Source of the DNA: an uncultured bacterium
Lineage (GTDB): Bacteria; Pseudomonadota; Gammaproteobacteria; Burkholderiales; Burkholderiaceae_E
Direction of reading: 5' to 3'
Length of the DNA: 64,000 nucleotides
Assembly: GCA_903907905.1 (NCBI GenBank)
Contig: CAIVPX010000120.1
Coordinates: forward strand, 62,001-126,000
Shown here one piece after another: positions 1 to 64,000 of the stretch. Both the position numbers and the translations under genes were made by a program. Below the pieces are notes generated by a model, which made no database searches, was not told the origin of the DNA, and saw only the letters and a list, made by a program, of their open reading frames with translations. Position 1 is the first letter of the stretch. Every line of letters starts with the position of its first letter.

Positions 1-1157
1 CGGTCGATATCCTCGGACTCGCCCCCGATGAACTGATCGCGGTCTGCGATCAGTGGGGGCAAAAGCCGTTTCGGGCACGCCAGTTGTTGCGCTGGATGCA
101 CCAGCGTGGCGAAGCCGATTTTTCCCGTATGACCGATCTCGCCAAGGGCTTTCGAGAGCGTCTGAGCGAGCAAGCGCTCGTCAGGGCGCCCGAGGTGCTG
201 CGTGACCACTGCTCGGCGGACGGCACCCGCAAGTGGCTGCTCGATGTAGGCGCGGGCAACGCGGTCGAGACGGTGTTTATTCCCGAGGTCTCTCGCGGCA
301 CCCTCTGTGTCTCCACGCAGGCGGGTTGCGCGGTCAACTGCCGGTTCTGCTCCACCGGGCACCAAGGCTTTGCTCGCAATCTCACCGCCCACGAAATCAT
401 CGGGCAACTCTGGCTCGCTCAACGGGCGATCGAGCGCGATGGGGTTCAGGGCGATGTGCCGACAGACCTGCCGGCTGAGGAGGTCGTCGAGGCGCACGAT
501 GCCGGACCGAGAGCCCGGGCGATCACCAATGTGGTGTTCATGGGCATGGGCGAACCGCTGCAAAATTACGGCGCGACCTTGTCGGCGTTGCGCCTCATGC
601 TGGACGATCATGCGTACGGTCTGTCGCGCCGACGCGTCACGGTTTCTACGTCTGGCGTAGTGCCCATGATCGACCGCTTGCGTGAAGACTGCCCGGTGGC
701 CTTGGCCGTATCGCTGCACGCACCCACTGATGCCCTGCGCGACTCGCTGGTGCCGCTCAACCGGAAGTACCCGCTGGCCGAACTGATGAGTGCCTGTCTT
801 CGCTACCTCGAGAAGGCGCCGCGCGATTTCATCACCTTCGAATACGTGATGCTCGACGCGATCAACGACTCGCCCGAGCACGCCGAGCAGTTGCTCGCCC
901 TGACCCGGCGCGTTCCCTGCAAGTTCAACCTCATTCCGTTCAATCCCTTCCCGGCGTCGGGTCTGCACAAATCGCCTGCCGATCGGGTTCGCGCGTTCGC
1001 CCGGCTGTTGTCAGACGGCGGCAAGGTCACCACGGTGAGGCGGACACGGGGCGACGACATCGATGCCGCTTGCGGGCAGCTCGCGGGCGAAGTGCGTGAC
1101 CGGACCCGGGTGGGTGAGCGCATCCAGCGCCGGGTGGTGCATCTTGCGAGGGCATGA
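1..1157 (+). CDS. rlmN: Dual-specificity RNA methyltransferase RlmN (5' end cut by window)
   Basis: Radical SAM enzyme that methylates C2 of A2503 in 23S rRNA and of A37 in some tRNAs. The reading frame is open from base 3, and the codons before the first ATG (base 84) already match the family N-terminus ([16 protein letters not shown]), so the true start lies left of the window and only its first residues are missing. The CX3CX2C cluster motif (CAVNCRFC) binds the 4Fe-4S cluster, VFMGMGEPL is the SAM-binding GGE-like stretch, and the methyl-carrying cysteine sits in [11 protein letters not shown] near the end. There is a loop insertion of about 25 residues before VVFMGMGEP. The stop overlaps the start of rodZ by four bases, so the two are translationally linked. 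Confidence 0.96.
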
Positions 1158-2254
1158 TGTCAAGTGATGAGCCGCAGACCCTGACGCCGGGCGGCTATGT
1201 ACCGGCCTCCAGCTCGCCCCCCGATTCGCCAGCCGGCCTTGTTTCGATCGACGCGCTGGTGAGCCTGCGCGAAACCCGAGGGATTACGGCCAACGAGATT
1301 GCTTCACGGCTGAGATTGGCGCCTCGGCAAATTGCCGCGCTCGAGCGCGGCGAGTGGCGGTCCCTCCCGGGGCCTGCGTTCATTCGGGGGACCTTGCGTG
1401 CTTACGGTCGAGTGCTGCAGGTGGACGTGGGCCCTTTGCTCGACGCCATCGAGCCGCAACTGCCTGGAGCGGCGGCTTTTGGGTCTGGTCAGGATTTGCG
1501 GCAGCCCATGCCGAGGAGTGGGGCGCTTGGGTTCGGTGGCAGCGGCTCGGGCAGCCGCCTCGTCTGGATTTCGCTTGCGGTGCTGGCACTGTTTGCGCTG
1601 GCGTTCTTTTACGGCGGCGGGCCCACCCTGCTCAATCGGGAGCTGCTCAACCCGCCTGCGGGTAGCACGCCCTCCGAGGGGGCAGAGCCATCGGGCAAGG
1701 CTGGGGCGGGCAAGGATTCGCCCGAAGACGCGCTGCCAAAATCGACGCTCGGTGCTTCGTCCACTTCGGGTGCTTCGCCCTCGGCAGCGGCTGTTCTAAC
1801 GCCTGCCGCTACGTCGGGCGCTTGGCCAGGACTGTCGGGCGGGTCGCAGGCCTCTCCGGTGTCGCCGGGCTCGGCCGCTACCGGGCCGCAGGCTGTCGCG
1901 TCGGCCGCCGGCGCGTCAGCGGGCGGCCTCGGGGCCCCGGGCTTGGCGCTTGCGGCGTCTGCGCCAACGCAAGCTCCAGCCGTAGCACCGAGCAGGCCGG
2001 CCGCACACGCGACGTCCAAGCAAGGGCTGGTCATGAGTTTTTCTGGCGATTCCTGGATTGAGTTGCGGGACGCCGAGAACCGGGTCGTGGCGGTGGGCAC
2101 TCAAAGCGCCGGCGCGGTACGCGAATTTTTTCTGGCGCCGCCCCTCACGCTGGTGATCGGCAACGCCGTAGCGGCCACCGTCACCTGGTACGGCAAGGCG
2201 GTTGACCTGTCCCCTCACATGCGTCAGGGTGTCGCCCGATTCCGAATCGATTGA
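1154..2254 (+). CDS. rodZ: RodZ-like cytoskeletal / helix-turn-helix membrane protein
   Basis: 366 residues with the RodZ layout: a cytoplasmic helix-turn-helix domain (about residues 30-95), one membrane helix (about 136-153), a long Ala/Ser/Pro/Gly-rich linker, and a C-terminal beta domain of the DUF4115 type (about 290-365). RodZ links MreB to the cell-wall elongation complex. Its start codon overlaps the rlmN stop. In many beta- and gammaproteobacteria a pilW/pilF TPR gene lies between rlmN and rodZ; here it is absent. The HTH is probably a protein-binding fold rather than a DNA-binding regulator, as in the known family. Confidence 0.85.
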
Positions 2255-2262
2255 GGACAACC

Positions 2263-3555
2263 ATGATCCAAGACTCTGCCGAGATGGCTTTCGGACCCGC
2301 GTCGCGTCGTGCCTCGCGGTCGATGACTGTCACTTGGGGCGCGCGCCAGGTTGGTATCGGGGGGGGGGCGCCGGTGGTCGTGCAGTCCATGACCAACACT
2401 GACACGGCCGATGCAATCGCCACGGCCATTCAGGTGAAGGCGCTGGCCCTGGCGGGGTCGGAACTGGTTCGGATCACGGTCAACTCTCCCGCCGCGGCAG
2501 AGGCCGTGCCGGCGGTTCGCGACCAACTTGATCGCATGGGCATCGATGTTCCGCTGGTGGGCGATTTTCACTACAACGGCCACAAGCTTCTCACCCAGTA
2601 TCCGTCGTGCGCGCAGGCACTGTCCAAGTACCGTATCAACCCGGGTAACGTGGGCGCCGGGCGTCGGCGCGACGACAACTTTTCGCAGATGATCGAGGTG
2701 GCGTGCGCCAACCGGCGGCCGGTCCGGATCGGAGTCAACTGGGGCAGCCTCGACCAGGAACTTTTGGCGCGGCTCATGGATGCCAACGCGGCTCGCGTAC
2801 GGCCCTGGGATGCGCAGAGCGTCATGCGTGAGGCGCTGGTGACCTCGGCGATTGAAAGCGCGGCGCGCGCCGAGGCGCTAGGCCTGCCGGGCAATGCCAT
2901 CACGCTTTCGGCCAAGGTCTCCAATGTGCAGGATCTGGTGGCTGTCTATCGCGCCTTGGCGGCCCGCTGCGATTACCCTTTGCACCTGGGTCTGACCGAA
3001 GCTGGCATGGGCAGCAAGGGTATTGTCGCGTCCACCGCAGCGATGGCGGTCCTGTTGCAGGAAGGCATTGGCGATACCATTCGGGTGTCGCTCACGCCCG
3101 AGCCCGGTGGTGACCGGACACGCGAGGTCGTGGTCGCCCAGGAAATCCTGCAAACCATGGGCCTGCGAGCCTTCGCGCCTCTGGTGGTGGCCTGCCCGGG
3201 TTGCGGCCGGACCAGCAGCACGTTTTTTCAGGAATTGGCCGCGAGCATTCAGTCTTACCTTCGCGAGCAGATGCCTGTCTGGCGCCTGATGTACCCGGGC
3301 GTCGAGAGCATGCAGGTGGCGGTCATGGGCTGCGTGGTCAACGGCCCGGGTGAAAGCAAGCACGCCGACATCGGCATCTCGTTGCCCGGCGCGGATGAAG
3401 CACCGGTGGCGCCGGTGTTTGTCGACGGCGAGCGGACGGTCACGCTCAAGGGTGACCGCATCGCGCAGGAGTTTCAGGCGATCGTCGAGTCCTATGTTGC
3501 GCGCCGCTACGGTGCCGGCGATCGGTCGGGCGCGCCACAGGCGCAGTCCGCCTGA
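2263..3555 (+). CDS. ispG: 4-hydroxy-3-methylbut-2-en-1-yl diphosphate synthase (GcpE/IspG)
   Basis: Penultimate enzyme of the MEP isoprenoid pathway; it reductively opens MEcPP to HMBPP with a 4Fe-4S cluster. The cluster ligands are visible in [11 protein letters not shown] and in [12 protein letters not shown] choose the ATG at 2263 (430 residues) because GAGGA at 2253-2257 is correctly spaced for it; a TTG at 2251, one base before the rodZ stop codon, is less likely. Codons about 33-36 contain a run of ten G residues (2359-2368), unusual for an essential gene. It follows rodZ and precedes hisS, the standard proteobacterial order. Confidence 0.96.
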
Positions 3556-3610
3556 GGCGGACCGCAGCGTTGGCGGCCCCGTTAGCGTTTCACGGAAGGA
3601 AGATCCCGGG

Positions 3611-4912
3611 ATGGACAAGTTGCAGGCGGTGAAGGGCATGAATGACGTGCTGCCCGCCGACGAGCCGCTCTGGCGGCGTTTCGAGGAGACGGTCGCCGCA
3701 TCGATGCGCAGCTACGGCTATCGGCGCATCCGCACACCGATCGTCGAGCCCACACGCCTCTTCGTGCGCGGCATCGGCGAAATGACCGATATCGTCGAGA
3801 AGGAGATGTACTCGTTCATCGATTCGCTCAACGGCGAAGCCCTCACGCTGCGTCCTGAAAACACCGCGGGCGTGGTCCGGGCAACCCTCCAGCACAACCT
3901 GCTGCACGAGGGTCCGCAACGGATGTGGTATGCCGGGCAGATGTTTCGCCATGAGCGCCCGCAAAAGGGCCGCTACAGGCAGTTTCATCAGGTCGGCGCG
4001 GAGGCGCTGGGGCTGGCCGGTCCCGACGCCGATGCCGAGATCATTCTGCTCTGCCAGCGCATCTTGGACGACCTGGGGCTGACTGGCATCTCACTCGAGA
4101 TCAATTCACTGGGCCAGGCGGCCGAGCGTCGTGCGCACCGCGACACGCTCGTGGCCTACCTCGAGGCAAACCAGGATGTGCTGGATGCCGACGCCCGGCG
4201 CCGGCTTCATGCCAACCCGCTGCGCATTCTCGACTCCAAGAATCCCGCCATGCAGTCGCTGATTGAGGGTGCCCCCAAACTGGTCGATTTTCTGGGCGAC
4301 GAGTCGCGTGCTCATTTCGACCGTGTGCGGTCGTTGCTGTCCGCGCAAAACATTCCGCATCGGGTCAACCCACGCCTGGTGAGGGGGCTCGACTATTACA
4401 ACCTGACCGTGTTCGAGTGGGTCGCGCCGCTGGGCGATACTGTGCTCACCGTGTGCGGCGGCGGTCGCTACGATCCGCTCGTCGAGATGCTGGGCGGCAA
4501 GCCCGCCCCGGGCTGCGGCTTTGCCCTGGGCGTCGAACGCATCCTTGAACTCATGCGCGAGCAGGCGATCGACACGGACCCCTCGCAATGCGACGTTTAT
4601 GTGGTTCACCAGGGGGATGAGACACTGGCGGCTGCGCTTGACGCTGCTGAGCGTCTGCGTGATGCGGGCCTTGACGTGCTCATGCATGCGGGCGGTGGCA
4701 GCTTCAAGGCCCAGTTTCGGCGTGCCGATGGCAGTGGTGCGCAGTTTGCGGTGGTCATTGGGCCGGATGAACTCGCTCGCGGAGAGGTCGGACTCAAGTG
4801 GCTGCGCGATGAGGGCGGGGCGACCGCCTCGGGCCGACAACGGGCGGTGGCACTGTCCGGTCTGGCTGACGCGGTGGTGGATGCGATGCTCGCTGAGGGC
4901 GAGTCGGACTGA
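3611..4912 (+). CDS. hisS: Histidine--tRNA ligase
   Basis: Class II aminoacyl-tRNA synthetase, 433 residues. Motif 2 is seen as [19 protein letters not shown], the histidine-specific loops as [15 protein letters not shown] and [14 protein letters not shown], and motif 3 as GFALGVERI; the C-terminal anticodon-binding domain follows (about residues 330-430). The ATG at 3611 has GGAAGGA at 3594-3600 and gives the family N-terminus [15 protein letters not shown]; the frame is open upstream, but that part overlaps ispG and is not conserved. It lies 55 bases after ispG, probably in one transcript with ispG and yfgM. Confidence 0.97.
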
Positions 4913-4966
4913 GCACATTGGTCCGCCGGGGTGGCGGGCGCGTGCGGCAACAGGGATACCCGGGAT

Positions 4967-5605
4967 ATGGCATACGACCTCGAAGAACAGGAACAGATCG
5001 AAAATCTCAAGGCGTTCTGGAAGCGCTGGGGCAACCTGCTGATGACGGCGCTGACGGTGGTGCTGCTTGCCGTGGCGGGCTGGCGGGGCTGGGGTTGGTA
5101 TCAGGCGCAGCAGTCGGCCGAGGCGGCGCAGGCCTACGATGCGCTTCGGGCCGCAGTGGCGGTGAAGGACGTGGCCAAGATTCGCGAGTCGGCCGGCACG
5201 ATTTTCGATCGCTACGGCTCCACCGCCTATGCGCAGATGGCGGCTTTGCTGGCGGCCCGAGCCTATGCCGATGGCGGGGATGCCAAGGCCGCGCGCATCC
5301 CGCTGCAGTGGGCCATCGACCACGCACGGGATGAGGAATATCGCCATGTCGCACGGGTCCGCTTGGCCGGCCTGATGCTTGATGACAAGGCCTACGACCA
5401 GGCCCTGTCCTTGCTGTCGGTGCAGGCGCCCGAGCGCTACCAGGGGTTGTATGCCGATCGACGGGGCGATGTGCTGGTGGCGCAGGACAAGAAGCCCGAA
5501 GCGCGTCAGGCCTACAAGCAGGCACTCGACAAACTCGGGTCGTCCAGTCCCTTGCGCGGACTGGTTCAACTCAAACTCGACGCGTTGGGCGAGGGAGAAG
5601 GCTGA
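4967..5605 (+). CDS. yfgM: YfgM-type ancillary SecYEG translocon subunit
   Basis: 212 residues: short cytoplasmic segment, one membrane helix (about residues 23-45) and a periplasmic TPR-like domain. The start MAYDLEEQEQIENLKAFW is the family's characteristic N-terminus; I therefore prefer the ATG at 4967 over an upstream GTG at 4931. YfgM docks periplasmic chaperones at the SecYEG exit. Its stop codon overlaps the ATG of bamB, matching the usual yfgM-bamB pairing. Confidence 0.9.
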   Translation: MAYDLEEQEQIENLKAFWKRWGNLLMTALTVVLLAVAGWRGWGWYQAQQSAEAAQAYDALRAAVAVKDVAKIRESAGTIFDRYGSTAYAQMAALLAARAYADGGDAKAARIPLQWAIDHARDEEYRHVARVRLAGLMLDDKAYDQALSLLSVQAPERYQGLYADRRGDVLVAQDKKPEARQAYKQALDKLGSSSPLRGLVQLKLDALGEGEG

Positions 5606-6762
5606 TGACCGGCGCTCTCGATTCCCGTGGATCGCGCCGCGCGCTCATTGCCGCAGGTCTGGCAAGTGCGTCCGGCTTGAGCGGATGCGGCAGCATCTGG
5701 CCCTTTTCCTCCGGTAAGGCGCGCATGCCTGATTTGCCGGCGGTTAGCGGCAAAGGCAGCATTCGGTCGCTCTGGTCCGCCTCTTTTCCGGGGGCAGTCG
5801 GGTTTCAGCCGGCCCTCGTCGGCGGTAACGTGTGGGTGGCCAGCCCAGCGGGCGCCGTCGGTGTGTTCGAGGTGCGCACGGGCAAGCCCGTCTGGCGTGC
5901 AGATGCCGAGCGGCGGTTGCTCAGCGGGATTGGCACTGACGGCCGAATCGGGGTGGTTGCTGCCCGCGACGGTTCGCTGCTTGCCTTCACCGATGGCGGC
6001 AAGCTGGCGTGGTCGGTGAGCACGGGGGCCGAGGTGGTCTCGGTACCCGCTGTCGGCGCGGGACTGGTGGTGGTGCGGTCCAGCGACAATCGTGTCAGCG
6101 CCTTTGATGCCGCCAGTGGCGCCCGGCGGTGGTCGTTTCAGCGGCAGGGGCCGCCGCTCGTATTGCGCCAGACAGGTGCCATTGCAATCGATTCAGCGCA
6201 GGCCTACGTAGGCCTGCCAGGGGGACGCTTGGTCTCGTTGGTGGCCGATGCCGGCGCTCAGCGCTGGGAGGCTGCCGTGGCGATTCCCAGGGGCTCCAAC
6301 GAAATTGAGCGTATCGCTGACGTTGTCGGCACGCCGCTGCGCTCGGGCAACGATGTGTGCGCCATCGCGTTTCAGGGGCGGCTCGCGTGCCTGGACGCGG
6401 CAACAGGGCGAACCCTCTGGTCGCGCGAGATCTCGTCAAGCATGGGAATCGCTCTTGACAACGGTGCTCTGGTGGCGACCGACGACCGGGGGCATGTCCA
6501 CGCGTTTGCGCGTTCCGGCGCCAGCCTCTGGCGACAGGAAAAACTGGCTGGACGGGGTCTGTCCTCCCCCCTTCTGTCGGTAGCCCATGTCGTGGTGGTC
6601 GACAGCGAGGGCGAGGCGCACCTATTGTCTCGCGATGACGGTGCCATCCTTGCGAGGGTCTCCACGGGGGGTAAACCGGTAACCGGCGCGCTGGTCGGGC
6701 TCGACCAGTTGGCCCTGTTCCAGACGCAGGGCGGCGCCTTGCATGCACTGGCTTTCGATTAA
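5605..6762 (+). CDS. bamB: Outer-membrane assembly lipoprotein BamB
   Basis: 385 residues. A signal peptide ends in a lipobox (LSGC, lipidated Cys about residue 28), followed by PQQ/WD-like beta-propeller repeats (for example [27 protein letters not shown]). BamB is the propeller scaffold of the BAM complex that folds beta-barrel proteins in the outer membrane. Start overlaps the yfgM stop (ATGA), and der follows after two bases, so the operon is tight. Confidence 0.94.
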
Positions 6763-6764
6763 GC

Positions 6765-8153
6765 ATGGCATTGCTTCCGGTTATTGCGCTGGTAGGGCGT
6801 CCCAACGTCGGCAAGTCGACCCTGTTCAACCGCTTTACGCGCTCGCGCTCGGCACTGGTCGCTGATGTGCCGGGGCTCACGCGCGATCGGCAGTACGGGC
6901 GTGGCCGGATCGGCGAGCGCGAGTTCATCGTGATCGACAGCGGCGGCTTCGAGCCGGTTGCAAGCCAGGGGATTTCCGCCGAGATGGCCCGTCAGACCCG
7001 CCAGGCGGTTCTCGAAGCCGATAGCGTCATTTTTCTCGTCGATGGACGCGAGGGTCTCACCCCCCGTGATCTCCAGATCGGCGTCGAACTGCGGCGCACC
7101 GCTCAGCGCGTGCTCCTTGCCGTCAACAAGACAGAGGGCATGCGTCGCGAGATCGTTGCCGCCGAATTCCACGAACTGGGGCTCGGCGCGCCCATGGCGG
7201 TCTCGGCTGCCCACGGCGACGGCATCAACGATCTCGTTGCGGAAGCGCTGGCGCCTTATTTCCAGGATGAGGAGGATGCGGCGTCCGAGGAGGGCGACAC
7301 GCCGTCAGTGGCAGAAGACGCTTCGGCTGAGGAATCCGGTACGCGTCGGCCCGTGCGCGTCGCGGTAGTGGGTCGTCCCAATGTTGGCAAGTCAACCCTG
7401 ATCAACACCCTGCTCGGCGAGGAGCGCCTGATCGCCTTCGACCAACCGGGCACCACGCGCGATGCTGTCGCAATCGATTTCGAGCGCGGTGGCCGTCCCT
7501 ACACCCTGGTGGACACCGCGGGCTTGCGTCGTCGTGGCAAGGTCTCCGACATGGTCGAGAAGTTTTCGGCCGTCAAGACCTTGCAGGCCATCGAAGATGC
7601 CAATGTCTGCGTGCTTCTGCTCGACGCGACCGACCCCGTCTCGGACCAGGACGCGGTGATTGCGAGCTATGTGCTCGAGTCCGGGCGTGCGCTCGTCGTG
7701 GCGATCAACAAATGGGACCTCGCCGACCGACCGGCCCGCGAGCGCGTCAAACTCGAACTCGATCGCAAGCTTCACTTTCTGAGCTTTGCTCGCACGCATT
7801 TCGTCTCCGCGCTGCGCGGGGCCGGGGTGGCGGCCATGATGCGATCGGTCGACGAAGCGCACGCGGCGGCCACCGCCAAACTGTCCACGCCCCGTCTGAC
7901 CCGGGTGCTTCAGGACGCGGTCGAAAAACAGGCTCCCCCGCGGCGCGGTCCGGTGCGGCCCAAGCTGCGCTATGCCCACCAGGGCGGACAGAACCCGCCG
8001 GTGGTCGTGGTGCACGGTTCAGCGCTCGACCACATTCCCGAAACTTACCGTCGCTACCTCGAATCGACGGTTCGAGATGCGTTCAAGCTGCAGGGCACGC
8101 CTTTGCGGATCGAGTTCCGCTCGGGCGCAAACCCCTTTGCGCCAAGAAGCTGA
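6765..8153 (+). CDS. der: GTPase Der (EngA), ribosome biogenesis
   Basis: 462 residues with two tandem GTPase domains: P-loops GRPNVGKS at residues 11-18 and 203-210, with NKTEG and NKWD G4 motifs, an acidic linker between them (about 168-192) and a C-terminal KH-like domain. Der acts in 50S subunit maturation. The paired G domains are diagnostic. It follows bamB by two bases; a hairpin sits just after its stop, before hfq. Confidence 0.97.
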
Positions 8154-8170
8154 CCCCTCCGTCAGTCTTG

Positions 8171-8193
8171 AATCGGGGAAATCCGCCCCGATT
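8171..8193 (+). terminator. Perfect hairpin between der and hfq
   Basis: AATCGGGG and CCCCGATT form a perfect 8-bp stem with a 7-base loop, 17 bases after the der stop and about 50 bases before hfq. Only a weak T-run follows (TTTGCGTT), so it may be a partial terminator, an attenuator, or an mRNA processing/stability element for hfq mRNA rather than a full stop. Confidence 0.4.
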
Positions 8194-8244
8194 TGCGTTA
8201 GAGTGAGAGAGCTTCTTTCTGACAACAACTCGAGCAAAGCCACC

Positions 8245-8481
8245 ATGAGCAACAAAGGGCAACAATTACAAGACCCGTTTCTGAATCTCCTTCGAAAAGA
8301 GCATGTGCCGGTATCGATCTATCTGGTCAACGGCATCAAGCTTCAGGGGCAGATCGAATCCATTGACCAGTACGTCGTGCTGTTGCGTAACACCGTGACG
8401 CAAATGGTCTACAAGCACGCCATCTCCACGGTGGTGCCTGGGCGTGCGGTCAACTATTCACACGAGAGCACCGAAAGCTGA
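8245..8481 (+). CDS. hfq: RNA chaperone Hfq
   Basis: 78-residue Sm-like protein ([20 protein letters not shown] start; [18 protein letters not shown] Sm1; [10 protein letters not shown] Sm2). It forms a hexamer that pairs small RNAs with mRNAs. The start is fixed by the conserved N-terminus, although the same frame is open back into der. The distal and proximal face residues (Q8, Y25-like, K56/H57-like in YKHAI) are present. Its TGA overlaps the probable start of hflX. Confidence 0.98.
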
Positions 8482-9632
8482 GCGCCGCCGCTCTTCCCGC
8501 GCAGCGGTGCCTGCTGGTCTCCGTCAGTTTCGGGGGTGAGCGTCCTGACGCGGCGTCGCTCGATGAGCTGGCTGCCTTGGCGGTCTCGGCGGGTCTGCAG
8601 GTGGCCGAGCGGGTTCAGGTGCGGCGCGACCGGCCCGACGCGGCCTTGTTCGTGGGCTCCGGCAAGGCGGCCCAGCTTGGCGAAACCATTTCGGCGGCCG
8701 AACTCGACCTGGTTCTGTTCGATCAGGAGCTTTCGCCCGTTCAGCAACGCAACCTCAGTCGCCTCTGGGGCAAGCCTGTTCTCGACCGCACCGAACTCAT
8801 TCTCGATATTTTCGGTCGGCGCGCGCGCAGCCATGAAGGCAAGCTGCAGGTGGAGCTTGCGCGGCTCGAGCACTTGTCGGCCCGGCTGGTGCGCGGCTGG
8901 ACTCACCTTGAGCGCCAGCGAGGTGGGATTGGTGTTCGGGGTGGCCCGGGCGAAACCCAGCTCGAACTCGACCGGCGCATGCTCGCCACCAAGGTACGTC
9001 GCTTGCGCGAACAACTCGAGCAGTTGCGTCGCCAGCGCCGCACCCGCAAGCGTGCCCGCGATCGCAGGCCGGCGTTCTCGATCTCGCTGGTGGGCTACAC
9101 CAACGCGGGCAAGTCCACCCTGTTCAATGCCCTGACCGGCGCCAGTTCCTACTCGGCCGATCAGCTGTTTGCCACGCTCGATACGCTCACTCGGCGGCTG
9201 TCAATCGCTCCGGGCGCCGAGCTTGTCATTTCCGACACCGTGGGATTTGTCCGAAAACTGCCGCACCAGTTGGTGGAGGCGTTCACGGCCACACTCGAGG
9301 AAACGGCTGACGCCGATCTCCTTCTGCACGTGGTCGACTCCTCTGCCGGCGACCGCGACGAGCAGATCAAGGCCGTTGATCAGGTGCTGGCCAGCATCGG
9401 CGCTGCCGACGTGCCCCAGGTTCTGGTCTACAACAAGGCCGATATCAGCGGGCGCGAGCCCGGTGTGCCGTCTGGCCCCTGTGGTAGCATCGACTCGGTC
9501 TCGGTCAGTGCCTTGACCGGGGTCGGCTTGCCCGCGCTCAGGCAGATTATCCTAGTCCATCATCAAAGCTGGCGTCGTCGTTTGTCTGAACATCCACCCG
9601 ATTCGCCATCCCTTTACTTGCCATCCCAATGA
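8478..9632 (+). CDS. hflX: GTPase HflX (start probably CTG)
   Basis: Ribosome-associated GTPase that splits stalled 70S ribosomes. Visible: N-terminal domain, an [19 protein letters not shown]-type linker, and a G domain with [14 protein letters not shown] and NKAD. The first in-frame ATG/GTG/TTG is a TTG at 8577, but conserved N-terminal sequence ([15 protein letters not shown]) is encoded before it. The only plausible codon upstream is CTG at 8478, which overlaps the hfq stop and follows a weak GAGAG at 8464-8468; this would give about 384 residues. The stop overlaps the hflK start. Function is certain, the start is not. Confidence 0.9.
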
Positions 9633-10897
9633 CCATGTGGAAGTCGATCCGTTCCATCTTTTCGCTCAACGATCCTGGCTGGGGCCGGGGAGGGGGCGAT
9701 CAGCGCCCGCCGCCTCAGCGCGGCGACGGTCCGCCCGATCTGGATGAACTCTGGCGCGACTTTAATCGTCGCCTTAACGGGCTTTTTCGCCGCAACGGCC
9801 CCGGCGGTCCGCCGCAGGGTGGGGGTGGGTCACAGGGCTCCATGAAGGGTGCTGGCGCCGGCTTGATCTTCATCGTGATCGTGGGCGTGCTGCTCTGGCT
9901 CGGTAGCGGCTTTTACATCGTGCCTGAGGGCAATCAGTCCGCGATCATGCGTTTCGGCGAGTTCAAGCAACTTGAGGAGCGCGCGGGGTTTACTTGGCGC
10001 ATGCCCTACCCGATCGAATCGCACGAACTGGTCAATGCGCAGCAGTTGCGCCAGGTCGAGGTGGGCTATCGAAACTCGGTCCGCAACAAGACCTTGCGTG
10101 AATCCCTCATGCTGACCGGCGACCAGTCGATCGTCGACATTCAATTTGCCTTGCAATACCGGATTGGTGATGTCCGGGCCTTTCTGTTCAACAACAATTT
10201 CGGTCTGTCGGCCGAGGAAGCGGTTCGGCAGGCGGCGGAAACAGCCATGCGCGAGGTGGTCGGACGCCGCACCATCGATCAGGTGCTTTACGAAGAGAAG
10301 GAGCAGGTCGCCAAGGAGGCTCGCCTGCGTGCGCAGGCGCTGCTCGATCGCTACGTCTCCGGCATTACGCTCATCGATGTCACCATTCAGCAGGCCCAGC
10401 CGCCCGACCAGGTGCAGGACGCTTTCGAGGACGCTAACAAGGCCGCGCAGGATCGCGAGCGCTTAATCAACGAGGGCCAGGCCTACGCGAACGACGTCAT
10501 CCCCAGGGCTCGGGGCGCGGCGGCCCGCCTGGGTGAAGAGGCTGAGGGCTACAAGCAGCGCGTGATTGCGACGGCGCAGGGTGATGGGGCCCGCTTCCGG
10601 TTGGTACTGGCCGAGTACAGCAAGGCGCCGCAGGTAACTCGTGACCGCCTCTACCTCGAGACCATGCAGCAGATTTTTACCAACACCAGCAAGGTGTTCG
10701 TCGACTCCAAGGCGGGCAGCAACCTACTGTATTTGCCGCTTGACCGCTTGCTGCAGCAGGCCGCGGCGGTCGAGGCATCGAGGCCCTCAGGCACTTCGGG
10801 GGGCTCGCCCGAACCGGGTGCCGCGCCGGCAGTTGTGCCAGCGCCCGCACCGCTCCGATCCGACGGTCTGCGCAGTCGCGACCGTGATTCACGCTGA
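9629..10897 (+). CDS. hflK: FtsH protease modulator HflK
   Basis: 422 residues. Gly/Pro-rich cytoplasmic N-terminus, one membrane helix (about residues 77-97), then an SPFH/band-7 domain (about 97-290) and a Pro-rich tail. HflK and HflC form the periplasm-facing cage around FtsH. ATG overlaps the hflX stop by four bases; a second ATG two codons later is possible. hflC follows after 26 bases. Confidence 0.96.
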   Translation: MTMWKSIRSIFSLNDPGWGRGGGDQRPPPQRGDGPPDLDELWRDFNRRLNGLFRRNGPGGPPQGGGGSQGSMKGAGAGLIFIVIVGVLLWLGSGFYIVPEGNQSAIMRFGEFKQLEERAGFTWRMPYPIESHELVNAQQLRQVEVGYRNSVRNKTLRESLMLTGDQSIVDIQFALQYRIGDVRAFLFNNNFGLSAEEAVRQAAETAMREVVGRRTIDQVLYEEKEQVAKEARLRAQALLDRYVSGITLIDVTIQQAQPPDQVQDAFEDANKAAQDRERLINEGQAYANDVIPRARGAAARLGEEAEGYKQRVIATAQGDGARFRLVLAEYSKAPQVTRDRLYLETMQQIFTNTSKVFVDSKAGSNLLYLPLDRLLQQAAAVEASRPSGTSGGSPEPGAAPAVVPAPAPLRSDGLRSRDRDSR

Positions 10898-10923
10898 GAC
10901 CCGACCAGGCAGCGACCCCGATC

Positions 10924-11808
10924 ATGAACAAAGTCATCCCCGCCCTGCTCGCGCTACTCGTGGCGCTGGCGCTTCTCATGTCCTCGCTCTTTCTGGTCGA
11001 TCAGCGGCAGTACGCCGTGGTCTACTCGCTGGGCGAGATCCGCCATGTCATCGACAAGCCCGGCTTGCATTTCAAGTGGCCGCCCCCTTTCCAGAACGTG
11101 GTCTACTTCGACAAGCGTATCCTCACCCTGGACACCGCCGAGGTGGATCGCTTCATCACCTCCGAAAAGCTCAACCTGCAGATCGATACCTTCATCAAAT
11201 GGCAGATCGTCGAACCCAAGGCCTTCATCCGTTCGGTGCAGGGTAGTCAGGCGATTGCGGCCGATCGCATTTCGCGCAGCCTGCGTGATGCGCTCAACAA
11301 CGAAATCGCCAAGCGCACCGTGTCGGAAATCATTTCGGGTCAACGAGACAAGCTCACGGAAAATGTCCGGCTCAAGGTCGATGAAGACTCCCAGCAGATC
11401 GGCGTGCGCATTGTCGACGTCGGTCTCAAGCGAGTCGACTTTGCACCGGAAGTACAGGTGAGGGTCTTTGACCGCATGCAGTCCGAGCGCAAGCGGGTGG
11501 CCAACGAGCGCCGCGCCACCGGATCGGCCGAGTCCGAGAAGGTGCGTGCCGACGCCGATCGCCAGCGCGAGGTCATTCTGGCGGAGGCGTACCGCGATGC
11601 TCAGCGGATCAAGGGCGAGGGCGATGCCAGGGCTTCGGCCCTCTATGCCGAGGCCTTCGGCCAGAACCCCGAGTTCGCCGATTTCTATCGCAGCCTCGAG
11701 GCTTACCGGGCCTCCTTCCGCAGTCGCAGTGACATCCTAGTGCTTGATCCCTCGGCTGACTTCTTCCGCTATTTCCGCAGTCCGGCGCCGCCGCGCTCGC
11801 CGCGCTGA
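10924..11808 (+). CDS. hflC: FtsH protease modulator HflC
   Basis: 294 residues with an N-terminal membrane helix (about residues 5-24) and an SPFH domain; a coiled coil (ERRATGSAESEKVRADADRQ region) follows. It is the partner of HflK in the FtsH regulatory complex. The pair is next to hflX and a DUF2065 gene, the usual betaproteobacterial order. Confidence 0.96.
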   Translation: MNKVIPALLALLVALALLMSSLFLVDQRQYAVVYSLGEIRHVIDKPGLHFKWPPPFQNVVYFDKRILTLDTAEVDRFITSEKLNLQIDTFIKWQIVEPKAFIRSVQGSQAIAADRISRSLRDALNNEIAKRTVSEIISGQRDKLTENVRLKVDEDSQQIGVRIVDVGLKRVDFAPEVQVRVFDRMQSERKRVANERRATGSAESEKVRADADRQREVILAEAYRDAQRIKGEGDARASALYAEAFGQNPEFADFYRSLEAYRASFRSRSDILVLDPSADFFRYFRSPAPPRSPR

Positions 11809-11816
11809 CCTGCACC

Positions 11817-12008
11817 ATGTCTGAGGCGTGGCCGCTCGCGCTCGGTCTGGTGTTGTTGCTGGAGGGCCTGCTGCCCATGATCGCGCCCGCCAGTTGGCGA
11901 GCATTCTTTACCCGAGTGGCAGGCCTGCGCGATGGCCAGATCCGGTTCATGGGGCTGCTCGCCTCCTTGGCCGGTTTGGCATTCATCCTGTTTTCTGACT
12001 TAAAATAG
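11817..12008 (+). CDS. DUF2065 (YjeT-type) small membrane protein
   Basis: 63 residues, two hydrophobic helices (about residues 5-22 and 42-60) around a conserved middle (APASWRAFF). DUF2065/YjeT proteins commonly lie directly after hflC. Eight bases separate it from hflC, so it is in the same transcript. Function unknown; location suggests a link to the HflKC-FtsH complex, which is inference only. Confidence 0.85.
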   Translation: MSEAWPLALGLVLLLEGLLPMIAPASWRAFFTRVAGLRDGQIRFMGLLASLAGLAFILFSDLK

Positions 12009-12077
12009 CGGGTTTTGCGCAAAGCTTGTGGGCTTTGTTGAGCTTATCCCCCCTGCTTCAGAGGATTCCCACCAAAC

Positions 12078-14586
<2,509 letters not shown>

Positions 14587-14641
14587 TTCGAGCCCGCCTT
14601 GCGACGGTGCAAGGCGCTCACTGCCCGACAAGGAGTTGTCG

Positions 14642-15148
14642 ATGAAGGATCTATACGTCTCGTGGGACGAGTACAACCGGCTGATCGAAAAGCTTGCCCT
14701 CAAGGTCTGGGAGTCCGGCTGGCACTTCGATGCAATCGTGTGTCTGGCGCGCGGGGGCTTGCGCATCGGCGATGTGATGTCGCGCCTGTTCGACCGTCCG
14801 CTGGGCGTGCTGTTTACCAGTTCGTATCGGGACAACTCGGGAACCACTCAGAGTCGCCTCATCATTGCCGATCACATCAGCAGTGCCGCGCCTCTACCCC
14901 CCGGGCGCTGGCTGCTGGTGGATGATCTGGTCGACTCGGGCGCCACCCTGGTCGAGGTCATCCCCATGCTCAAGTCGCGCCACCCAGGGCTCGAGGAAAT
15001 TCGCAGCGCCGTGCTTTGGCGCAAGGGGGCGTCGGTGGCCGAACCCGACTTCTATCTCGAATATCTGCCCACCAATCCCTGGATTCATCAACCGTTCGAA
15101 GAATACGATCATATGGGGCCCAGCGACCTCAAGTCACGCTGGGGCTGA
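14642..15148 (+). CDS. Phosphoribosyltransferase family protein
   Basis: 168 residues of the type I phosphoribosyltransferase fold; the PRPP-binding loop is LLVDDLVDSGATL (about residues 94-106). AAGGAG at 14630-14635 sets the ATG at 14642. The family is usually annotated as xanthine/hypoxanthine phosphoribosyltransferase-like, and location right after purA supports a purine-salvage role. The actual base is not evident from sequence. Confidence 0.88.
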   Translation: MKDLYVSWDEYNRLIEKLALKVWESGWHFDAIVCLARGGLRIGDVMSRLFDRPLGVLFTSSYRDNSGTTQSRLIIADHISSAAPLPPGRWLLVDDLVDSGATLVEVIPMLKSRHPGLEEIRSAVLWRKGASVAEPDFYLEYLPTNPWIHQPFEEYDHMGPSDLKSRWG

Positions 15149-15339
15149 TCTGAAGCGCCGGCATCCCTCGGGTTCTGGTCGTCCCAACCTGCTGGTGGCC
15201 GATCACGGCGCGCGCTGTGCGCGATGGATGCCGGGTGGGGCACTGCCGTTATTTTTTGTGCTCAACCGTCAGCCTGCCCTCGGCGCGGCAAATGGGACCT
15301 GTGCGCCAGCCCGAAAATCGCCTGACAGGAATCCCTCAC

Positions 15340-16560
15340 ATGACGCCAAGTCTTGATACACCCGTGGTGATTGCTGGCGCCGGACCAGTGGGGCTCATCT
15401 GCGCGCTGGCGCTTGCGCAGAGCGGGGTGCCCTGCATCCTGATCGAGGCTGAACCGACACTGACCCATGACCTCCGGGCGGGGACCTTTCATCCGCCAAC
15501 GCTGGAGATGCTCGAGCGAGTCGGCGTGACCGAGGACATGCTCGCCTTGGGCATTCGCGTACCCGTCTGGCAGTCATGGGACATGGACTTTGGTCGGGTC
15601 GCTGACTGGGACCTGTCGCTGCTGCAGCACGACACCCCTTACCCGTTCCGTCTGCACCTCGAACAGCACCGCCTCACGCCGATCCTGTACCGGAGTCTGC
15701 AGGCTTATCCGCATGCAAGCGTGCTGTTTGGACACCGCTTCGAATCGATGCGTCAGCACGATACGCATGTCGAGATCGTCGCCACGACCGATGCAGGCGA
15801 GCGCCGCTTTCGTGCCGCCTGGTTGATTGGCGCCGATGGCGGGCGCAGTCAGGTGCGTAAGTCGGCGGGCATCGAATTTGCCGGCTACACCTGGCCCGAG
15901 CGCTACAGCGTTATCAGCACGCGACACGATTTCGCCGAGCAGGGCTTTCGCGAGAACGCATACATCAGCGATCCGACGCAGTGGGTGGCGGTATTCAAGA
16001 TGCCCGATGAGCGGCCGCCCGGGCTGTGGCGGATGACGCTGCCGGTGGGCGCCGAGGTCAGCGAGGCGGAGGCCCTCGCGGGCCCTTATGCGCAACACGC
16101 CATTCGGCGCCTGACGCGAGACGCGCCCTCGACGCAATACCCTCTGGTGCATCAGAGCATTTACAACGTGCATCAGCGGGTGGCGGTGACCATGCGGGCT
16201 CACCGCGTGCTGCTCGCGGGAGACTCGGCACATGTCAACAATCCGCTGGGCGGATTTGGTTTGAACAGCGGCATTCACGATGCCGTGAGCGTGGGCGAGA
16301 TGCTTGCCAAAGTGGTCAAGGGCGAGGCACCGGATACCTTGCTCGATCTTTATCATCGCCAGCGCCACACGGTCAATGTCGAGTATGTCCAGACGCTCTC
16401 GGTTCGTAACAAGCATAATCTCGAGGTGAAGGATCCCGTCGAGCGCGCCCAGCGCATTCGCGATCTTCAGGCCATCAGCGCCGATTCGGTCAAGGCGCGC
16501 GAGTATCTGCTCAACTCGTCAATGATCAACAGCATCCGTCGTGCCAGCACGATTGCCTGA
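15340..16560 (+). CDS. FAD-dependent aromatic-ring monooxygenase family
   Basis: 406 residues of the PHBH/UbiH-type (FAD_binding_3) family. The ADP-binding GAGPVG is at residues 13-18, and the second FAD motif is seen in GDSAHVNNPLGGFGLNSGIHDA. Such enzymes hydroxylate phenolic or N-heteroaromatic rings using NAD(P)H and O2. I choose ATG 15340, preceded by ACAGGA at about 15325-15330; the frame is open upstream but without conserved sequence. It heads a three-gene operon with a Bug binding protein and a maleate-isomerase-fold protein, so a ring-cleavage catabolic role is likely; substrate unknown. Confidence 0.85.
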   Translation: MTPSLDTPVVIAGAGPVGLICALALAQSGVPCILIEAEPTLTHDLRAGTFHPPTLEMLERVGVTEDMLALGIRVPVWQSWDMDFGRVADWDLSLLQHDTPYPFRLHLEQHRLTPILYRSLQAYPHASVLFGHRFESMRQHDTHVEIVATTDAGERRFRAAWLIGADGGRSQVRKSAGIEFAGYTWPERYSVISTRHDFAEQGFRENAYISDPTQWVAVFKMPDERPPGLWRMTLPVGAEVSEAEALAGPYAQHAIRRLTRDAPSTQYPLVHQSIYNVHQRVAVTMRAHRVLLAGDSAHVNNPLGGFGLNSGIHDAVSVGEMLAKVVKGEAPDTLLDLYHRQRHTVNVEYVQTLSVRNKHNLEVKDPVERAQRIRDLQAISADSVKAREYLLNSSMINSIRRASTIA

Positions 16561-16593
16561 TTCCCGTCGTCATCCCGTTCAATGGAGTTCGAA

Positions 16594-17574
16594 ATGGCTG
16601 TCGTGTCTCGTCGACAACTCATCCGGATCGCTGCCTTGGGTGCATGGGCGCCGTGGGGCAGCTTGTCCGCGCAACCGGGGTGGCCGTCCCGTCCGGTGCG
16701 TATCGTGGTGCCGTTTGCAGCCGGGGGCAACACTGATGGCATCGCGCGATTCATGGCCGAGCGGCTCACCCAGGTGCTGGGCCAGGCCGTCGTCGTCGAC
16801 AACAGGGTAGGGGCTGGTGGCGCACTGGCCGCTGATTTCGTGGCCAAGGCAGCGCCCGATGGCTACACCCTGCTCCTGGCGGCCATGCCGGTGATGGCCA
16901 TCCTGCCAGTTATCAGCAAAGTGAATTTCGATCCGACGCGTGACTTCCAGCCGATCAGCAACATTGGCAGTAACCCTTTCGTCATGGGGATACATCGTTC
17001 GGTCCCGGCCACCAACGTTCGTGAGTTCGTCGACTTCATCGCTCGCCATCCGGGCAAGTACAACTACGCATCGGGCGGATCGGGCAGCGTCTCGCACCTC
17101 TCGGCGGCGCTCTTCGTAAAAGCGGCGCGCCTCGACATGGCGCACGTTAGCTACAAGGGTGGTGCCCCTGCGGTGGTCGACCTGTTGGCCGGTAACGTAC
17201 AGATGTATTTCGGCAATTTTTCCGAACTTGTCCCGCATGCGGCAGGCGGCCAAATCCGATTGATCGGCGTGTCCAGCGCCGCGCGCTCACCCCAGTTGCC
17301 TCAAGTCGCCACCATCGCCGAGTCAGGCTTCCCGGGGTTTCAGACTGTTACCTGGAACGGCTTGCTGGCGCCGGCAGCGACACCCGCGCCGGTAGTCAAT
17401 CGGCTGGCCGAGGTCGCGCGCGAGATCGTCGCGTCGGACACTGCCCGCAGCCGTCTGGCCCAACTGGGCGTTGACCCGATCGGTAATCGCCCTGACGAGT
17501 TCGTCGCCACCCTGCGTGCCGATATCGCCACGTGGTCCGACGCGGCCAAAGCAGCCAACCTCAGGATGGAGTGA
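16594..17574 (+). CDS. Bug/TctC-family tripartite tricarboxylate transporter binding protein
   Basis: 326 residues. The N-terminus has a Tat-like signal (SRRQLIRIAALG ... SAQ) followed by the Bug core (PSRPVRIVVPFAAGGNTD, VVDNRVGAGGALAADFVAKAAPDGYTLL, YASGGSGS, YKGGAPAVVDLLAG). ATG 16594 has GGAG six bases before it. Bug proteins are periplasmic binders of carboxylates and are greatly expanded in Burkholderiales; many have no transporter genes beside them, as here. It probably binds the substrate or a product of the neighbouring enzymes. Confidence 0.93.
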   Translation: MAVVSRRQLIRIAALGAWAPWGSLSAQPGWPSRPVRIVVPFAAGGNTDGIARFMAERLTQVLGQAVVVDNRVGAGGALAADFVAKAAPDGYTLLLAAMPVMAILPVISKVNFDPTRDFQPISNIGSNPFVMGIHRSVPATNVREFVDFIARHPGKYNYASGGSGSVSHLSAALFVKAARLDMAHVSYKGGAPAVVDLLAGNVQMYFGNFSELVPHAAGGQIRLIGVSSAARSPQLPQVATIAESGFPGFQTVTWNGLLAPAATPAPVVNRLAEVAREIVASDTARSRLAQLGVDPIGNRPDEFVATLRADIATWSDAAKAANLRME

Positions 17575-17582
17575 ATGCAGCG

Positions 17583-18356
17583 ATGAATCAGGCAACGGCC
17601 CGCACCAGCGTCGATTCGCTTGCAACCCGCGCGAAGATCGGGGTCATCGTTCCGGCGACCAATACGGTGGTTCAGCCCGAGATGGAGGCGATGCGTCCGG
17701 TTGGCGTGACCAATCATGTGAGCCGCATGCGCCTGCCGCCTCGTCCGTATGGCGACATGGGCGAATATCGGCGCGCGCTCGATACCGAGCGCGGCGAACT
17801 CGAAACGGCACTTGATCTGCTGCTAGCGTGCGAGCCCCACGCAGTCGCGCACGGCCATTCGATTCATTCTTTCCGGGGAGACCGGGCCCGGGCGCAGGCC
17901 GAGGCATCCCGCCTTCGTGACCTCGCCGGCGGCATTCCCTTCATCACGCCTTCGCTTGCGGTGCTGGAGGCTCTCAAGGCCATGGGTGAGCCGAATTGCC
18001 TCGGAGTTCTCACGCCCTACTGGCCGCCGGCCAATGAGTTGATTGGTGAGTTCTTCACCGCCTGCGGGTATCGGGTCGCGACCACGCATGGGCTTGAGGC
18101 CAAGGGGCCCATCTCGGTGGCACAGTTCACCCCCGGGGAGATCATGGCCGGCTTCGAAGCGCTTGATCGGCCCGAGGTCGAGGCGCTGGTCCATGTCGGC
18201 ACCAATCTTCCGGTGAGTGCGATGACGGCCGACATCGAGACACGCTTCGGCAAGCCGCTGATCGGTGTCAACGTGGCAACCTACTGGCTCGCGTTGCGTA
18301 GCCTTGGCATTCAGGATCCACTGCCGGGGTTCGGACTGCTGGCTGAAAAACATTGA
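17583..18356 (+). CDS. Maleate isomerase / Asp-Glu racemase superfamily protein lacking the usual cysteines
   Basis: 257 residues with the fold markers of maleate cis-trans isomerase and arylmalonate decarboxylase (IGVIVPATNTVVQPEMEAM near residues 20-38; GVLTPYWPP; GVNVATYWLALR). The two active-site cysteine positions of the family appear to be occupied by other residues: the first region reads AHGHSIHSF and the second VHVGTNLPV. It starts nine bases after the Bug gene and is followed by a bidirectional hairpin. It may be a lyase or non-enzymatic relative; calling it maleate isomerase would be too specific. Confidence 0.75.
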   Translation: MNQATARTSVDSLATRAKIGVIVPATNTVVQPEMEAMRPVGVTNHVSRMRLPPRPYGDMGEYRRALDTERGELETALDLLLACEPHAVAHGHSIHSFRGDRARAQAEASRLRDLAGGIPFITPSLAVLEALKAMGEPNCLGVLTPYWPPANELIGEFFTACGYRVATTHGLEAKGPISVAQFTPGEIMAGFEALDRPEVEALVHVGTNLPVSAMTADIETRFGKPLIGVNVATYWLALRSLGIQDPLPGFGLLAEKH

Positions 18357-18362
18357 GAGGCG

Positions 18363-18415
18363 CGAAAAAGGCCGGCTTGCGCCGGCCTTTGGATTGGTGC
18401 CCAGAAGAGGACTCG
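18363..18415. repeat. 53-bp direct repeat, copy 1 (tRNA-Leu 3' tail plus terminator)
   Basis: A 53-base segment identical to 18507-18559. On the minus strand it contains the last 18 bases of tRNA-Leu up to the discriminator base, the CCA end, and the terminator hairpin. The tRNA body is absent here: identity stops exactly at 18415, where the sequence becomes CCCAC. The two copies start 144 bases apart. Confidence 0.95.
18367..18390. terminator. Bidirectional hairpin terminator after the isomerase-like gene
   Basis: Perfect 10-bp stem (AAAGGCCGGC / GCCGGCCTTT) with a 4-base loop, preceded by AA and ending in TTT, 11 bases after the stop at 18356. It can end the + strand operon and also serves as a second terminator for the minus-strand tRNA. 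Confidence 0.75.
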
Positions 18416-18469
18416 CCCACGTGTCGCGGGCCCGGTCTGGCTTGCACGCCAGCCCTTTCGAGTCCTCGC

Positions 18470-18491
18470 GCGGAGCACGCAGGTGCTCCGC
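18470..18491. other. Perfect hairpin inside the 91-bp spacer between the repeats
   Basis: GCGGAGCAC and GTGCTCCGC form a perfect 9-bp stem with loop GCAG. It lies in the unique 91 bases (18416-18506) between the two 53-bp repeats. No T-run follows in either direction, so it is not a classical terminator. Confidence 0.5.
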
Positions 18492-18506
18492 TTTCCGGTC
18501 ACCCAA

Positions 18507-18559
18507 CGAAAAAGGCCGGCTTGCGCCGGCCTTTGGATTGGTGCCCAGAAGAGGACTCG
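18507..18559. repeat. 53-bp direct repeat, copy 2 (overlaps intact tRNA-Leu)
   Basis: Identical to 18363-18415. Here the sequence continues into the complete tRNA-Leu gene, so this is the parental copy. The repeat end falls within the T-arm of the tRNA, a usual recombination region for tRNA-targeting integrases and for tandem tRNA deletions. Confidence 0.95.
18509..18534 (-). terminator. Terminator of tRNA-Leu
   Basis: Read on the minus strand, AAAGGCCGGC-GCAA-GCCGGCCTTTTT gives a 10-bp stem, a GCAA tetraloop and a T-run, starting five bases after the encoded CCA. This is a typical intrinsic terminator. Confidence 0.8.
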
Positions 18560-18625
18560 AACCTCCACAGTGTTGCCACCGCTAGGACCTGAACCTAGTG
18601 CGTCTACCAATTCCGCCATCTGGGC
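18539..18625 (-). tRNA. tRNA-Leu (anticodon CAG)
   Basis: 87 bases including an encoded CCA. Acceptor 5' GCCCAGA pairs with 3' TCTGGGC, the D region reads TGGCGGAATTGGTAGACGC, the anticodon stem CTAGG/CCTAG closes the loop TTCAGGT (anticodon CAG), a class II variable arm follows, and the T-arm has GGTTCGAGTCC. The long variable arm and D-loop are typical for leucine. It lies divergent from rnr. Confidence 0.95.
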
Positions 18626-18766
18626 TTTGGATACTGTGTAAGACCCGTATCCTGATCGGACTTCTGCTTGATGCGTTTACCGATCGAGGCGCGGATTGTA
18701 ATGTAGATCGGGTATTTGTCAAAACCCCGCACGGCTGAGCCCGTGCACCCTTGAAGGGTCTTCTGC

Positions 18767-21340
18767 GTGAGCACCATGAGTTGGGTACCCCCTACCCGGG
18801 AGCGAATCCTTGAATGTTTGCGGGCTGCCGATGTGCCACTGACACCGGCCGAACTCGCAGCACGCCTGGACGTTCCTGCCGAGCATGTTCCGATCCTCAA
18901 TCGCAGGGTCGCCGCGATGGAGCGCGACGGGCAACTGCTGCCCAACCGCAAGGGCGTGCTGCTTCTGGCCAGCCGGCTCGATCTCATTGCCGGGCGAATT
19001 CAAGGCCACCGCGATGGATTCGGGTTTCTGTTGCCCGATCTCGGCGGGCCGGATCTATTCCTGTCGCCGCGCGAGATGCAAAAGGCGATGCATGGCGATC
19101 GTGTTCTGGTGCGCCGCACGGGCTACGACTCCCGAGGGCGGCAGGAAGGGGTGATCGTCGAGGTGACCGATCGCGCTCACCGCCGACTCGTCGGACGCTT
19201 CGTCAACGAGCGAGGCGTCCACATCGTGATCCCCGAGGACCAGCGCATCAAGCACGACATCATCGTGGCGCCAGGCGATACCCAGTCGGCCCAGCATGGG
19301 CAGGTCGTGACCATCGAAATCATCAATCCCCCGAGCAACGGCGCACCGCCGATCGGGCGAGTGGTGGAGGTGCTCGGCGAAATTGGCGACCCGGGCATGG
19401 AGATCGAGATCGCGGTGCGAAAGTTTGATGTACCGCATGCATTCAGCGAGGCCGCCGTGACGCAGGCTGGCAGGCTCCCGACCAAGGTCAGGCCCTCCGA
19501 CCTGAAGGGTCGGGTCGATCTGCGCGATGTGCCCCTGGTGACCATCGACGGGGAAGACGCTCGTGACTTCGACGACGCCGTCTACTGCGAGCGGATCGAT
19601 ATCGAGCCTGGCGCTGCTGAGTTTGTTGGGTGGACTGGGGTCACGCCCGATGCGGCGGGTGCGCCTGCCGAGCAGGTGCATGGGCCTGCTCGCCGAGGGC
19701 GGCGGGTGAGCGCCCAGCCCGCCGCCGAAACGGGCTTCCGCCTGCTGGTGGCAATTGCGGACGTCTCGCACTATGTCAAGCCCGGCGATGCGCTCGATAC
19801 CGATGCGCTCGAGCGCAGCACTTCGGTTTATTTCCCTCGGCGGGTCATCCCCATGCTCCCCGAGAAACTGTCCAATGGCCTGTGCTCGCTCAATCCGGAC
19901 GTGGGTCGGCTGGTGTTGGTCTGCGACCTGGTGATCGACACCCAGGGGCGCATCCGGGCTTACCAGTTCTACGAGGCGGTCATGCACTCGGCGGCACGCC
20001 TGACCTATGAGGAGGTGTGGTCGCTGCTCTCGGGGGCAGAGGCCGCGCGTGTTGGCGTGCCAGCATCCCGTGTGGCACTGCTGCCGCAACTGCATCAGTT
20101 GCACGAACTCTATCGGGTTTTGGCGCGGTCGCGTGCGGAACGCGGCGCGCTGGAGCTTGATACGGTCGAGACGCGAATCGTGTGCGACAGCCTGGGGCGG
20201 ATCGAGCGGATCGTACCCAGCCAGCGAAACGACGCGCATCGATTGATCGAGGAGTGCATGCTCGCCGCCAACGTCTGCGCGGCTGATTTCATGGGGCGAC
20301 GCGAGCACGCCGGCCTCTATCGAATCCACGAGGGGCCCACGCCGGAAAAGCTCACCCGCTTGCGCGAATTTCTCCGCAGCGTGGGCCTGTCCCTGGGTGG
20401 TGCCGAGAAGCCGGGCCCTCGCGACTATGCCGAACTCGCTGCGCAGATTCGGCTGCGACCCGACAATGCGCTCTTGCAGTCGATGCTGTTGCGATCGATG
20501 CAACAGGCGGTTTACTCGCCCGACAACTGCGGTCATTTCGGACTCGCCTATTCGTCCTACGCCCACTTCACCTCACCGATCCGTCGCTATCCCGACCTAC
20601 TGACCCATCGCGTGATCAAGGCCCTGCTGCGCGACGAGCGCTATTTGCCACGCCTTGCCGAGGCCACTGACGAACCCAGCGCGACGCCCCACGCGCAAGC
20701 GCAGGCGCCAGGTGGCAAGCCGCCGGCGCGTCGAGCGTCCCGCCAGTTGGCTCAGCCGGTCGAGTCCTGGCGTATCCTCGGGGGCGTCTGCTCGGCCAAT
20801 GAACGGCGGGCCGATGAGGCTTCGCGCGACGTCGAGGCCTGGCTCAAGTGTCAGTTCATGCGCGAGCGGGTCGGCGAACAATTTGTCGGCCGGATCACCG
20901 GCGTTGCGCCATTCGGCCTCTTTGTCACACTGAACGACCTCTACGTCGAGGGCATGGTGCATGTCTCCGAGCTGGGCGGTGAGTACTTTCAGTACAACGA
21001 GGCTGCGCACGAACTCAGGGGCGAGCGCACCGGCCGGCGTTTTCGACTGACTGACCCGATTGATGTTCAGGTCTCGCGAGTTGACCTCGAGGCCCGTCGC
21101 ATCGAGTTCCGCATGGTGCAGCGCCTGGTCCCGGGCGAGTCGCTGCGACCGCGCGTCGTCGACGAACTCGGTCCGCCGCCACTCACCGAGCGGTCTTCGC
21201 CCGGCCGCCGGCGCAAGGCTGCGCCGGCGAAAACCCCTGCGGCAACGCAGGCGAGGAACGAGCGGCTGGCCGCGCGCAAGCCGCGAGCACCCGGAGCAAA
21301 CAAGAAGGGCGCGCCTGCCCGGCGAAAGAAAAGGAGATAG
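18767..21340 (+). CDS. rnr: Ribonuclease R
   Basis: 857 residues, the usual length for this 3'-5' exoribonuclease of structured RNA. Order: N-terminal helix-turn-helix, cold-shock domains, the RNB catalytic domain with the acidic cluster DGEDARDFDDAVY (about residues 259-271) and HFTSPIRRYPDLLTHR, an S1 domain (VGRITGVAPFGLFVTLNDLYVEGMVHVSEL) and a basic Lys/Arg/Ala-rich tail. I take the GTG at 18767 because GAAGGG at 18753-18758 is well spaced for it; an ATG nine bases later is possible. A roughly 40-residue Gly/Ala-rich insertion splits the RNB domain after residue 275. rlmB follows after two bases. Confidence 0.95.
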   Translation: MSTMSWVPPTRERILECLRAADVPLTPAELAARLDVPAEHVPILNRRVAAMERDGQLLPNRKGVLLLASRLDLIAGRIQGHRDGFGFLLPDLGGPDLFLSPREMQKAMHGDRVLVRRTGYDSRGRQEGVIVEVTDRAHRRLVGRFVNERGVHIVIPEDQRIKHDIIVAPGDTQSAQHGQVVTIEIINPPSNGAPPIGRVVEVLGEIGDPGMEIEIAVRKFDVPHAFSEAAVTQAGRLPTKVRPSDLKGRVDLRDVPLVTIDGEDARDFDDAVYCERIDIEPGAAEFVGWTGVTPDAAGAPAEQVHGPARRGRRVSAQPAAETGFRLLVAIADVSHYVKPGDALDTDALERSTSVYFPRRVIPMLPEKLSNGLCSLNPDVGRLVLVCDLVIDTQGRIRAYQFYEAVMHSAARLTYEEVWSLLSGAEAARVGVPASRVALLPQLHQLHELYRVLARSRAERGALELDTVETRIVCDSLGRIERIVPSQRNDAHRLIEECMLAANVCAADFMGRREHAGLYRIHEGPTPEKLTRLREFLRSVGLSLGGAEKPGPRDYAELAAQIRLRPDNALLQSMLLRSMQQAVYSPDNCGHFGLAYSSYAHFTSPIRRYPDLLTHRVIKALLRDERYLPRLAEATDEPSATPHAQAQAPGGKPPARRASRQLAQPVESWRILGGVCSANERRADEASRDVEAWLKCQFMRERVGEQFVGRITGVAPFGLFVTLNDLYVEGMVHVSELGGEYFQYNEAAHELRGERTGRRFRLTDPIDVQVSRVDLEARRIEFRMVQRLVPGESLRPRVVDELGPPPLTERSSPGRRRKAAPAKTPAATQARNERLAARKPRAPGANKKGAPARRKKRR

Positions 21341-21342
21341 GC

Positions 21343-22113
21343 ATGCTGGTGTTCGGATTTCATGCGGTGATGGCGAGATTGCGCAGGGCGCCGGAGAGCA
21401 TCAACGATCTGTACGTCGATGCAGGGCGCTCCGACCCCCGTATGCGCGAGCTGCTCAAACTCGCTGACTCCGCAGGTCTGCGGGCGCATCAGGCCGATTC
21501 CGAGCGGATTGAACGGCTGTGCCCGCGCAAACGCCATCAGGGCGTGGTGGCCGTAGTCGAGGCGCAGTTACCCGCGCTGTCGCTCGAAGAACTGCTGGCG
21601 AACTCCAGTGCACCGCTCACGCTGCTGCTGCTCGATGGCGTGACCGACCCAAGAAATCTTGGCGCCTGCCTACGTGTGGCAGACGGAGCAGGTGTTGCGG
21701 CTGTCATTGCGCCGAAGGATCACGCGTGCGGTTTGACCGATGCTGCGGTACAGACCGCCAGCGGCGCAGCCGAGAGCGTTCCCTACATCATGGTGACCAA
21801 TCTGGCTCGCACGATCGATACCCTTCAGGAGCACGGTATCGAGGTGATCGGAACTGCAGACGAAAGCGAGGTGGGCGTCTACGACCTGTCGCTGTCCGGC
21901 TCGGTTGCCTGGGTGCTGGGCGCCGAGGGGAAGGGCTTGAGGCGTCTGACGCGCGAGCGGTGCGACCGGCTCGTCCGAATTCCCATGCACGGGCAGGTCG
22001 AGAGTCTGAACGTGTCGGTGGCCGCGGGTGTAGTGCTGTATGAAACCTTGCGGCAGCGCGCCTCCCCGGGCACCTCCGGTGGATCTGCGGGCCGACAGGA
22101 AGGCCGGACCTGA
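21343..22113 (+). CDS. rlmB: 23S rRNA (guanosine-2'-O)-methyltransferase RlmB
   Basis: 256-residue SPOUT methyltransferase for G2251. N-terminal substrate domain, then knotted SAM site motifs LLDGVTDPRNLGACLRVADGAG, VLGAEGKGLRRLTRERCD and IPMHGQVESLNVSVAAGV. It follows rnr by two bases, the well-known rnr-rlmB operon. Confidence 0.96.
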   Translation: MLVFGFHAVMARLRRAPESINDLYVDAGRSDPRMRELLKLADSAGLRAHQADSERIERLCPRKRHQGVVAVVEAQLPALSLEELLANSSAPLTLLLLDGVTDPRNLGACLRVADGAGVAAVIAPKDHACGLTDAAVQTASGAAESVPYIMVTNLARTIDTLQEHGIEVIGTADESEVGVYDLSLSGSVAWVLGAEGKGLRRLTRERCDRLVRIPMHGQVESLNVSVAAGVVLYETLRQRASPGTSGGSAGRQEGRT

Positions 22114-22145
22114 TCGCTGCGGAGCCGGTGCCGACGCGAGAGGGC

Positions 22146-22814
22146 TCAGCGGCCGCGTTGCTGCTCGCGGTAGCGCCAAGGGGGCAGCGGCGAGGGGTCG
22201 GCCCATAAACCGATGCCAGCCTCCCGGGCGTGCTGCTCGGCCACTGAAAATTCCCGGCGTTCACTGGGCGTTTGATCGGATTCGTAGCGCCGGTAGTGCC
22301 AGGCCAGCCCGGTCCGGACCTGTTCCAGCGCGACATCCTTGTCGCCGACGAATACCCTGGCGACGAGCCGGCCGTAGGGGTCGCGCTTGACCGGCAAAAT
22401 GGTCAGGGTTTGCCCTTCGATGGCGTCACGCAGTGATCGGCGCGAGTCATCGCCGTAGGCCTGCGCTTTCTCGGGCGCATCGATGCCGACCAGCCGAATG
22501 GTCAGCCGGCGAGCATCTTCGGTTCGCACGATGAAGGAATCGCCATCCGAGAGGTGCTGCAAGCGCGCCGTGAACGGCGGTTCGACCGCCGCGCGGCCCG
22601 CTGACACACCGCTCGCCGGTTGTGCGGCCGCCAGTCGCGGTGCCGGAAGCGTCGCGGCCAGGGCGGCCCACCCCAACAGGCTCGCGAGTGCGAGGTGACG
22701 AGGCCAAATCCCACCCCGTGAGCGCCGAGGGGGGGCAGCTGTGAGCGCGAGGCGCCCCTTGGCGCCCGGAGCGGTCTCGCCGCAGGCGAAAGCGGGCGTT
22801 GCAGGCAATTTCAT
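22146..22814 (-). CDS. Secreted thermonuclease-family protein (SNase)
   Basis: 222 residues from the ATG at 22814. A basic N-terminus and hydrophobic segment (LALASLLGWAALAATLPAPRLAAA) suggest a signal peptide or membrane anchor. The SNase core follows (LSDGDSFIV, RLVGIDAPEKAQAYG, VKRDPYGRLVARVFV), keeping the family catalytic Arg, Glu and Arg. The frame is open further upstream, but no conserved sequence is seen there. Divergent from the CBS gene; convergent with rlmB. Confidence 0.85.
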   Translation of the reverse strand: MKLPATPAFACGETAPGAKGRLALTAAPPRRSRGGIWPRHLALASLLGWAALAATLPAPRLAAAQPASGVSAGRAAVEPPFTARLQHLSDGDSFIVRTEDARRLTIRLVGIDAPEKAQAYGDDSRRSLRDAIEGQTLTILPVKRDPYGRLVARVFVGDKDVALEQVRTGLAWHYRRYESDQTPSERREFSVAEQHAREAGIGLWADPSPLPPWRYREQQRGR

Positions 22815-22854
22815 GTCTGGAATTATAGGCAGCAGGCACTGTCGGACAAAGCGC

Positions 22855-22868
22855 TTGTCGGTGGTCAA
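22855..22868. promoter_or_regulatory. Candidate FNR/FixK-type site (TTG-N8-CAA)
   Basis: TTGTCGGTGGTCAA, a half-matching FNR box with the outer TTG/CAA intact, in the 144-base divergent region between the nuclease and the CBS-domain gene, 91 bases before the CBS ATG. Individually weak; supported by similar sites elsewhere in this block. Confidence 0.35.
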
Positions 22869-22958
22869 CGCATATCCCACCAGTCCGGGGAAAATTTTCC
22901 TCTCATCCGAGCGCGACGCGTCCGCCGCGCCTGCGCGGGTTTCAATGGGGAGAAAGTC

Positions 22959-23411
22959 ATGATGGATGTCGGAACGATATGCTCTCGTGATGTGGTCACC
23001 TGTCGGGCCGATGACGACTTGCGCCATGTGTCAGAGCTGATGCGAATGCGCCATGTCGGTGCGGTGGTCGTGCTAGCCGCCAATGGCGTGTCTAGGAAGG
23101 TGGCGGGTGTGGTGACCGATCGCGATATCGTGATCGAAGTGGTCGCAACAGGACTCGATGCGCGGGCCATTACCGCAGGCGATATCGCTGGTAAGGTTCC
23201 TGTGACAGCACGTGAGCATGACAGCCTGCTCGACGCCATTCACCGGATGCGCAGTCGCGGTGTCAGGCGCTTGCCGGTGCTGGACATCCACGGCGAGTTG
23301 AAGGGCATCGTTACCCTGGATGACCTGCTCCACGCCCTGACCCACGAACTCTCGATGCTCGTTCGGGTGGCCGATCACCAGCCGGCTCAGGAGGCCCGAG
23401 CGCGGCAATAA
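22959..23411 (+). CDS. CBS-domain pair protein
   Basis: 150 residues consisting of two CBS motifs (about residues 8-65 and 72-130; GVVTDRDIVIEV, VLDIHGELKGIVTLDDLL). ATG 22959 follows GGGGAGA. Stand-alone CBS pairs bind adenine nucleotides and are commonly stress- or energy-responsive; the partner is unknown. The neighbouring Usp operon and FNR-like regulator support a low-oxygen or stress role. Confidence 0.88.
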   Translation: MMDVGTICSRDVVTCRADDDLRHVSELMRMRHVGAVVVLAANGVSRKVAGVVTDRDIVIEVVATGLDARAITAGDIAGKVPVTAREHDSLLDAIHRMRSRGVRRLPVLDIHGELKGIVTLDDLLHALTHELSMLVRVADHQPAQEARARQ

Positions 23412-23542
23412 CGGGTCGAGGCAGGTGTCGCAGATGAGCATTGACGGTGGGCGCGGATGCAGCGCACCCGCGCTTGCCCTTGGGGTGCCCTCAGAGGCCA
23501 GGGCCGTTCACCAGCATTGGGCGCGAAGCTTGAGGGCTTGGC

Positions 23543-23860
23543 CTAAGGCCTCATCATTCGTTTCAGCAGGCGCCAGACCCGCCACCCTGCCAGCAGTAGC
23601 CCCAGGCCACTGCGAATTCGTCGGCGGGTTCGCGGATTGGCCAGCAGGGCGCCGGCGATGGTCGCCAGGATGATCGTGAGGGCGATGGGCGGGCCAGGCT
23701 GAGGGGCGCCCGGGTACGAGGCGGCAGTGGGTTCACCCCGTTGCCTCGTGCTCGCGCGCAGACAGTTGAGCAGGGCGGATCGTTGGCGCTCGCATTCGCC
23801 CCTGAGCTCGCGGATTCGCGCGCCGCATGGTCCGCCCGCAGCCGTCTGGGGAAAGGTCAT
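23543..23860 (-). CDS. Small membrane protein, YqjK-like
   Basis: 105 residues: an N-terminal charged helical part, one hydrophobic helix (about residues 58-75), then a basic tail ending WRVWRLLKRMMRP. The arrangement resembles YqjK, and the gene overlaps the YqjE-like gene by four bases (ATGA) at the end of a yqjD-yqjE-like operon. Sequence similarity itself is weak, so the name rests mainly on position and layout. Confidence 0.65.
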   Translation of the reverse strand: MTFPQTAAGGPCGARIRELRGECERQRSALLNCLRASTRQRGEPTAASYPGAPQPGPPIALTIILATIAGALLANPRTRRRIRSGLGLLLAGWRVWRLLKRMMRP

Positions 23861-24333
23861 GGATGGGCAGCACTTGCAGGCGCTGCCGAGCGCTTGACAG
23901 GGTCTGCCGCCTGGCGACCAAGATCGGACGCCTCAGCGGCTGCGTACGCGGGATCGGCGCCACTCAGGGCGCATGCGTCGCGACGTAATTCGTCAACGCT
24001 CCCAGCAAAGGCCGGTGATGCCCGGATGATCCGCCGGGCTGCGACGATCAGCACGCCAGCCATCGCGGCATTGGCCAGCGCCAGCCCAAGCAGGGCGATG
24101 CCCCGCCGCGACTCTGGAAGACTCCAGAGCACCGCTCCGCAGACCATCACATCGGCGAGCAGGGCGCATCCCAAAGCGCCAGCGACGCAGGCAGCCCCGA
24201 GCGCGCGGGTGGTGACGAACTCGTCAAGCTCGGCCGCCACCAGAGCGAGACGGGCTCCGCTGACTTCAAGCAGCGTGGCGGCGAGGGACCGGGCCCGATC
24301 GGTCAGCCCCCTGACCCCGAGTGGCGCGAACAT
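23857..24333 (-). CDS. YqjE / phage-holin-like (Phage_holin_3_6) membrane protein
   Basis: 158 residues with two long hydrophobic helices (about residues 45-70 and 78-100) preceded by an amphipathic helix (RARSLAATLLEVSGARLALVAAE). This matches the YqjE/Phage_holin_3_6 layout, normally beside a DUF883 gene as here. The C-terminal 50 residues are Ala-rich and probably cytoplasmic. Role unknown; not a phage lysis protein despite the domain name. Confidence 0.75.
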   Translation of the reverse strand: MFAPLGVRGLTDRARSLAATLLEVSGARLALVAAELDEFVTTRALGAACVAGALGCALLADVMVCGAVLWSLPESRRGIALLGLALANAAMAGVLIVAARRIIRASPAFAGSVDELRRDACALSGADPAYAAAEASDLGRQAADPVKRSAAPASAAHP

Positions 24334-24365
24334 GAACGCGGTCGACTGCGGGGCCAGGTACGTGC

Positions 24366-24692
24366 CTATCGGCGCAGCAACATCGCGCCGAGCAACAGGC
24401 CGGCGCCTGCGGCGGCACCGATCGCCAGCCAGGGATGACCATGCACATACTCATTGGTCTGCTTCGCGGTTTGGCGTGCACGCTCGAGCAGCATCAGCTC
24501 ACCATCCCAAATCTGGCTCTTGGCCTGGCGAATGCTCGCTTCGAGGCGCTCGCGCATGGCTGCAACGCTCTCACCGCCCTGTTTCTGCGCGGCATGGAGG
24601 AGGTCCTCCGCATCCCTGACAAGCGCGCGCATGTCCTGCGAAAGGCGCTCGCGAGCGCCGGGGTTGCTTGAATTGATATCGAGCTTGTCCAT
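24366..24692 (-). CDS. YqjD/ElaB-family (DUF883) membrane-anchored protein
   Basis: 108 residues: an amphipathic helical region (LSQDMRALVRDAEDLLHAAQ) and a C-terminal glycine-rich membrane helix (HPWLAIGAAAGAGLLLGAMLL) ending in two arginines. E. coli YqjD and ElaB are stationary-phase inner-membrane proteins that bind ribosomes. It lies 21 bases after usp and before the YqjE-like gene. Confidence 0.9.
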   Translation of the reverse strand: MDKLDINSSNPGARERLSQDMRALVRDAEDLLHAAQKQGGESVAAMRERLEASIRQAKSQIWDGELMLLERARQTAKQTNEYVHGHPWLAIGAAAGAGLLLGAMLLRR

Positions 24693-24713
24693 GAAGGATC
24701 TCCGGATTGTCGT

Positions 24714-25157
24714 TCAGCGGAAGACGAGCACTGGAATGCTTGAATGCGTCAGCACTTTGTGCGTCTCGCTTCCAAGCACCAGAGCACTGATCCCGCGGCG
24801 TCCGTGAGACGCCATGAAGATCAGGTCGCAGGCCCGCCCACCCGCGACGTCGATGATGGCCTTCCACGGTTGGCCGTGGCGGATTGACACAATCTCGCAG
24901 GCAACGTCTGCACCCTTTGCCTTCTTCTCGGCGGCACCCAGAACCGTCTTGGCCGTTTCCTCGGTGGCCTTCATGAAATCGTTGAACGAAGATTGCGCCG
25001 CGGAGGGAAACTCGGCGAAGGCGTCGACAACATACTCGGGCATCACATACAGGAAACAGACCTTGGCGCCGGTCTCGCTGGCAAACGCAATGCCGCGGGT
25101 GACGGCTGTATCGGACAACTTCGACCCATCGGTGGGAAGCAGAAGGTGTTTGAACAT
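24714..25157 (-). CDS. Universal stress protein (UspA family)
   Basis: 147 residues. Begins MFKHLLLPTDGSKLSDTA and ends with the ATP-binding-type motif ASHGRRGISALVLGSETHKVLTHSSIPVLVFR. First gene of a minus-strand operon with DUF883, YqjE-like and YqjK-like genes. Two TTG-N8-CAA sites lie upstream, at 25235-25248 and 25416-25429, suggesting FNR/FixK-type control. Confidence 0.93.
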   Translation of the reverse strand: MFKHLLLPTDGSKLSDTAVTRGIAFASETGAKVCFLYVMPEYVVDAFAEFPSAAQSSFNDFMKATEETAKTVLGAAEKKAKGADVACEIVSIRHGQPWKAIIDVAGGRACDLIFMASHGRRGISALVLGSETHKVLTHSSIPVLVFR

Positions 25158-25234
25158 TTGAACGCTTTCCTCATGGCGGATAGGGGTAGTGGCAATCGCC
25201 AGCGTCGATGCTAGCGAGCCCGTGGTCGCCCGAC

Positions 25235-25248
25235 TTGATCCTGGGCAA
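25235..25248. promoter_or_regulatory. Candidate FNR/FixK-type site upstream of usp
   Basis: TTGATCCTGGGCAA matches eight of ten consensus bases of TTGAT-N4-ATCAA. It is 78 bases before the usp ATG, a distance compatible with a class II activator site. Confidence 0.45.
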
Positions 25249-25415
25249 GCTCGATTACCAATACCGCAGGCAGATTGCGCAGAGCCGTGCTCAGGTCTGT
25301 CCCGGGCTTCAAATCTGATGCCGCTGCCCTTCGGGCGCCTTTGCTTGAACGCGTCGATTACCTTGTGTCTGATCCGATCGAGTCATGCGACTTTTGCGGT
25401 CTCGGGTCCGCACGA

Positions 25416-25429
25416 TTGATTCATCACAA
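25416..25429. promoter_or_regulatory. Candidate FNR/FixK-type site, usp-fnr intergenic region
   Basis: TTGATTCATCACAA matches eight of ten consensus bases. It sits mid-way in the divergent region and could serve either gene. Confidence 0.4.
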
Positions 25430-25486
25430 CGCATTCAAAAACACAGATCAAAAAGGCCTCTGTTGCAAACCGTTACAGAGTGTTAT

Positions 25487-25500
25487 TTGACTGAAATCAA
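25487..25500. promoter_or_regulatory. Near-perfect FNR box upstream of the FNR-like gene
   Basis: TTGACTGAAATCAA matches nine of ten consensus bases (TTGAT-N4-ATCAA). A -10-like TACAGT starts 18 bases after its end, as expected for class II activation, which suggests autoregulation. Confidence 0.65.
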
Positions 25501-25572
25501 TAGCAGCAATCGCTTGAATACAGTGTGATGAACGCCTCCTCACCGAGGCCACTGTTCAACAGGGAGATGGAA

Positions 25573-26355
25573 GTGAACGACACCGTCATTCGAGCACAAG
25601 TTTCTGCACTGCAACCTTCGACCGCGCGACCGCTGTCACCCAGCGATGCGATGAGCCGCTATCCGAGCGGGCGCACGGCTATTCCGCTGCCGCCGGGTGT
25701 CGACATGTTGCTGTCGCGTGTGGGCGGCCAGCGCCGTCGGCTCAAGCGTGGAGACTACCTTTATCGTTACGGGGCCGAGTTCCATGCGCTCTTCGGCGTA
25801 CATGCAGGGTCGTTCAAGACAGTGCTGCTGACCGAGGATGGTCGTGAGCAGGTCACGGGGTTCCACATGGCGGGCGAAGTGCTCGGCCTGGACGGGCTTG
25901 GCTCAGAGGTCTACAACGGCGACGCGATTGCGCTCGAGGATGGCGAGGTCATCGAGATTGCCCGTGAGGCGCTTGACTCACTGGTCCGTCATGAGCCGCT
26001 TCTGCAACGCGAACTCTTCAAGATGCTGGCCAACGAGATTCAGCGCGAGCGCGCCTTGATGGTGCTGCTGGGCTCGATGCGTGCCGAGGAGCGTCTGGCC
26101 GTATTTCTGCTCAATCTGTCCCAGAGGCTGGCTGCGCGCGGTTATTCGGCCACCCGATTCATTCTGCGCATGACGCGGGAGGAAATCGGCAGTCTGCTGG
26201 GGCTCAAGCTTGAAACGGTCAGCCGGATTCTGTCGAGGTTCCAGGCTGAAAAGATGATTCGCGTGCACAACCGCGAAATCGATCTCTACGAAATCGATCG
26301 GCTGCGGTCGGTGATCGGGCGCAACGAGGCACGCCGCGAAGAAGTGGCGGCCTGA
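25573..26355 (+). CDS. CRP/FNR-family regulator without cysteines (FixK-like)
   Basis: About 260 residues: cyclic-nucleotide-binding-type beta roll (GDYLYRYGAEFHALFGVHAGSFKTVL, EVLGLDGLGSE), dimer helix, and a C-terminal HTH with EEIGSLLGLKLETVSRILSRFQ, whose E-SR pattern is the FNR DNA-recognition signature. No cysteine occurs anywhere, so an oxygen-sensing 4Fe-4S cluster is impossible; FixK proteins share this feature. Start uncertain: GGGAG at 25562-25566 suits GTG 25573, with ATG 25567 or ATG 25528 as alternatives. Its 3' end overlaps the convergent kinase gene by about 70 bases. Confidence 0.88.
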   Translation: MNDTVIRAQVSALQPSTARPLSPSDAMSRYPSGRTAIPLPPGVDMLLSRVGGQRRRLKRGDYLYRYGAEFHALFGVHAGSFKTVLLTEDGREQVTGFHMAGEVLGLDGLGSEVYNGDAIALEDGEVIEIAREALDSLVRHEPLLQRELFKMLANEIQRERALMVLLGSMRAEERLAVFLLNLSQRLAARGYSATRFILRMTREEIGSLLGLKLETVSRILSRFQAEKMIRVHNREIDLYEIDRLRSVIGRNEARREEVAA

Positions 26356-28427
26356 GGGCGCGTGTCGAGCGCTCGCCTGATCATCCGGGCGAGTTGCTCG
26401 AATCGGTAGGGCTTGCCAAGCAGTTCAAGGCCCCGCGAGATCTCGCTGTCGAGCGGCAGATCATGAGGCGAGTAGCCTGATGTGAAGAGCACACCGATGT
26501 CGGGGCACTGTTGCACGGCTTCTCGTGCCAGTTCGACGCCGTTGGTGGGCCCCTTGAGCACCACGTCGGTGAAAATCAGGTCGGGTGTGGTGGGCTGGGC
26601 GAGCAGGGCCCGTGCATGGTGGGCATCGCCCGATTCCAGCACACTGTAGCCCAGCCTTGTCAGGAACTGGGTTGCCACCTTGCGAACCTCCTCGTCATCC
26701 TCGACGACCAGGATGGTTTCGCTGCCGCCCTCGGCTGCGCCTATCGGTGCGATGCGGGGCGTATCGCTGAGGGCCCCGACTGTCGGCAGGTAAAGTCGGA
26801 TGGTGGTTCCCACGCGCGGCGTGCTTGCCACATCGATATGACCGCCGGTCTGCCTGACAAATCCGTACACGAGACTGAGCCCCAGGCCACTGCCCTTGCC
26901 ATGCTCCTTGGTGGTGAAGAAGGGCTCGAACGCACGCGCGAGCACCTCGGGTGTCATACCGAGGCCGTTATCCTGGACCGCCAGCACGACGTATGTCCCC
27001 GGCTCGAGTTCGCCTCCACGCATGACACGCTGCTTGTCCAGATGCAGCATGCTCGCCTCCAGGCGGAGTTGGCCGCCGCCCGGCATGGCATCGCGCGCAT
27101 TGACGGCAAGATTGAGCATGGCCGTATCCAGCATGGCGGGATCGGCTCGGGCAGCGGCCAGGTCCGGGGGACAGTGCGTCGAAATCTGGATATTCGGCCC
27201 CAGGGTTCGAGCCAGGATTTCCGCCAAGGACTCGAGCCAGGCCTTGATCTCGATGGCTCGGGGCTGAAGGGTCTGTCGCCGGGCAAAGGCGAGCAACTTT
27301 CGGGTGAGGTCTGCGCCCCGGCTCGCGGCGCGGAGCGCTGATCGGATGAGTGGGCGCTCGGCGGCTTCGGCCTCGGCGCGTTCCTCGAGCATCTGCAGGT
27401 TGCCTGATACGACGGTCAACAGATTGTTGAAGTCGTGGGCGACGCCACCTGTCAGTTGGCCCAGCGCCTCGAGCCGCTGAGACTGAAACAGCTTTTCCTC
27501 GGCAAGCCTTCGCTGATAGGCAGCGCCCAGCGTATTGGCCAGGGCCTTCAGAAAGTTGCTGTCCTCGCGGGTGAAGGTTCGGGCCTGGGTGTGGCAGGCC
27601 AGAAGCAGGGCGGGGCGCTCGGTGCTGCCCGGAATCAGGCAGGCGATGGCGCTTTGCAGACCACTCGCCTGCATCGCGTTCCTGAGCAAGGCGGGGGCGT
27701 GATCGAGGTCTTCGATGAGCAGCGCCATGTCGTTCGCAGTGTCCGACGCTTCGGCAAGCGCGGGCATCAGGGCGGACAAGACCCTTGCGGTGCCGCTTGC
27801 GAAATCTTCATGCCCGGACTCGGCGGCGGGCGGGCCACCCGCCTCGGGCTGACGGGCGACCGCGGCACGACTGGCGCCGAGGTGGGTGCTGATCAACTCG
27901 CAGGCGTGACGCGCCAGATTGGGCGACTCGGGCGCGTTCAGCGCGAGCCGGCCGAACTCGGCGATGGCATCGGCACGCCCTGCACGGGCGATGGCTTGCT
28001 GGGCGCGCCTGAATTCGCTCATGTTGCGGATGTTGGCGCAAACGAGTTGCATCGCGCCCACCTTGAGCGGGCTCAGACTGATTTCAACCGGGATCTCGCT
28101 ACCGTCGCGGTGCTGCGCGAGTAATGTGGTGCCGATGCCCATGGGACGCGGGCTGGGCGAACCGGCGTACTGTTGCCGGTGCTGCACATGGACTTCGCGC
28201 AGGCGAGTGGGCACGAGTTCATCCACGCGCATGCGCTGCAAGGCCTCGCCGCTGTAACCAAACAGGGTCGAGCACTGGCCATTGGCGAGCAGGATGCGTC
28301 CTTGCGCGTCGGCGACGAGCATGGCGTCGGCCGCTGTTGAGAAAATCTGTTCGAATAATTCGGGCAAGGCCGCGGTGGGCAGCGAGGTTCCGGGCGCATC
28401 GCCTTGATTGCGGCTGGGCGGTTTCAA
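26286..28427 (-). CDS. Hybrid sensor histidine kinase (PAS-GAF-HisKA-HATPase-REC)
   Basis: 713 residues, no membrane helix. PAS (about residues 20-145), GAF-like region (about 160-310), H-box GGVAHDFNNLL with His331, N-box NLAVNARDAMPGG, G-boxes, and a C-terminal receiver (ILVVEDDEEV, phospho-acceptor in LIFTDVV). The PAS sequence LREVHVQHRQQY aligns with the FixL heme-His region (His80 in place of the proximal His). It starts with TTG at 28427, overlapping the stop of the upstream response regulator. Its 3' end runs about 70 bases antisense into the FNR-like gene. Confidence 0.9.
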   Translation of the reverse strand: MKPPSRNQGDAPGTSLPTAALPELFEQIFSTAADAMLVADAQGRILLANGQCSTLFGYSGEALQRMRVDELVPTRLREVHVQHRQQYAGSPSPRPMGIGTTLLAQHRDGSEIPVEISLSPLKVGAMQLVCANIRNMSEFRRAQQAIARAGRADAIAEFGRLALNAPESPNLARHACELISTHLGASRAAVARQPEAGGPPAAESGHEDFASGTARVLSALMPALAEASDTANDMALLIEDLDHAPALLRNAMQASGLQSAIACLIPGSTERPALLLACHTQARTFTREDSNFLKALANTLGAAYQRRLAEEKLFQSQRLEALGQLTGGVAHDFNNLLTVVSGNLQMLEERAEAEAAERPLIRSALRAASRGADLTRKLLAFARRQTLQPRAIEIKAWLESLAEILARTLGPNIQISTHCPPDLAAARADPAMLDTAMLNLAVNARDAMPGGGQLRLEASMLHLDKQRVMRGGELEPGTYVVLAVQDNGLGMTPEVLARAFEPFFTTKEHGKGSGLGLSLVYGFVRQTGGHIDVASTPRVGTTIRLYLPTVGALSDTPRIAPIGAAEGGSETILVVEDDEEVRKVATQFLTRLGYSVLESGDAHHARALLAQPTTPDLIFTDVVLKGPTNGVELAREAVQQCPDIGVLFTSGYSPHDLPLDSEISRGLELLGKPYRFEQLARMIRRALDTRPQAATSSRRASLRPITDRSRSIS

Positions 28428-29131
28428 GAGGGCCTGACCTTCGCCGAAAACAGGTACCCGGCGCCACGAACCGACTTGATCAAGATGGGTCGGGCGGGAT
28501 CGATCTCGATTTTCTTTCGCAAGCGACCGACCTGGACATCAATTGCCCGGTCAAAGGGACCCGCATCCCGGTGGTGAAGTTCGTTCATGAGATCGTCGCG
28601 GCTGAGCACCTTGCCGGGCTGTCGAACCAAAGCGGCAAGCAGATCGAATTCGCCGCTGGTGAGCATCAGCAGTTGGCCCTGGGGGTTGGTCAGCGAGCGA
28701 GCTGCCAGGTCGAGTTGCCAGCCTTCGAATTCGAAATGCTGGCCCGCCTTGGGCTCGGGGGCGTTGCCGGTTCGGCGCCGCAGCACCGAACGGATTCGCG
28801 CAAGCAGTTCGCGCAGATCGACCGGCTTCGAGACGTAGTCATCGGCGCCGAGTTCGAGTCCGACGATCCGGTCAACCGCTTGGCCGAACCCGGTGATGAT
28901 GATGATGCCGATATCGCTGACTGCCCGAAGCTCGCGTGCCAGGGTGAGTCCGTCTTCGCCCGGCAGGCGTTGATCGAGCAGGACGAGTTCGAAGGACTGA
29001 AGGGATAGCTGCTCGCGCATGGCACGCCCGTCGGCCACGCCGACCACCGGATAGCCGAAGCCGCTCAGATAATTGCTGAAGAGCTCGCGGATGTCTTCGT
29101 CATCGTCAACGACAAGGATCCGTTCGGCCAT
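28424..29131 (-). CDS. OmpR-family response regulator
   Basis: 235 residues from ATG 29131 (a TTG three codons earlier is possible). Receiver domain: acidic pocket VVDDDED, phosphorylation site in LLDQRLPG, Lys in YVSKPVD. C-terminal winged helix (LTSGEFDLLAALVRQPGKVLSRDDL ... VGRLRKKIE ... VRGAGYLF) shown here in pieces. The gene lies between two hybrid kinases and overlaps the start of the downstream one, so at least the PAS kinase is its likely partner. Confidence 0.93.
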   Translation of the reverse strand: MAERILVVDDDEDIRELFSNYLSGFGYPVVGVADGRAMREQLSLQSFELVLLDQRLPGEDGLTLARELRAVSDIGIIIITGFGQAVDRIVGLELGADDYVSKPVDLRELLARIRSVLRRRTGNAPEPKAGQHFEFEGWQLDLAARSLTNPQGQLLMLTSGEFDLLAALVRQPGKVLSRDDLMNELHHRDAGPFDRAIDVQVGRLRKKIEIDPARPILIKSVRGAGYLFSAKVRPS

Positions 29132-29178
29132 GAGGCGCAAGAAGAAGCTGGGAGGTCATCCCTGATGGCTGAATGGTA

Positions 29179-30981
29179 TCAGCCCCCGGAAGCCGGCGGC
29201 TTCGGATATTCGAGTGCTTGCAGCGCGTGCTGCATGGCCTGAGCGGTGAGCGGCTTTTGAAGCAGCGGCACCTGGTTGTCGGCGGCGCGCCGGGACAGTT
29301 CGGCCGAGGTGTCACCGGAGATCATCAGGCAGGCGATGCCAGGGTGCAGCAGGCGAGCAGTCTGGACGAGCATGAGACCGTGGGTCGCGTCATCCAGTTG
29401 GTGGTCGGTGATCATCGCCTGAAAGCGGGACGCGCCGCGGAGCAGGGCGACGGCTGCGGAGGCGCTTGCTGCGTGCTCGATGCGCCATCCGCGAGCGTGC
29501 AGCCATTGGGTGAGGGCGCACGCCACCTCGGGGTCGTCCTCGACGAGCAGGAGGCGACCGGTTGGCGCATGGCCTTGCGCACCGGCCTCGCTTGACGGGG
29601 GGAGGTGCGTGTGATCGACAGTGCGCGCCATGGGCAGTCGCAGAAAGAAGCGACTGCCCACGTGCGGGTCGGAGTGAACCGAGATTGCACCATCCAGCAG
29701 GGCTGCGAGGCGTCTGACCATGGCCAGCCCGATCCCCAGGCCCTTGTTGCGGTCCCGCCCCGGGTTGGCCACCTGAAAATGGTCCTCGAAGATCTGTTCG
29801 AGGTGCTCGGCCGAGATGCCGATGCCCGTGTCACTTACGCACAGTTCGCAGCCCGCAGACCCGTCGGCGCTGAGCGTGATCGAGCCCTGGTCGGTGTAGC
29901 GCAAGGCGTTGTCAAGCAGGTTACGCAGAATGCGCGTCAACAGCACCCGGTCGCTGAACACTTCGACCTCAAGGGGGCGGACAATCAGGGTGAGGCCCTT
30001 GGCTGCGGTACGGGGCTCGAACTCGACCTTGAGGGCCTCGAAAGTCGGGCCGAGCGGGACCCATTCGGGGTGAGCCACCACCAGGCCCGCCTCGAGCCTG
30101 GAGAGGTCGAGCAGATTGGACAGCAGGTCGTTCAGCGCCTCGGTTGAGCGGTCGATACCGTTGATCAGGGGCGAAAGCGCGGCATCGTGGCAGCGCTCGC
30201 GCAGAAGCCCGGTCAGCAGCCCAAGTGAGGTAGCCGGTTGTCGCAGATCGTGGCTGGCGGCTGCGAGAAATTGTGAGGACGCACGGGCGGCCCGCCTGGC
30301 CGCTTCGCTTTCTGCCGCGAGTCTTCGCGCCAAGTGCCTGATCCGTTGACGTCCCCGGAGTGACTCGCCCAGGGTCGCGCTCAGCACGATCGACAGGCGC
30401 GCCAGCACCAGCCCGTAGAGCACGACGCCGCCCGCGAGCAGCAGTCCCGCGTGGGTGGGCGACAGGCTCCAGGCGACGGCGACCTGAGCCAGGATGGCGA
30501 GTCCGTGCAGCAGCGCATGTCTGGGAAAGGCGGCGTGCATCATGACGCTCCCAGCGAGCCAGGCAAAGATCAGGTTGGTGAGTGCCAGTCGATCGGCGTG
30601 TGGGACGGACGGAAAGAACAGGCTCGCACACGCACCGATCAGTAGCCCGCAAAGGCCCGCCGTCAGATTGAACAGGCTGGCCAGCTGGGACGTGTTCCAC
30701 CCGCGGGGTCGTGACAGAAAGCGGGCGCCTGTCGCGGCTCGGAGCACTTGCGTGGCGCTGAGCAGACAGGCCCAGACCAGCAGGTGCGCGACGGGTACCT
30801 GATCGTGCAGCAAACCGACCACGATCGCGATCAGCGGCAGACCGATGACAGGCTCGAGCAGCGCCTGCCGGGCCTGCAGCCGGCAGCGCTCGAGCAGAAG
30901 CCTGGGGGCGAGGGCAGACGGGGCCACGGCGGGCATTCGGGGCGAGGGGGCGCGGCGTGGATCGACGGTGGCGGGTGGCAT
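29179..30981 (-). CDS. Membrane hybrid sensor histidine kinase with C-terminal receiver
   Basis: 600 residues. Five to six hydrophobic helices (about residues 42-205) act as the sensor region; no periplasmic domain is evident. Then HisKA with AAASHDLRQP (His244), HATPase (NLLDNALRYT, DTGIGIS, GLGIGLAMVRRLA) and a REC domain (LLLVEDDPEVA; acceptor in MITDHQLDD). ASHDLRQP kinases with a trailing receiver often feed a downstream DNA-binding regulator, here the OmpR-type gene 47 bases later. Confidence 0.9.
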   Translation of the reverse strand: MPPATVDPRRAPSPRMPAVAPSALAPRLLLERCRLQARQALLEPVIGLPLIAIVVGLLHDQVPVAHLLVWACLLSATQVLRAATGARFLSRPRGWNTSQLASLFNLTAGLCGLLIGACASLFFPSVPHADRLALTNLIFAWLAGSVMMHAAFPRHALLHGLAILAQVAVAWSLSPTHAGLLLAGGVVLYGLVLARLSIVLSATLGESLRGRQRIRHLARRLAAESEAARRAARASSQFLAAASHDLRQPATSLGLLTGLLRERCHDAALSPLINGIDRSTEALNDLLSNLLDLSRLEAGLVVAHPEWVPLGPTFEALKVEFEPRTAAKGLTLIVRPLEVEVFSDRVLLTRILRNLLDNALRYTDQGSITLSADGSAGCELCVSDTGIGISAEHLEQIFEDHFQVANPGRDRNKGLGIGLAMVRRLAALLDGAISVHSDPHVGSRFFLRLPMARTVDHTHLPPSSEAGAQGHAPTGRLLLVEDDPEVACALTQWLHARGWRIEHAASASAAVALLRGASRFQAMITDHQLDDATHGLMLVQTARLLHPGIACLMISGDTSAELSRRAADNQVPLLQKPLTAQAMQHALQALEYPKPPASGG

Positions 30982-31065
30982 CTGGGCGGCCTGCGGCAGG
31001 GCAACCGAGTGAGTGTAGGCGCGGTGATTCCCACGCCCGTCGTCTTGCCGGCCGAGGCAACCGCT

Positions 31066-32898
31066 CTAGTCCGCCGGTTGAGGGGCGACCGCTGGCGATC
31101 CCGTGTTGGCGTCCGCGCGAGCGCAGCGACTCGCCCACAGAACCGCATCGGCGCGGCCTGTCGGGCGATAGACGCTCAAGCCCTTGACCCGTCGGCGCCA
31201 GGCCGCGATGACGAGTTCGTCGAGCTCAGTCCGTGAATAGTCGGGTCCGATCTGGACGGTCTTGCTGATGGCGCCATCGATGAAAGGCTGAACCGCCGCA
31301 AGCATGGCGAGATGAGACTCGGGGCTGATCTGCAGCGTATCCCGCCAGGCGGGTGGCGTCGGCGGCCCGCCTGGATTCGTCAGCCGATACAGTCGCCACG
31401 CGTAGTCCTCGACCTCCTCGCCCACCAGTCGCTCATCGGCGACTCGTCGTCGTCGGTGGAAGCGCCCTGAGAACGCCGGTTCGATGCCGCTTGACACATT
31501 ACCGCCAAAGGCAATCGAGATCGTTCCTGCCGGTGCGATCGACAGCAGATGTGAGTTGCGCAGTCCGTGCAGCCGGATGCTCTCGCGCAGGTGCGCAGGC
31601 AGTCGGGATGCGGCGTGCTCGGGGCAGAGAAACGGTTCGGCTTCAAAGAGCGGAAAGGCCCCCCGCTCGCGGGCGAGTTGCGACGACGCCTCATACGCCC
31701 AGTCCCGCAGCGATCGCGCCACGCTGGCCGCCAACTCGCGCGCCTGCTCACTGTCGTAGGGGAGTCCCATCATGCAGAGCGCGTCGCCGAGTCCGGTGAA
31801 GCCGAGCCCCGTGCGCCGCTTGAGGCGGGCCTCGACGGCCTGCTGCGGCAATGGCCAATGGGTCAGGTCGATCACATTGTCCAGCGCCCTGACGGCAAGC
31901 GGGACGATCCGTCGCAGGGCGCTGAAGTCGAATCTTGACTTGGGGGTGAATGGCGCCTCGACCAATCGGGCCAGATTGATGCTGCCCAGATCGCAGGCGC
32001 CGTAGTCGGGCAGGTACTGCTCGCCACAGGGGTTGCACGCGCGCAGCGATTCGATCCAGGAGAGATTGTTGTCGCGGTTCACCTGATCGATGAAGATCAG
32101 CCCGGGGCTGCCGCAGTTCCAGGCGGCGTCGAGCAGTTGCGTCCAGAGTGTTCGTGCCGGCAGTCGGGCATGGATGAACTGCCCGCCTGAGGCGATACCC
32201 AGGGCGATGCCACCAGTCGGTGGCATCGGGTGGACGAGTTCCGTCAGGGTGTCGTCCTGAACACGCCTCATGAACCCGTCGGTGATGGCGACCGAGGTGT
32301 TGAAGGTGCTCAGCCCGCTCGGGCGCTTGGCGTCGATGAAGGCTTCGATATCGGGGTGGTCCACGCTCAGAACGGCCATCTGGGCGCCCCGTCTTTGCCC
32401 GTTTGCACTCAAGATCCGGCACTCGCGATCGAATCGTGCGATCACGCTGAGCGGATCGCAAGGGGGGCTGTTTGCCCCTTCAGGCTGCACGTTCGTCGGG
32501 GGCAGCGAAGACAGATCCAGGCCGATGCCGCCCCCCAGCGACATCGTTCGCAGCCCCTCGCTGAGTGCCTCGCGAACGCCCGGCCGGTCGTGCTCGTCGC
32601 GCCCGCCCCACTGACCTGCCACGGGCTGGACGAAGCAGTTGATCAGCGTAGCGGGGTGCCCGGTGCCCGCATTGGCGTGGATGCGCCCGCCGGGGATGAA
32701 ACCTGAGCGCATCGCCGCGACGAATCGGGCTGACCACAGGGCGCGTTGGTCGGCTGCCTCGACCGAGGCCAGCGCGCGGGCCACGCGTGTCTGGATGGCG
32801 CGCACGCTGCGCTCGCCGGGGGCGGCGTAGCGTTCAAGCAGTATCTCTCGGCAAAAGGCTTGGTCGGGTGGGGGGGGCGATTTCGCTCGTGTCTTCAT
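31066..32898 (-). CDS. nrdJ: Adenosylcobalamin-dependent (class II) ribonucleotide reductase
   Basis: 610 residues from ATG 32898 (GAGGAG ten bases upstream; ATG 32907 also possible). Visible class II signatures: GGRIHANAGTGHPATLINCFV, GGGIGLDLSSLPP, the catalytic loop ACNPCGEQYLPDYGACDLGSIN and GSGG-like late segments. This B12 enzyme makes deoxynucleotides with or without oxygen, which suits a low-oxygen block. The C-terminal Cys pair or zinc tail found in many class II enzymes is not evident. Divergent from ftsH with a TTG-N8-CAA site between. Confidence 0.92.
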   Translation of the reverse strand: MKTRAKSPPPPDQAFCREILLERYAAPGERSVRAIQTRVARALASVEAADQRALWSARFVAAMRSGFIPGGRIHANAGTGHPATLINCFVQPVAGQWGGRDEHDRPGVREALSEGLRTMSLGGGIGLDLSSLPPTNVQPEGANSPPCDPLSVIARFDRECRILSANGQRRGAQMAVLSVDHPDIEAFIDAKRPSGLSTFNTSVAITDGFMRRVQDDTLTELVHPMPPTGGIALGIASGGQFIHARLPARTLWTQLLDAAWNCGSPGLIFIDQVNRDNNLSWIESLRACNPCGEQYLPDYGACDLGSINLARLVEAPFTPKSRFDFSALRRIVPLAVRALDNVIDLTHWPLPQQAVEARLKRRTGLGFTGLGDALCMMGLPYDSEQARELAASVARSLRDWAYEASSQLARERGAFPLFEAEPFLCPEHAASRLPAHLRESIRLHGLRNSHLLSIAPAGTISIAFGGNVSSGIEPAFSGRFHRRRRVADERLVGEEVEDYAWRLYRLTNPGGPPTPPAWRDTLQISPESHLAMLAAVQPFIDGAISKTVQIGPDYSRTELDELVIAAWRRRVKGLSVYRPTGRADAVLWASRCARADANTGSPAVAPQPAD

Positions 32899-32944
32899 CG
32901 ACGTCATGCTCCTCGTTTGTCTGGCCAGCGACTGGTGAATCGGC

Positions 32945-32958
32945 TTGTGCGGGGTCAA
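32945..32958. promoter_or_regulatory. Candidate FNR/FixK-type site between nrdJ and the second ftsH
   Basis: TTGTGCGGGGTCAA has the TTG-N8-CAA core, 47 bases before the nrdJ ATG and 62 before the ftsH TTG. It is the only such site in this 122-base divergent region. Confidence 0.4.
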
Positions 32959-33020
32959 GCCGGTCCGTCGGGCGAAGGCCACAATCGGTTCCCCGTGAAA
33001 TCGATTCGAGTCTCGCAAAA

Positions 33021-34904
33021 TTGTCCTCACGCGGCCTTGCCTTCTGGTTGCTTCTGATTCTGCTTGCGGTGTTGCTGCTTGATTCACCGCAGCTCTGGCA
33101 TTCGGCGAAGACGATCGACTACAGCGAATTCCTCGACCAGTTGGCGGCCGGCAATGTTCGCGATCTGGATGTCGGCGACAAGCTGATTCGGGGTGAACTG
33201 GCGCAGGCCTCAGGTGAGGGCAGTTCGCGCTTTGTCACGAAACGCGTGGAGCCTGCGCTGGTCACCGTACTTCAAGGGCGGGGCGTGCCGTATCGCGCGG
33301 TTCCGGACGGCGTCGTGCCGGCGGCGCTGCTCGGCTGGTTGTTGCCCCTGGTACTGATGGTGCTGGTCTGGCAGTTCATTGCAAAGCGCAGCGCAATGGG
33401 GTCCGGCATGGGCGCGGGCCTGATGTCGATTGGCCGCAGCAAGGCCAGGGTGTACATGGAAACGGGGATTCGCATCAGCTTTGATGATGTGGCCGGGGTG
33501 GACGAGGCCAAGGAGGAACTGCGCGAGGTGGTTGGTTTTCTGAAGGACCCCAAGCGCCATGGTCGGCTGGGAGCGCGCGTGCCGCACGGCATTCTGCTCG
33601 TGGGGCCTCCCGGAACCGGCAAGACGCTGCTGGCCCGTGCGGTCGCCGGCGAGGCGGCGGTGCCATTTTTTTCGATCAACGGCTCCGAGTTCGTCGAGAT
33701 GTTCGTGGGGGTGGGCGCGGCGCGTGTGCGCGACCTCTTCGAGCAGGCGAGACAGAAGGCGCCGGCCATCGTGTTCATCGACGAGATCGATGCCCTGGGT
33801 CGCGCACGCGGCGCCCTGGGGCTGGGCGGGCATGACGAAAAGGAGCAGACCCTCAATCAGTTGCTCGCCGAACTGGATGGATTCGATCCGGCCTCGGGAA
33901 TCGTGCTGCTGGCTGCGACCAATCGGCCCGAGATTCTCGACCCCGCCTTGCTTCGGGCCGGGCGATTTGACCGGCAGGTGCTGGTGGACCGTCCCGATCG
34001 CATCGGGCGTGTGCAGATCCTGAAGGTGCACCTTCGGAAGGTCACCCTCGAGCAGGGCGTGGATCCGGACGAGATCGCGGCACTGACGCCGGGGTTCAGC
34101 GGGGCCGACCTGGCCAATCTGGTGAACGAGGCGGCGCTTCTGGCGACCCGCCGCGACCATGCGGCGGTGACGCTGGATGATGTCACCGGCGCCCTGGAGA
34201 GGATTGTCGCGGGGCTTGAAAAGCGCAACCGCTTGCTCAATCCGGCCGAGCGCAAGACCGTGGCCTTCCATGAGATGGGCCATGCACTGGTCGCCATGTC
34301 GGTGCCTTCGGGCGAAACCGTGCACAAGGTTTCGATCATTCCACGAGGGGTCGGCGCCTTGGGCTACACGATTCAACGGCCCACCGAGGACCGCTTCCTC
34401 ATGACTCGTGCCGAGTTGCGCGACAAGATGACCGTGCTGCTGGGTGGGCGCGCAGCGGAGCAGTTGTGCCTGGGCGAGATCTCCACGGGCGCGGCAGACG
34501 ACCTCACCAAGGCGACCCGCATCGCGCGCAGCATGGTGATGCAATACGGCATGGATCCGGTCCTGGGGGCACAGGCCTTTGATGCGCCGGATCTGTCCGG
34601 GCTGTCCTTTGCCCTGCCTCAGGAGTCGCCGGCCCATCCGTCGGATGCGACCTTCAGGGAGATCGACTGCGCGGTGCGGGCACTCATCGATCAGGCCTTG
34701 ATCCGGAGCGGCCAGATTCTTGCCGCGCAACGCGGTCGCCTGGAGCGTGGCGCGCAGCGCCTTCTACGAAGCGAAACGCTCTCCCATGCGGACCTGGTGT
34801 CAATCTTCGCCGAGCCGGCGGACCCTGATCCGGCCACGATTGATCCGCGGGCTCAAGCGCTGCTCGCAGGCGACAGGCGACACGATGTCGCCCCTCAGGG
34901 CTGA
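33021..34904 (+). CDS. ftsH: ATP-dependent zinc metalloprotease FtsH, second-type paralogue
   Basis: About 627 residues from TTG 33021, the only sensible start with the frame kept out of nrdJ; the frame is open further upstream. TM1 about 6-22, short periplasmic domain, TM2 about 104-122, AAA domain with Walker A GPPGTGKT (195-202), Walker B VFIDEID (251-257), second region of homology, and the zinc motif HEMGH (417-421) instead of the canonical HEAGH. Degrades membrane and soluble proteins. It lies next to the Lon-like gene rather than rlmE-folP, so it is probably not the housekeeping FtsH. Confidence 0.92.
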
Positions 34905-34915
34905 TCAGGAACAGG

Positions 34916-37393
34916 ATGCGGCTGGATCCCGACCAACTCTCGGCCCGATGCGACCCGGCGCGCTTGAGCTTCGGGGACACGCGTGAACTGGCGCAGCTTG
35001 CCGATGCGCCCGGGCAGCAGCAGGCCATCGAATCGATCCGTTTTGCAGTGGGGGTGCCGCACGGCGGTTTCAACCTCTTTGTGTTGGGGGCGCCGGACAC
35101 CGGCAAGCTCGAGGCCAGCACCGGTCTGCTGCGTCAGATCGCTCAGGCGGCACGCACGCCCGGCGATTGGTGCTATCTGAATAATTTCGAGGATCCGGCC
35201 CGACCGCTTTGCATCGAGTTGCCGGCCGGGCGCGGGCCCCGCCTGCGCGATCAGTTGGCCCAGTTCATTGACGAGTTACGCACCGCGATTCCGGCAGTGT
35301 TCGAGAGCGAGGAATACCACGCTCGGGTGGCGAAGATCGACAGCGGCTTTGCTGCACTTCAGGAGAAGACCTTCGGCGACCTGATTGCAGAGGCGCGCGA
35401 GAGCGGCGTAGCCCTGTGGCGCACGCCGACCGGATTCTCCTTTGCACCGGCCCGTGACGGCGAGGTGATGCCACCCGAGGAGTTCGACAAGCTTGCGGAC
35501 GCCGATAAGGCCAGAGTCGGCGAGGCGATCGAGATGCTGCAGGAGCGCCTCGAGCGCCTGCTGCGCCAGGTGGTGGCCTGGCGGCGTGCGCGAAGACAGG
35601 CCTTGAAGGCGCTCAACCAGGAGGTCACGATGCTGGCGGTCGGCTCGCTGGTCGATGACCTGATCCGCGAGTTCCTGCCGTGGCCCGCCGTGGTCGCGCA
35701 TCTGGTGGCCCTTCAGACCGACGTGGTGAACAACGCCGAACTGTTCCAGCAGTCGGGCGAATCGGCGGGTGCGGAGATCGCGGCCCTGCAGGCGGAGGCG
35801 CTGCACCCGCTGAGGCGATACCAGGTGAACCTGCTGGTGGCGCGCACCCCAGGGGAGGGGGCGCCTGTGGTGATCGAGGACAACCCGACGTTTCCCAATC
35901 TGATCGGGCGGGTGGAGTATCTGGCGCGATTCGGCGCGCTCGTCACCGATTTTGCGATGATCAAGCCGGGCGCGCTGCACCGTGCTGCGGGGGGGTATCT
36001 GCTGCTCGACGCCCGGCGCGTGCTGATGCAGGCCTTCGCCTGGGAGACGCTTAAGCGCGTGCTGGTGACGCGCGAGATTCGAATCGAGTCGATTGGGCAG
36101 CTTTACGGGCTCGTCAGCACGGTGACGCTTGAGCCGCAGCCGGTTCCGTTCAACGCCAAGGTGGTGATGTTCGGCGATCGAAGCCTCTACATGCTTTTGC
36201 AGGCACTCGACCCCGATTTCGCCGAACTCTTCAAGATCGCCCCGGAGTTCGGCGATGACATGCCGCGAACCACGGACTCGGTCGATGCCTACGCGCGGTG
36301 GATCGCGACGATCGTGGCGCAGGCCGGGCTGAGGCCCTTCGATCCGAGCGCCGTGGCACGCGTGGTCGATTGGAGCTCGCGCCAGGCCGAGGACACGGGC
36401 AAGCTCAGCCTGGCAGTGAGGCGAATCCGCGATCTGCTGATCGAGTCCGAGCAATGGGCGTTGCGTCAGGCGCGAGAGGTGGTGTCGGCGGCCGATGTGA
36501 CCCAGGCCCTGGCTGCCCGGAGGGCGCGCAGCGATGAGTTGCGTCGGCGGATGCACGAGCGGATCACCGAGCAGACGGTACTGATCGATACGCGGGGCGC
36601 CAAAGTGGGGCAGGTCAACGGCCTTGCGGTGATTTCCCTGGGCGAACTCAGCTTCGGGCTTCCGACCCGCATCACGGCCACTACCCGGCTCGGTGACGGT
36701 ACGGTCATTGACATCCAGCGCGAGGCCCAGCTGGGTGGCGCATTTCACACCAAAGGCGTAATGATTCTCTCGTCCTATCTGGCGTCGCGCTTCAGTGCGC
36801 GCCAACCGCTGTCGCTGGCCGCCTCACTGGTATTCGAGCAGACCTATGCCGAGGTGGACGGGGATTCGGCCTCGCTTGCCGAACTCTGTGCCCTGCTGTC
36901 CTCGCTCTCGGGGCTGGCCCTCAGGCAGGGCTTTGCCGTGACCGGGTCGGTCAACCAGCGCGGCGAGGTTCAGGCGATCGGCGGGGTCAACGAGAAGGTT
37001 GAGGGCTTCTTCGATATCTGCCGGGCGCGGGAGCCTGACGCGAGTCGGTTGCGGGCGTCGCCGCTTGGTTCGCCTGACGGGCGCCGCGAGGCCCCCAAGG
37101 CGCCAGAAACCGGCCTCCAGGGCGTCCTGATCCCAGCCTCTAACCGGCGCCATCTGATGCTGCGTGACGAGGTGGTCGAGGCCGTACGTGCCGGGCATTT
37201 CTCGGTGATAGCGGTCAGCACGGTGGACGAGGCGATGGCGTGGCTGAGCTCGGACGAATCCACGCGTTCGCTCGACCGGGACGATCTTGGCCGGCTGATC
37301 GATGAAAAAGTGCGGGCGCGCCTGAGCGAATTTGCGCGCCTGCGCCAGCGTTTTGGCGGCATGGCACCGGAGCGGCGCAGCCGTCGCCATTGA
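34916..37393 (+). CDS. Lon-like AAA-family protease (AAA_32 / LonB-like type)
   Basis: 825 residues. N-terminal AAA_32-type region, a middle helical region, and a C-terminal Lon proteolytic domain. The Ser-Lys dyad is visible: Ser651 in GDSAS and Lys694 in NEKVEGFF, 43 residues apart as in Lon. The Walker A-like segment at 58-65 reads GAPDTGKL, with Leu where Ser or Thr is usual. Starts 11 bases after ftsH and is probably co-transcribed. Family members are poorly characterised; a stress-protein quality-control role is inferred from context. Confidence 0.88.
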   Translation: MRLDPDQLSARCDPARLSFGDTRELAQLADAPGQQQAIESIRFAVGVPHGGFNLFVLGAPDTGKLEASTGLLRQIAQAARTPGDWCYLNNFEDPARPLCIELPAGRGPRLRDQLAQFIDELRTAIPAVFESEEYHARVAKIDSGFAALQEKTFGDLIAEARESGVALWRTPTGFSFAPARDGEVMPPEEFDKLADADKARVGEAIEMLQERLERLLRQVVAWRRARRQALKALNQEVTMLAVGSLVDDLIREFLPWPAVVAHLVALQTDVVNNAELFQQSGESAGAEIAALQAEALHPLRRYQVNLLVARTPGEGAPVVIEDNPTFPNLIGRVEYLARFGALVTDFAMIKPGALHRAAGGYLLLDARRVLMQAFAWETLKRVLVTREIRIESIGQLYGLVSTVTLEPQPVPFNAKVVMFGDRSLYMLLQALDPDFAELFKIAPEFGDDMPRTTDSVDAYARWIATIVAQAGLRPFDPSAVARVVDWSSRQAEDTGKLSLAVRRIRDLLIESEQWALRQAREVVSAADVTQALAARRARSDELRRRMHERITEQTVLIDTRGAKVGQVNGLAVISLGELSFGLPTRITATTRLGDGTVIDIQREAQLGGAFHTKGVMILSSYLASRFSARQPLSLAASLVFEQTYAEVDGDSASLAELCALLSSLSGLALRQGFAVTGSVNQRGEVQAIGGVNEKVEGFFDICRAREPDASRLRASPLGSPDGRREAPKAPETGLQGVLIPASNRRHLMLRDEVVEAVRAGHFSVIAVSTVDEAMAWLSSDESTRSLDRDDLGRLIDEKVRARLSEFARLRQRFGGMAPERRSRRH

Positions 37394-37512
37394 GGCGGAG
37401 CGAGGCGCCCGGGTGCCGGGCGGCCCCTCGAGAAATTCGTCTCGCGCGACCTCCAGCTGCCCAGGCGCCTCGTAAAGGTATCCCCCTTCACCGGGCCTGG
37501 CGCCCCGCGAGG

Positions 37513-37905
37513 TCAGCCCTTTTGTTCAGCGAGAATTCGCTTGGCCACGCGGAACGCATCGAGCGCCGCCGGGGCCCCGCAGTAGACCGCCGCATGCAGG
37601 CAGATCTCCTTGATTTCGTCGTGGGTGACGCCGTTGCGAAGCGCGCCGCGCAGGTGGATCTCCAGCTCGTGCGGCCGGTTGAGCGCGATGGTCATGGCCA
37701 TCGTGAGCATGCTGCGGGTCTTAAGGGGGAGCCCGGGCCGTGTCCAGACCGCGCCCCAGGCATGTTCGGTCACGAAGTCCTGGAGGTCAGCGGTGAGTTC
37801 ATCGGCTTCGCGGAAGGCCTTGTCGACGTATTCATCCCCGAGGACCTTGCGCCGGACCTGCACGCCGCGTCGCCATGTGTCAGACTTGCTGCTTTCGTCC
37901 ATCAT
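37513..37905 (-). CDS. Carboxymuconolactone decarboxylase family protein
   Basis: 130 residues, the length of gamma-carboxymuconolactone decarboxylase. The N-terminus (RRGVQVRRKVLGDEYVDKA) and core (HLRGALRNGVTHDEIKEICLHAAVYCGAPAALDAFR) match that family, including Cys-containing EICLHA. It could act in the beta-ketoadipate pathway, but no other pca genes are here, and the family also includes AhpD-like enzymes. Divergent from ettA by 28 bases. Confidence 0.85.
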   Translation of the reverse strand: MMDESSKSDTWRRGVQVRRKVLGDEYVDKAFREADELTADLQDFVTEHAWGAVWTRPGLPLKTRSMLTMAMTIALNRPHELEIHLRGALRNGVTHDEIKEICLHAAVYCGAPAALDAFRVAKRILAEQKG

Positions 37906-37933
37906 TCATCTCCTGTAGGAAGTTTGTTCGGCC

Positions 37934-39598
37934 ATGGCCCAGTACGTTTACACGATGAATCGCGTCGGCAAGATCGTTCCGCCGAAGCGCCAGATTCTCA
38001 AGGATATTTCGCTTTCGTTCTTTCCCGGTGCCAAGATCGGCGTTTTGGGTTTGAACGGCTCGGGCAAGTCTACGCTCCTGCGCATCATGGCGGGGGTTGA
38101 TAAGGACATCGAGGGCGATGCAGTGCCCATGCCGGGCATCCGCATCGGATACCTGCCGCAGGAGCCCGAGTTGCGCGCCGAGAGCACGGTGCGCGAGTCG
38201 GTCGAGGAGGGCCTGGGCGAGGTCATGGAGGCCCGCAAGCGTCTCGACGAAATCTATGCAGCCTACGCCGAGCCCGATGCCGATTTCGACACGCTGGCGG
38301 CGGACCAGGCCAAATACGAGGCCATTCTCGCGACTGCGGGTACCGATACCGAGCACCAGATGGAAATTGCCGCCGACGCGCTGCGTCTGCCGCCCTGGGA
38401 CGCCGTCATTGGCAAGCTCTCGGGGGGCGAAAAGCGCCGGGTTGCGCTGTGTCGTCTGCTGCTCTCCAAGCCTGACATGCTGCTGCTTGACGAGCCGACC
38501 AACCACCTTGATGCGGAAAGTGTCGAGTGGCTCGAGCAGTTTTTGCAGCGTTTCCCCGGCACCGTCGTGGCGGTCACCCACGATCGCTACTTCCTCGACA
38601 ATGCAGCCGAGTGGATTCTCGAACTTGACCGCGGCTATGGCATCCCCTGGAAGGGCAACTACAGCTCCTGGCTCGAGCAGAAGGAGCAGCGTCTCGAAAC
38701 CGAGGCCAAGCAGGAAGCCGCCCGCATCAAGACCATGAAGGCCGAGCTCGAGTGGGTCAGGCAAAACCCCAAGGGTCGGCAGGCCAAAAGCAAGGCGCGT
38801 CTGGCACGCTTCGAGGAGTTGAGCTCCTACGAACACCAGCAGCGCAACGAAACCCAGGAAATCTTCATTCCGGTGGCCGAGCGACTGGGCAACGAGGTGA
38901 TCGAGTTCAAGGGCGTCACCAAGGCCTTTGGCGATCGTCTGCTCATGGACAAGCTGAGCTTCAAGGTGCCGCCTGGGGCCATCGTCGGCATCATCGGCCC
39001 CAACGGCGCGGGCAAATCGACGCTCTTTCGCATGCTCAACGGTCTGGAAAAGCCCGATGCCGGCGAGGTCGAAGTCGGCAAGACGGTCCAACTGGCCTGG
39101 GTCGACCAGGGGCGGGACGCCCTGCCCAACGACAAGACGGTGTGGGAAGCGATCTCCGGCGGCTCCGATCTCATTACCGTGGGCAAGTTCGAGATGCCCT
39201 CTCGGGCCTACATCGGGCGCTTCAATTTCAAGGGCGCAGACCAACAGAAGGTGGTGGGCAAGCTCTCGGGCGGCGAGCGCGGTCGCCTGCATCTTGCCAA
39301 GACGCTCTGCTCCGGCGGCAACGTGCTGCTGCTCGATGAGCCCTCGAACGACCTTGATGTCGAGACGCTGCGCGCGCTGGAAGACGCGCTGCTCGAGTTC
39401 GCGGGCTGCGTGATGGTCATTTCACACGATCGCTGGTTCCTCGACCGGATCGCCACGCATATTCTGGCGGCCGAGGGCGATTCGCAGTGGCTGTTCTTTG
39501 ACGGAAACTACCAGGAATACGAGGCTGACAAGAAACGCCGACTGGGTGAGGACGGGGCGCGGCCGACGCGCATTCGCTACAAGCCGATCGCGCGCTGA
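37934..39598 (+). CDS. ettA: Energy-dependent translational throttle protein EttA
   Basis: 554 residues, the ABC-F family member that binds the ribosomal E site and gates entry into elongation at low energy. Two ABC domains: Walker A GLNGSGKS and GPNGAGKS, signatures LSGGEKRRVALCR and LSGGERGRLHLAK, Walker B LLLDEPTNHLD and LLLDEPSNDLD; the P-site tRNA interaction linker lies between them (about residues 240-320). The start MAQYVYTMNRVGKIVPPKR is characteristic. Confidence 0.95.
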   Translation: MAQYVYTMNRVGKIVPPKRQILKDISLSFFPGAKIGVLGLNGSGKSTLLRIMAGVDKDIEGDAVPMPGIRIGYLPQEPELRAESTVRESVEEGLGEVMEARKRLDEIYAAYAEPDADFDTLAADQAKYEAILATAGTDTEHQMEIAADALRLPPWDAVIGKLSGGEKRRVALCRLLLSKPDMLLLDEPTNHLDAESVEWLEQFLQRFPGTVVAVTHDRYFLDNAAEWILELDRGYGIPWKGNYSSWLEQKEQRLETEAKQEAARIKTMKAELEWVRQNPKGRQAKSKARLARFEELSSYEHQQRNETQEIFIPVAERLGNEVIEFKGVTKAFGDRLLMDKLSFKVPPGAIVGIIGPNGAGKSTLFRMLNGLEKPDAGEVEVGKTVQLAWVDQGRDALPNDKTVWEAISGGSDLITVGKFEMPSRAYIGRFNFKGADQQKVVGKLSGGERGRLHLAKTLCSGGNVLLLDEPSNDLDVETLRALEDALLEFAGCVMVISHDRWFLDRIATHILAAEGDSQWLFFDGNYQEYEADKKRRLGEDGARPTRIRYKPIAR

Positions 39599-39631
39599 GT
39601 CCGGCCCGCCGGGGGCGAACCGCCTCAGCGC
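39592..39631. terminator. Possible bidirectional terminator between ettA and the cupin gene
   Basis: GCGCTGAG (39592-39599) and CTCAGCGC (39624-39631) are perfect inverted repeats across the convergent 3' ends, each containing a stop codon. The loop is 24 bases and itself GC-rich (GGCCCGCCGGG); no T-run. Speculative. Confidence 0.3.
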
Positions 39632-39939
39632 AGTTCTACCTCCAGGAACCAGAACTCGTAGTCGTTGGCGTTGATCACGTTGTGGTCAATGCCGGCATGC
39701 CGGTAGTAGGGCACGCCGGCCTTCAGTTCGGCAATGTGGCTCTGCCCGTCCGGCGTGTCGATGCGCAGCCTGCCATCGAGCATCGGCACCACCATGTAGT
39801 CCATTTCGTGCACATGGCGGCCCGTTTCGGCGCCCGGCGCAAAGCGCCACTCGGTGGTACGCAACCTTTCGTTGTCGATGAACACGGTGGGCAGGGCTCG
39901 TCGAGGGTCGTCATGCTTCGGATCGGATTCGTGGCTCAT
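39625..39939 (-). CDS. Small single-domain cupin
   Basis: 104 residues from ATG 39939, which has GAGGAAG upstream. One cupin barrel with metal-type motif GRHVHEMDYMVVPMLDGRLRI and a second motif around YYRHAGIDHNVIN. Small cupins act as isomerases, lyases or dioxygenase-like enzymes, or bind ligands. Last gene of a minus-strand group with the flavin oxidoreductase, at the edge of the catabolic island, and possibly a component of that pathway. Confidence 0.82.
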   Translation of the reverse strand: MSHESDPKHDDPRRALPTVFIDNERLRTTEWRFAPGAETGRHVHEMDYMVVPMLDGRLRIDTPDGQSHIAELKAGVPYYRHAGIDHNVINANDYEFWFLEVELR

Positions 39940-39986
39940 GGCGCTCTTCCTCGTTGCGGCCCGCATGGCGGGCCTGTCGCGGGCGC

Positions 39987-40307
39987 TCAGCGCGGCGCCC
40001 GGCCCGCATTGTCAAGCCAGCCCAGCAATTCGGCCAGACGGCCGCAGACCCAGTCCATTTCGCCATCGGTGAGCGACAGGCCTGTTTGCGGCAGCCCCTC
40101 GCGAATTTTGCCGAGGACGTCGGACTCGGTGATGCCGAGCGACCACAATTGCGTCTGCGCGGGCTCGCACAGCATCTGGGCCAGGTCCTCGCACAACTCG
40201 TGTCGCTCCAGCATGTCGGCGCGAGACAGGCTCGGGCGAACGCGTCCGGGCTCAATGTAGAGCGCCACGAAGGCGGGAGGCAGCATCCGTTGGCTGTCGT
40301 CATCCAT
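39987..40307 (-). CDS. Conserved hypothetical protein, about 106 residues
   Basis: Predicted helical soluble protein with conserved-looking stretches PPAFVALYIEPGRVRPS, RHELCEDLAQML and LGITESDVL. It resembles a small uncharacterised family common in Burkholderiales that is sometimes labelled 'ATPase with chaperone activity' without visible ATPase motifs; here there is no P-loop. Start either ATG 40307 or 40316. Lies between the oxidoreductase and the cupin on the same strand. Confidence 0.7.
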   Translation of the reverse strand: MDDDSQRMLPPAFVALYIEPGRVRPSLSRADMLERHELCEDLAQMLCEPAQTQLWSLGITESDVLGKIREGLPQTGLSLTDGEMDWVCGRLAELLGWLDNAGRAPR

Positions 40308-40365
40308 CAGGCACAAAGCCCCTGGACGAGGGCGCTCGCGCCGTGCCCGGTGATGCCTGAGTTCA

Positions 40366-42360
40366 TCAGACCGCCATTCCCGCTGCGTGCCCTTCTGCGG
40401 TGGCCATCATCAGGTCGCGAGGCGAGCGGCAGTCGCCGATGCGGCGAACCCGAACGCCCGCGGCGTCGAGTCGGGCATGGAGTTCGCGCGCCTCGGGCGC
40501 GCGCGGTGTGGCATAGGCGAGCAAGGACACCTGACTGATCGAGCCGCGCGCACCGGAGTAGACCTGTTCGTACTCGATGACGCCCTCTTCGAAGCCGTCC
40601 CCCAGCACCGGTTCAACCAGCCGGATGATTTCAATCCCTTTTTGTGAGAGCCGCCGCAGGATGCCCTGCCGGGCCACGATCCAAAGATCTTCGGCAATCG
40701 AGTCGCGAGGGGTGAGCAGCACCACCCGGTCGAAGAGGGCATGCAGACGTTCGGCGGCCGCGTAGGTGCCATCGGTGTGATCCATGTCGTAGAGGACCGC
40801 GCAGCCCGGTTGGCGCGACTTGAGGTCGACCAGGTCCCACATCACCGTATCGAGGTCGCTGACGACGCCGGATTCGTGCAGTTCGGCGGGCAGCCAGGCC
40901 GGCCGGATCATGCGTCCGCCGGCTGCGAGGATGACCTCGTCGGGCTTGAGGGCGAGGATGCTGTCTGCGTCGGCCTCCGCACCCAGTTCGAAGCGGGCGC
41001 CGGCGCGCAGGGCTGCCGGGTATTGGTAGTCGGCGATGCTGGTAATGGTTTCACCGCCCGGCAGCAGCGCGCGCAGCCGGGTCTTGCCTCCCACCGAAGG
41101 CGAGCGGCTGAACACGGTCACCTCGTGGCCGCGTGCGGCTGCCACCCACGCTGCCTCCAGTCCGGCCACCCCCGCGCCCACCACGACGATACGGCGCCGG
41201 GTGGCGGCCCTGGCGGGTTTGAAGTCGGCTTCTTCGGCCTGGCCAACACGCGGGTTGTTGACGCAACGCAGCGCCGAGTGATGCAGCGTGCCGTAGCCCC
41301 AGCAGGTGTTGCAGGAGAGGCAGTAGCGAAGGTCGTGGCTGCGGCCGCTGGTGGCCTTGTTGAACCAGGCCGGATCGGCCAGCAAGGCCCGTCCCAGGCC
41401 CAGTAGCTCGGCTTCGCCCCGCGCCACGATGCCCTCGGCTTCCGCCGGGTCGGTCACGCGTCCGAGCGCCATCAGCGGCGTGCCATTGACCGAGGGCCGG
41501 AGGCGGCGCGTCAGCTCCGCATAGGGCAGGGTCGGACCGTAGCGGTCGGGGATGTGCAACTCGAGGGAGCGGGCGTGGCTGCCCATCGCAAAGCAGACGT
41601 AATCGGCGATGCGAGGGGCCGTGAGCAGCCGGGCGATGGCGGCCGCCTCATCGGCGTCGATGCCGCCCGGGACGCCATCGTGACCGGGGATCTTGAGGCC
41701 GATGATGAAGTCGGTGCCGCAGAGCTGTCGCAGGGCGGCGATCAGCTCTGCGACGAAGCGGCTGCGTCCCTCACGGCTACCGCCGTACTCGTCTTCGCGA
41801 ATGTTGGACGCCGGGGACATGAACTGATGAAAGAGGTGCCCATGCCCCGCCGACAGCTCAACGCCCGAGAAGCCGCAGCGCTTGAGGTGAAGGGCCGACT
41901 CGGCGAACTGGCTGACTGCGTCACGCACTTCGGCCGTGGTGAGCGTGTGGGCGATGGTCCAGCTCATGTCGTCGGGCAGGGGGGAGGGCCCGATGGACTG
42001 GGGCGATCGCCCTGGCGCGTGCCGGCCGCGTCCGGAGTCCTGAATTTGACCAAGCAGGCGGCAATCGAGCGACTCGACCGCATCGGCCCAGCGCTTGAGG
42101 CCCTCCTCGCCCGCGCCATCGACGACCTGAACCCGGGGCAGACCTGCCTGCGAGCGCAGCATGCCCAGTGGCTCGGTGACGATCATGGCCGCACCACCCC
42201 GAGCGCGATTGACACAGTAGTGGATCATGGGATCGGTCACCTTGCCGCCCACCTGTTGACGCAGGGACATGGAGGCGTGCACCACGCGGTTGCGCAGGCT
42301 TCGCCCGGCGAGGCTGAAGGACGCTCGCATCGCTGGAAATTGGTCGTGTTGCACCGTCAT
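40366..42360 (-). CDS. NADH:flavin oxidoreductase / 2,4-dienoyl-CoA reductase-like enzyme
   Basis: 664 residues from ATG 42360. N-terminal old-yellow-enzyme FMN barrel (catalytic region VELSAGHGHLFHQFMSPASNIREDEYGG), a 4Fe-4S cluster motif (YCLSCNTCWG ... CVNNPRVG) and C-terminal FAD/NAD(P) domains (IVVVGAGVAGLEAAW). Architecture of FadH, trimethylamine dehydrogenase and related enzymes. It reduces an activated C=C bond or demethylates amines. Divergent from the first binding-protein gene, suggesting it belongs to the same catabolic island. Upstream open frame (to 42636) has no conserved sequence. Confidence 0.9.
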   Translation of the reverse strand: MTVQHDQFPAMRASFSLAGRSLRNRVVHASMSLRQQVGGKVTDPMIHYCVNRARGGAAMIVTEPLGMLRSQAGLPRVQVVDGAGEEGLKRWADAVESLDCRLLGQIQDSGRGRHAPGRSPQSIGPSPLPDDMSWTIAHTLTTAEVRDAVSQFAESALHLKRCGFSGVELSAGHGHLFHQFMSPASNIREDEYGGSREGRSRFVAELIAALRQLCGTDFIIGLKIPGHDGVPGGIDADEAAAIARLLTAPRIADYVCFAMGSHARSLELHIPDRYGPTLPYAELTRRLRPSVNGTPLMALGRVTDPAEAEGIVARGEAELLGLGRALLADPAWFNKATSGRSHDLRYCLSCNTCWGYGTLHHSALRCVNNPRVGQAEEADFKPARAATRRRIVVVGAGVAGLEAAWVAAARGHEVTVFSRSPSVGGKTRLRALLPGGETITSIADYQYPAALRAGARFELGAEADADSILALKPDEVILAAGGRMIRPAWLPAELHESGVVSDLDTVMWDLVDLKSRQPGCAVLYDMDHTDGTYAAAERLHALFDRVVLLTPRDSIAEDLWIVARQGILRRLSQKGIEIIRLVEPVLGDGFEEGVIEYEQVYSGARGSISQVSLLAYATPRAPEARELHARLDAAGVRVRRIGDCRSPRDLMMATAEGHAAGMAV

Positions 42361-42717
42361 GGCCTGCCCCCCGATCGCCGGTGTGTGCTTGTCGTGACGA
42401 CAGCGCTGAGAATCCGCCCGGATGGTGCCCATGATACCGGCGCATCCGGCCGTGGCCGTACCGATTGCTGGGGAAGCGGGGGGGGCGGGGTGTGCGGCCG
42501 GCGCGATGGTCACGCGCCAGTCGCCTGCTTCTGGTGCGTTGCGCACCCGCACGGGGGCGTGTCGCACGAAGCGGGGTCGGCAAGGTGCCCTCCGATCCGC
42601 CCGCCCCTGACCAGAGCGCTGGCATGCCCCGTGCATGGCGAAGGCCCGTCAAGCGCCAAGGGGACGGTTTGAACGTCAAGCCTGTGGCGCAAAACGCTCC
42701 TACTAGCCGCCACAGGA
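42361..42717. promoter_or_regulatory. Divergent control region (357 bases) of the catabolic island
   Basis: Very GC-rich, no supported gene; open frames on both strands lack family features. It contains a G8 tract near 42480, a TTGA-ACG-TCAA palindrome at 42669-42679, repeated GTCAAGC words and the inverted repeat at 42681-42716. Promoters for both the oxidoreductase and binding-protein genes must lie here, but I could not pick clear -35/-10 pairs. Confidence 0.5.
42681..42716 (+). promoter_or_regulatory. Inverted repeat covering the ribosome-binding site of the first binding-protein gene
   Basis: CCTGTGGCG (42681-42689) and CGCCACAGG (42708-42716) form a perfect 9-bp stem with an 18-base loop. 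The right arm includes the CAGG of the only Shine-Dalgarno sequence (CAGGA, 42713-42717) of the downstream gene. In mRNA this would sequester the site; as DNA it could be an operator. Confidence 0.55.
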
Positions 42718-42726
42718 ATGCCCGAC

Positions 42727-43869
42727 ATGATGGACCGCCCCTTGCCCCAGTTCGACAGCGCAGCCTGCAAGGATCGCCTTGCCGAGGCCGAACCGCTCCA
42801 GTCAGTCCAACCCTCGCCGCCGCGTCGCGCCTGGCTGCGTGCGAGCGGAGCAGGGCTTGCTAGCATGGCGCTGCCGGCCTGGGCGCCGGCGCTCGCACAA
42901 TCCCAGGATGTGACCACGATTCGCTTCGTGCTCGACTGGAAGCTGCAGGGGGTCCACGCCTGGTACTACCTTGCTCAGGATCGCGGCTACTTTGCCGCCG
43001 AAAAGATCGAGCTCACCATTGACCAGGGTGATGGCTCGGCCGCCACGGTGACCAAGATCATGTCCGGCACCTATCAGGCGGGTTTTGGCGACATCAACGC
43101 CATCGTGCAGAACGCGGCCGCGCGCCCGGGAGCGGCGCCCGTCATGGTCTACATGATCTACGACCGCACACCCTTCGCGCTGATGACGAAGGCATCAGGG
43201 CCGATCCGCAGTTTGAAAGACCTCGAGGGCAAGACGCTGGGGTCGCCGGCCAACGGCGCTGCCATGAAGATGTTCCCGGTGCTGGCGGAACTCGCCGGGG
43301 TCGATGACAAGAAGGTCAAGTGGCTCAACATGGCGCCCAATCTTCAGGAGCAGATGCTGCTGCAGGGCCAGGTGGATGTCTCGGCGGTGTTTTCGGTGAC
43401 CAGTTACATGAACCTCGTGGCCCAGCGACTCGACCCAGACAAGGACATCCGCTGGTTTCACTACGCGGACGCCGGCATTGACCTCTACAGCAACGGCGTG
43501 ATGGTCTCGGCTGCGCTGGCGAAGGACAAGCCGCAGGCGGTTGCAGGACTGGTGCGCGCCATCCACAAGGGCGTGCGTGACACCGTGGCCGACCCTGATG
43601 CCGCGATCGAAGCTCTGGCCAAGCGCGAGCCCCTGATCAACAAGGAGATCGAGAAGCGCCGACTGATGTACGCCCTGCGGACGGTGGTGCTCACGCCCGA
43701 GGCGGGCCGTGCCGGGGTGGGCGATGTGTCGGATGAGCGCCTCAAGCGATCCATCAGCCAGCTCTCGAAGGCGTTCGAACTGGCCCGTGAGCCCGCCCCC
43801 GCTGAAATCTTTGATCGCCGGTTTTTGCCGCCGGCTGCCGAGCGCCGTTTGAGTCTGAAGGGGGCCTGA
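42727..43869 (+). CDS. NMT1/THI5-like ABC transporter substrate-binding protein (copy 1)
   Basis: 380 residues from ATG 42727, nine bases after CAGGA (ATG 42718 would have none). A long leader ends in a Tat-like signal (PPRRAWLRASGAGLASMALP ... ALAQ), followed by the NMT1/SsuA fold: IRFVLDWKLQGVHAWYYLAQ, GYFAAEKIELTIDQGDGS, AGFGDINAIVQ, LKDLEGKTLGSPAN. This family binds pyrimidine-like, sulfonate or related compounds in the periplasm. Strongly similar along its length to the product of 47476-48534. Confidence 0.9.
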   Translation: MMDRPLPQFDSAACKDRLAEAEPLQSVQPSPPRRAWLRASGAGLASMALPAWAPALAQSQDVTTIRFVLDWKLQGVHAWYYLAQDRGYFAAEKIELTIDQGDGSAATVTKIMSGTYQAGFGDINAIVQNAAARPGAAPVMVYMIYDRTPFALMTKASGPIRSLKDLEGKTLGSPANGAAMKMFPVLAELAGVDDKKVKWLNMAPNLQEQMLLQGQVDVSAVFSVTSYMNLVAQRLDPDKDIRWFHYADAGIDLYSNGVMVSAALAKDKPQAVAGLVRAIHKGVRDTVADPDAAIEALAKREPLINKEIEKRRLMYALRTVVLTPEAGRAGVGDVSDERLKRSISQLSKAFELAREPAPAEIFDRRFLPPAAERRLSLKGA

Positions 43870-43943
43870 GTGCAGATCACCTGGATACACGCGGCGCCCG
43901 CTGGGTCGGGTCGTTCGCCTGAGCCGTGCCGGGGAGCGGCGGC

Positions 43944-45497
43944 GTGAGCGCTTCGATGCTGGACGCCGCGTGGGTGCTCTGTCGCCCCGGACGGGAGCGG
44001 GCGCTGAGTGAGGCGACGCTGAGCTGGTCCGGCCCGCGCATCGAGGCAGTCACGGCCCCGACATCGCCACGGCCATCGCCGTCAGGGCCGCGGCCGTCCC
44101 CGTTGGATGTCGGGTCCGTGCCCCGCGAGCAGCGGCTGATCGTGCCGGCGCTCGCCAATGCGCACGATCATGCCCGCACGTTTCGCTCGAGCACCCTGGG
44201 CGGCACGGGTTTGCCGCTCGAGGGATGGCTGCCTTTGCTGGGCTTGCTGCCCGGCGTCGACCCCTACCTGGCTGCGGCCACCTCGTTTGCCCGCTCGGTG
44301 AGGCAGGGCGCCACCGCGGTGATGGTCCACTACACGCGGGTGCAGGGGACGGTCGATCCCGTCGAGGAGGCAATGCGCGTCGCGCGTGCCGCGCGTGATG
44401 TCGGGGTCCGAATCGGTCTGGCGGTGTCGATGCGCGACCGTCACGGTCTGGCCTATGGCCCGGACGCGCGCGTGCTCGAGCACTTGCGTCCGTCGATTCG
44501 GCAGGCCGTGGCGCAACGCTTGTCCGCGCCTGCGCTGCCGCCCGCCGTGCAGCTCGAGCGAGCGTCCGGCATCGCCCGCGCCATCGAGTCTTCGCCGGAC
44601 CTGTCGGAGCATGTCACGGTGCAGTTCGGGCCGACCGGCGTGCAGTGGTGCTCGCCCGAGTTGCTGGCCGCCATTGCGCAGGCGAGCGCCGAGCAGAATC
44701 GACCGGTGCACATGCACCTGTTCGAGACCCGGTACCAGAGAGACTGGGCCGATCGGGTCTTTCCACAGGGCATGGTCCGCTTTCTTGACGAGATCGGCCT
44801 GTTGTCACCGCGTCTGACCCTGGCTCATGGCACCTGGGCTCGGGCGGATGAGCTCGAATTGCTGGCCGAGCGCGGCGTGACCCTTGCCGTGAATACCAGT
44901 TCCAACCTGCACCTGCGCTCAGGCATTGCGCCGCTTGGGGCCATGCTCGCCGCCGGATGCCGCGTGGCCATGGGCCTGGATGGGCTTGCCTTCGATGAGG
45001 ATGACGATGCGCTTCGCGAGATGCGGCTAACCGGGGCGCTGCATCGGGGTACCGGCTACGAGCTTGCGCTGACGGACGCCAGCCTGTGGGCGTTTGCATC
45101 CGAGACCGGACGCCGGTCGACGCTCGGACAAGCGCGGGATGAGGCCGTGCCTGGCGGCTCGCTCGAGGCGGGTCGGGCGGCGGACTTTTTGGTCTTGAAC
45201 ATGAACCGTCTTGATGAAGACTTCGGCCTGATCCCGGGCGTCGATCCGGCCATGGCGCTGATGGCGAGAGGCCAGGCGGGTCATATCGGGGCGGTCGTCG
45301 GCTCGGGCAGGGTGCTGGTGCGCGACGGCCGGGTGCTGGGGGTGCAGGAGGACGAACTGAAACGAGCCCTGCATGAGGCTACTCGCAGCGCCATCGCGGC
45401 TGACAGCGGCTGGGCGATTTGGCGCGACACCTTGCGCGACTTCACTGAAGATCTCGGCCCCTTTTATCGCAAAAAGCTTTTTCTGGATTGCTGCTGA
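43944..45497 (+). CDS. TRZ/ATZ-type amidohydrolase (aminohydrolase family)
   Basis: 517 residues from GTG 43944 (GGGGAG seven bases before). Metal ligands of the cytosine-deaminase/chlorohydrolase superfamily: ANAHDHAR (His74, His76), HMHLFET, LAHGTWA and GLDGLAFDED. Typically removes an amino or chloro group from a heteroaromatic ring. A Ser/Pro-rich insert occupies residues 41-53. It follows the binding-protein gene by 74 bases. Candidate substrates are aminopyrimidines, guanine-like or aminotriazine rings; none can be assigned. Confidence 0.85.
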   Translation: MSASMLDAAWVLCRPGRERALSEATLSWSGPRIEAVTAPTSPRPSPSGPRPSPLDVGSVPREQRLIVPALANAHDHARTFRSSTLGGTGLPLEGWLPLLGLLPGVDPYLAAATSFARSVRQGATAVMVHYTRVQGTVDPVEEAMRVARAARDVGVRIGLAVSMRDRHGLAYGPDARVLEHLRPSIRQAVAQRLSAPALPPAVQLERASGIARAIESSPDLSEHVTVQFGPTGVQWCSPELLAAIAQASAEQNRPVHMHLFETRYQRDWADRVFPQGMVRFLDEIGLLSPRLTLAHGTWARADELELLAERGVTLAVNTSSNLHLRSGIAPLGAMLAAGCRVAMGLDGLAFDEDDDALREMRLTGALHRGTGYELALTDASLWAFASETGRRSTLGQARDEAVPGGSLEAGRAADFLVLNMNRLDEDFGLIPGVDPAMALMARGQAGHIGAVVGSGRVLVRDGRVLGVQEDELKRALHEATRSAIAADSGWAIWRDTLRDFTEDLGPFYRKKLFLDCC

Positions 45498-45517
45498 CCG
45501 GGGAGGCTCGACGCTAC

Positions 45518-46447
45518 TCAGAGGTCAGTGGCGTCATGCGTAGTCTCTGCTCCGGGCAGCCCCGGAAGTCGAAGCTCGAGGTGACGGGCGAAGGCCGAGG
45601 CGATGACGGGCAAGGCCCGGTCGCGCAGGTGAGCCAGCACCAGCTGGCCCTTGGGAAACCCCCGGTCTTCGATCTCGCGGTAGACCAGTTGCTCACCATC
45701 GCTGACCGCGCCCAGCTCGATCTGAAAGGAGAGCGCGTGGTCATGAATCAGGCAGCCGCGTAAAAATTCGAAGCTGTTGCTCTGCGTGACGGGTTGCAGG
45801 CGTAGCGAGCTGCGCGAGAGGTAGCGCTCGAGGAGCTGGCGTCCCCCCGTGTCGCGATCGGGCATCACGATCGGATAGTCAGCGCAACGCCGCAGTCGGA
45901 CCGGCCCTGCGTCGCGGGCCAGCGGGTGATCCCGATGCATCATGATCACCAGCTTTTGCTCGAATTCGGCCAGACGCGTCACCTCGGGCGTGGGCTCGAG
46001 GTTGAAGGTGAGTGTGAGGTCACTGTCGTAGTTTCGCAGGGCCTCCAGGGCCTGCTTGCGATCGCCGATCCGGACATCGAAGTCCACCAGCGGGTGTGAG
46101 CGCCGGAACGCCGCGATGGCCTCCGGCAGAAAAACCGGCGCGAGAGCCTGGCTGGCGATGACCCGCACCTGGCCCCGGCGCAGCCCCTTCAGATCTTCGA
46201 TTTCCGAGCGAACCTGATCGAGCGCTGCGTTGCGCTGCCGGATGTAGAGAATGAAGCGCTCGCCGGCCGAGGTCAGGCGCATGCCCCGTGGCAGTCGCTC
46301 GAAGATGGGCGTACCGAGTTCCTCTTCAATATCGAGCAGTCGCCGGTTCACGGCCGAGGCCGCCACGTGCAAGCGCTCGGCTGCCTGCCGGATGGAACCG
46401 CATCGCGCCACCTCGTCGACATATCGCAAAAAGCGCAGATGATTCAT
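45518..46447 (-). CDS. LysR-family transcriptional regulator
   Basis: 309 residues from ATG 46447 with AGGAGGG seven bases upstream. N-terminal winged HTH (MNHLRFLRYVDEVARCGSIRQAAERL shown in part, then VNRRLLDIEEELGTPIFERL) and an effector-binding domain. Divergent from the isochorismatase-fold gene over 99 bases, the classical LysR-target arrangement, so it probably controls the island. The ligand may be a pathway intermediate. Confidence 0.93.
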   Translation of the reverse strand: MNHLRFLRYVDEVARCGSIRQAAERLHVAASAVNRRLLDIEEELGTPIFERLPRGMRLTSAGERFILYIRQRNAALDQVRSEIEDLKGLRRGQVRVIASQALAPVFLPEAIAAFRRSHPLVDFDVRIGDRKQALEALRNYDSDLTLTFNLEPTPEVTRLAEFEQKLVIMMHRDHPLARDAGPVRLRRCADYPIVMPDRDTGGRQLLERYLSRSSLRLQPVTQSNSFEFLRGCLIHDHALSFQIELGAVSDGEQLVYREIEDRGFPKGQLVLAHLRDRALPVIASAFARHLELRLPGLPGAETTHDATDL

Positions 46448-46546
46448 CGGCGGCCCTCCTGACCGTTGCTGTTTCAGCATCACTATAGTCGTAAAAAAGA
46501 ATCGCAAGGCAACGGTTTCTGGCATGTGTCCTGCGACACCCGGCGT
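46448..46546. promoter_or_regulatory. LysR-isochorismatase divergent promoter region
   Basis: 99 bases. Inverted repeat ACCGTTGC (46462-46469) / GCAACGGT (46509-46516) with 39 bases between. On the minus strand a -10-like TATAGT lies between the arms, in front of lysR. A local AT-rich patch (GTAAAAAAGAAT) fits a bent LysR site. Not proven. Confidence 0.4.
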
Positions 46547-47473
46547 ATGAAACCCCTTCGAAGCCCCCAGATCGCGCCCACCGAGTCGTCTATGTTCGGT
46601 CCCAGTGCGTCGAACGCCTGGTCTGCGCAGGATGGTTGCACCAGTCTGGTGCGCCGCGCCCCGAAACCTCGCCCGGTTCGTCTGGACGCATCGGGGCAAC
46701 TGATCGAATTTGATCTGGCGCGTTCGGCGCTGATCGTGGTCGACATGCAGAACGACTTCTGTCACCCGCAAGGGTGGTTCGGGCAGAAAGGGATTTCGGT
46801 CAGGCCGACGCGCAAGCCCATCCCGGTGCTGCAGCGCGTGCTGCCCGTGTGGCGGGCCTCGGGTCGCCCGGTGATCTGGCTCAACTGGGGGGTGCGACCC
46901 GATCGCCTCAACCTGCCGCCGGTCGTGCAGTTCACCGGCAAGCGCCGCCCCGATGCGGTGGGCTATGCCGAGGCCTCGCCGATTGACCGGGGGCTGTCGC
47001 TGGTGCCCGGGCAGTGGGGTGCACAGGTGATCGATGAGCTGCCTGTCGATGACGCGGACGTCACGGTGTACAAGCATCGCCTGTCGGGCTTCTGGGACAA
47101 CGAACTCGACAGCGTGCTGCGCGGACTCGATGTGCGCACGCTGTTCTATGCGGGCGTCAACACCGACCGCTGTGTGTTCTCGACCTTGCAGGATGCCGGA
47201 TTTCTGGGCTATGACAATGTGCTGCTGGCCGACGCCTGCAGCACCTCTTCGCCCGCCTACGTCACGCGGGCCATCCACGCGATCGTGCAGCGCCTGCACG
47301 GCTTCGTCGCCTCGTCAGACGCCTTGATGGCCGGTCTCGGTGAACTCAGCCCGAAGCGGTCGGTGCGGTCGCGCACCTCGCGTGCTACCAGGGTTGCTGC
47401 GCTTGCCGCTGCTCCTGCTCCCTCTCCCTTGTCTTCCTCCTCAACCTCCCCCCTCCGTCGCAAAGGAAAATGA
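46547..47473 (+). CDS. Isochorismatase-family cysteine amidohydrolase (BiuH/RutB/CSHase-like)
   Basis: 308 residues from ATG 46547 (ATG 46592 possible). Core of the cysteine-hydrolase fold with the Asp-Lys-Cys triad: ALIVVDMQNDFCHPQGW (Asp), VTVYKHRLSGFWDNELD (Lys), YAGVNTDRCVFSTLQDAGFLGYD (Cys; shown in pieces). Relatives hydrolyse biuret, N-carbamoylsarcosine or ureidoacrylate. The last 40 residues are Ser/Ala/Pro low complexity and unlike the family. The stop overlaps or touches the next binding-protein gene. Confidence 0.87.
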   Translation: MKPLRSPQIAPTESSMFGPSASNAWSAQDGCTSLVRRAPKPRPVRLDASGQLIEFDLARSALIVVDMQNDFCHPQGWFGQKGISVRPTRKPIPVLQRVLPVWRASGRPVIWLNWGVRPDRLNLPPVVQFTGKRRPDAVGYAEASPIDRGLSLVPGQWGAQVIDELPVDDADVTVYKHRLSGFWDNELDSVLRGLDVRTLFYAGVNTDRCVFSTLQDAGFLGYDNVLLADACSTSSPAYVTRAIHAIVQRLHGFVASSDALMAGLGELSPKRSVRSRTSRATRVAALAAAPAPSPLSSSSTSPLRRKGK

Positions 47474-47475
47474 CC

Positions 47476-48534
47476 ATGGACACTCCTTCAGTCGTTTCTC
47501 GCGCCCGTCGCACCGCCGTCCGGGCTGCCACCGTTCTGGCGACCTGCGGCGCGCTGTTGGCCGTACCCCAGATTGCCAGCGCGCAAACCCGAATCAAGAT
47601 GGTGCTCAACTGGAAATATCAGGGTCCGCAGGCCTGGTTCTTCGTGGCTCAGGATCGTGGCTACTTCAAGGCCGAGGGTCTGGATGTCGAGATCGATCAG
47701 GGGGAGGGATCCTCGGCGCCCATCGCGAAGATCGCAGCCGGCGCCTACACCGCCGGGTTCGGCGATATCAATGCGGCTATCGACTTCGCCTCGCGCCGGC
47801 CTGCCGACGCGCCCGTGGGCGTTTACATGATCTACAACACGCCACCCTTCACGATTGCAGTCAAGGCCGACAGCCCGATCAAAGGCCCCAAAGACCTGGT
47901 CGGTCGCACCGTAGGTGGGCCGGCCAATGACGGCGCACTCAAGCTGTTCCCGGCGCTGGGCAAGGTCGCGCAGTTTGATGCCTCGAAAGTATCGATTTCG
48001 AATATGGCGCCCAACCTGCGCGAGCAGATGCTGCTACGCGGTCAGGTCGATGGGGTGTTCGGTTACATCAACACCATCTGGTTCAGCGCCATGCTGGTCG
48101 GGATCAACCCCGCCAAGGATCTGCGCTTCATCAACTACGGCGACCATGGCATGGATCTGTACTCGAACTCGATCCTGTTTTCGCGTAGCTTCATCAAGGA
48201 GAACCCCAAGGCGGTTGCCGGCTTCGTACGGGCGCTCAACCGTGCGGTCAAGGAGGTTCTGGCCAACCCGGAAATGGGTATGGACGCGGTGATGAAGCGC
48301 GAGCCGCTGCTCAAGCGCGAACTCGAAAAAGACCGGCTCATGGCCACCGTCAAAGCCGAGATGAGCCATCCGGAAATCGCCAAGGTGGGCTTTGGTGACA
48401 TCGACCTTGAGCGCATGCGCCGCGCCATCTCGCTGGTGGTCGAGGCCAATCAGTTGCCGCGAGCGCCGTCGGTCGAAGAAATTTTTGATCGCAGTTTTCT
48501 GCCGCCCGCGGCCGATCGCCTGAACAAGCTCTGA
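47476..48534 (+). CDS. NMT1/THI5-like ABC transporter substrate-binding protein (copy 2)
   Basis: 352 residues from ATG 47476, eight bases after AAGGA. Sec-type signal peptide ending ASAQ, then IKMVLNWKYQGPQAWFFVAQDRGYFKAE, IDQGEGSSAPIAKI, AGFGDINAAIDF, PNLREQMLLRGQVDGVFG. Co-linear with copy 1 (both have IDQG, AGFGDIN, NMAPNL, EIFDR-FLPPAA), indicating a duplication. Precedes the SDR, hydrolases and ABC ATPase/permease on the same strand. Confidence 0.92.
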   Translation: MDTPSVVSRARRTAVRAATVLATCGALLAVPQIASAQTRIKMVLNWKYQGPQAWFFVAQDRGYFKAEGLDVEIDQGEGSSAPIAKIAAGAYTAGFGDINAAIDFASRRPADAPVGVYMIYNTPPFTIAVKADSPIKGPKDLVGRTVGGPANDGALKLFPALGKVAQFDASKVSISNMAPNLREQMLLRGQVDGVFGYINTIWFSAMLVGINPAKDLRFINYGDHGMDLYSNSILFSRSFIKENPKAVAGFVRALNRAVKEVLANPEMGMDAVMKREPLLKRELEKDRLMATVKAEMSHPEIAKVGFGDIDLERMRRAISLVVEANQLPRAPSVEEIFDRSFLPPAADRLNKL

Positions 48535-48573
48535 CCCTCTCCCCGAAAACTGATCGTAAGGGCTCGCCTCAGC

Positions 48574-49365
48574 ATGGATCTTCAACTCAAGAATCAGGTC
48601 ACCTTCATCACGGGTCCAGCCAAGGGTATGGGGCGGGCGGTCTCGCTCGCCTTCGCCCGAGAGGGCTCGCCCTTGGCGCTGGTCGGGCGCGACACCGCAG
48701 CCATCGAACCGGTCGCCGCCGAGGCGCGCGCCCTCGGTGTGCAGGCGATCGTCATCGCCTGCGACATCACCTCGGCTGACCAGGCCGAGGCCGCTGTGCG
48801 CCGCACGCTGGACAGCTTTGGCCGGGTCGATGTGCTGGTTAATGTGGCGGGCGGGTCGGGGCCTATCGGCAAGACCGGTTGGGAAACCACGGTGGATGAG
48901 TTCAACGAGATCGTCGAACTGAACATGACGGGGTGCTTCAACACGATGCGATCGGTGCTGCCCTCGATGATCGAGCAACGCAGCGGTCGCATCGTCAATG
49001 TCGGCGGAACCTTTGGCATGCGGGGCCGGGCCGGGCGCATGGCCTACTCGGCGTCGAAGTGGGGCTTGCGCGGCATCACCAAGAGCTTTGCGCTCGAGGC
49101 TGGGCCCTACGGCATCAACGTCAACTGCGTCGCCCCCGGGATGGTCGATGGCCCGCGTTTTCGCGAGAAGGTGTGCGCCAACATGGCGGAGCGCTTGGGC
49201 ATCACCCTTGAAGAGGCGATGACGCGGCACGCGGCCGACTATGCGTTGCGCCGCGTTTCCACCGACGAAGACGTGGCGAATGCGTGTTTGTTCCTGGCCA
49301 GTTCGGCCGCGCGCCAGATCACGGGGGTCGACCTGCCGGTCGACGGTGGCTGGGCAATGCTCTGA
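48574..49365 (+). CDS. Short-chain dehydrogenase/reductase (SDR)
   Basis: 263 residues, classical SDR: cofactor motif TGPAKGMG (about residues 14-21), NVAGG, catalytic Ser region NVGGTFGMRG and YSASK. An Asp/Gly-like residue after beta-2 (VGRDTAA) suggests NADP or NAD use cannot be decided. Inside the hydrolase operon, 12 bases before the next gene; probably oxidises or reduces an intermediate. Substrate unknown. Confidence 0.9.
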   Translation: MDLQLKNQVTFITGPAKGMGRAVSLAFAREGSPLALVGRDTAAIEPVAAEARALGVQAIVIACDITSADQAEAAVRRTLDSFGRVDVLVNVAGGSGPIGKTGWETTVDEFNEIVELNMTGCFNTMRSVLPSMIEQRSGRIVNVGGTFGMRGRAGRMAYSASKWGLRGITKSFALEAGPYGINVNCVAPGMVDGPRFREKVCANMAERLGITLEEAMTRHAADYALRRVSTDEDVANACLFLASSAARQITGVDLPVDGGWAML

Positions 49366-49377
49366 GGAGACATGACG

Positions 49378-50913
49378 ATGACGGGCATGGTGGATCTGGT
49401 GATTCGTGGCGCGAAGGTGGTGAGCGCCGAGGCGATTTATGAAGCGGCTGTGGCGGTCGATGGCGAGTGCATCGTCGCAGTGGGCGATGAGGCGCTGATG
49501 CCGCCTGCGCGTCAGGTGCTCGACGCAGACGGCCTTTACCTGCTGCCGGGCGCCATCGACAGTCATGTTCACTTTCGCGATCCGGGCTATCCGCACAAGG
49601 AAACCTGGCGGACCGGTTCGGCGGCGGCCGCATGCGGGGGCGTCACCACGGTATTCGAGATGCCCAATACCAATCCCCCCACCGGCACGCTCGAGGCGCT
49701 TCGCATGAAGCTCGAGGCCGCCCGTCATTCGTACGTCGACTACGGCATTCACGGTCTGCTGGGTGATGACACCATCGATCGCCTGGAAGACCTGCTCGAG
49801 GCGGGTGTGACCAGTTTCAAGGCATTCGTGGGCAATACCTTCGGCAATTTGCCGGCACCCAGTGACGGAGCCTTGCTCGAGGGCTTCGAAAAACTCGCGC
49901 CGCTCGGAATCCGCACGGTGGTGCACGCCGAGAACTCATCGATCATGGCGCGTCGTGAGGCTCAACTCAAGGCAGCCGGGCGACGCGATCCGCTGGCGCA
50001 TCTCGATGCCCGGCCTGCGGTGGCCGAGATCGAGGCGATCGGGCGGGTGGTCACCCTGGCCGAGTGGACCGGGGCGCGCATTCATATCGCCCACCACAGT
50101 GCAGCCGATTCGCTCTTCGTGCTGCGCGACGCCAAGCGCCGCGGGGTCGATGTCACCGTGGAAACCTGCCCGCAGTATCTGCTCATCAATACCGATCACA
50201 TGAAGAAGCTGGGCGGGTTGCTGCGGGTCAATCCGCCGATTCGCGAGCCGCGCCACAACGAGCCGCTCTGGCAGGCGCTGCAAGAGGGCGTCATCGACAT
50301 GATCGCGACCGATCACGCGCCACACACGCCCGAGGAAAAGTCGCGCGAGGACATCTGGGCCTGCGACTGCGGATTTCCCGGCGTGGAGACGCAGATGCCC
50401 CTGATGCTCACCGAGGTCAATCGCGGTCGTGCATCGCTGATGGACTATGTACGCTGGAGTGCCGTGGCGCCCGCGAAGGCCTGGGGCATCTGGCCCCTCA
50501 AGGGCCGAATCGCGCCGGGCGCACATGCCGATATCGTCCTGGTCGACATGAATCGTCGCGCCACCTTGCAGCAGGGGCGGTTGCAGTCGATCAGCCGCAT
50601 TTCGCCCTGGCATGGCCGCACGGTGGTCGGAACGCCCTGCCATACCCTGGTGCGTGGCCGCTTCGTCATGCGCGAGGGCCAACTCGTGACCGATGCGGCG
50701 GGGTGGGGCGCCTCGGTCAAGTCGATTCAGAAGATGCCACCGCCGCGCCCGCGCAATCTCGACACCACCTCCAGTGCCATCCGCCGGGCGCCCGCCGATG
50801 CGCCCGCGTCAGCGCGGGCAGCGCCGGGTGCTCAGGATTCCATCTGGGCCGATGAGTCCGCGTATCTGCATCCGCTTGCTCCGAGTGGTGCGCGCACGGG
50901 GGGCGCGTCATGA
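49378..50913 (+). CDS. Dihydroorotase/allantoinase/dihydropyrimidinase-type cyclic amidohydrolase
   Basis: 511 residues from ATG 49378 (GAGGAG eight bases before; ATG 49372 is too close). Binuclear zinc hydrolase: DSHVHFRDPG (His63, His65), carbamylated-Lys candidate K148 in SFKAF, VHAEN (His183), IAHHS, ATDHAPHT (Asp). Hydrolyses cyclic amides such as allantoin, dihydropyrimidines, hydantoins or dihydroorotate; the exact type is unclear, though the motif set is nearest to allantoinase/dihydroorotase. A Pro/Ala-rich tail of about 60 residues is extra. Stop overlaps the next start. Confidence 0.88.
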   Translation: MTGMVDLVIRGAKVVSAEAIYEAAVAVDGECIVAVGDEALMPPARQVLDADGLYLLPGAIDSHVHFRDPGYPHKETWRTGSAAAACGGVTTVFEMPNTNPPTGTLEALRMKLEAARHSYVDYGIHGLLGDDTIDRLEDLLEAGVTSFKAFVGNTFGNLPAPSDGALLEGFEKLAPLGIRTVVHAENSSIMARREAQLKAAGRRDPLAHLDARPAVAEIEAIGRVVTLAEWTGARIHIAHHSAADSLFVLRDAKRRGVDVTVETCPQYLLINTDHMKKLGGLLRVNPPIREPRHNEPLWQALQEGVIDMIATDHAPHTPEEKSREDIWACDCGFPGVETQMPLMLTEVNRGRASLMDYVRWSAVAPAKAWGIWPLKGRIAPGAHADIVLVDMNRRATLQQGRLQSISRISPWHGRTVVGTPCHTLVRGRFVMREGQLVTDAAGWGASVKSIQKMPPPRPRNLDTTSSAIRRAPADAPASARAAPGAQDSIWADESAYLHPLAPSGARTGGAS

Positions 50914-52106
50914 GCATGTCGGGGAAGACCCCTGCGGCGACGCGGGGCGAAGAGCCTGGCGGCGCGCCGGCCACGGGCGCCGTACAAAGGGTTGCCGTTC
51001 ACCGCGTCGATTGCCGCGGGCCGGGTGACCTCGAGTCGGTGCGGGCGCTGCTGCGTTCAGGAGCCCTTCGGGCTGCCGACATCGTGGCGGTCATGGGCAA
51101 GACCGAAGGCAACGGCTGCGTGAACGACCATACCCGCGAATACGCCAGCGTCATGTGGAGCCATTTTCTGGCGGGCGAACTGGGGTGCACGGCGGCCCAG
51201 GCCGAGCAGCGGGTGGCGCTGGTGATGTCGGGTGGCACCGAGGGCGTGCTGTCGCCGCACTTCACCATTTTCAGCCGCGCCTGGGTAGATGCCGACGCGG
51301 TCAAGCCCGGCAAGCGCCTGGTGATCGGCTGCGCGCAGACGGCTGATTTCGCGCCGCAGGAAATGGGTCGGCTGGCGCAGATCGAGGCGACCGCCGAGGC
51401 GGTGAGACAGGCGATGCGGGAGGCGGGCATCCACGATCCGGCCGATGTTCACTTCGTGCAGGTGAAATGTCCGCTGCTCACCTCGGCCAAGGTGCAGGCC
51501 TGCCTCGAACGCGGCCTCGAACCCGTCACGCGCGACACCTATGAGTCGATGGGCTACTCGCGCGGCGCGTCGGCGCTGGGCGTCGGCCTGGCGTTGGGCG
51601 AGGTCTCGCCTCAGGGACTGAGCGATCAGGATGTGCTCACCGACTGGTCGAAGTTCTCCTCGCGAGCCTCGGCTTCGTCCGGGATCGAACTCGAGGGCAA
51701 TGTCGTCATCGTCTTCGGGCTGTCGGCGGCCAGCGCCTCCGACTACACGATGGGTCATACCGTCATGCGTGATTCGATCGATGCAGCCGGCGTACGACAC
51801 CTGCTGCGCGATCAGTTCGGGCTCGACCCCGATGCACCTGGCGGGCCGGGCAAGCGTCTGGTCAATCTGCTGGCCAAGGCCGAGGCCAGTCCGAGCGGAC
51901 AGGTCCGGGGAATGCGCCACACCATGCTCAACGATTCCGACATCCACAGCACGCGCCATGCGCGTGCGGCGGTCGGCGCGGTTCTGGCGTCGGTGGCCGG
52001 TCATACCGCGCTGTACGTCTCGGGCGGCGCCGAGCACCAGGGCCCACCCGGTGGTGGCCCCGTAGCGGCGCTGATTCACCTCGACGCTGCTGCGTCGAAC
52101 CGCTGA
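50910..52106 (+). CDS. Ring-opening amidohydrolase (barbiturase / cyanuric acid amidohydrolase family)
   Basis: 398 residues. The threefold toblerone family is identified by MGKTEGNGCVNDHTREYA, VMSGGTEGVLSPH, VQVKCPLLT, YSRGASALG and YVSGGAEHQGPPGG. The three catalytic Lys (about 64, 186, 323) and Ser (about 107, 221, 371) pairs appear intact. Opens cyanuric acid or barbituric acid by hydrolysis, a rare reaction. ATG overlaps the previous stop by four bases. Which substrate it takes needs phylogeny or assay. Confidence 0.9.
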   Translation: MSMSGKTPAATRGEEPGGAPATGAVQRVAVHRVDCRGPGDLESVRALLRSGALRAADIVAVMGKTEGNGCVNDHTREYASVMWSHFLAGELGCTAAQAEQRVALVMSGGTEGVLSPHFTIFSRAWVDADAVKPGKRLVIGCAQTADFAPQEMGRLAQIEATAEAVRQAMREAGIHDPADVHFVQVKCPLLTSAKVQACLERGLEPVTRDTYESMGYSRGASALGVGLALGEVSPQGLSDQDVLTDWSKFSSRASASSGIELEGNVVIVFGLSAASASDYTMGHTVMRDSIDAAGVRHLLRDQFGLDPDAPGGPGKRLVNLLAKAEASPSGQVRGMRHTMLNDSDIHSTRHARAAVGAVLASVAGHTALYVSGGAEHQGPPGGGPVAALIHLDAAASNR

Positions 52107-52124
52107 GCAACCCGGAGCGTCACG

Positions 52125-52964
52125 ATGCCGCAGCCTTCCTTCATTGAACTGAGCGACGTGTCGCTGCGCTACGGCGCGGGCACGGTAGCCTTGTCGCGCA
52201 CCTCGCTCGACATTGCTCACGGCGACTTTGTCGCGCTGGTGGGGCCCAGTGGCTGCGGTAAGTCGACCATCCTGAAGCTGGTCGCGGGCCTGCTGCAACC
52301 GACCTCGGGTGCAGTCATTGTTCGCGGTCGCGAGCAGGGGGCGCCCGCAACGGGGGCCGAGCGCCTGCGCGTGGGCATTGCCTTTCAGAATCCCACCATG
52401 CTGCCCTGGCTGACCATCCGCGAGAACGTGATGGTGCCGCTGAAGATCGTTCCGCCGTTTCGTGCCGACTTTCGCAGCAAGCGCAAGGGCGAATTCGCCG
52501 ACCGTGCCGAGGCCTTGCTCGCCCAGGTCGGGCTCAAGGGCTTCGGGGACAAGCGCCCCTGGCAGTTGTCGGGCGGCATGCTGCAGCGGGCGTCGCTCTG
52601 CCGGGCGCTGATTCATGATCCCCAGTTGCTGCTGCTTGATGAACCCTTCGGCGCACTCGACCAGTTCACCCGCGAAGAGCTCTGGGCGACGATGCAGCAG
52701 CTCTACACGGATCGACGTCCCACGGTCTTGCTGGTGACCCATGATCTGCGCGAGGCCGCTTACCTGGCCAACCGGATCTGCGTCATGAGCTCCCGACCCG
52801 GTCGTATCCTTGAAACCCGTGAGGTGCCATTTGAGCGGCCTCGCACCATCGAATCCAGTTATGCGCCCGAGATGGCTGCACTGGTTCAGGCGCTTCGCCT
52901 GAAGATCGCCGAGGCGCGCAGCCAGGAAGATGCATCGGCCTTGGCCGGGGAGGCTGCAGCATGA
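52125..52964 (+). CDS. ABC transporter ATP-binding protein (SsuB/TauB/NrtD type)
   Basis: 279 residues: Walker A GPSGCGKST (about residues 40-48), Q-loop FQNPTMLPWL, signature LSGGMLQRAS, Walker B LLLLDEPFGALD, H-loop VTHDLREA. Pairs with the permease that follows (overlap of four bases) and with the two NMT1-type binding proteins upstream to form an importer. Confidence 0.94.
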   Translation: MPQPSFIELSDVSLRYGAGTVALSRTSLDIAHGDFVALVGPSGCGKSTILKLVAGLLQPTSGAVIVRGREQGAPATGAERLRVGIAFQNPTMLPWLTIRENVMVPLKIVPPFRADFRSKRKGEFADRAEALLAQVGLKGFGDKRPWQLSGGMLQRASLCRALIHDPQLLLLDEPFGALDQFTREELWATMQQLYTDRRPTVLLVTHDLREAAYLANRICVMSSRPGRILETREVPFERPRTIESSYAPEMAALVQALRLKIAEARSQEDASALAGEAAA

Positions 52965-53740
52965 ATCTGAGCATCCGTGCGCGTCAGCGAATTCTTTCGG
53001 CCGCGGCGCTGTTGGGCTTTTTCCTGCTCTGGGAAGTCATCTGCCGGGCGGGGGGCATCTCCGATCTGATCCTGCCCCGACCAAGTCAGATCGCGGTGGT
53101 GCTCTGGCAGAAAATGCCGTTGCTGTGGCCGCATACCGTGCAGACCCTCAAGACCACGCTGGCCGGGTTCGGCCTGGGTGTACTGGTGGGCATTGTGGTG
53201 GGCGTGTTGATCGGGTCCTCACGTCTGGCGTATGACGTGGCCTATCCCCTGCTCGTGGGCTTCTCCAGCATCCCGAAGGTGGCCGTGGTCCCCATTTTCG
53301 TGGTGTGGTTTGGCGCCGGTACGGTGCCGGCCATTCTGACCTCGATGGTGATCAGCATCTTCCCGGTGGTGGTCAACGTGGCGACCGGCCTGGCCAGTAC
53401 CGAGCCCGAACTCGAAGACGTGCTGAAGGTGCTGGGTGCCAGTCGTAGCGATGTGCTCTTCAATGTCAGCCTGCCGCGCGCCATGCCCTACCTATTTGCC
53501 TCGCTCAAGATCGCCATCACCCTGGCGTTCGTGGGGACGGTGCTCGCCGAGACGGTGGCGGCCAACCGCGGCATCGGCAATGTCATGATCATCGCCAGCG
53601 GCAACTTCGATGTGGCCCTGGTATTTGCCGGGCTGGTCATCCTGGCGGTCATGGGCGTCATTCTGTATCTGGTATCGTCGTGGCTCGAATCGCGGGTCAC
53701 CGGTTGGGCGCAACGCAAGGGTGACATGGCGATGGTCTGA
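52961..53740 (+). CDS. ABC transporter permease (SsuC/TauC type)
   Basis: 259 residues with about six membrane helices and the cytoplasmic EAA-type loop ELEDVLKVLGASRSDVLFNVSLPRAMPYL (shown as part of the BPD_transp_1 domain). Starts inside the ATPase stop (ATGA). With the ATPase and the NMT1-type binding proteins it completes the importer of the island. Confidence 0.93.
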   Translation: MNLSIRARQRILSAAALLGFFLLWEVICRAGGISDLILPRPSQIAVVLWQKMPLLWPHTVQTLKTTLAGFGLGVLVGIVVGVLIGSSRLAYDVAYPLLVGFSSIPKVAVVPIFVVWFGAGTVPAILTSMVISIFPVVVNVATGLASTEPELEDVLKVLGASRSDVLFNVSLPRAMPYLFASLKIAITLAFVGTVLAETVAANRGIGNVMIIASGNFDVALVFAGLVILAVMGVILYLVSSWLESRVTGWAQRKGDMAMV

Positions 53741-53761
53741 GCCAGCGGAGAACATCACGGC

Positions 53762-54433
53762 ATGACATCAAGCCCAAACGGGCCAGCCCCACAGGCACCC
53801 ATCGAGGCTGCGGGCCCACAGCCCATCCTGCTGCGTCGGGTGGCGGTCTTTTGTGGCTCCAACTTTGGCGTGATGCCCGACTATGCCGAGGCAGCTTCTG
53901 CTCTCGGTGCTGCGCTGGGCAAACGGGGTATCGGCCTGGTGTACGGCGGCACCCACATGGGGCTGATGGGCGTGCTCGCCGACGCTGCCTTGGCCGCGGG
54001 GGCCGATGTGACCGGGATCATCAACCGCCGCCTCTTCGATCGGGGCCATCTGCATGCAGGCGTCAGCCGACATGAAGTGGTGCCCGACATGCGGGTTCGC
54101 AAGGCGCGCATGGCCGAGTTGGCCGACGCCTTCATCGCCATGCCGGGTGGCCTTGGCACCCTTGAGGAGTTATTCGAGGCGTCCACCCTCACGCAGTTGG
54201 GCGACCATGCCGGGCCGGGCGCCAAAGCCTGCGGCGCGCTCAACGTGCGGGGCTTTTTCGACCCCCTGCGCAGCCTGCTCGACCGGGCCGTGGCCGAGGG
54301 GTTTATGAAATCGGCCCATAACGACATGATCGTCATGTCGGCTGATCCCGATACGCTGCTCGACTCGCTGCAGACCTGGCAGGCGCCGACGGTCAACAAA
54401 TGGATTACCAAAACGGAAGGAGTTCAGGGGTGA
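53762..54433 (+). CDS. LOG-family protein (TIGR00730; nucleoside 5'-monophosphate phosphoribohydrolase)
   Basis: 223 residues. Nucleotide-binding start RRVAVFCGSNFG, YGGTHMGLMGVLADAAL and the catalytic signature PGGLGTLEELFE. LOG enzymes cleave the N-glycosidic bond of nucleoside 5'-monophosphates to release the free base (cytokinin activation in plants; base salvage in bacteria). Its place downstream of a heterocycle transporter and ring-opening hydrolase suggests it supplies or recycles a base. Stop overlaps the next GTG. Confidence 0.87.
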   Translation: MTSSPNGPAPQAPIEAAGPQPILLRRVAVFCGSNFGVMPDYAEAASALGAALGKRGIGLVYGGTHMGLMGVLADAALAAGADVTGIINRRLFDRGHLHAGVSRHEVVPDMRVRKARMAELADAFIAMPGGLGTLEELFEASTLTQLGDHAGPGAKACGALNVRGFFDPLRSLLDRAVAEGFMKSAHNDMIVMSADPDTLLDSLQTWQAPTVNKWITKTEGVQG

Positions 54434-54855
54434 AGATTCGAATCACGGCAGGCGGGCACCAGTTCATCGCCGAGACCCATCCCGATGCCCCGCGCACGGT
54501 CGCGGCGTTTCGCAAGCTGCTGCCCTACCGGCAGAAGATCATCCACGTTCGCTGGAGCGGCGAGGGTTGCTGGGTGCCGCTGGGCGACTGGGTCCTGGAA
54601 GACGACAAGGGTGTGGTCAGTTTCGAAAACGCCACCAGCCATCCGGCCCCGGGCGACATTCTGTTCTACCCGGGCGGCTACAGCGAGACCGAGATCATCA
54701 TGGCCTATGGCGCCTGCTGCTTTGCCAGCAAGCTGGGCCAACTCGCGGGCAACCATTTCCTCACCATCACCGAAGGCCGCGAGACGCTTCGCACCCTGGG
54801 CGTGAAGGTGCTGTGGGAAGGCGCTCAGGACATCCTGTTCGAAGCGATCGACTGA
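54430..54855 (+). CDS. DUF3830 family protein
   Basis: 141 residues from GTG 54430 (AGGAG seven bases before; overlaps the LOG stop). Looks like a cyclophilin-like beta barrel: ITAGGHQFIAETHPDAPRTV, PYRQKIIHVRWSGEGCWVPLG, APGDILFYPGGYSETEIIMAYGACCFASKLG, NHFLTITEG. DUF3830 genes recur in catabolic clusters with amidohydrolases and LOG proteins, but function is unknown. ATG-less start makes translation depend on coupling with the LOG gene. Confidence 0.82.
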   Translation: MKIRITAGGHQFIAETHPDAPRTVAAFRKLLPYRQKIIHVRWSGEGCWVPLGDWVLEDDKGVVSFENATSHPAPGDILFYPGGYSETEIIMAYGACCFASKLGQLAGNHFLTITEGRETLRTLGVKVLWEGAQDILFEAID

Positions 54856-54857
54856 GC

Positions 54858-55913
54858 GTGCGGGCCGGGCAGGAGGCACCGGGCGGCGACGTCTCCGATC
54901 CGGGGGCGGGTCTGCGACTGTCGCAACTCAGGCAGCGCCTTCGCGATCACGGCGCGCGGCCGCTTCACGAGGAGCGCGTGCTCCGCTTATGGTCCCAGGC
55001 GATGCCCTGGGGCAGCGAGCGCAGGCGCCCCTGCGATTTTCTGCCGCGCACGCTCGACCTCGCGCTGCCGGCGATCGTGGCCGACCTCGAGGCGCTCGCG
55101 CGCATTCACCTGCGTCAGGCCAGTGAGGACGGTTCCGAGAGGCTTCTCATTGCCCTGCGTGACGGCCAGACGGTGGAAAGCGTGTTGCTGCCGCGAGAAG
55201 GCGTCTGCGTGTCGACCCAGGTCGGCTGCGCGGTCGGCTGCGTGTTCTGCATGACCGGCCAGGGCGGGCTGCTGCGTCAGTTGGGCAGCGCGGAGATCGT
55301 GGCGCAGGTGGTGCTCGCGCGCCGTCTGCGCCCGGTCCGCAAAGTGGTCTTCATGGGAATGGGCGAGCCGGCTCACAACCTCGATAACGTGCTCGAGGCC
55401 ATCGAGTTGCTGGGCACCGAGGCGATGATCGGGCACAAGAATCTGGTGTTCTCCACCGTGGGGGATCCCAGGGTGTTTGAGCGACTGCCCGGCATGCGGG
55501 TGCGGCCGGCGCTGGCCTTGTCGCTGCACACCACCCGCGCCGAGCTTCGGGCGCGCTTGTTGCCGCGAGCGCCGCGCATCGATCCCGCCGATCTGGTCGA
55601 GGAGGGCGAGCGCTACGCGCGTCTGACGGGCTATCCCATTCAGTACCAGTGGACGCTCATCGAGGGCGTGAACGACGACGACGTCGAGATCGAGGGGATT
55701 GCGCGTCTGCTGGCAGGCAAGTACGCCGTCATGAACATGATTCCGTACAACAGCGTATCGGGCTTGCCCTTTCGCCGACCGGCCTGGGAGAAGGCCGCCG
55801 CGATCGCTCGCACCCTGCACCGGCGTGGCGTTCTGACCAAGCTCAGGCGTTCGGCGGCGCAGGATGTCGAGGGCGGGTGCGGTCAGCTCAGAGCGCGAGC
55901 CCTGTCGGGTTGA
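54858..55913 (+). CDS. RlmN/Cfr-family radical SAM RNA methyltransferase (second paralogue)
   Basis: 351 residues from GTG 54858, two bases after the DUF3830 stop. Same architecture as RlmN: CVSTQVGCAVGCVFCMTGQGG (cluster CX3CX2C) shown in parts, [33 protein letters not shown] and a C-terminal methyl-carrying Cys in DVEGGCGQL. It lacks the insertion seen in the first RlmN and differs at the FCMTGQGGLLRQLG segment. Target base and RNA unknown; weak SD, so probably coupled to the upstream gene. Confidence 0.87.
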   Translation: MRAGQEAPGGDVSDPGAGLRLSQLRQRLRDHGARPLHEERVLRLWSQAMPWGSERRRPCDFLPRTLDLALPAIVADLEALARIHLRQASEDGSERLLIALRDGQTVESVLLPREGVCVSTQVGCAVGCVFCMTGQGGLLRQLGSAEIVAQVVLARRLRPVRKVVFMGMGEPAHNLDNVLEAIELLGTEAMIGHKNLVFSTVGDPRVFERLPGMRVRPALALSLHTTRAELRARLLPRAPRIDPADLVEEGERYARLTGYPIQYQWTLIEGVNDDDVEIEGIARLLAGKYAVMNMIPYNSVSGLPFRRPAWEKAAAIARTLHRRGVLTKLRRSAAQDVEGGCGQLRARALSG

Positions 55914-55982
55914 TTAAGGCTGTCCCGGCCATGTCCGACCCAGTCAAAGATCTGGGGCGTCGCTGCGGTAGCCCCTAGGAGC

Positions 55983-56465
55983 TCAGCGCGCGGGCGCGCG
56001 CGGCGCAGCAGTGGCGGCGGGTGGCGGCGCCACGGCGGTGGGGGCGCCCGCCTGATCGGTCGGCGGCTGCTCGCAGGCGGATTTCATCAACTCGCTCTCG
56101 GGCGTTTCAGGGGGCACGTTGTACCAGTCGTCCGTGTCGAAGGTGCCCATCAACCGCCCTTCGGCTGAGGGCTGACTGAAGAAGCTCGCCTCGAGTCGGC
56201 GAGCGCGTAGCCCCTTGCAGTCGAACAGGATCAGGGCGCGATACGAGTGGACGGCGCTGTAGGAGTAGGGTGGCGGATTGGTGACCGCACGGGGGTGATT
56301 GACGAGGACCCAGACCCGAGCCGTGTCCCCCACCCGCTGAATGCTGGACTGCTCGATCAGGTAAACGTCGCCATTGCGCGCCTTGGTGAACTCGGACCAC
56401 TGCGCCCACGCCGGGACACCGCACAGCATGAGCAGCGCGAGGCAACTTGTCTTCAATACGGGCAT
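55983..56465 (-). CDS. Secreted protein, surface-adhesin-E-like
   Basis: 160 residues from ATG 56465. Clear signal peptide (MPVLKTSCLALLMLCGVPAWA-Q), a beta-rich domain (QSSIQRVGDTARVWVLVN, SYRALILFDCKGLRARRLEASFF) and a Pro/Ala-rich tail. The pattern resembles the surface-adhesin protein E family (PF16747). Downstream of gtrA on the minus strand. Function unknown. Confidence 0.75.
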   Translation of the reverse strand: MPVLKTSCLALLMLCGVPAWAQWSEFTKARNGDVYLIEQSSIQRVGDTARVWVLVNHPRAVTNPPPYSYSAVHSYRALILFDCKGLRARRLEASFFSQPSAEGRLMGTFDTDDWYNVPPETPESELMKSACEQPPTDQAGAPTAVAPPPAATAAPRAPAR

Positions 56466-56469
56466 GAGC

Positions 56470-56868
56470 TTAAGGGGCACGGAACACCCAGAGTTTCGAG
56501 GCGAGGAAGTTGAACAGCATGCACAGCCCCGTGGCGAGCACCTGGGCCATCCAGACAGGCTGATCGAACTGGCCGTGCAGGGCCCGGAAGATCAGCGCGT
56601 TGAGCAGAATGGATCCTGCGACGACCGCGTAGTGACGGGGCAGCGCACGGCGATGCGATACCTGTGACTCGAAAGTATGCACCCGGTTGGCCACGTAGGC
56701 GACCACCGACCCCGCGAGGGAGCCGATAAAGGTGGCGGCAAGCGGAGCCAGGCCTGCGACTTCAATGAGGACGCCCATCACCGCAAAGTGGGTCAGCGTC
56801 GCGGCGATGCCCACCAGAATGAAGCGGCGCCCTTGCCTGACGAGTGTCGTGACGGACCAGTCGCTCAT
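56470..56868 (-). CDS. GtrA-family membrane protein
   Basis: 132 residues from ATG 56868, four membrane helices (FILVGIAATLTHFAVMGVLI, FIGSLAGSVVAYVANRVHTF, YAVVAGSILLNALIFRALH, VLATGLCMLFNFLASKLWVF shown in pieces). GtrA proteins flip or present polyprenyl-linked sugars for glycosyltransferases. Its start overlaps the stop of the GT39-type gene by four bases, a typical pair for cell-surface sugar modification. Confidence 0.9.
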   Translation of the reverse strand: MSDWSVTTLVRQGRRFILVGIAATLTHFAVMGVLIEVAGLAPLAATFIGSLAGSVVAYVANRVHTFESQVSHRRALPRHYAVVAGSILLNALIFRALHGQFDQPVWMAQVLATGLCMLFNFLASKLWVFRAP

Positions 56869-58508
56869 GGGGGCGGGCGCCGATCGCTGGCGGGGCCGGA
56901 TGGTGTCGCAGCCTCGGGCAGCACATGAAACACCGCGTAGCTGCTCGGTTGCGGCCTGGGAAAGCGCCAACCGTCCCGTTTGACCCGGATCGCTAAAGCC
57001 TCGGCGGGCCGGTGGTGCGCCGTGAGCCAGGCCCGCATCTCGCGGACGCAGGGATTTTGCTCGGCTGATTCCGGACCGCTCCCCAGCGGGCAGATCAGCA
57101 CGCCGCCCCGCTTCGACCAGTCGGGGAGCGGCGCAATCGACGCTTCCGAGCTGTCGGGCGTACGCGGCAGGGCTCGGATCCTGGGGTCGGCATAAAACCC
57201 CATCATGGCGTTGTCGGGCCAGGCGCCGGCCGACCAGTCGAGCGCGACCCCGGGGTGCCTTTGCTCCCAGTCAAAGAGAATGGCGCGCGCAGCGGAGTCA
57301 GTGGGCCGGTAGTAGTCCGCATGTCCTGAGAGCGCATTGAAGATCGACAGCCCCAGACCGCCCGCGAAAACAAGCGTCAGCACGCCGACGGCCATCCGCC
57401 GGCCGCACACCAGCGTGTCGACGGCGTGCAAGGCGCCGGCCCCGAAGGCCCGCTCCAGGTTGCGCAGCCACAGTAGCGAAAAGGAAAAGCCGATCGGGAT
57501 CGCCCAGGGCATCGACAACTCGACCGTGCCCGCGATGCCGAAGGCGAGGCTGAGCGCCCAGGGGGTGAAGGCGAGCCAGAAGAGGGAATCTCGCCAACCC
57601 AGCGGTCGCCAGGCGGCCATCAGTGCTGCGGGCAGCCGCCAGGGCTTGCGGGGTCCGGGGGCGGCTCTGACGACTACGATGGCGCACACCACCCACCCCG
57701 GCAGCCAGTAGACGACCGGCAACAAGGCAAACTTCAACACCATCGCCCAGTTGGTGCTGCCGCCGCCCTGATCGAGCGCATAGCTGAGCGTCTCGAACTG
57801 GTGGGCCTTGAGCCAGAGGAGATGAGGGGCCAGGGCCATTGCCCCGACGGCCAGTGCCCACCATGGGCGTGGGCTCGCCAACCAGGCTCGCGCCTGCGGG
57901 TGGGCGAGCGCGGCGGCCAGCAGGCCTACGAGGAAGACGCCGCTGTAGTACTTGCTCAGCATGGCCGCGGCCGCCAGCAGCCCCAGCAAGGTGCTCCAGA
58001 GCAGGCCGGAGCGGCCGTTGGTGGTGAGGCTGGCGAACAGCGCCGCCGCGGCCCATGGCCAGACCGACAGCAACTGCGAGTTGGCGTTGAACTTTGCCGC
58101 CAGCGTGGTGTAGGGCAGGCAGAAAAAGAGCAGCACTGCAGCGGCCCTGGCGTGGGCGGTGAGGCCCATGCGTCGGCCGAGTTCGGCAACGCCGAGCAAG
58201 CCCACCACGACATTGAGGTAGGAAAGCAGCTTGTACGACAGATCGCCGCGCGGAAATACCGAGAACCACAGCCCCACGGCCCATGAGAAGAACGGCGGGT
58301 GCTTGAAGGTTCCCCACTCGAGGCTCTGCGACCACGCGTGGTTTTCGAGCATGTCGTGGTAACGGTCCAGGTTGGGCTGCGACAGCCACTGAGCCAGCAC
58401 CCATACGATCGCATAGGTCGAGAGCAGCGCCAGCAGCGCGGCCTGTTCGCGCCTTGCGGGGCGAGCGGCTTCGAGGGCGTGTACGGCGGAGGGGGAACTG
58501 AGCGGCAC
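56865..58508 (-). CDS. GT39/ArnT-type membrane glycosyltransferase
   Basis: 547 residues from GTG 58508. About ten to twelve membrane helices, with a first external loop carrying acidic and KHPP residues (DRYHDMLENHAWSQ ... TFKHPPFF), the PMT_2/ArnT active-site layout, and a soluble C-terminal domain. It transfers a sugar from a polyprenyl donor. The gene is paired with gtrA. No ATG start exists near the conserved beginning. Confidence 0.85.
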   Translation of the reverse strand: MPLSSPSAVHALEAARPARREQAALLALLSTYAIVWVLAQWLSQPNLDRYHDMLENHAWSQSLEWGTFKHPPFFSWAVGLWFSVFPRGDLSYKLLSYLNVVVGLLGVAELGRRMGLTAHARAAAVLLFFCLPYTTLAAKFNANSQLLSVWPWAAAALFASLTTNGRSGLLWSTLLGLLAAAAMLSKYYSGVFLVGLLAAALAHPQARAWLASPRPWWALAVGAMALAPHLLWLKAHQFETLSYALDQGGGSTNWAMVLKFALLPVVYWLPGWVVCAIVVVRAAPGPRKPWRLPAALMAAWRPLGWRDSLFWLAFTPWALSLAFGIAGTVELSMPWAIPIGFSFSLLWLRNLERAFGAGALHAVDTLVCGRRMAVGVLTLVFAGGLGLSIFNALSGHADYYRPTDSAARAILFDWEQRHPGVALDWSAGAWPDNAMMGFYADPRIRALPRTPDSSEASIAPLPDWSKRGGVLICPLGSGPESAEQNPCVREMRAWLTAHHRPAEALAIRVKRDGWRFPRPQPSSYAVFHVLPEAATPSGPASDRRPPP

Positions 58509-58591
58509 GGTGCGGGGGGCTCGCCTGAGGGAGGGCGGTGGTGCCGGATTCTATCCCGAGGGGCCGGTGACGACTGCTCCGGGCCGGGGGG

Positions 58592-61012
58592 CTACAGCCG
58601 CCATTGGGCGGGCAGCAGTCGCTGGTAACGCGCCCACCGGTAGCGCTCATCCATCAGCAGCACGGTACCGGTGTCCTCTGGCGTCCGGATGACGCGACCG
58701 GCGGCCTGTACGATCTTCTGAATGCCCGGCACCACGTAGGTGTAGTCGAAGCCGCGGGCGAAGAGTTGCTCCATCCGCTCGGCGATCGCTTCGCTGACCC
58801 GGTCGACCTGCGGCATGCCCATGGTCGCGATGAATGCGCCGATCAGACGGCTGCCTGGCAGGTCGATGCCTTCGTTGAATACGCCGCCCAGCACGGCCAA
58901 GCCGATCCCTCGGCCACCGCTGTCGAAGCGGGAGAGGAAAGCCGAGCGTGCGGCATCGTCCATGTGCCGGGTTTGCGCCCAGAGGGGCAGGTCCGGATGA
59001 CGTTCGAGGAGCCGTGCGCGCACCGCCTCCAGGTAATCGAAGCTGCTCAGAAACCCAAGATAGTTGCCAGGCCTTGCCGCGAACTGGCTGGCCATCGCGT
59101 CGACCAGCCTGTCGAGCGTTTGGCCGCGCTGATCGAAACGGGTAGAGATCGGCAGGATGCTCACGCGAAGCTGCTCGGGGTTAAAGGGGCTGTCGATGTC
59201 AATCGCGGGCGTATCGGCGGGCAGACCGAGCAGATCGTGGTCGTACTCAGCCGGGTTCAGCGTGGCCGAGAACATCACGGCCGAAGCGGCTGCAGCCCAG
59301 CGGCTCTTCAGAAAGGGAGCAGGAACGATATTTCGCAACACCAATTGGGCCTGATCATGCGGGCTGAGAGCAAGCGCCGCGCGCGAGCCTGGGCGATCGT
59401 CCAGGCTCAGCTCGCAAAGGCTATGGTCCCCGAGTGATTCCGCCAAGGTGGCAAAGCTCAGGCTTTCGAGATACCACTGGCGCAGCAGCGACGGCGGTTC
59501 GGCAGCGTGCTCAAGCAGGTGCTCGCCCATGGCCGTGTTGAGCCGTTGCAGCGCGCGTAGCCAGTCTTGCGGCAATTCGGCCAGGCTTTGCCAGCGCACG
59601 GGGTCGCTGCCCGAGAGCTGATGCGTCTGCGCCAGCACATCCCAATGGTTGATCAACTCGTCGATACGGGCGTGCAGCGCGCCTGGCGCCTGGCGTCGCA
59701 GATCGAGGAGGTCGGCGAGCGATGCCCGGGAACTGTACATAGTGCGTGCGCGACCAACCAGATGATGCGCTTCATCGATCAGCAGGCTGACACACCAACC
59801 GAGTTCGGAGGTGAGGGCAAACAGCACGGCATGCCGGTCGAACCAGTGGTTGTAATCGCCGATGGCCACGTCGGCCCAACGTAGCATTTCAGCGCCGAGG
59901 TAGTAGGGGCATACGCGCTGCTCGAGCGCGATCCGGCGCAGCGTCGCGCGGTCGAGCACCTCACACGCGGCCGCGCGCTCGCGCGCAGCGCCGAGTCGAT
60001 CGTAGAAGCCGCGTGCAAGCGGGCAGGCGTCGCCATGACAGGCCTTGTCAGGGTGTTCGCAGCTTTTGTCTCGAGGGACCATCTCGATGACGCGTAGCGG
60101 CATGGGGCTGCGATTCGGCTGCGCCGCGCGAATTTGCTCGACCGCGTCGAGCGTGAGCTGACGACCGGTGCTTCGTGCCGACAGGCAGAAGATCCGGTCG
60201 AGCGGGCGCGCGGCCATGGCGCGCAAGGCTGGATAAAGTGTGCCGAGGGTCTTGCCGATGCCGGTCGGTGCCTGAGCCCGAAGCGTGGCGCCGCCCGAGC
60301 AGGCGCGCCAGGCGGCCGCGGCCAGTTCGCGTTGACCCGGGCGGAAGCCCTCGAGAGGAAAGGCAAGCGTTCGCAGCCAGTCGTTGCGCCGGGTCCGATG
60401 GGCGCCCTCCTGCCGCGCCCAGGCCATGAAGCGCCCGCAGAGCGTCTCGAAAAATTGTCGGAGTTCATCGGCTGTACGGCGCTCGCTCAGCCGTGTTTCC
60501 GACTGGGACGCGACATCGAAATAAACGAGTGACACCGTGATCTGAGCAAGCTGCCGGCTCTCGCAGAGCAGCCATCCGTACACGCGCGCCTGCGCCCAGT
60601 GCAGGCTGCGGTGGTTGTCGGGCATCGCCTCCAGCCGCCCGCGAAAGGTCTTGATCTCCTCGAGCTCGTTGCCGCGCGGGTCGTACCCGTCAGCGCGGCC
60701 CGACACCCTCAGGTCGTGGTAACACCCGGTCAGCCGGATCTCGGATTCATACGACTCGCCTCGTCGCTGCGCGACCAGGAGGTGTCCCTCGCGACCCTGC
60801 TGAGCGCTGGGCGACGGCGTGAAGCGAAGATCGAGGTCGCCGCGTCGGGCCGAAAATTCACACAGGCTTGTGACGGCCACCGTGTAGAGGGGTTCGGATG
60901 GCTCCGGGCCCTTTGCAAGCGGCTTGCCGGTATCGGGCGCTTGCGCGCACACTGGCGAACTTTCCGGGCCCGCCGGGTCGGGCGCTTGCTGCATTGGCGA
61001 TGGCGAATCCAT
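58592..61012 (-). CDS. ATP-dependent DNA helicase with N-terminal nuclease-like and XPD-type domains
   Basis: About 806 residues from ATG 61012 (or ATG 60994). N-terminal PD-(D/E)XK (Cas4/RecB-like) region with RADGYDPRGNELEEIKT; helicase motifs: QAPTGIGKT (I), DEAHH (II), FSATLNP (III-like), and a C-terminal HELICc2 part ending QAAGRVIRTPEDTG. FeS-cluster cysteines of the XPD/DinG family are visible in KSCEHPDKACHGDACPLA and VCPYYLG. Likely a repair or R-loop helicase. The start codon overlaps that of the divergent methyltransferase by two bases. Confidence 0.87.
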   Translation of the reverse strand: MDSPSPMQQAPDPAGPESSPVCAQAPDTGKPLAKGPEPSEPLYTVAVTSLCEFSARRGDLDLRFTPSPSAQQGREGHLLVAQRRGESYESEIRLTGCYHDLRVSGRADGYDPRGNELEEIKTFRGRLEAMPDNHRSLHWAQARVYGWLLCESRQLAQITVSLVYFDVASQSETRLSERRTADELRQFFETLCGRFMAWARQEGAHRTRRNDWLRTLAFPLEGFRPGQRELAAAAWRACSGGATLRAQAPTGIGKTLGTLYPALRAMAARPLDRIFCLSARSTGRQLTLDAVEQIRAAQPNRSPMPLRVIEMVPRDKSCEHPDKACHGDACPLARGFYDRLGAARERAAACEVLDRATLRRIALEQRVCPYYLGAEMLRWADVAIGDYNHWFDRHAVLFALTSELGWCVSLLIDEAHHLVGRARTMYSSRASLADLLDLRRQAPGALHARIDELINHWDVLAQTHQLSGSDPVRWQSLAELPQDWLRALQRLNTAMGEHLLEHAAEPPSLLRQWYLESLSFATLAESLGDHSLCELSLDDRPGSRAALALSPHDQAQLVLRNIVPAPFLKSRWAAAASAVMFSATLNPAEYDHDLLGLPADTPAIDIDSPFNPEQLRVSILPISTRFDQRGQTLDRLVDAMASQFAARPGNYLGFLSSFDYLEAVRARLLERHPDLPLWAQTRHMDDAARSAFLSRFDSGGRGIGLAVLGGVFNEGIDLPGSRLIGAFIATMGMPQVDRVSEAIAERMEQLFARGFDYTYVVPGIQKIVQAAGRVIRTPEDTGTVLLMDERYRWARYQRLLPAQWRL

Positions 61013-61895
61013 GAATCTCTTCATTTTAAGGCGTGCCTGCCTCAGCGCTGTGATGGCCGGGTTGCTGGCCCTGACCCTCGGGCGGGTCAGCGGGGTACGG
61101 GCCAATGACGACTACCAGCCCAAGCGGGGGCAGCCCGGCAAGGACGTCATGTGGCTGCCGACCGGTGACGAACTGGCCCTGCGCATGCTCGAGACGGCCC
61201 GCGTGGGGCCCGATGATCTGGTCTTCGACCTGGGGGCGGGCGACGGCAAGATCGCCATTGCGGCGGCCCAGCGCTTCGGGGCGCGAGCGGTCGGGATCGA
61301 GTACAACCCGCGGCTGGTCGAGCATGCGCAGCAAAATGTGGTTCGAGCGGGCGTTGCTGATCGCGTGCGCATCATTCACGGTGACATCTTCAAGGAAGAT
61401 TTTTCGTCAGCTACGGTGCTCACGCTCTATCTGCTTGATGAACTCAACCAGCAACTGCGCCCGCAGGTGCTGGCAATGCGCCCCGGCACCCGCGTGGTAT
61501 CCAACAGTTTCGCCATGGGCGACTGGGAACCGGACGCGGTGATGAACGTGGGCACGGCGACGGGCTACTACTGGCGTGTGCCGGCGCCGGTGGCGGGTAC
61601 ATGGGCCATCGAAGGCATTCCCGGTCTGACGTCCCTCGCGACCGTGCAGCTTCAACAGCGCTACCAGCGCCTGGCCGGGCACATTGTGATCGGCGGCAAG
61701 ACGCAGCCGCTGCTGTCGCCGCAGATCGACGGCGCCACACTGACCCTTCGTTATCTCGATGAATCCGATCTGCTCAGGGCCATCGCGATGCGCGTGGCGG
61801 GCGACCGCCTAGACGGTGAGATGGTGCCCCCGTACGGCATGATCGAGGGCGGTCTGCAGAGTGCGCCGGTGACAGGGCGACGCTTGCCGCGTTGA
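61011..61895 (+). CDS. Secreted/periplasmic SAM-dependent methyltransferase-like protein
   Basis: 294 residues with an N-terminal signal-like segment (RRACLSAVMAGLLALTLGRVSG) and a class I methyltransferase domain: VFDLGAGDGKIAIAAA (motif I), GIEYNPRLVEHAQ, IIHGDIF, LTLYLLDELNQQLRP (post-I). The C-terminal 100 residues are a beta-rich extra domain (VIGGKTQPLLSPQIDGATLTLRYL, shown in part). A SAM methyltransferase outside the cytoplasm would be unusual; the hydrophobic part may be an anchor. Divergent start overlaps the helicase start. Confidence 0.82.
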   Translation: MNLFILRRACLSAVMAGLLALTLGRVSGVRANDDYQPKRGQPGKDVMWLPTGDELALRMLETARVGPDDLVFDLGAGDGKIAIAAAQRFGARAVGIEYNPRLVEHAQQNVVRAGVADRVRIIHGDIFKEDFSSATVLTLYLLDELNQQLRPQVLAMRPGTRVVSNSFAMGDWEPDAVMNVGTATGYYWRVPAPVAGTWAIEGIPGLTSLATVQLQQRYQRLAGHIVIGGKTQPLLSPQIDGATLTLRYLDESDLLRAIAMRVAGDRLDGEMVPPYGMIEGGLQSAPVTGRRLPR

Positions 61896-61957
61896 CGCCA
61901 GCCTTGGCGTGCACGTGGCCAGGGGGTGCAGTGGAGCTCTGGATCAGTCGCGCAGGC

Positions 61958-62731
61958 TCACCTGCTGAAGCGAGGCGGGCGCTTCTCCAGAAATGCGGCC
62001 ACCCCCTCGCGCGCGTCGGGCGAATTGAAGTTGGCCCGCACGGCGGCGTCCTCGGTGGCCACGCCCGCATCGGTGACGGTATCGCCGGCCGCCTCGACGC
62101 AGGCCCGGATGGCCGCCAGCGCGGTGGGCGACCACTGGGTGATCTCTCGCCCGAAGGCCAGCGCCTGCTCCACCAGCGGCGTGCGGGCATCAGCCAGCCG
62201 ATGAACCAGACCGATCGCGAGTGCCTCGCTGGTATCAAGCGTGCGGCCGGTCATCATGATTTCCAGTGCCCGGGCCTTGCCCACGAGGGCCGGTAAGAAC
62301 TGGGTGCCAGCGTAGGCGGGCAGCAGGCCCAGTTTGACCTCGGGCAGCGACAGTCGGACGTGCGGCAGGGCAATTCGAAGCGTACAGGCCATGGCGAGCT
62401 CGAGGCCGCCGCCGTAGGCCAGCCCGTTGAGGGCTGCGACGCTGAGAAGCTTCGAGCGGTGCAGTCGAACCAGTAGATCGCGAGCCATGGCGGTTTTGTC
62501 GAGCCGCGCCTCGGCGCTGAGCCCCTGCAATTCGCCCAGGTCGGTGCCCGCGCAAAACGCGCGATCCCCGCTCCCCGTGACGACCAGCAGGCGGGATCGT
62601 CCGGCCTCGAGCTCATCGATGCAGCGGGCCAGTCCCAGCAAGACCGGTTTGGTGAGCGCATTGAGCTTGGCCGGGCGTTCAATCCGGAACAGCGCACCCT
62701 CCGGCAGGGTCTCGATCGTGAAGTCGCTCAT
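61958..62731 (-). CDS. Enoyl-CoA hydratase/isomerase family protein
   Basis: 257 residues from ATG 62731. Crotonase fold: oxyanion-hole segments FCAGTDLGE and GLAYGGGLELAMACTLRIA, LPEVKLGLLPAYAGTQFLPALVG, and SPTALAAIRACVEAAG. The second catalytic Glu is in LPEVKLG. Could act in beta-oxidation or as an isomerase; the substrate is not evident. First gene in this stretch facing left; TM2 and DUF2752 genes lie upstream on the same strand. Confidence 0.9.
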   Translation of the reverse strand: MSDFTIETLPEGALFRIERPAKLNALTKPVLLGLARCIDELEAGRSRLLVVTGSGDRAFCAGTDLGELQGLSAEARLDKTAMARDLLVRLHRSKLLSVAALNGLAYGGGLELAMACTLRIALPHVRLSLPEVKLGLLPAYAGTQFLPALVGKARALEIMMTGRTLDTSEALAIGLVHRLADARTPLVEQALAFGREITQWSPTALAAIRACVEAAGDTVTDAGVATEDAAVRANFNSPDAREGVAAFLEKRPPRFSR

Positions 62732-62742
62732 GTGGGACCCGT

Positions 62743-63060
62743 TCAGCTCATCATCCGGATGCTGGTATAGATCTCGGTCGCCTTGCGACGGTTGTACTCG
62801 TCGACCTTGCCCCGAATGAGAAAGATGTCGATCAGCCAGAGAATGCCGCACACCCCGAAGGTGAGCAGCTTGAGCAGTCCCATGCCGATGTCGCCGATCA
62901 TGAATCGGTCGACACCCAGCGTGCCGAAGAGCACTGAAAGAATGAGCACGAGGTTGCGGTCTTTCTTCGCCGATTCGATCTGGCTGTTGAAGAGCAGTCG
63001 CTGGGTATCGGAGAGATCTTTCATCATCAGTTGCTGTTCGGCAAAGGTGAATTCAGGCAT
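62743..63060 (-). CDS. TM2-domain membrane protein
   Basis: 105 residues with a charged N-terminal helix and two membrane helices (VLILSVLFGTLGVDRFMIG and LKLLTFGVCGILWLIDIFL) joined by a short turn containing DRF, the TM2 signature. Start overlaps the end of the DUF2752 gene. Function unknown; TM2 and DUF2752 genes are often neighbours. Confidence 0.88.
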   Translation of the reverse strand: MPEFTFAEQQLMMKDLSDTQRLLFNSQIESAKKDRNLVLILSVLFGTLGVDRFMIGDIGMGLLKLLTFGVCGILWLIDIFLIRGKVDEYNRRKATEIYTSIRMMS

Positions 63061-63415
63061 GAGCGGGTCGACCTTTCAGGAGGGTATTGAGTTGCTGGAC
63101 GAACAGTGCCGCCAGCACGAGCAGCACGGGTACGGCTAGCGCATTGACGGCGACGGCATCGAGGATGCGCCCCTGTAGCCCCAGCATGAGCGCGCGTGAA
63201 AGACCACAGCCCCAGCACTCGATGTCGAGCAGTGAGTCGAAAAGGCAGGCCGGCAGCAGCGTCTGGAGTGCGCTCGGGGGCAGGCTTGCGCAGACGACCA
63301 GCACCGGCAGCATGCCCAGGCGCAGTCCCGCGTCGATCAGGCCGACCCCATCGAAGCGAAGCGCTGAGGCCGGGGCATTCAGCGCGGCGGGTTTTGGGGC
63401 GGAGTATTGGCGCAT
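63053..63415 (-). CDS. DUF2752 membrane protein
   Basis: About 120 residues from ATG 63415, three hydrophobic segments. The conserved motif CxxCGxxR is present as CWGCGLSRA, near the middle. Overlaps the TM2 gene by eight bases and follows the flavoprotein by seven bases. No function is known. Confidence 0.83.
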   Translation of the reverse strand: MRQYSAPKPAALNAPASALRFDGVGLIDAGLRLGMLPVLVVCASLPPSALQTLLPACLFDSLLDIECWGCGLSRALMLGLQGRILDAVAVNALAVPVLLVLAALFVQQLNTLLKGRPAHA

Positions 63416-63422
63416 GACAGGT

Positions 63423-64000
63423 TCAGGTGCGCGCAATCTCGCGTCCTGCGGTTTCTCCAGCTACATAGCCCAGCACGGCAGCCGCCAACAGCCCATTGCC
63501 TGACACATACCCGGCGCCGCCTGCGCGGCCACTGACACCCGCCGCAGCGCCGCCGCCCGCGAACAGGTTCCCAATGGCATGTCCGTCTTCGCGCAGGACG
63601 CGGCCCTGCGCATCAACCATCAAACCGCCCTGGGTGTGAAAGAGCCCCGCGTTGACGCGTGTGACCACGAAGGGCGCCTGCAGGGGCGCCATGCCGAATG
63701 CGCTGCGGCCGAATTCGTCGGCCTGCTCGCCGCGTGCCGCAGCGTTGTAGCGTTCGATGGTCTCTCGCAAGGCCTCGGCATCGATTCCGTGCAGGGCGGC
63801 TAATTCCTCGACCGTGGCGGCCTCCTTGGCGCCGCCCTGCTCGACCAGGACCCGATACGTGTCCTGATAGTGGGCGACGTAATCGCGAATACGGCTGTCA
63901 TAGATGGCGTAGGCCACATTGCCCTGGGCCATGACCAGCGCGCCGAATCCAGAGTAGCCAAGGTTCTCGTTACCGAAGCGTCGGCCACTGCGATTGACAT
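63423..64000 (-). CDS. FAD-dependent oxidoreductase, fumarate reductase/succinate dehydrogenase flavoprotein type (5' end outside window)
   Basis: C-terminal 191 codons of a FAD_binding_2 protein. The frame is open to the window edge, where it reads NRSGRRFGNENLGYSGFG, the conserved cap-to-FAD segment. Further on, NAGLFHTQGGLMVDAQGRVL and NLFAGGGAAAGVSGRAGGAGYVSGNGLLAA are the FAD-binding C-terminal motifs. Relatives reduce fumarate-like, urocanate or steroid double bonds. The N-terminal FAD motif and any signal or heme domain are cut off. Confidence 0.85.
   Translation of the reverse strand, partial: VNRSGRRFGNENLGYSGFGALVMAQGNVAYAIYDSRIRDYVAHYQDTYRVLVEQGGAKEAATVEELAALHGIDAEALRETIERYNAAARGEQADEFGRSAFGMAPLQAPFVVTRVNAGLFHTQGGLMVDAQGRVLREDGHAIGNLFAGGGAAAGVSGRAGGAGYVSGNGLLAAAVLGYVAGETAGREIART

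Follow-up and report, generated by a model that had tools for sequence, protein, structure and literature searches.

The 64,000-nt stretch of DNA analysed here (the window) carries a block of stress and protease genes whose divergent promoter regions contain TTG-N8-CAA sites, and the gene of an FNR-like regulator lies within this block (Table 1). The arrangement raises the question of which protein acts at these sites and what, in turn, controls that protein.

TTG-N8-CAA boxes in the promoters of the stress block

A sequence-only reading of the window had claimed five TTG-N8-CAA sites in three divergent regions, in which chance would provide approximately 0.2. All five were present. First-order Markov simulations of the 684 bp concerned gave a mean of 0.23 sites and reached five sites in 0 of 20,000 runs, a figure that is nominal because the regions were chosen with the sites already in view. 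Over the whole window, the loose pattern occurred 13 times versus 9.17 expected, and 15 of 100 shuffles yielded counts that were equally high. The genome-wide check of enrichment returned a mild excess only, with 577 occurrences versus 470 for the reversed control. For the strict pattern, TTGAY-N4-RTCAA, the corresponding values were 9 and 3, and its only exact match within the window is the box at 25487. Whether counted in the window or in the genome, the loose pattern alone is weak and not decisive as proof of a regulon. An excess of strict boxes was also found in genomes of the family that lack the FNR-like protein, such as G048 (44 versus 4). As this excess is not specific to the FNR-like protein, per-genome counts were not used as evidence. 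Several of the nine strict boxes of the window's own genome fall inside open frames.

The five sites are convincing due to a comparison of 20 loci rather than the loose pattern alone. The footprinting sample comprised syntenic loci from two related genera, four from the window's genus and 16 from a sister genus, and most of the relatives were metagenome bins; a cultured one is Zeimonas arvi (locus L029). TTG-N8-CAA occurred upstream of the stress-block genes in 34 of 63 regions versus 1.3 expected, although counts over these loci are not independent events because the loci are related to each other. The pattern was absent from 86 control intergenic pieces totalling 28,178 bp. It was the most over-represented trinucleotide palindrome and had the top observed/expected ratio among patterns present in at least eight regions (1,024 scored). 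A −10-like hexamer started 22–24 nt past the box in 20 of the 23 CBS and Usp boxes, as compared with a single case for all other offsets combined. This spacing is predicted to represent an FNR class-II layout, in which the box is centred near −41.5. The footprint and the spacing support the proposed FNR/FixK-type regulon for the CBS and Usp promoters.

The individual promoters differed in how well their boxes were conserved. As had been proposed, CBS and Usp are probable targets: the box was found upstream of CBS in all nine loci possessing this gene (just 9 of the 20) and upstream of Usp in 14 of 20 loci, with the hexamer at 22–24 nt in 14/14. The Usp box is missing from six of the 16 sister-genus loci. 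The boxes at 22855 and 25235 were both graded strong. The suggestion that the FNR-like gene is its own target held in part. All four loci of the window's genus have kept the boxes at 25416 and 25487, but a box before the regulator gene is absent from 15 of the 16 sister-genus loci. Moreover, the spacing between box and −10 at the regulator promoter of the window's genus is 19, versus 22–24 at CBS and Usp. Self-activation of the FNR-like gene is therefore doubtful, and direct autoregulation throughout the clade was rejected, the box occurring in 1/16 sister-genus loci. Similarly, the site at 32945 exists but is weaker, being present in 6 of 14 nrdJ upstream regions, and the −10-like CACAAT of the window (32980-32985) is oriented to ftsH. 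Thus, nrdJ is no more than a candidate target, and the box seems to be directed to ftsH.

Table 1. Coordinates of genes and predicted regulatory elements in the window.
Feature	Position	Strand	Remarks
TTG-N8-CAA box of CBS gene	22855..22868	+	-10-like GAAAAT at 22890-22895
CBS-domain pair protein	22959..23411	+	Pfam CBS 3.5e-25
DUF883 protein, downstream of Usp	24366..24692	-	
Universal stress protein (Usp)	24714..25157	-	Pfam Usp 6e-29
Class-II-type box, Usp promoter	25235..25248	-	-10-like TAGCAT at 25213-25208
Middle box, 71 bp upstream of proximal box	25416..25429	+	Kept in all four loci of the window's genus
K-box-like direct repeat GTTGCA-AACC-GTTACA, putative FxkR-type operator	25462..25477	+	Third repeat GTTATT at 25482-25487
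Strict FNR/FixK box TTGACTGAAATCAA, proximal, regulator promoter	25487..25500	+	
Predicted -10 TACAGT of FNR-like gene	25519..25524	+	57 nt past first K-box base
Cysteine-free FNR-like regulator	25573..26355	+	Start inferred; alternatives GTG 25525, ATG 25567
Hybrid kinase HK1, PAS-GAF-HisKA-HATPase-receiver, hFixL-like	26286..28427	-	
OmpR-type response regulator RR, FxkR-like	28424..29140	-	
Second hybrid kinase	29179..30981	-	Present in some relatives only
Ribonucleotide reductase large chain, nrdJ-like	31066..32898	-	Name from the sequence-only reading
Weaker TTG-N8-CAA box, nrdJ/ftsH interval	32945..32958	+	
FtsH-type protease	33021..34904	+	Start inferred
LonB/LonC-like protease	34916..37393	+	

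An FNR-like protein without cysteines

FNR is the textbook example of a direct oxygen sensor. The FNR-like protein of the window has no cysteine in its entire sequence, and the central cluster cysteine of FNR aligns with an isoleucine. The N-terminal cysteine cluster motif is absent from its expected place in all 20 proteins of the clade, which possess zero to two cysteines in the 70 residues ahead of the core. Of 72 other loci (L031-L102), 70 have the motif at this place and two have it with an unplaced core; it was also found in 10/10 family members of other genera that were read. In L024 and L146, a match to the cysteine pattern sits 284 residues upstream. Having no cysteine, the FNR-like protein cannot hold the iron-sulphur cluster of FNR. 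With all of the iron-sulphur cysteines missing, it is expected to act in the manner of FixK and not as an oxygen-sensing FNR. A literature search with narrow term combinations returned no paper on a cysteine-less FNR.

The FNR-type recognition helix, LETVSR, is kept. The protein thus shows two features of a FixK-type regulator, a Crp/Fnr protein that lacks the cluster motif and carries an FNR-type recognition helix. Three Crp-family genes of the window's own genome scored over the Pfam cut-off, and the helix was found in the FNR-like gene only. No second close FNR was detected in eight relative genomes, the next matches having at most 37% identity.

The clade proteins formed a single clade (100/100) placed among canonical betaproteobacterial FNRs. 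A tree that included four FixK rows, for which the tool warned of long branches, likewise located the clade inside the canonical FNRs and apart from the FixKs; on this tree, membership of the alphaproteobacterial FixK clade was rejected. The window protein scored 148 bits to an FNR structure versus 78 to FixK2, and shares 54% identity with a canonical FNR versus 27-31% with the four FixKs. Judged by these comparisons, the FNR-like protein is derived from a betaproteobacterial FNR whose cluster cysteines were lost. It resembles canonical betaproteobacterial FNR in descent, family, recognition helix and box type, but differs in having no cluster cysteines and in being linked to a kinase, a response regulator and a K-box.

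K-box, hybrid kinase and response regulator

The sequence-only reading had listed the boxes of the regulator promoter but neither the K-box nor the adjoining hFixL- and FxkR-like genes. A K-box, the FxkR operator sequence GTTACA-N4-GTTACA with at most one mismatch, is present in the promoter of the FNR-like gene in all 20 loci. Even when two mismatches were allowed, just one of the 72 upstream regions of canonical fnr genes contained it. Exact GTTACA-N4-GTTAC sequences occurred in 11 of the 13 clade genomes searched, in each case including the FNR-like promoter, but in none of the 12 other genomes. At the −10 offset from the K-box, the first T, the A and the final T of TA-N-A-N-T were found in 20/20 loci and the inner A in 19/20.

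HK1 and RR adjoin the FNR-like gene in 20/20 loci, and no match to either at E ≤ 1e-15 was found in the examined flanks of the 72 canonical loci. RR shares 49-51% identity with two rhizobial FxkR-type regulators; the value is 49% for the Rhizobium brockwellii regulator encoded beside fixK, whose C-terminal DNA-binding part is similar. The kinase-receiver part of HK1 is 44-46% identical to three hFixL-type kinases. Its PAS domain is related to that of FixL, and the residue aligned with the haem-ligand histidine of FixL is kept in all 20 loci, but the arginine that rhizobial hFixL carries at the distal position is lacking. Haem-based oxygen sensing by HK1 is therefore only possible. The second hybrid kinase is missing from many loci and was for this reason not assigned a role.

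The hFixL-FxkR-FixK cascade and its K-box are known from rhizobia (PMC7888657, PMC4999443). As it occurs in Rhizobium leguminosarum and R. etli, the cascade resembles the arrangement in the window with respect to the hybrid kinase, the related regulator, the K-box before a Crp/Fnr gene, the lack of a cluster motif in the Crp/Fnr protein and target boxes of the TTGAT-N4-ATCAA type. By contrast, the window's Crp/Fnr protein lies outside the FixK clade, HK1 contains a GAF domain, and the predicted targets are stress and protease genes rather than fixNOQP.

Proposed regulation and its alternatives

Overall, the boxes are probably operators of the FNR-like protein, itself switched by the HK1-RR pair via the K-box, much as FixK genes are driven by FixLJ or hFixL-FxkR. 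From the boxes, their spacing, the K-box, the gene neighbourhood, the cysteine loss and the phylogeny, we infer a possible signal, phosphotransfer, DNA binding and direction of regulation. More specifically, HK1 would respond, presumably to low oxygen or to another respiratory cue of this kind, with oxygen, redox and NO as candidates, and would pass phosphate to the neighbouring RR. RR would then bind the 10-bp direct repeats of the K-box and turn on the FNR-like gene, whose product would bind TTG-N8-CAA boxes centred near −41.5 to activate CBS, Usp and perhaps ftsH, in the way that a FixK acts at TTGA-N6-TCAA boxes. An additional action of the FNR-like protein at its own promoter is possible in the window's genus.

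In an alternative scenario, which we consider unlikely, the signal is sensed by the FNR-like protein itself, either with another cofactor or through its variable N-terminus, leaving the kinase pair to control something else. Haem is one of the ligands that Crp/Fnr proteins can use, and the FNR-like protein has an N-terminal extension of its own. However, conservation of this stretch among the clade proteins is poor, and its residues 1-40 were modelled at very low confidence by AlphaFold in a model that was modest overall (mean pLDDT 64.9, pTM 0.40) and used solely to note this feature. The occurrence of the K-box in the promoter at every locus also argues against direct sensing. Slightly less probable still is the binding of the boxes by another Crp/Fnr protein, of the CRP or DNR type, the FNR-like gene being incidental. 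Two further Crp/Fnr-family genes in the window's own genome exceed the Pfam cut-offs, and the relatives contain weak matches. DNR proteins control nirS/nosZ-type genes in other bacteria, and in G068, a genome annotated because its counts were clearest (28 versus 0) and thus not a random sample, strict boxes adjoin nirS-like and nosZ-like genes. Nevertheless, the LETVSR helix is confined to the FNR-like gene among the three genes of the window's own genome, and this gene is located within the very block whose promoters bear the boxes.

That the sites cluster by chance, as a six-base palindrome this loose might do within promoters, is highly improbable. The window count, which is not significant, and the modest genome-wide excess are in keeping with chance, but the sites recur in homologous regions, are missing from 28 kb of control intergenic DNA and have a fixed −10 spacing; the conservation of the cluster already contradicts this explanation.

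With respect to the origin of the predicted HK1-RR-FNR-like cascade, we lean towards a second, independent emergence of FixK, in which a betaproteobacterial FNR would have shed its cluster and moved under an hFixL-FxkR-type phosphorelay via the K-box, the sensing now residing in the kinase and the boxes being kept. On the same reading, the boxes kept in at least one member would lie next to genes for denitrification and anaerobic ribonucleotide reductase. The sole close FNR, lacking the cluster while FNR boxes are kept in promoters, would be an instance in nature of a sensor being relocated, and the clade would make the origin of FixK-type cascades directly testable. If true, the hFixL-FxkR-K-box module would extend beyond rhizobia, to non-rhizobial betaproteobacteria.

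A Variovorax plasmid module (L214, L217) also comprises an FxkR-like regulator and a hybrid kinase, whose genes converge on that of a Crp/Fnr protein lacking CxxC. Its Crp/Fnr protein differs in belonging to a separate branch, with 33-35% identity to the window protein, and no K-box with up to two mismatches was found in the L214 and L217 stretches examined. By description, not sequence, the block can further be likened to the lxa locus of Burkholderia cenocepacia, a Usp-rich block for survival at low oxygen.

Conserved boxes in the divergent control regions

The sequence-only reading proposed an FNR/FixK-type regulon from five TTG-N8-CAA sites. A pattern scan of the window located all five (Table). 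The three divergent regions that hold them (684 bp) have 0.23 expected matches and at least five occurred in 0 of 20,000 simulations, a nominal figure, as these regions were selected with the sites already in view. Over the whole window, this loose pattern matched 13 times versus 9.17 expected, a count reached in 15 of 100 shuffles. A strict box, TTGAY-N4-RTCAA, matched exactly only at the second site upstream of the FNR-like gene. Two further TTG-N8-CAA matches fall within the reading frames of ftsH and lon.

Relatives were sought using the FNR-like protein as the query. Among the best 80 of at least 586 confirmed stretches, eight loci (L023-L030) encoded proteins of 63-82% identity; eleven further stretches (L163-L173) came from a family survey. 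With the window, the set comprised 20 loci from 20 genomes, four from the window's genus and 16 from a sister genus. The order and orientation of Usp, the FNR-like gene, a hybrid kinase (HK1) and a response regulator (RR) were alike in these 19 relatives. Around this core lay rnr, trmH, SNase, CBS, DUF883, nrdJ, ftsH and lon, where present and where contigs extend; CBS was detected in 9 of 20 loci.

We then scored 1,024 palindromic patterns (64 trinucleotides, gaps of 0-15) in 63 upstream regions (9 CBS, 20 Usp, 20 FNR-like, 14 nrdJ), ranking those present in at least eight. TTG-N8-CAA ranked first, occurring in 34 regions versus 1.3 expected from 60 Markov simulations: 9/9 for CBS, 14/20 for Usp, 5/20 for the FNR-like gene and 6/14 for nrdJ. 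It was absent from 86 pieces (28,178 bp) of control intergenic DNA of the same loci. Some of the next-ranked palindromes (13-14 regions each) resemble portions of the K-box described below.

In 20 of the 23 CBS and Usp boxes (Usp, 14/14; CBS, 6/9), a −10-like hexamer begins 22-24 bases past the box in the direction of the gene; all other offsets combined yielded one. This spacing centres the box at about −41.5, as in class-II activation by FNR. Overall, these data uphold the proposed regulon, and the five sites are very likely real operators, as predicted from sequence. At the nrdJ/ftsH box, the window's −10-like hexamer points to ftsH (+) and not to nrdJ (−), and the hexamer arrangement is irregular in relatives.

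Coordinates of the features (window unless a locus is named)
Feature	Position	Strand	Remark
Box, CBS	22855-22868
Box, Usp	25235-25248
Box, FNR-like gene, first	25416-25429
K-box-like repeat	25462-25477		GTTGCA-AACC-GTTACA
Box, FNR-like gene, second	25487-25500		strict
GCCATCG-like element	25493-25499
FNR-like regulator	25573-26355	+
HK1	26286-28427	−
RR	28424-29140	−	OmpR type
Second hybrid kinase	29179-30981
Box, nrdJ/ftsH	32945-32958
Match within ftsH	33141-33154
Match within lon	35603-35616
Variovorax module, L214	4238-7858
Variovorax module, L217	4250-7877

An FNR-like regulator without the cluster motif

The window's FNR-like protein contains no cysteine. Among solved structures, FNR is the closest (148 bits), followed by FixK2 (78 bits). 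An Ile stands opposite the central FNR cysteine in the alignment, and the recognition helix retains LETVSR. The 20 proteins from the two genera have 0-2 cysteines in the 70 residues ahead of the core, and a sequence scan found the cluster cysteine motif in none of them. Among canonical loci (L031-L102), the motif was at the expected position in 70 of 72, the other two carrying it with a core that the script did not place. Matches occurred in 31 family genomes of other genera; the motif was present in all ten read.

The 20 proteins formed one clade (support 100/100). In a tree with rhizobial FixKs, a branch (98/95, with a long-branch warning) united this clade with 17 of 20 canonical FNRs, FixK lying outside. 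Judged from these sequences, the clade regulator should work like FixK and falls outside the FixK clade.

The clade-type regulator occurs in 20 of 23 genomes of the two genera. Beyond it, the only match at E ≤ 1e-30 was an additional partial copy of this type in a single bin. At E ≤ 1e-72, it was found in 3 of 300 genomes of the order, all in the same two genera. The window's own genome has three Crp-family genes above Pfam cut-offs, the other two without an FNR-like helix, and three weaker matches. Two regulator copies (C132 and C191), one partial with a stop, are present in G045, a bin belonging to the window's genus, and could reflect mixed strains.

The K-box and the neighbouring kinase-regulator pair

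According to PMC7888657 and PMC4999443, the FxkR operator (K-box) is GTTACA-N4-GTTACA. A K-box with at most one mismatch lies upstream of the FNR-like regulator in 20/20 loci, versus 1/72 canonical fnr loci at up to two mismatches (450 bp upstream). Eleven of its 12 repeat positions are conserved in at least 18 of 20 loci, the last being variable. The GTT of a third repeat comes next in the 10-bp register, and 57 bases past the first K-box base there is a TANANT hexamer. In the window's genome and G045, GTTGCA replaces GTTACA. Genome-wide searches found GTTACA-N4-GTTAC in 11 of 13 clade genomes, and in each of the 11 the regulator's promoter was among the matches; none of 12 family genomes from other genera contained it.

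In the window's genus, boxes adjoining the K-box have a spacing of 19, and may therefore modulate or repress instead of activating. A GCCATCG-like element that occupies +31 to +37 relative to the start of the K-box is strongly conserved across the 20 loci; in the window's genus it shares bases with the FNR box's right half.

HK1 (PAS-GAF-HisKA-HATPase-receiver) and RR adjoin the FNR-like gene in 20/20 loci. Neither was found at E ≤ 1e-15 in the available flanks, of varying length, of 72 canonical fnr loci. HK1 was absent from nine same-family canonical loci (L174-L182), two of which gave a weak match to RR (34-37%). RR shares 49% and 51% identity with two rhizobial regulators and 54% with Variovorax ones; the kinase-receiver part of HK1 shares 44-46% with three rhizobial kinases. 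The HK1 PAS is nearest to that of a multi-sensor kinase, followed by FixL. All 20 loci retain the His that aligns with the haem ligand of FixL, and the distal Arg, carried by the rhizobial kinases in the alignment, is substituted; these two residues are those that matter in FixL-type PAS domains. Oxygen is therefore one possible signal. In the window's genus and in some relatives, the interval between RR and nrdJ also holds a second hybrid kinase, which was not found in the other relatives.

Rhizobial and Variovorax modules were reached via plasmid searches. The R. brockwellii cluster (L215; ccoNOQP, fixK-like, hFixL-like, fixK-like, regulator; the names fixK and fxkR being assigned here) resembles the one that PMC7888657 describes in R. 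leguminosarum 3841. Exact K-boxes precede three rhizobial fixK-like genes (the first R. brockwellii copy, Rhizobium WSM4643 and S. medicae), two with the spacer AACT, which also occurs in some clade members; the second R. brockwellii copy has a K-box at two mismatches only. On two Variovorax plasmids, an FxkR-like regulator and an hFixL-like kinase are convergent with another Crp/Fnr gene, which lacks a CxxC motif and has BON and phbB genes nearby, possibly a second wiring of the kind. In the window's clade, the cluster-less FNR would be regulated through a K-box by an hFixL-FxkR-like pair, an arrangement for which we found no counterpart in searches of open papers.

Boxes beyond the locus

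The genome-wide enrichment expected from the sequence-only reading was mild in the window's 4.43-Mb genome: 577 loose matches versus 470 for the reversed control, and 9 strict boxes versus 3. Strict boxes exceeded the reversed control in most of 74 family genomes whether or not the clade-type protein was present, so per-genome counts do not discriminate.

We annotated G068, a sister-genus genome picked for its strict-box counts (28 versus 0), scanning some neighbours of 27 of the 28 boxes. Other Crp/Fnr proteins of that genome could use these boxes. In G068 (L186-L213), whose sole close FNR is without the cluster motif, strict boxes adjoin genes of denitrification and anaerobic metabolism. The neighbours include a nosZ-propeller gene next to apbE, a cytochrome cd1 gene, anaerobic ribonucleotide reductase, a protein of the pyruvate:ferredoxin oxidoreductase type, a dihaem cytochrome c peroxidase, a rubrerythrin and a regulator of the Rrf2 family. 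Many of the remaining neighbours have ordinary roles in catabolism or transport, or are unassigned.
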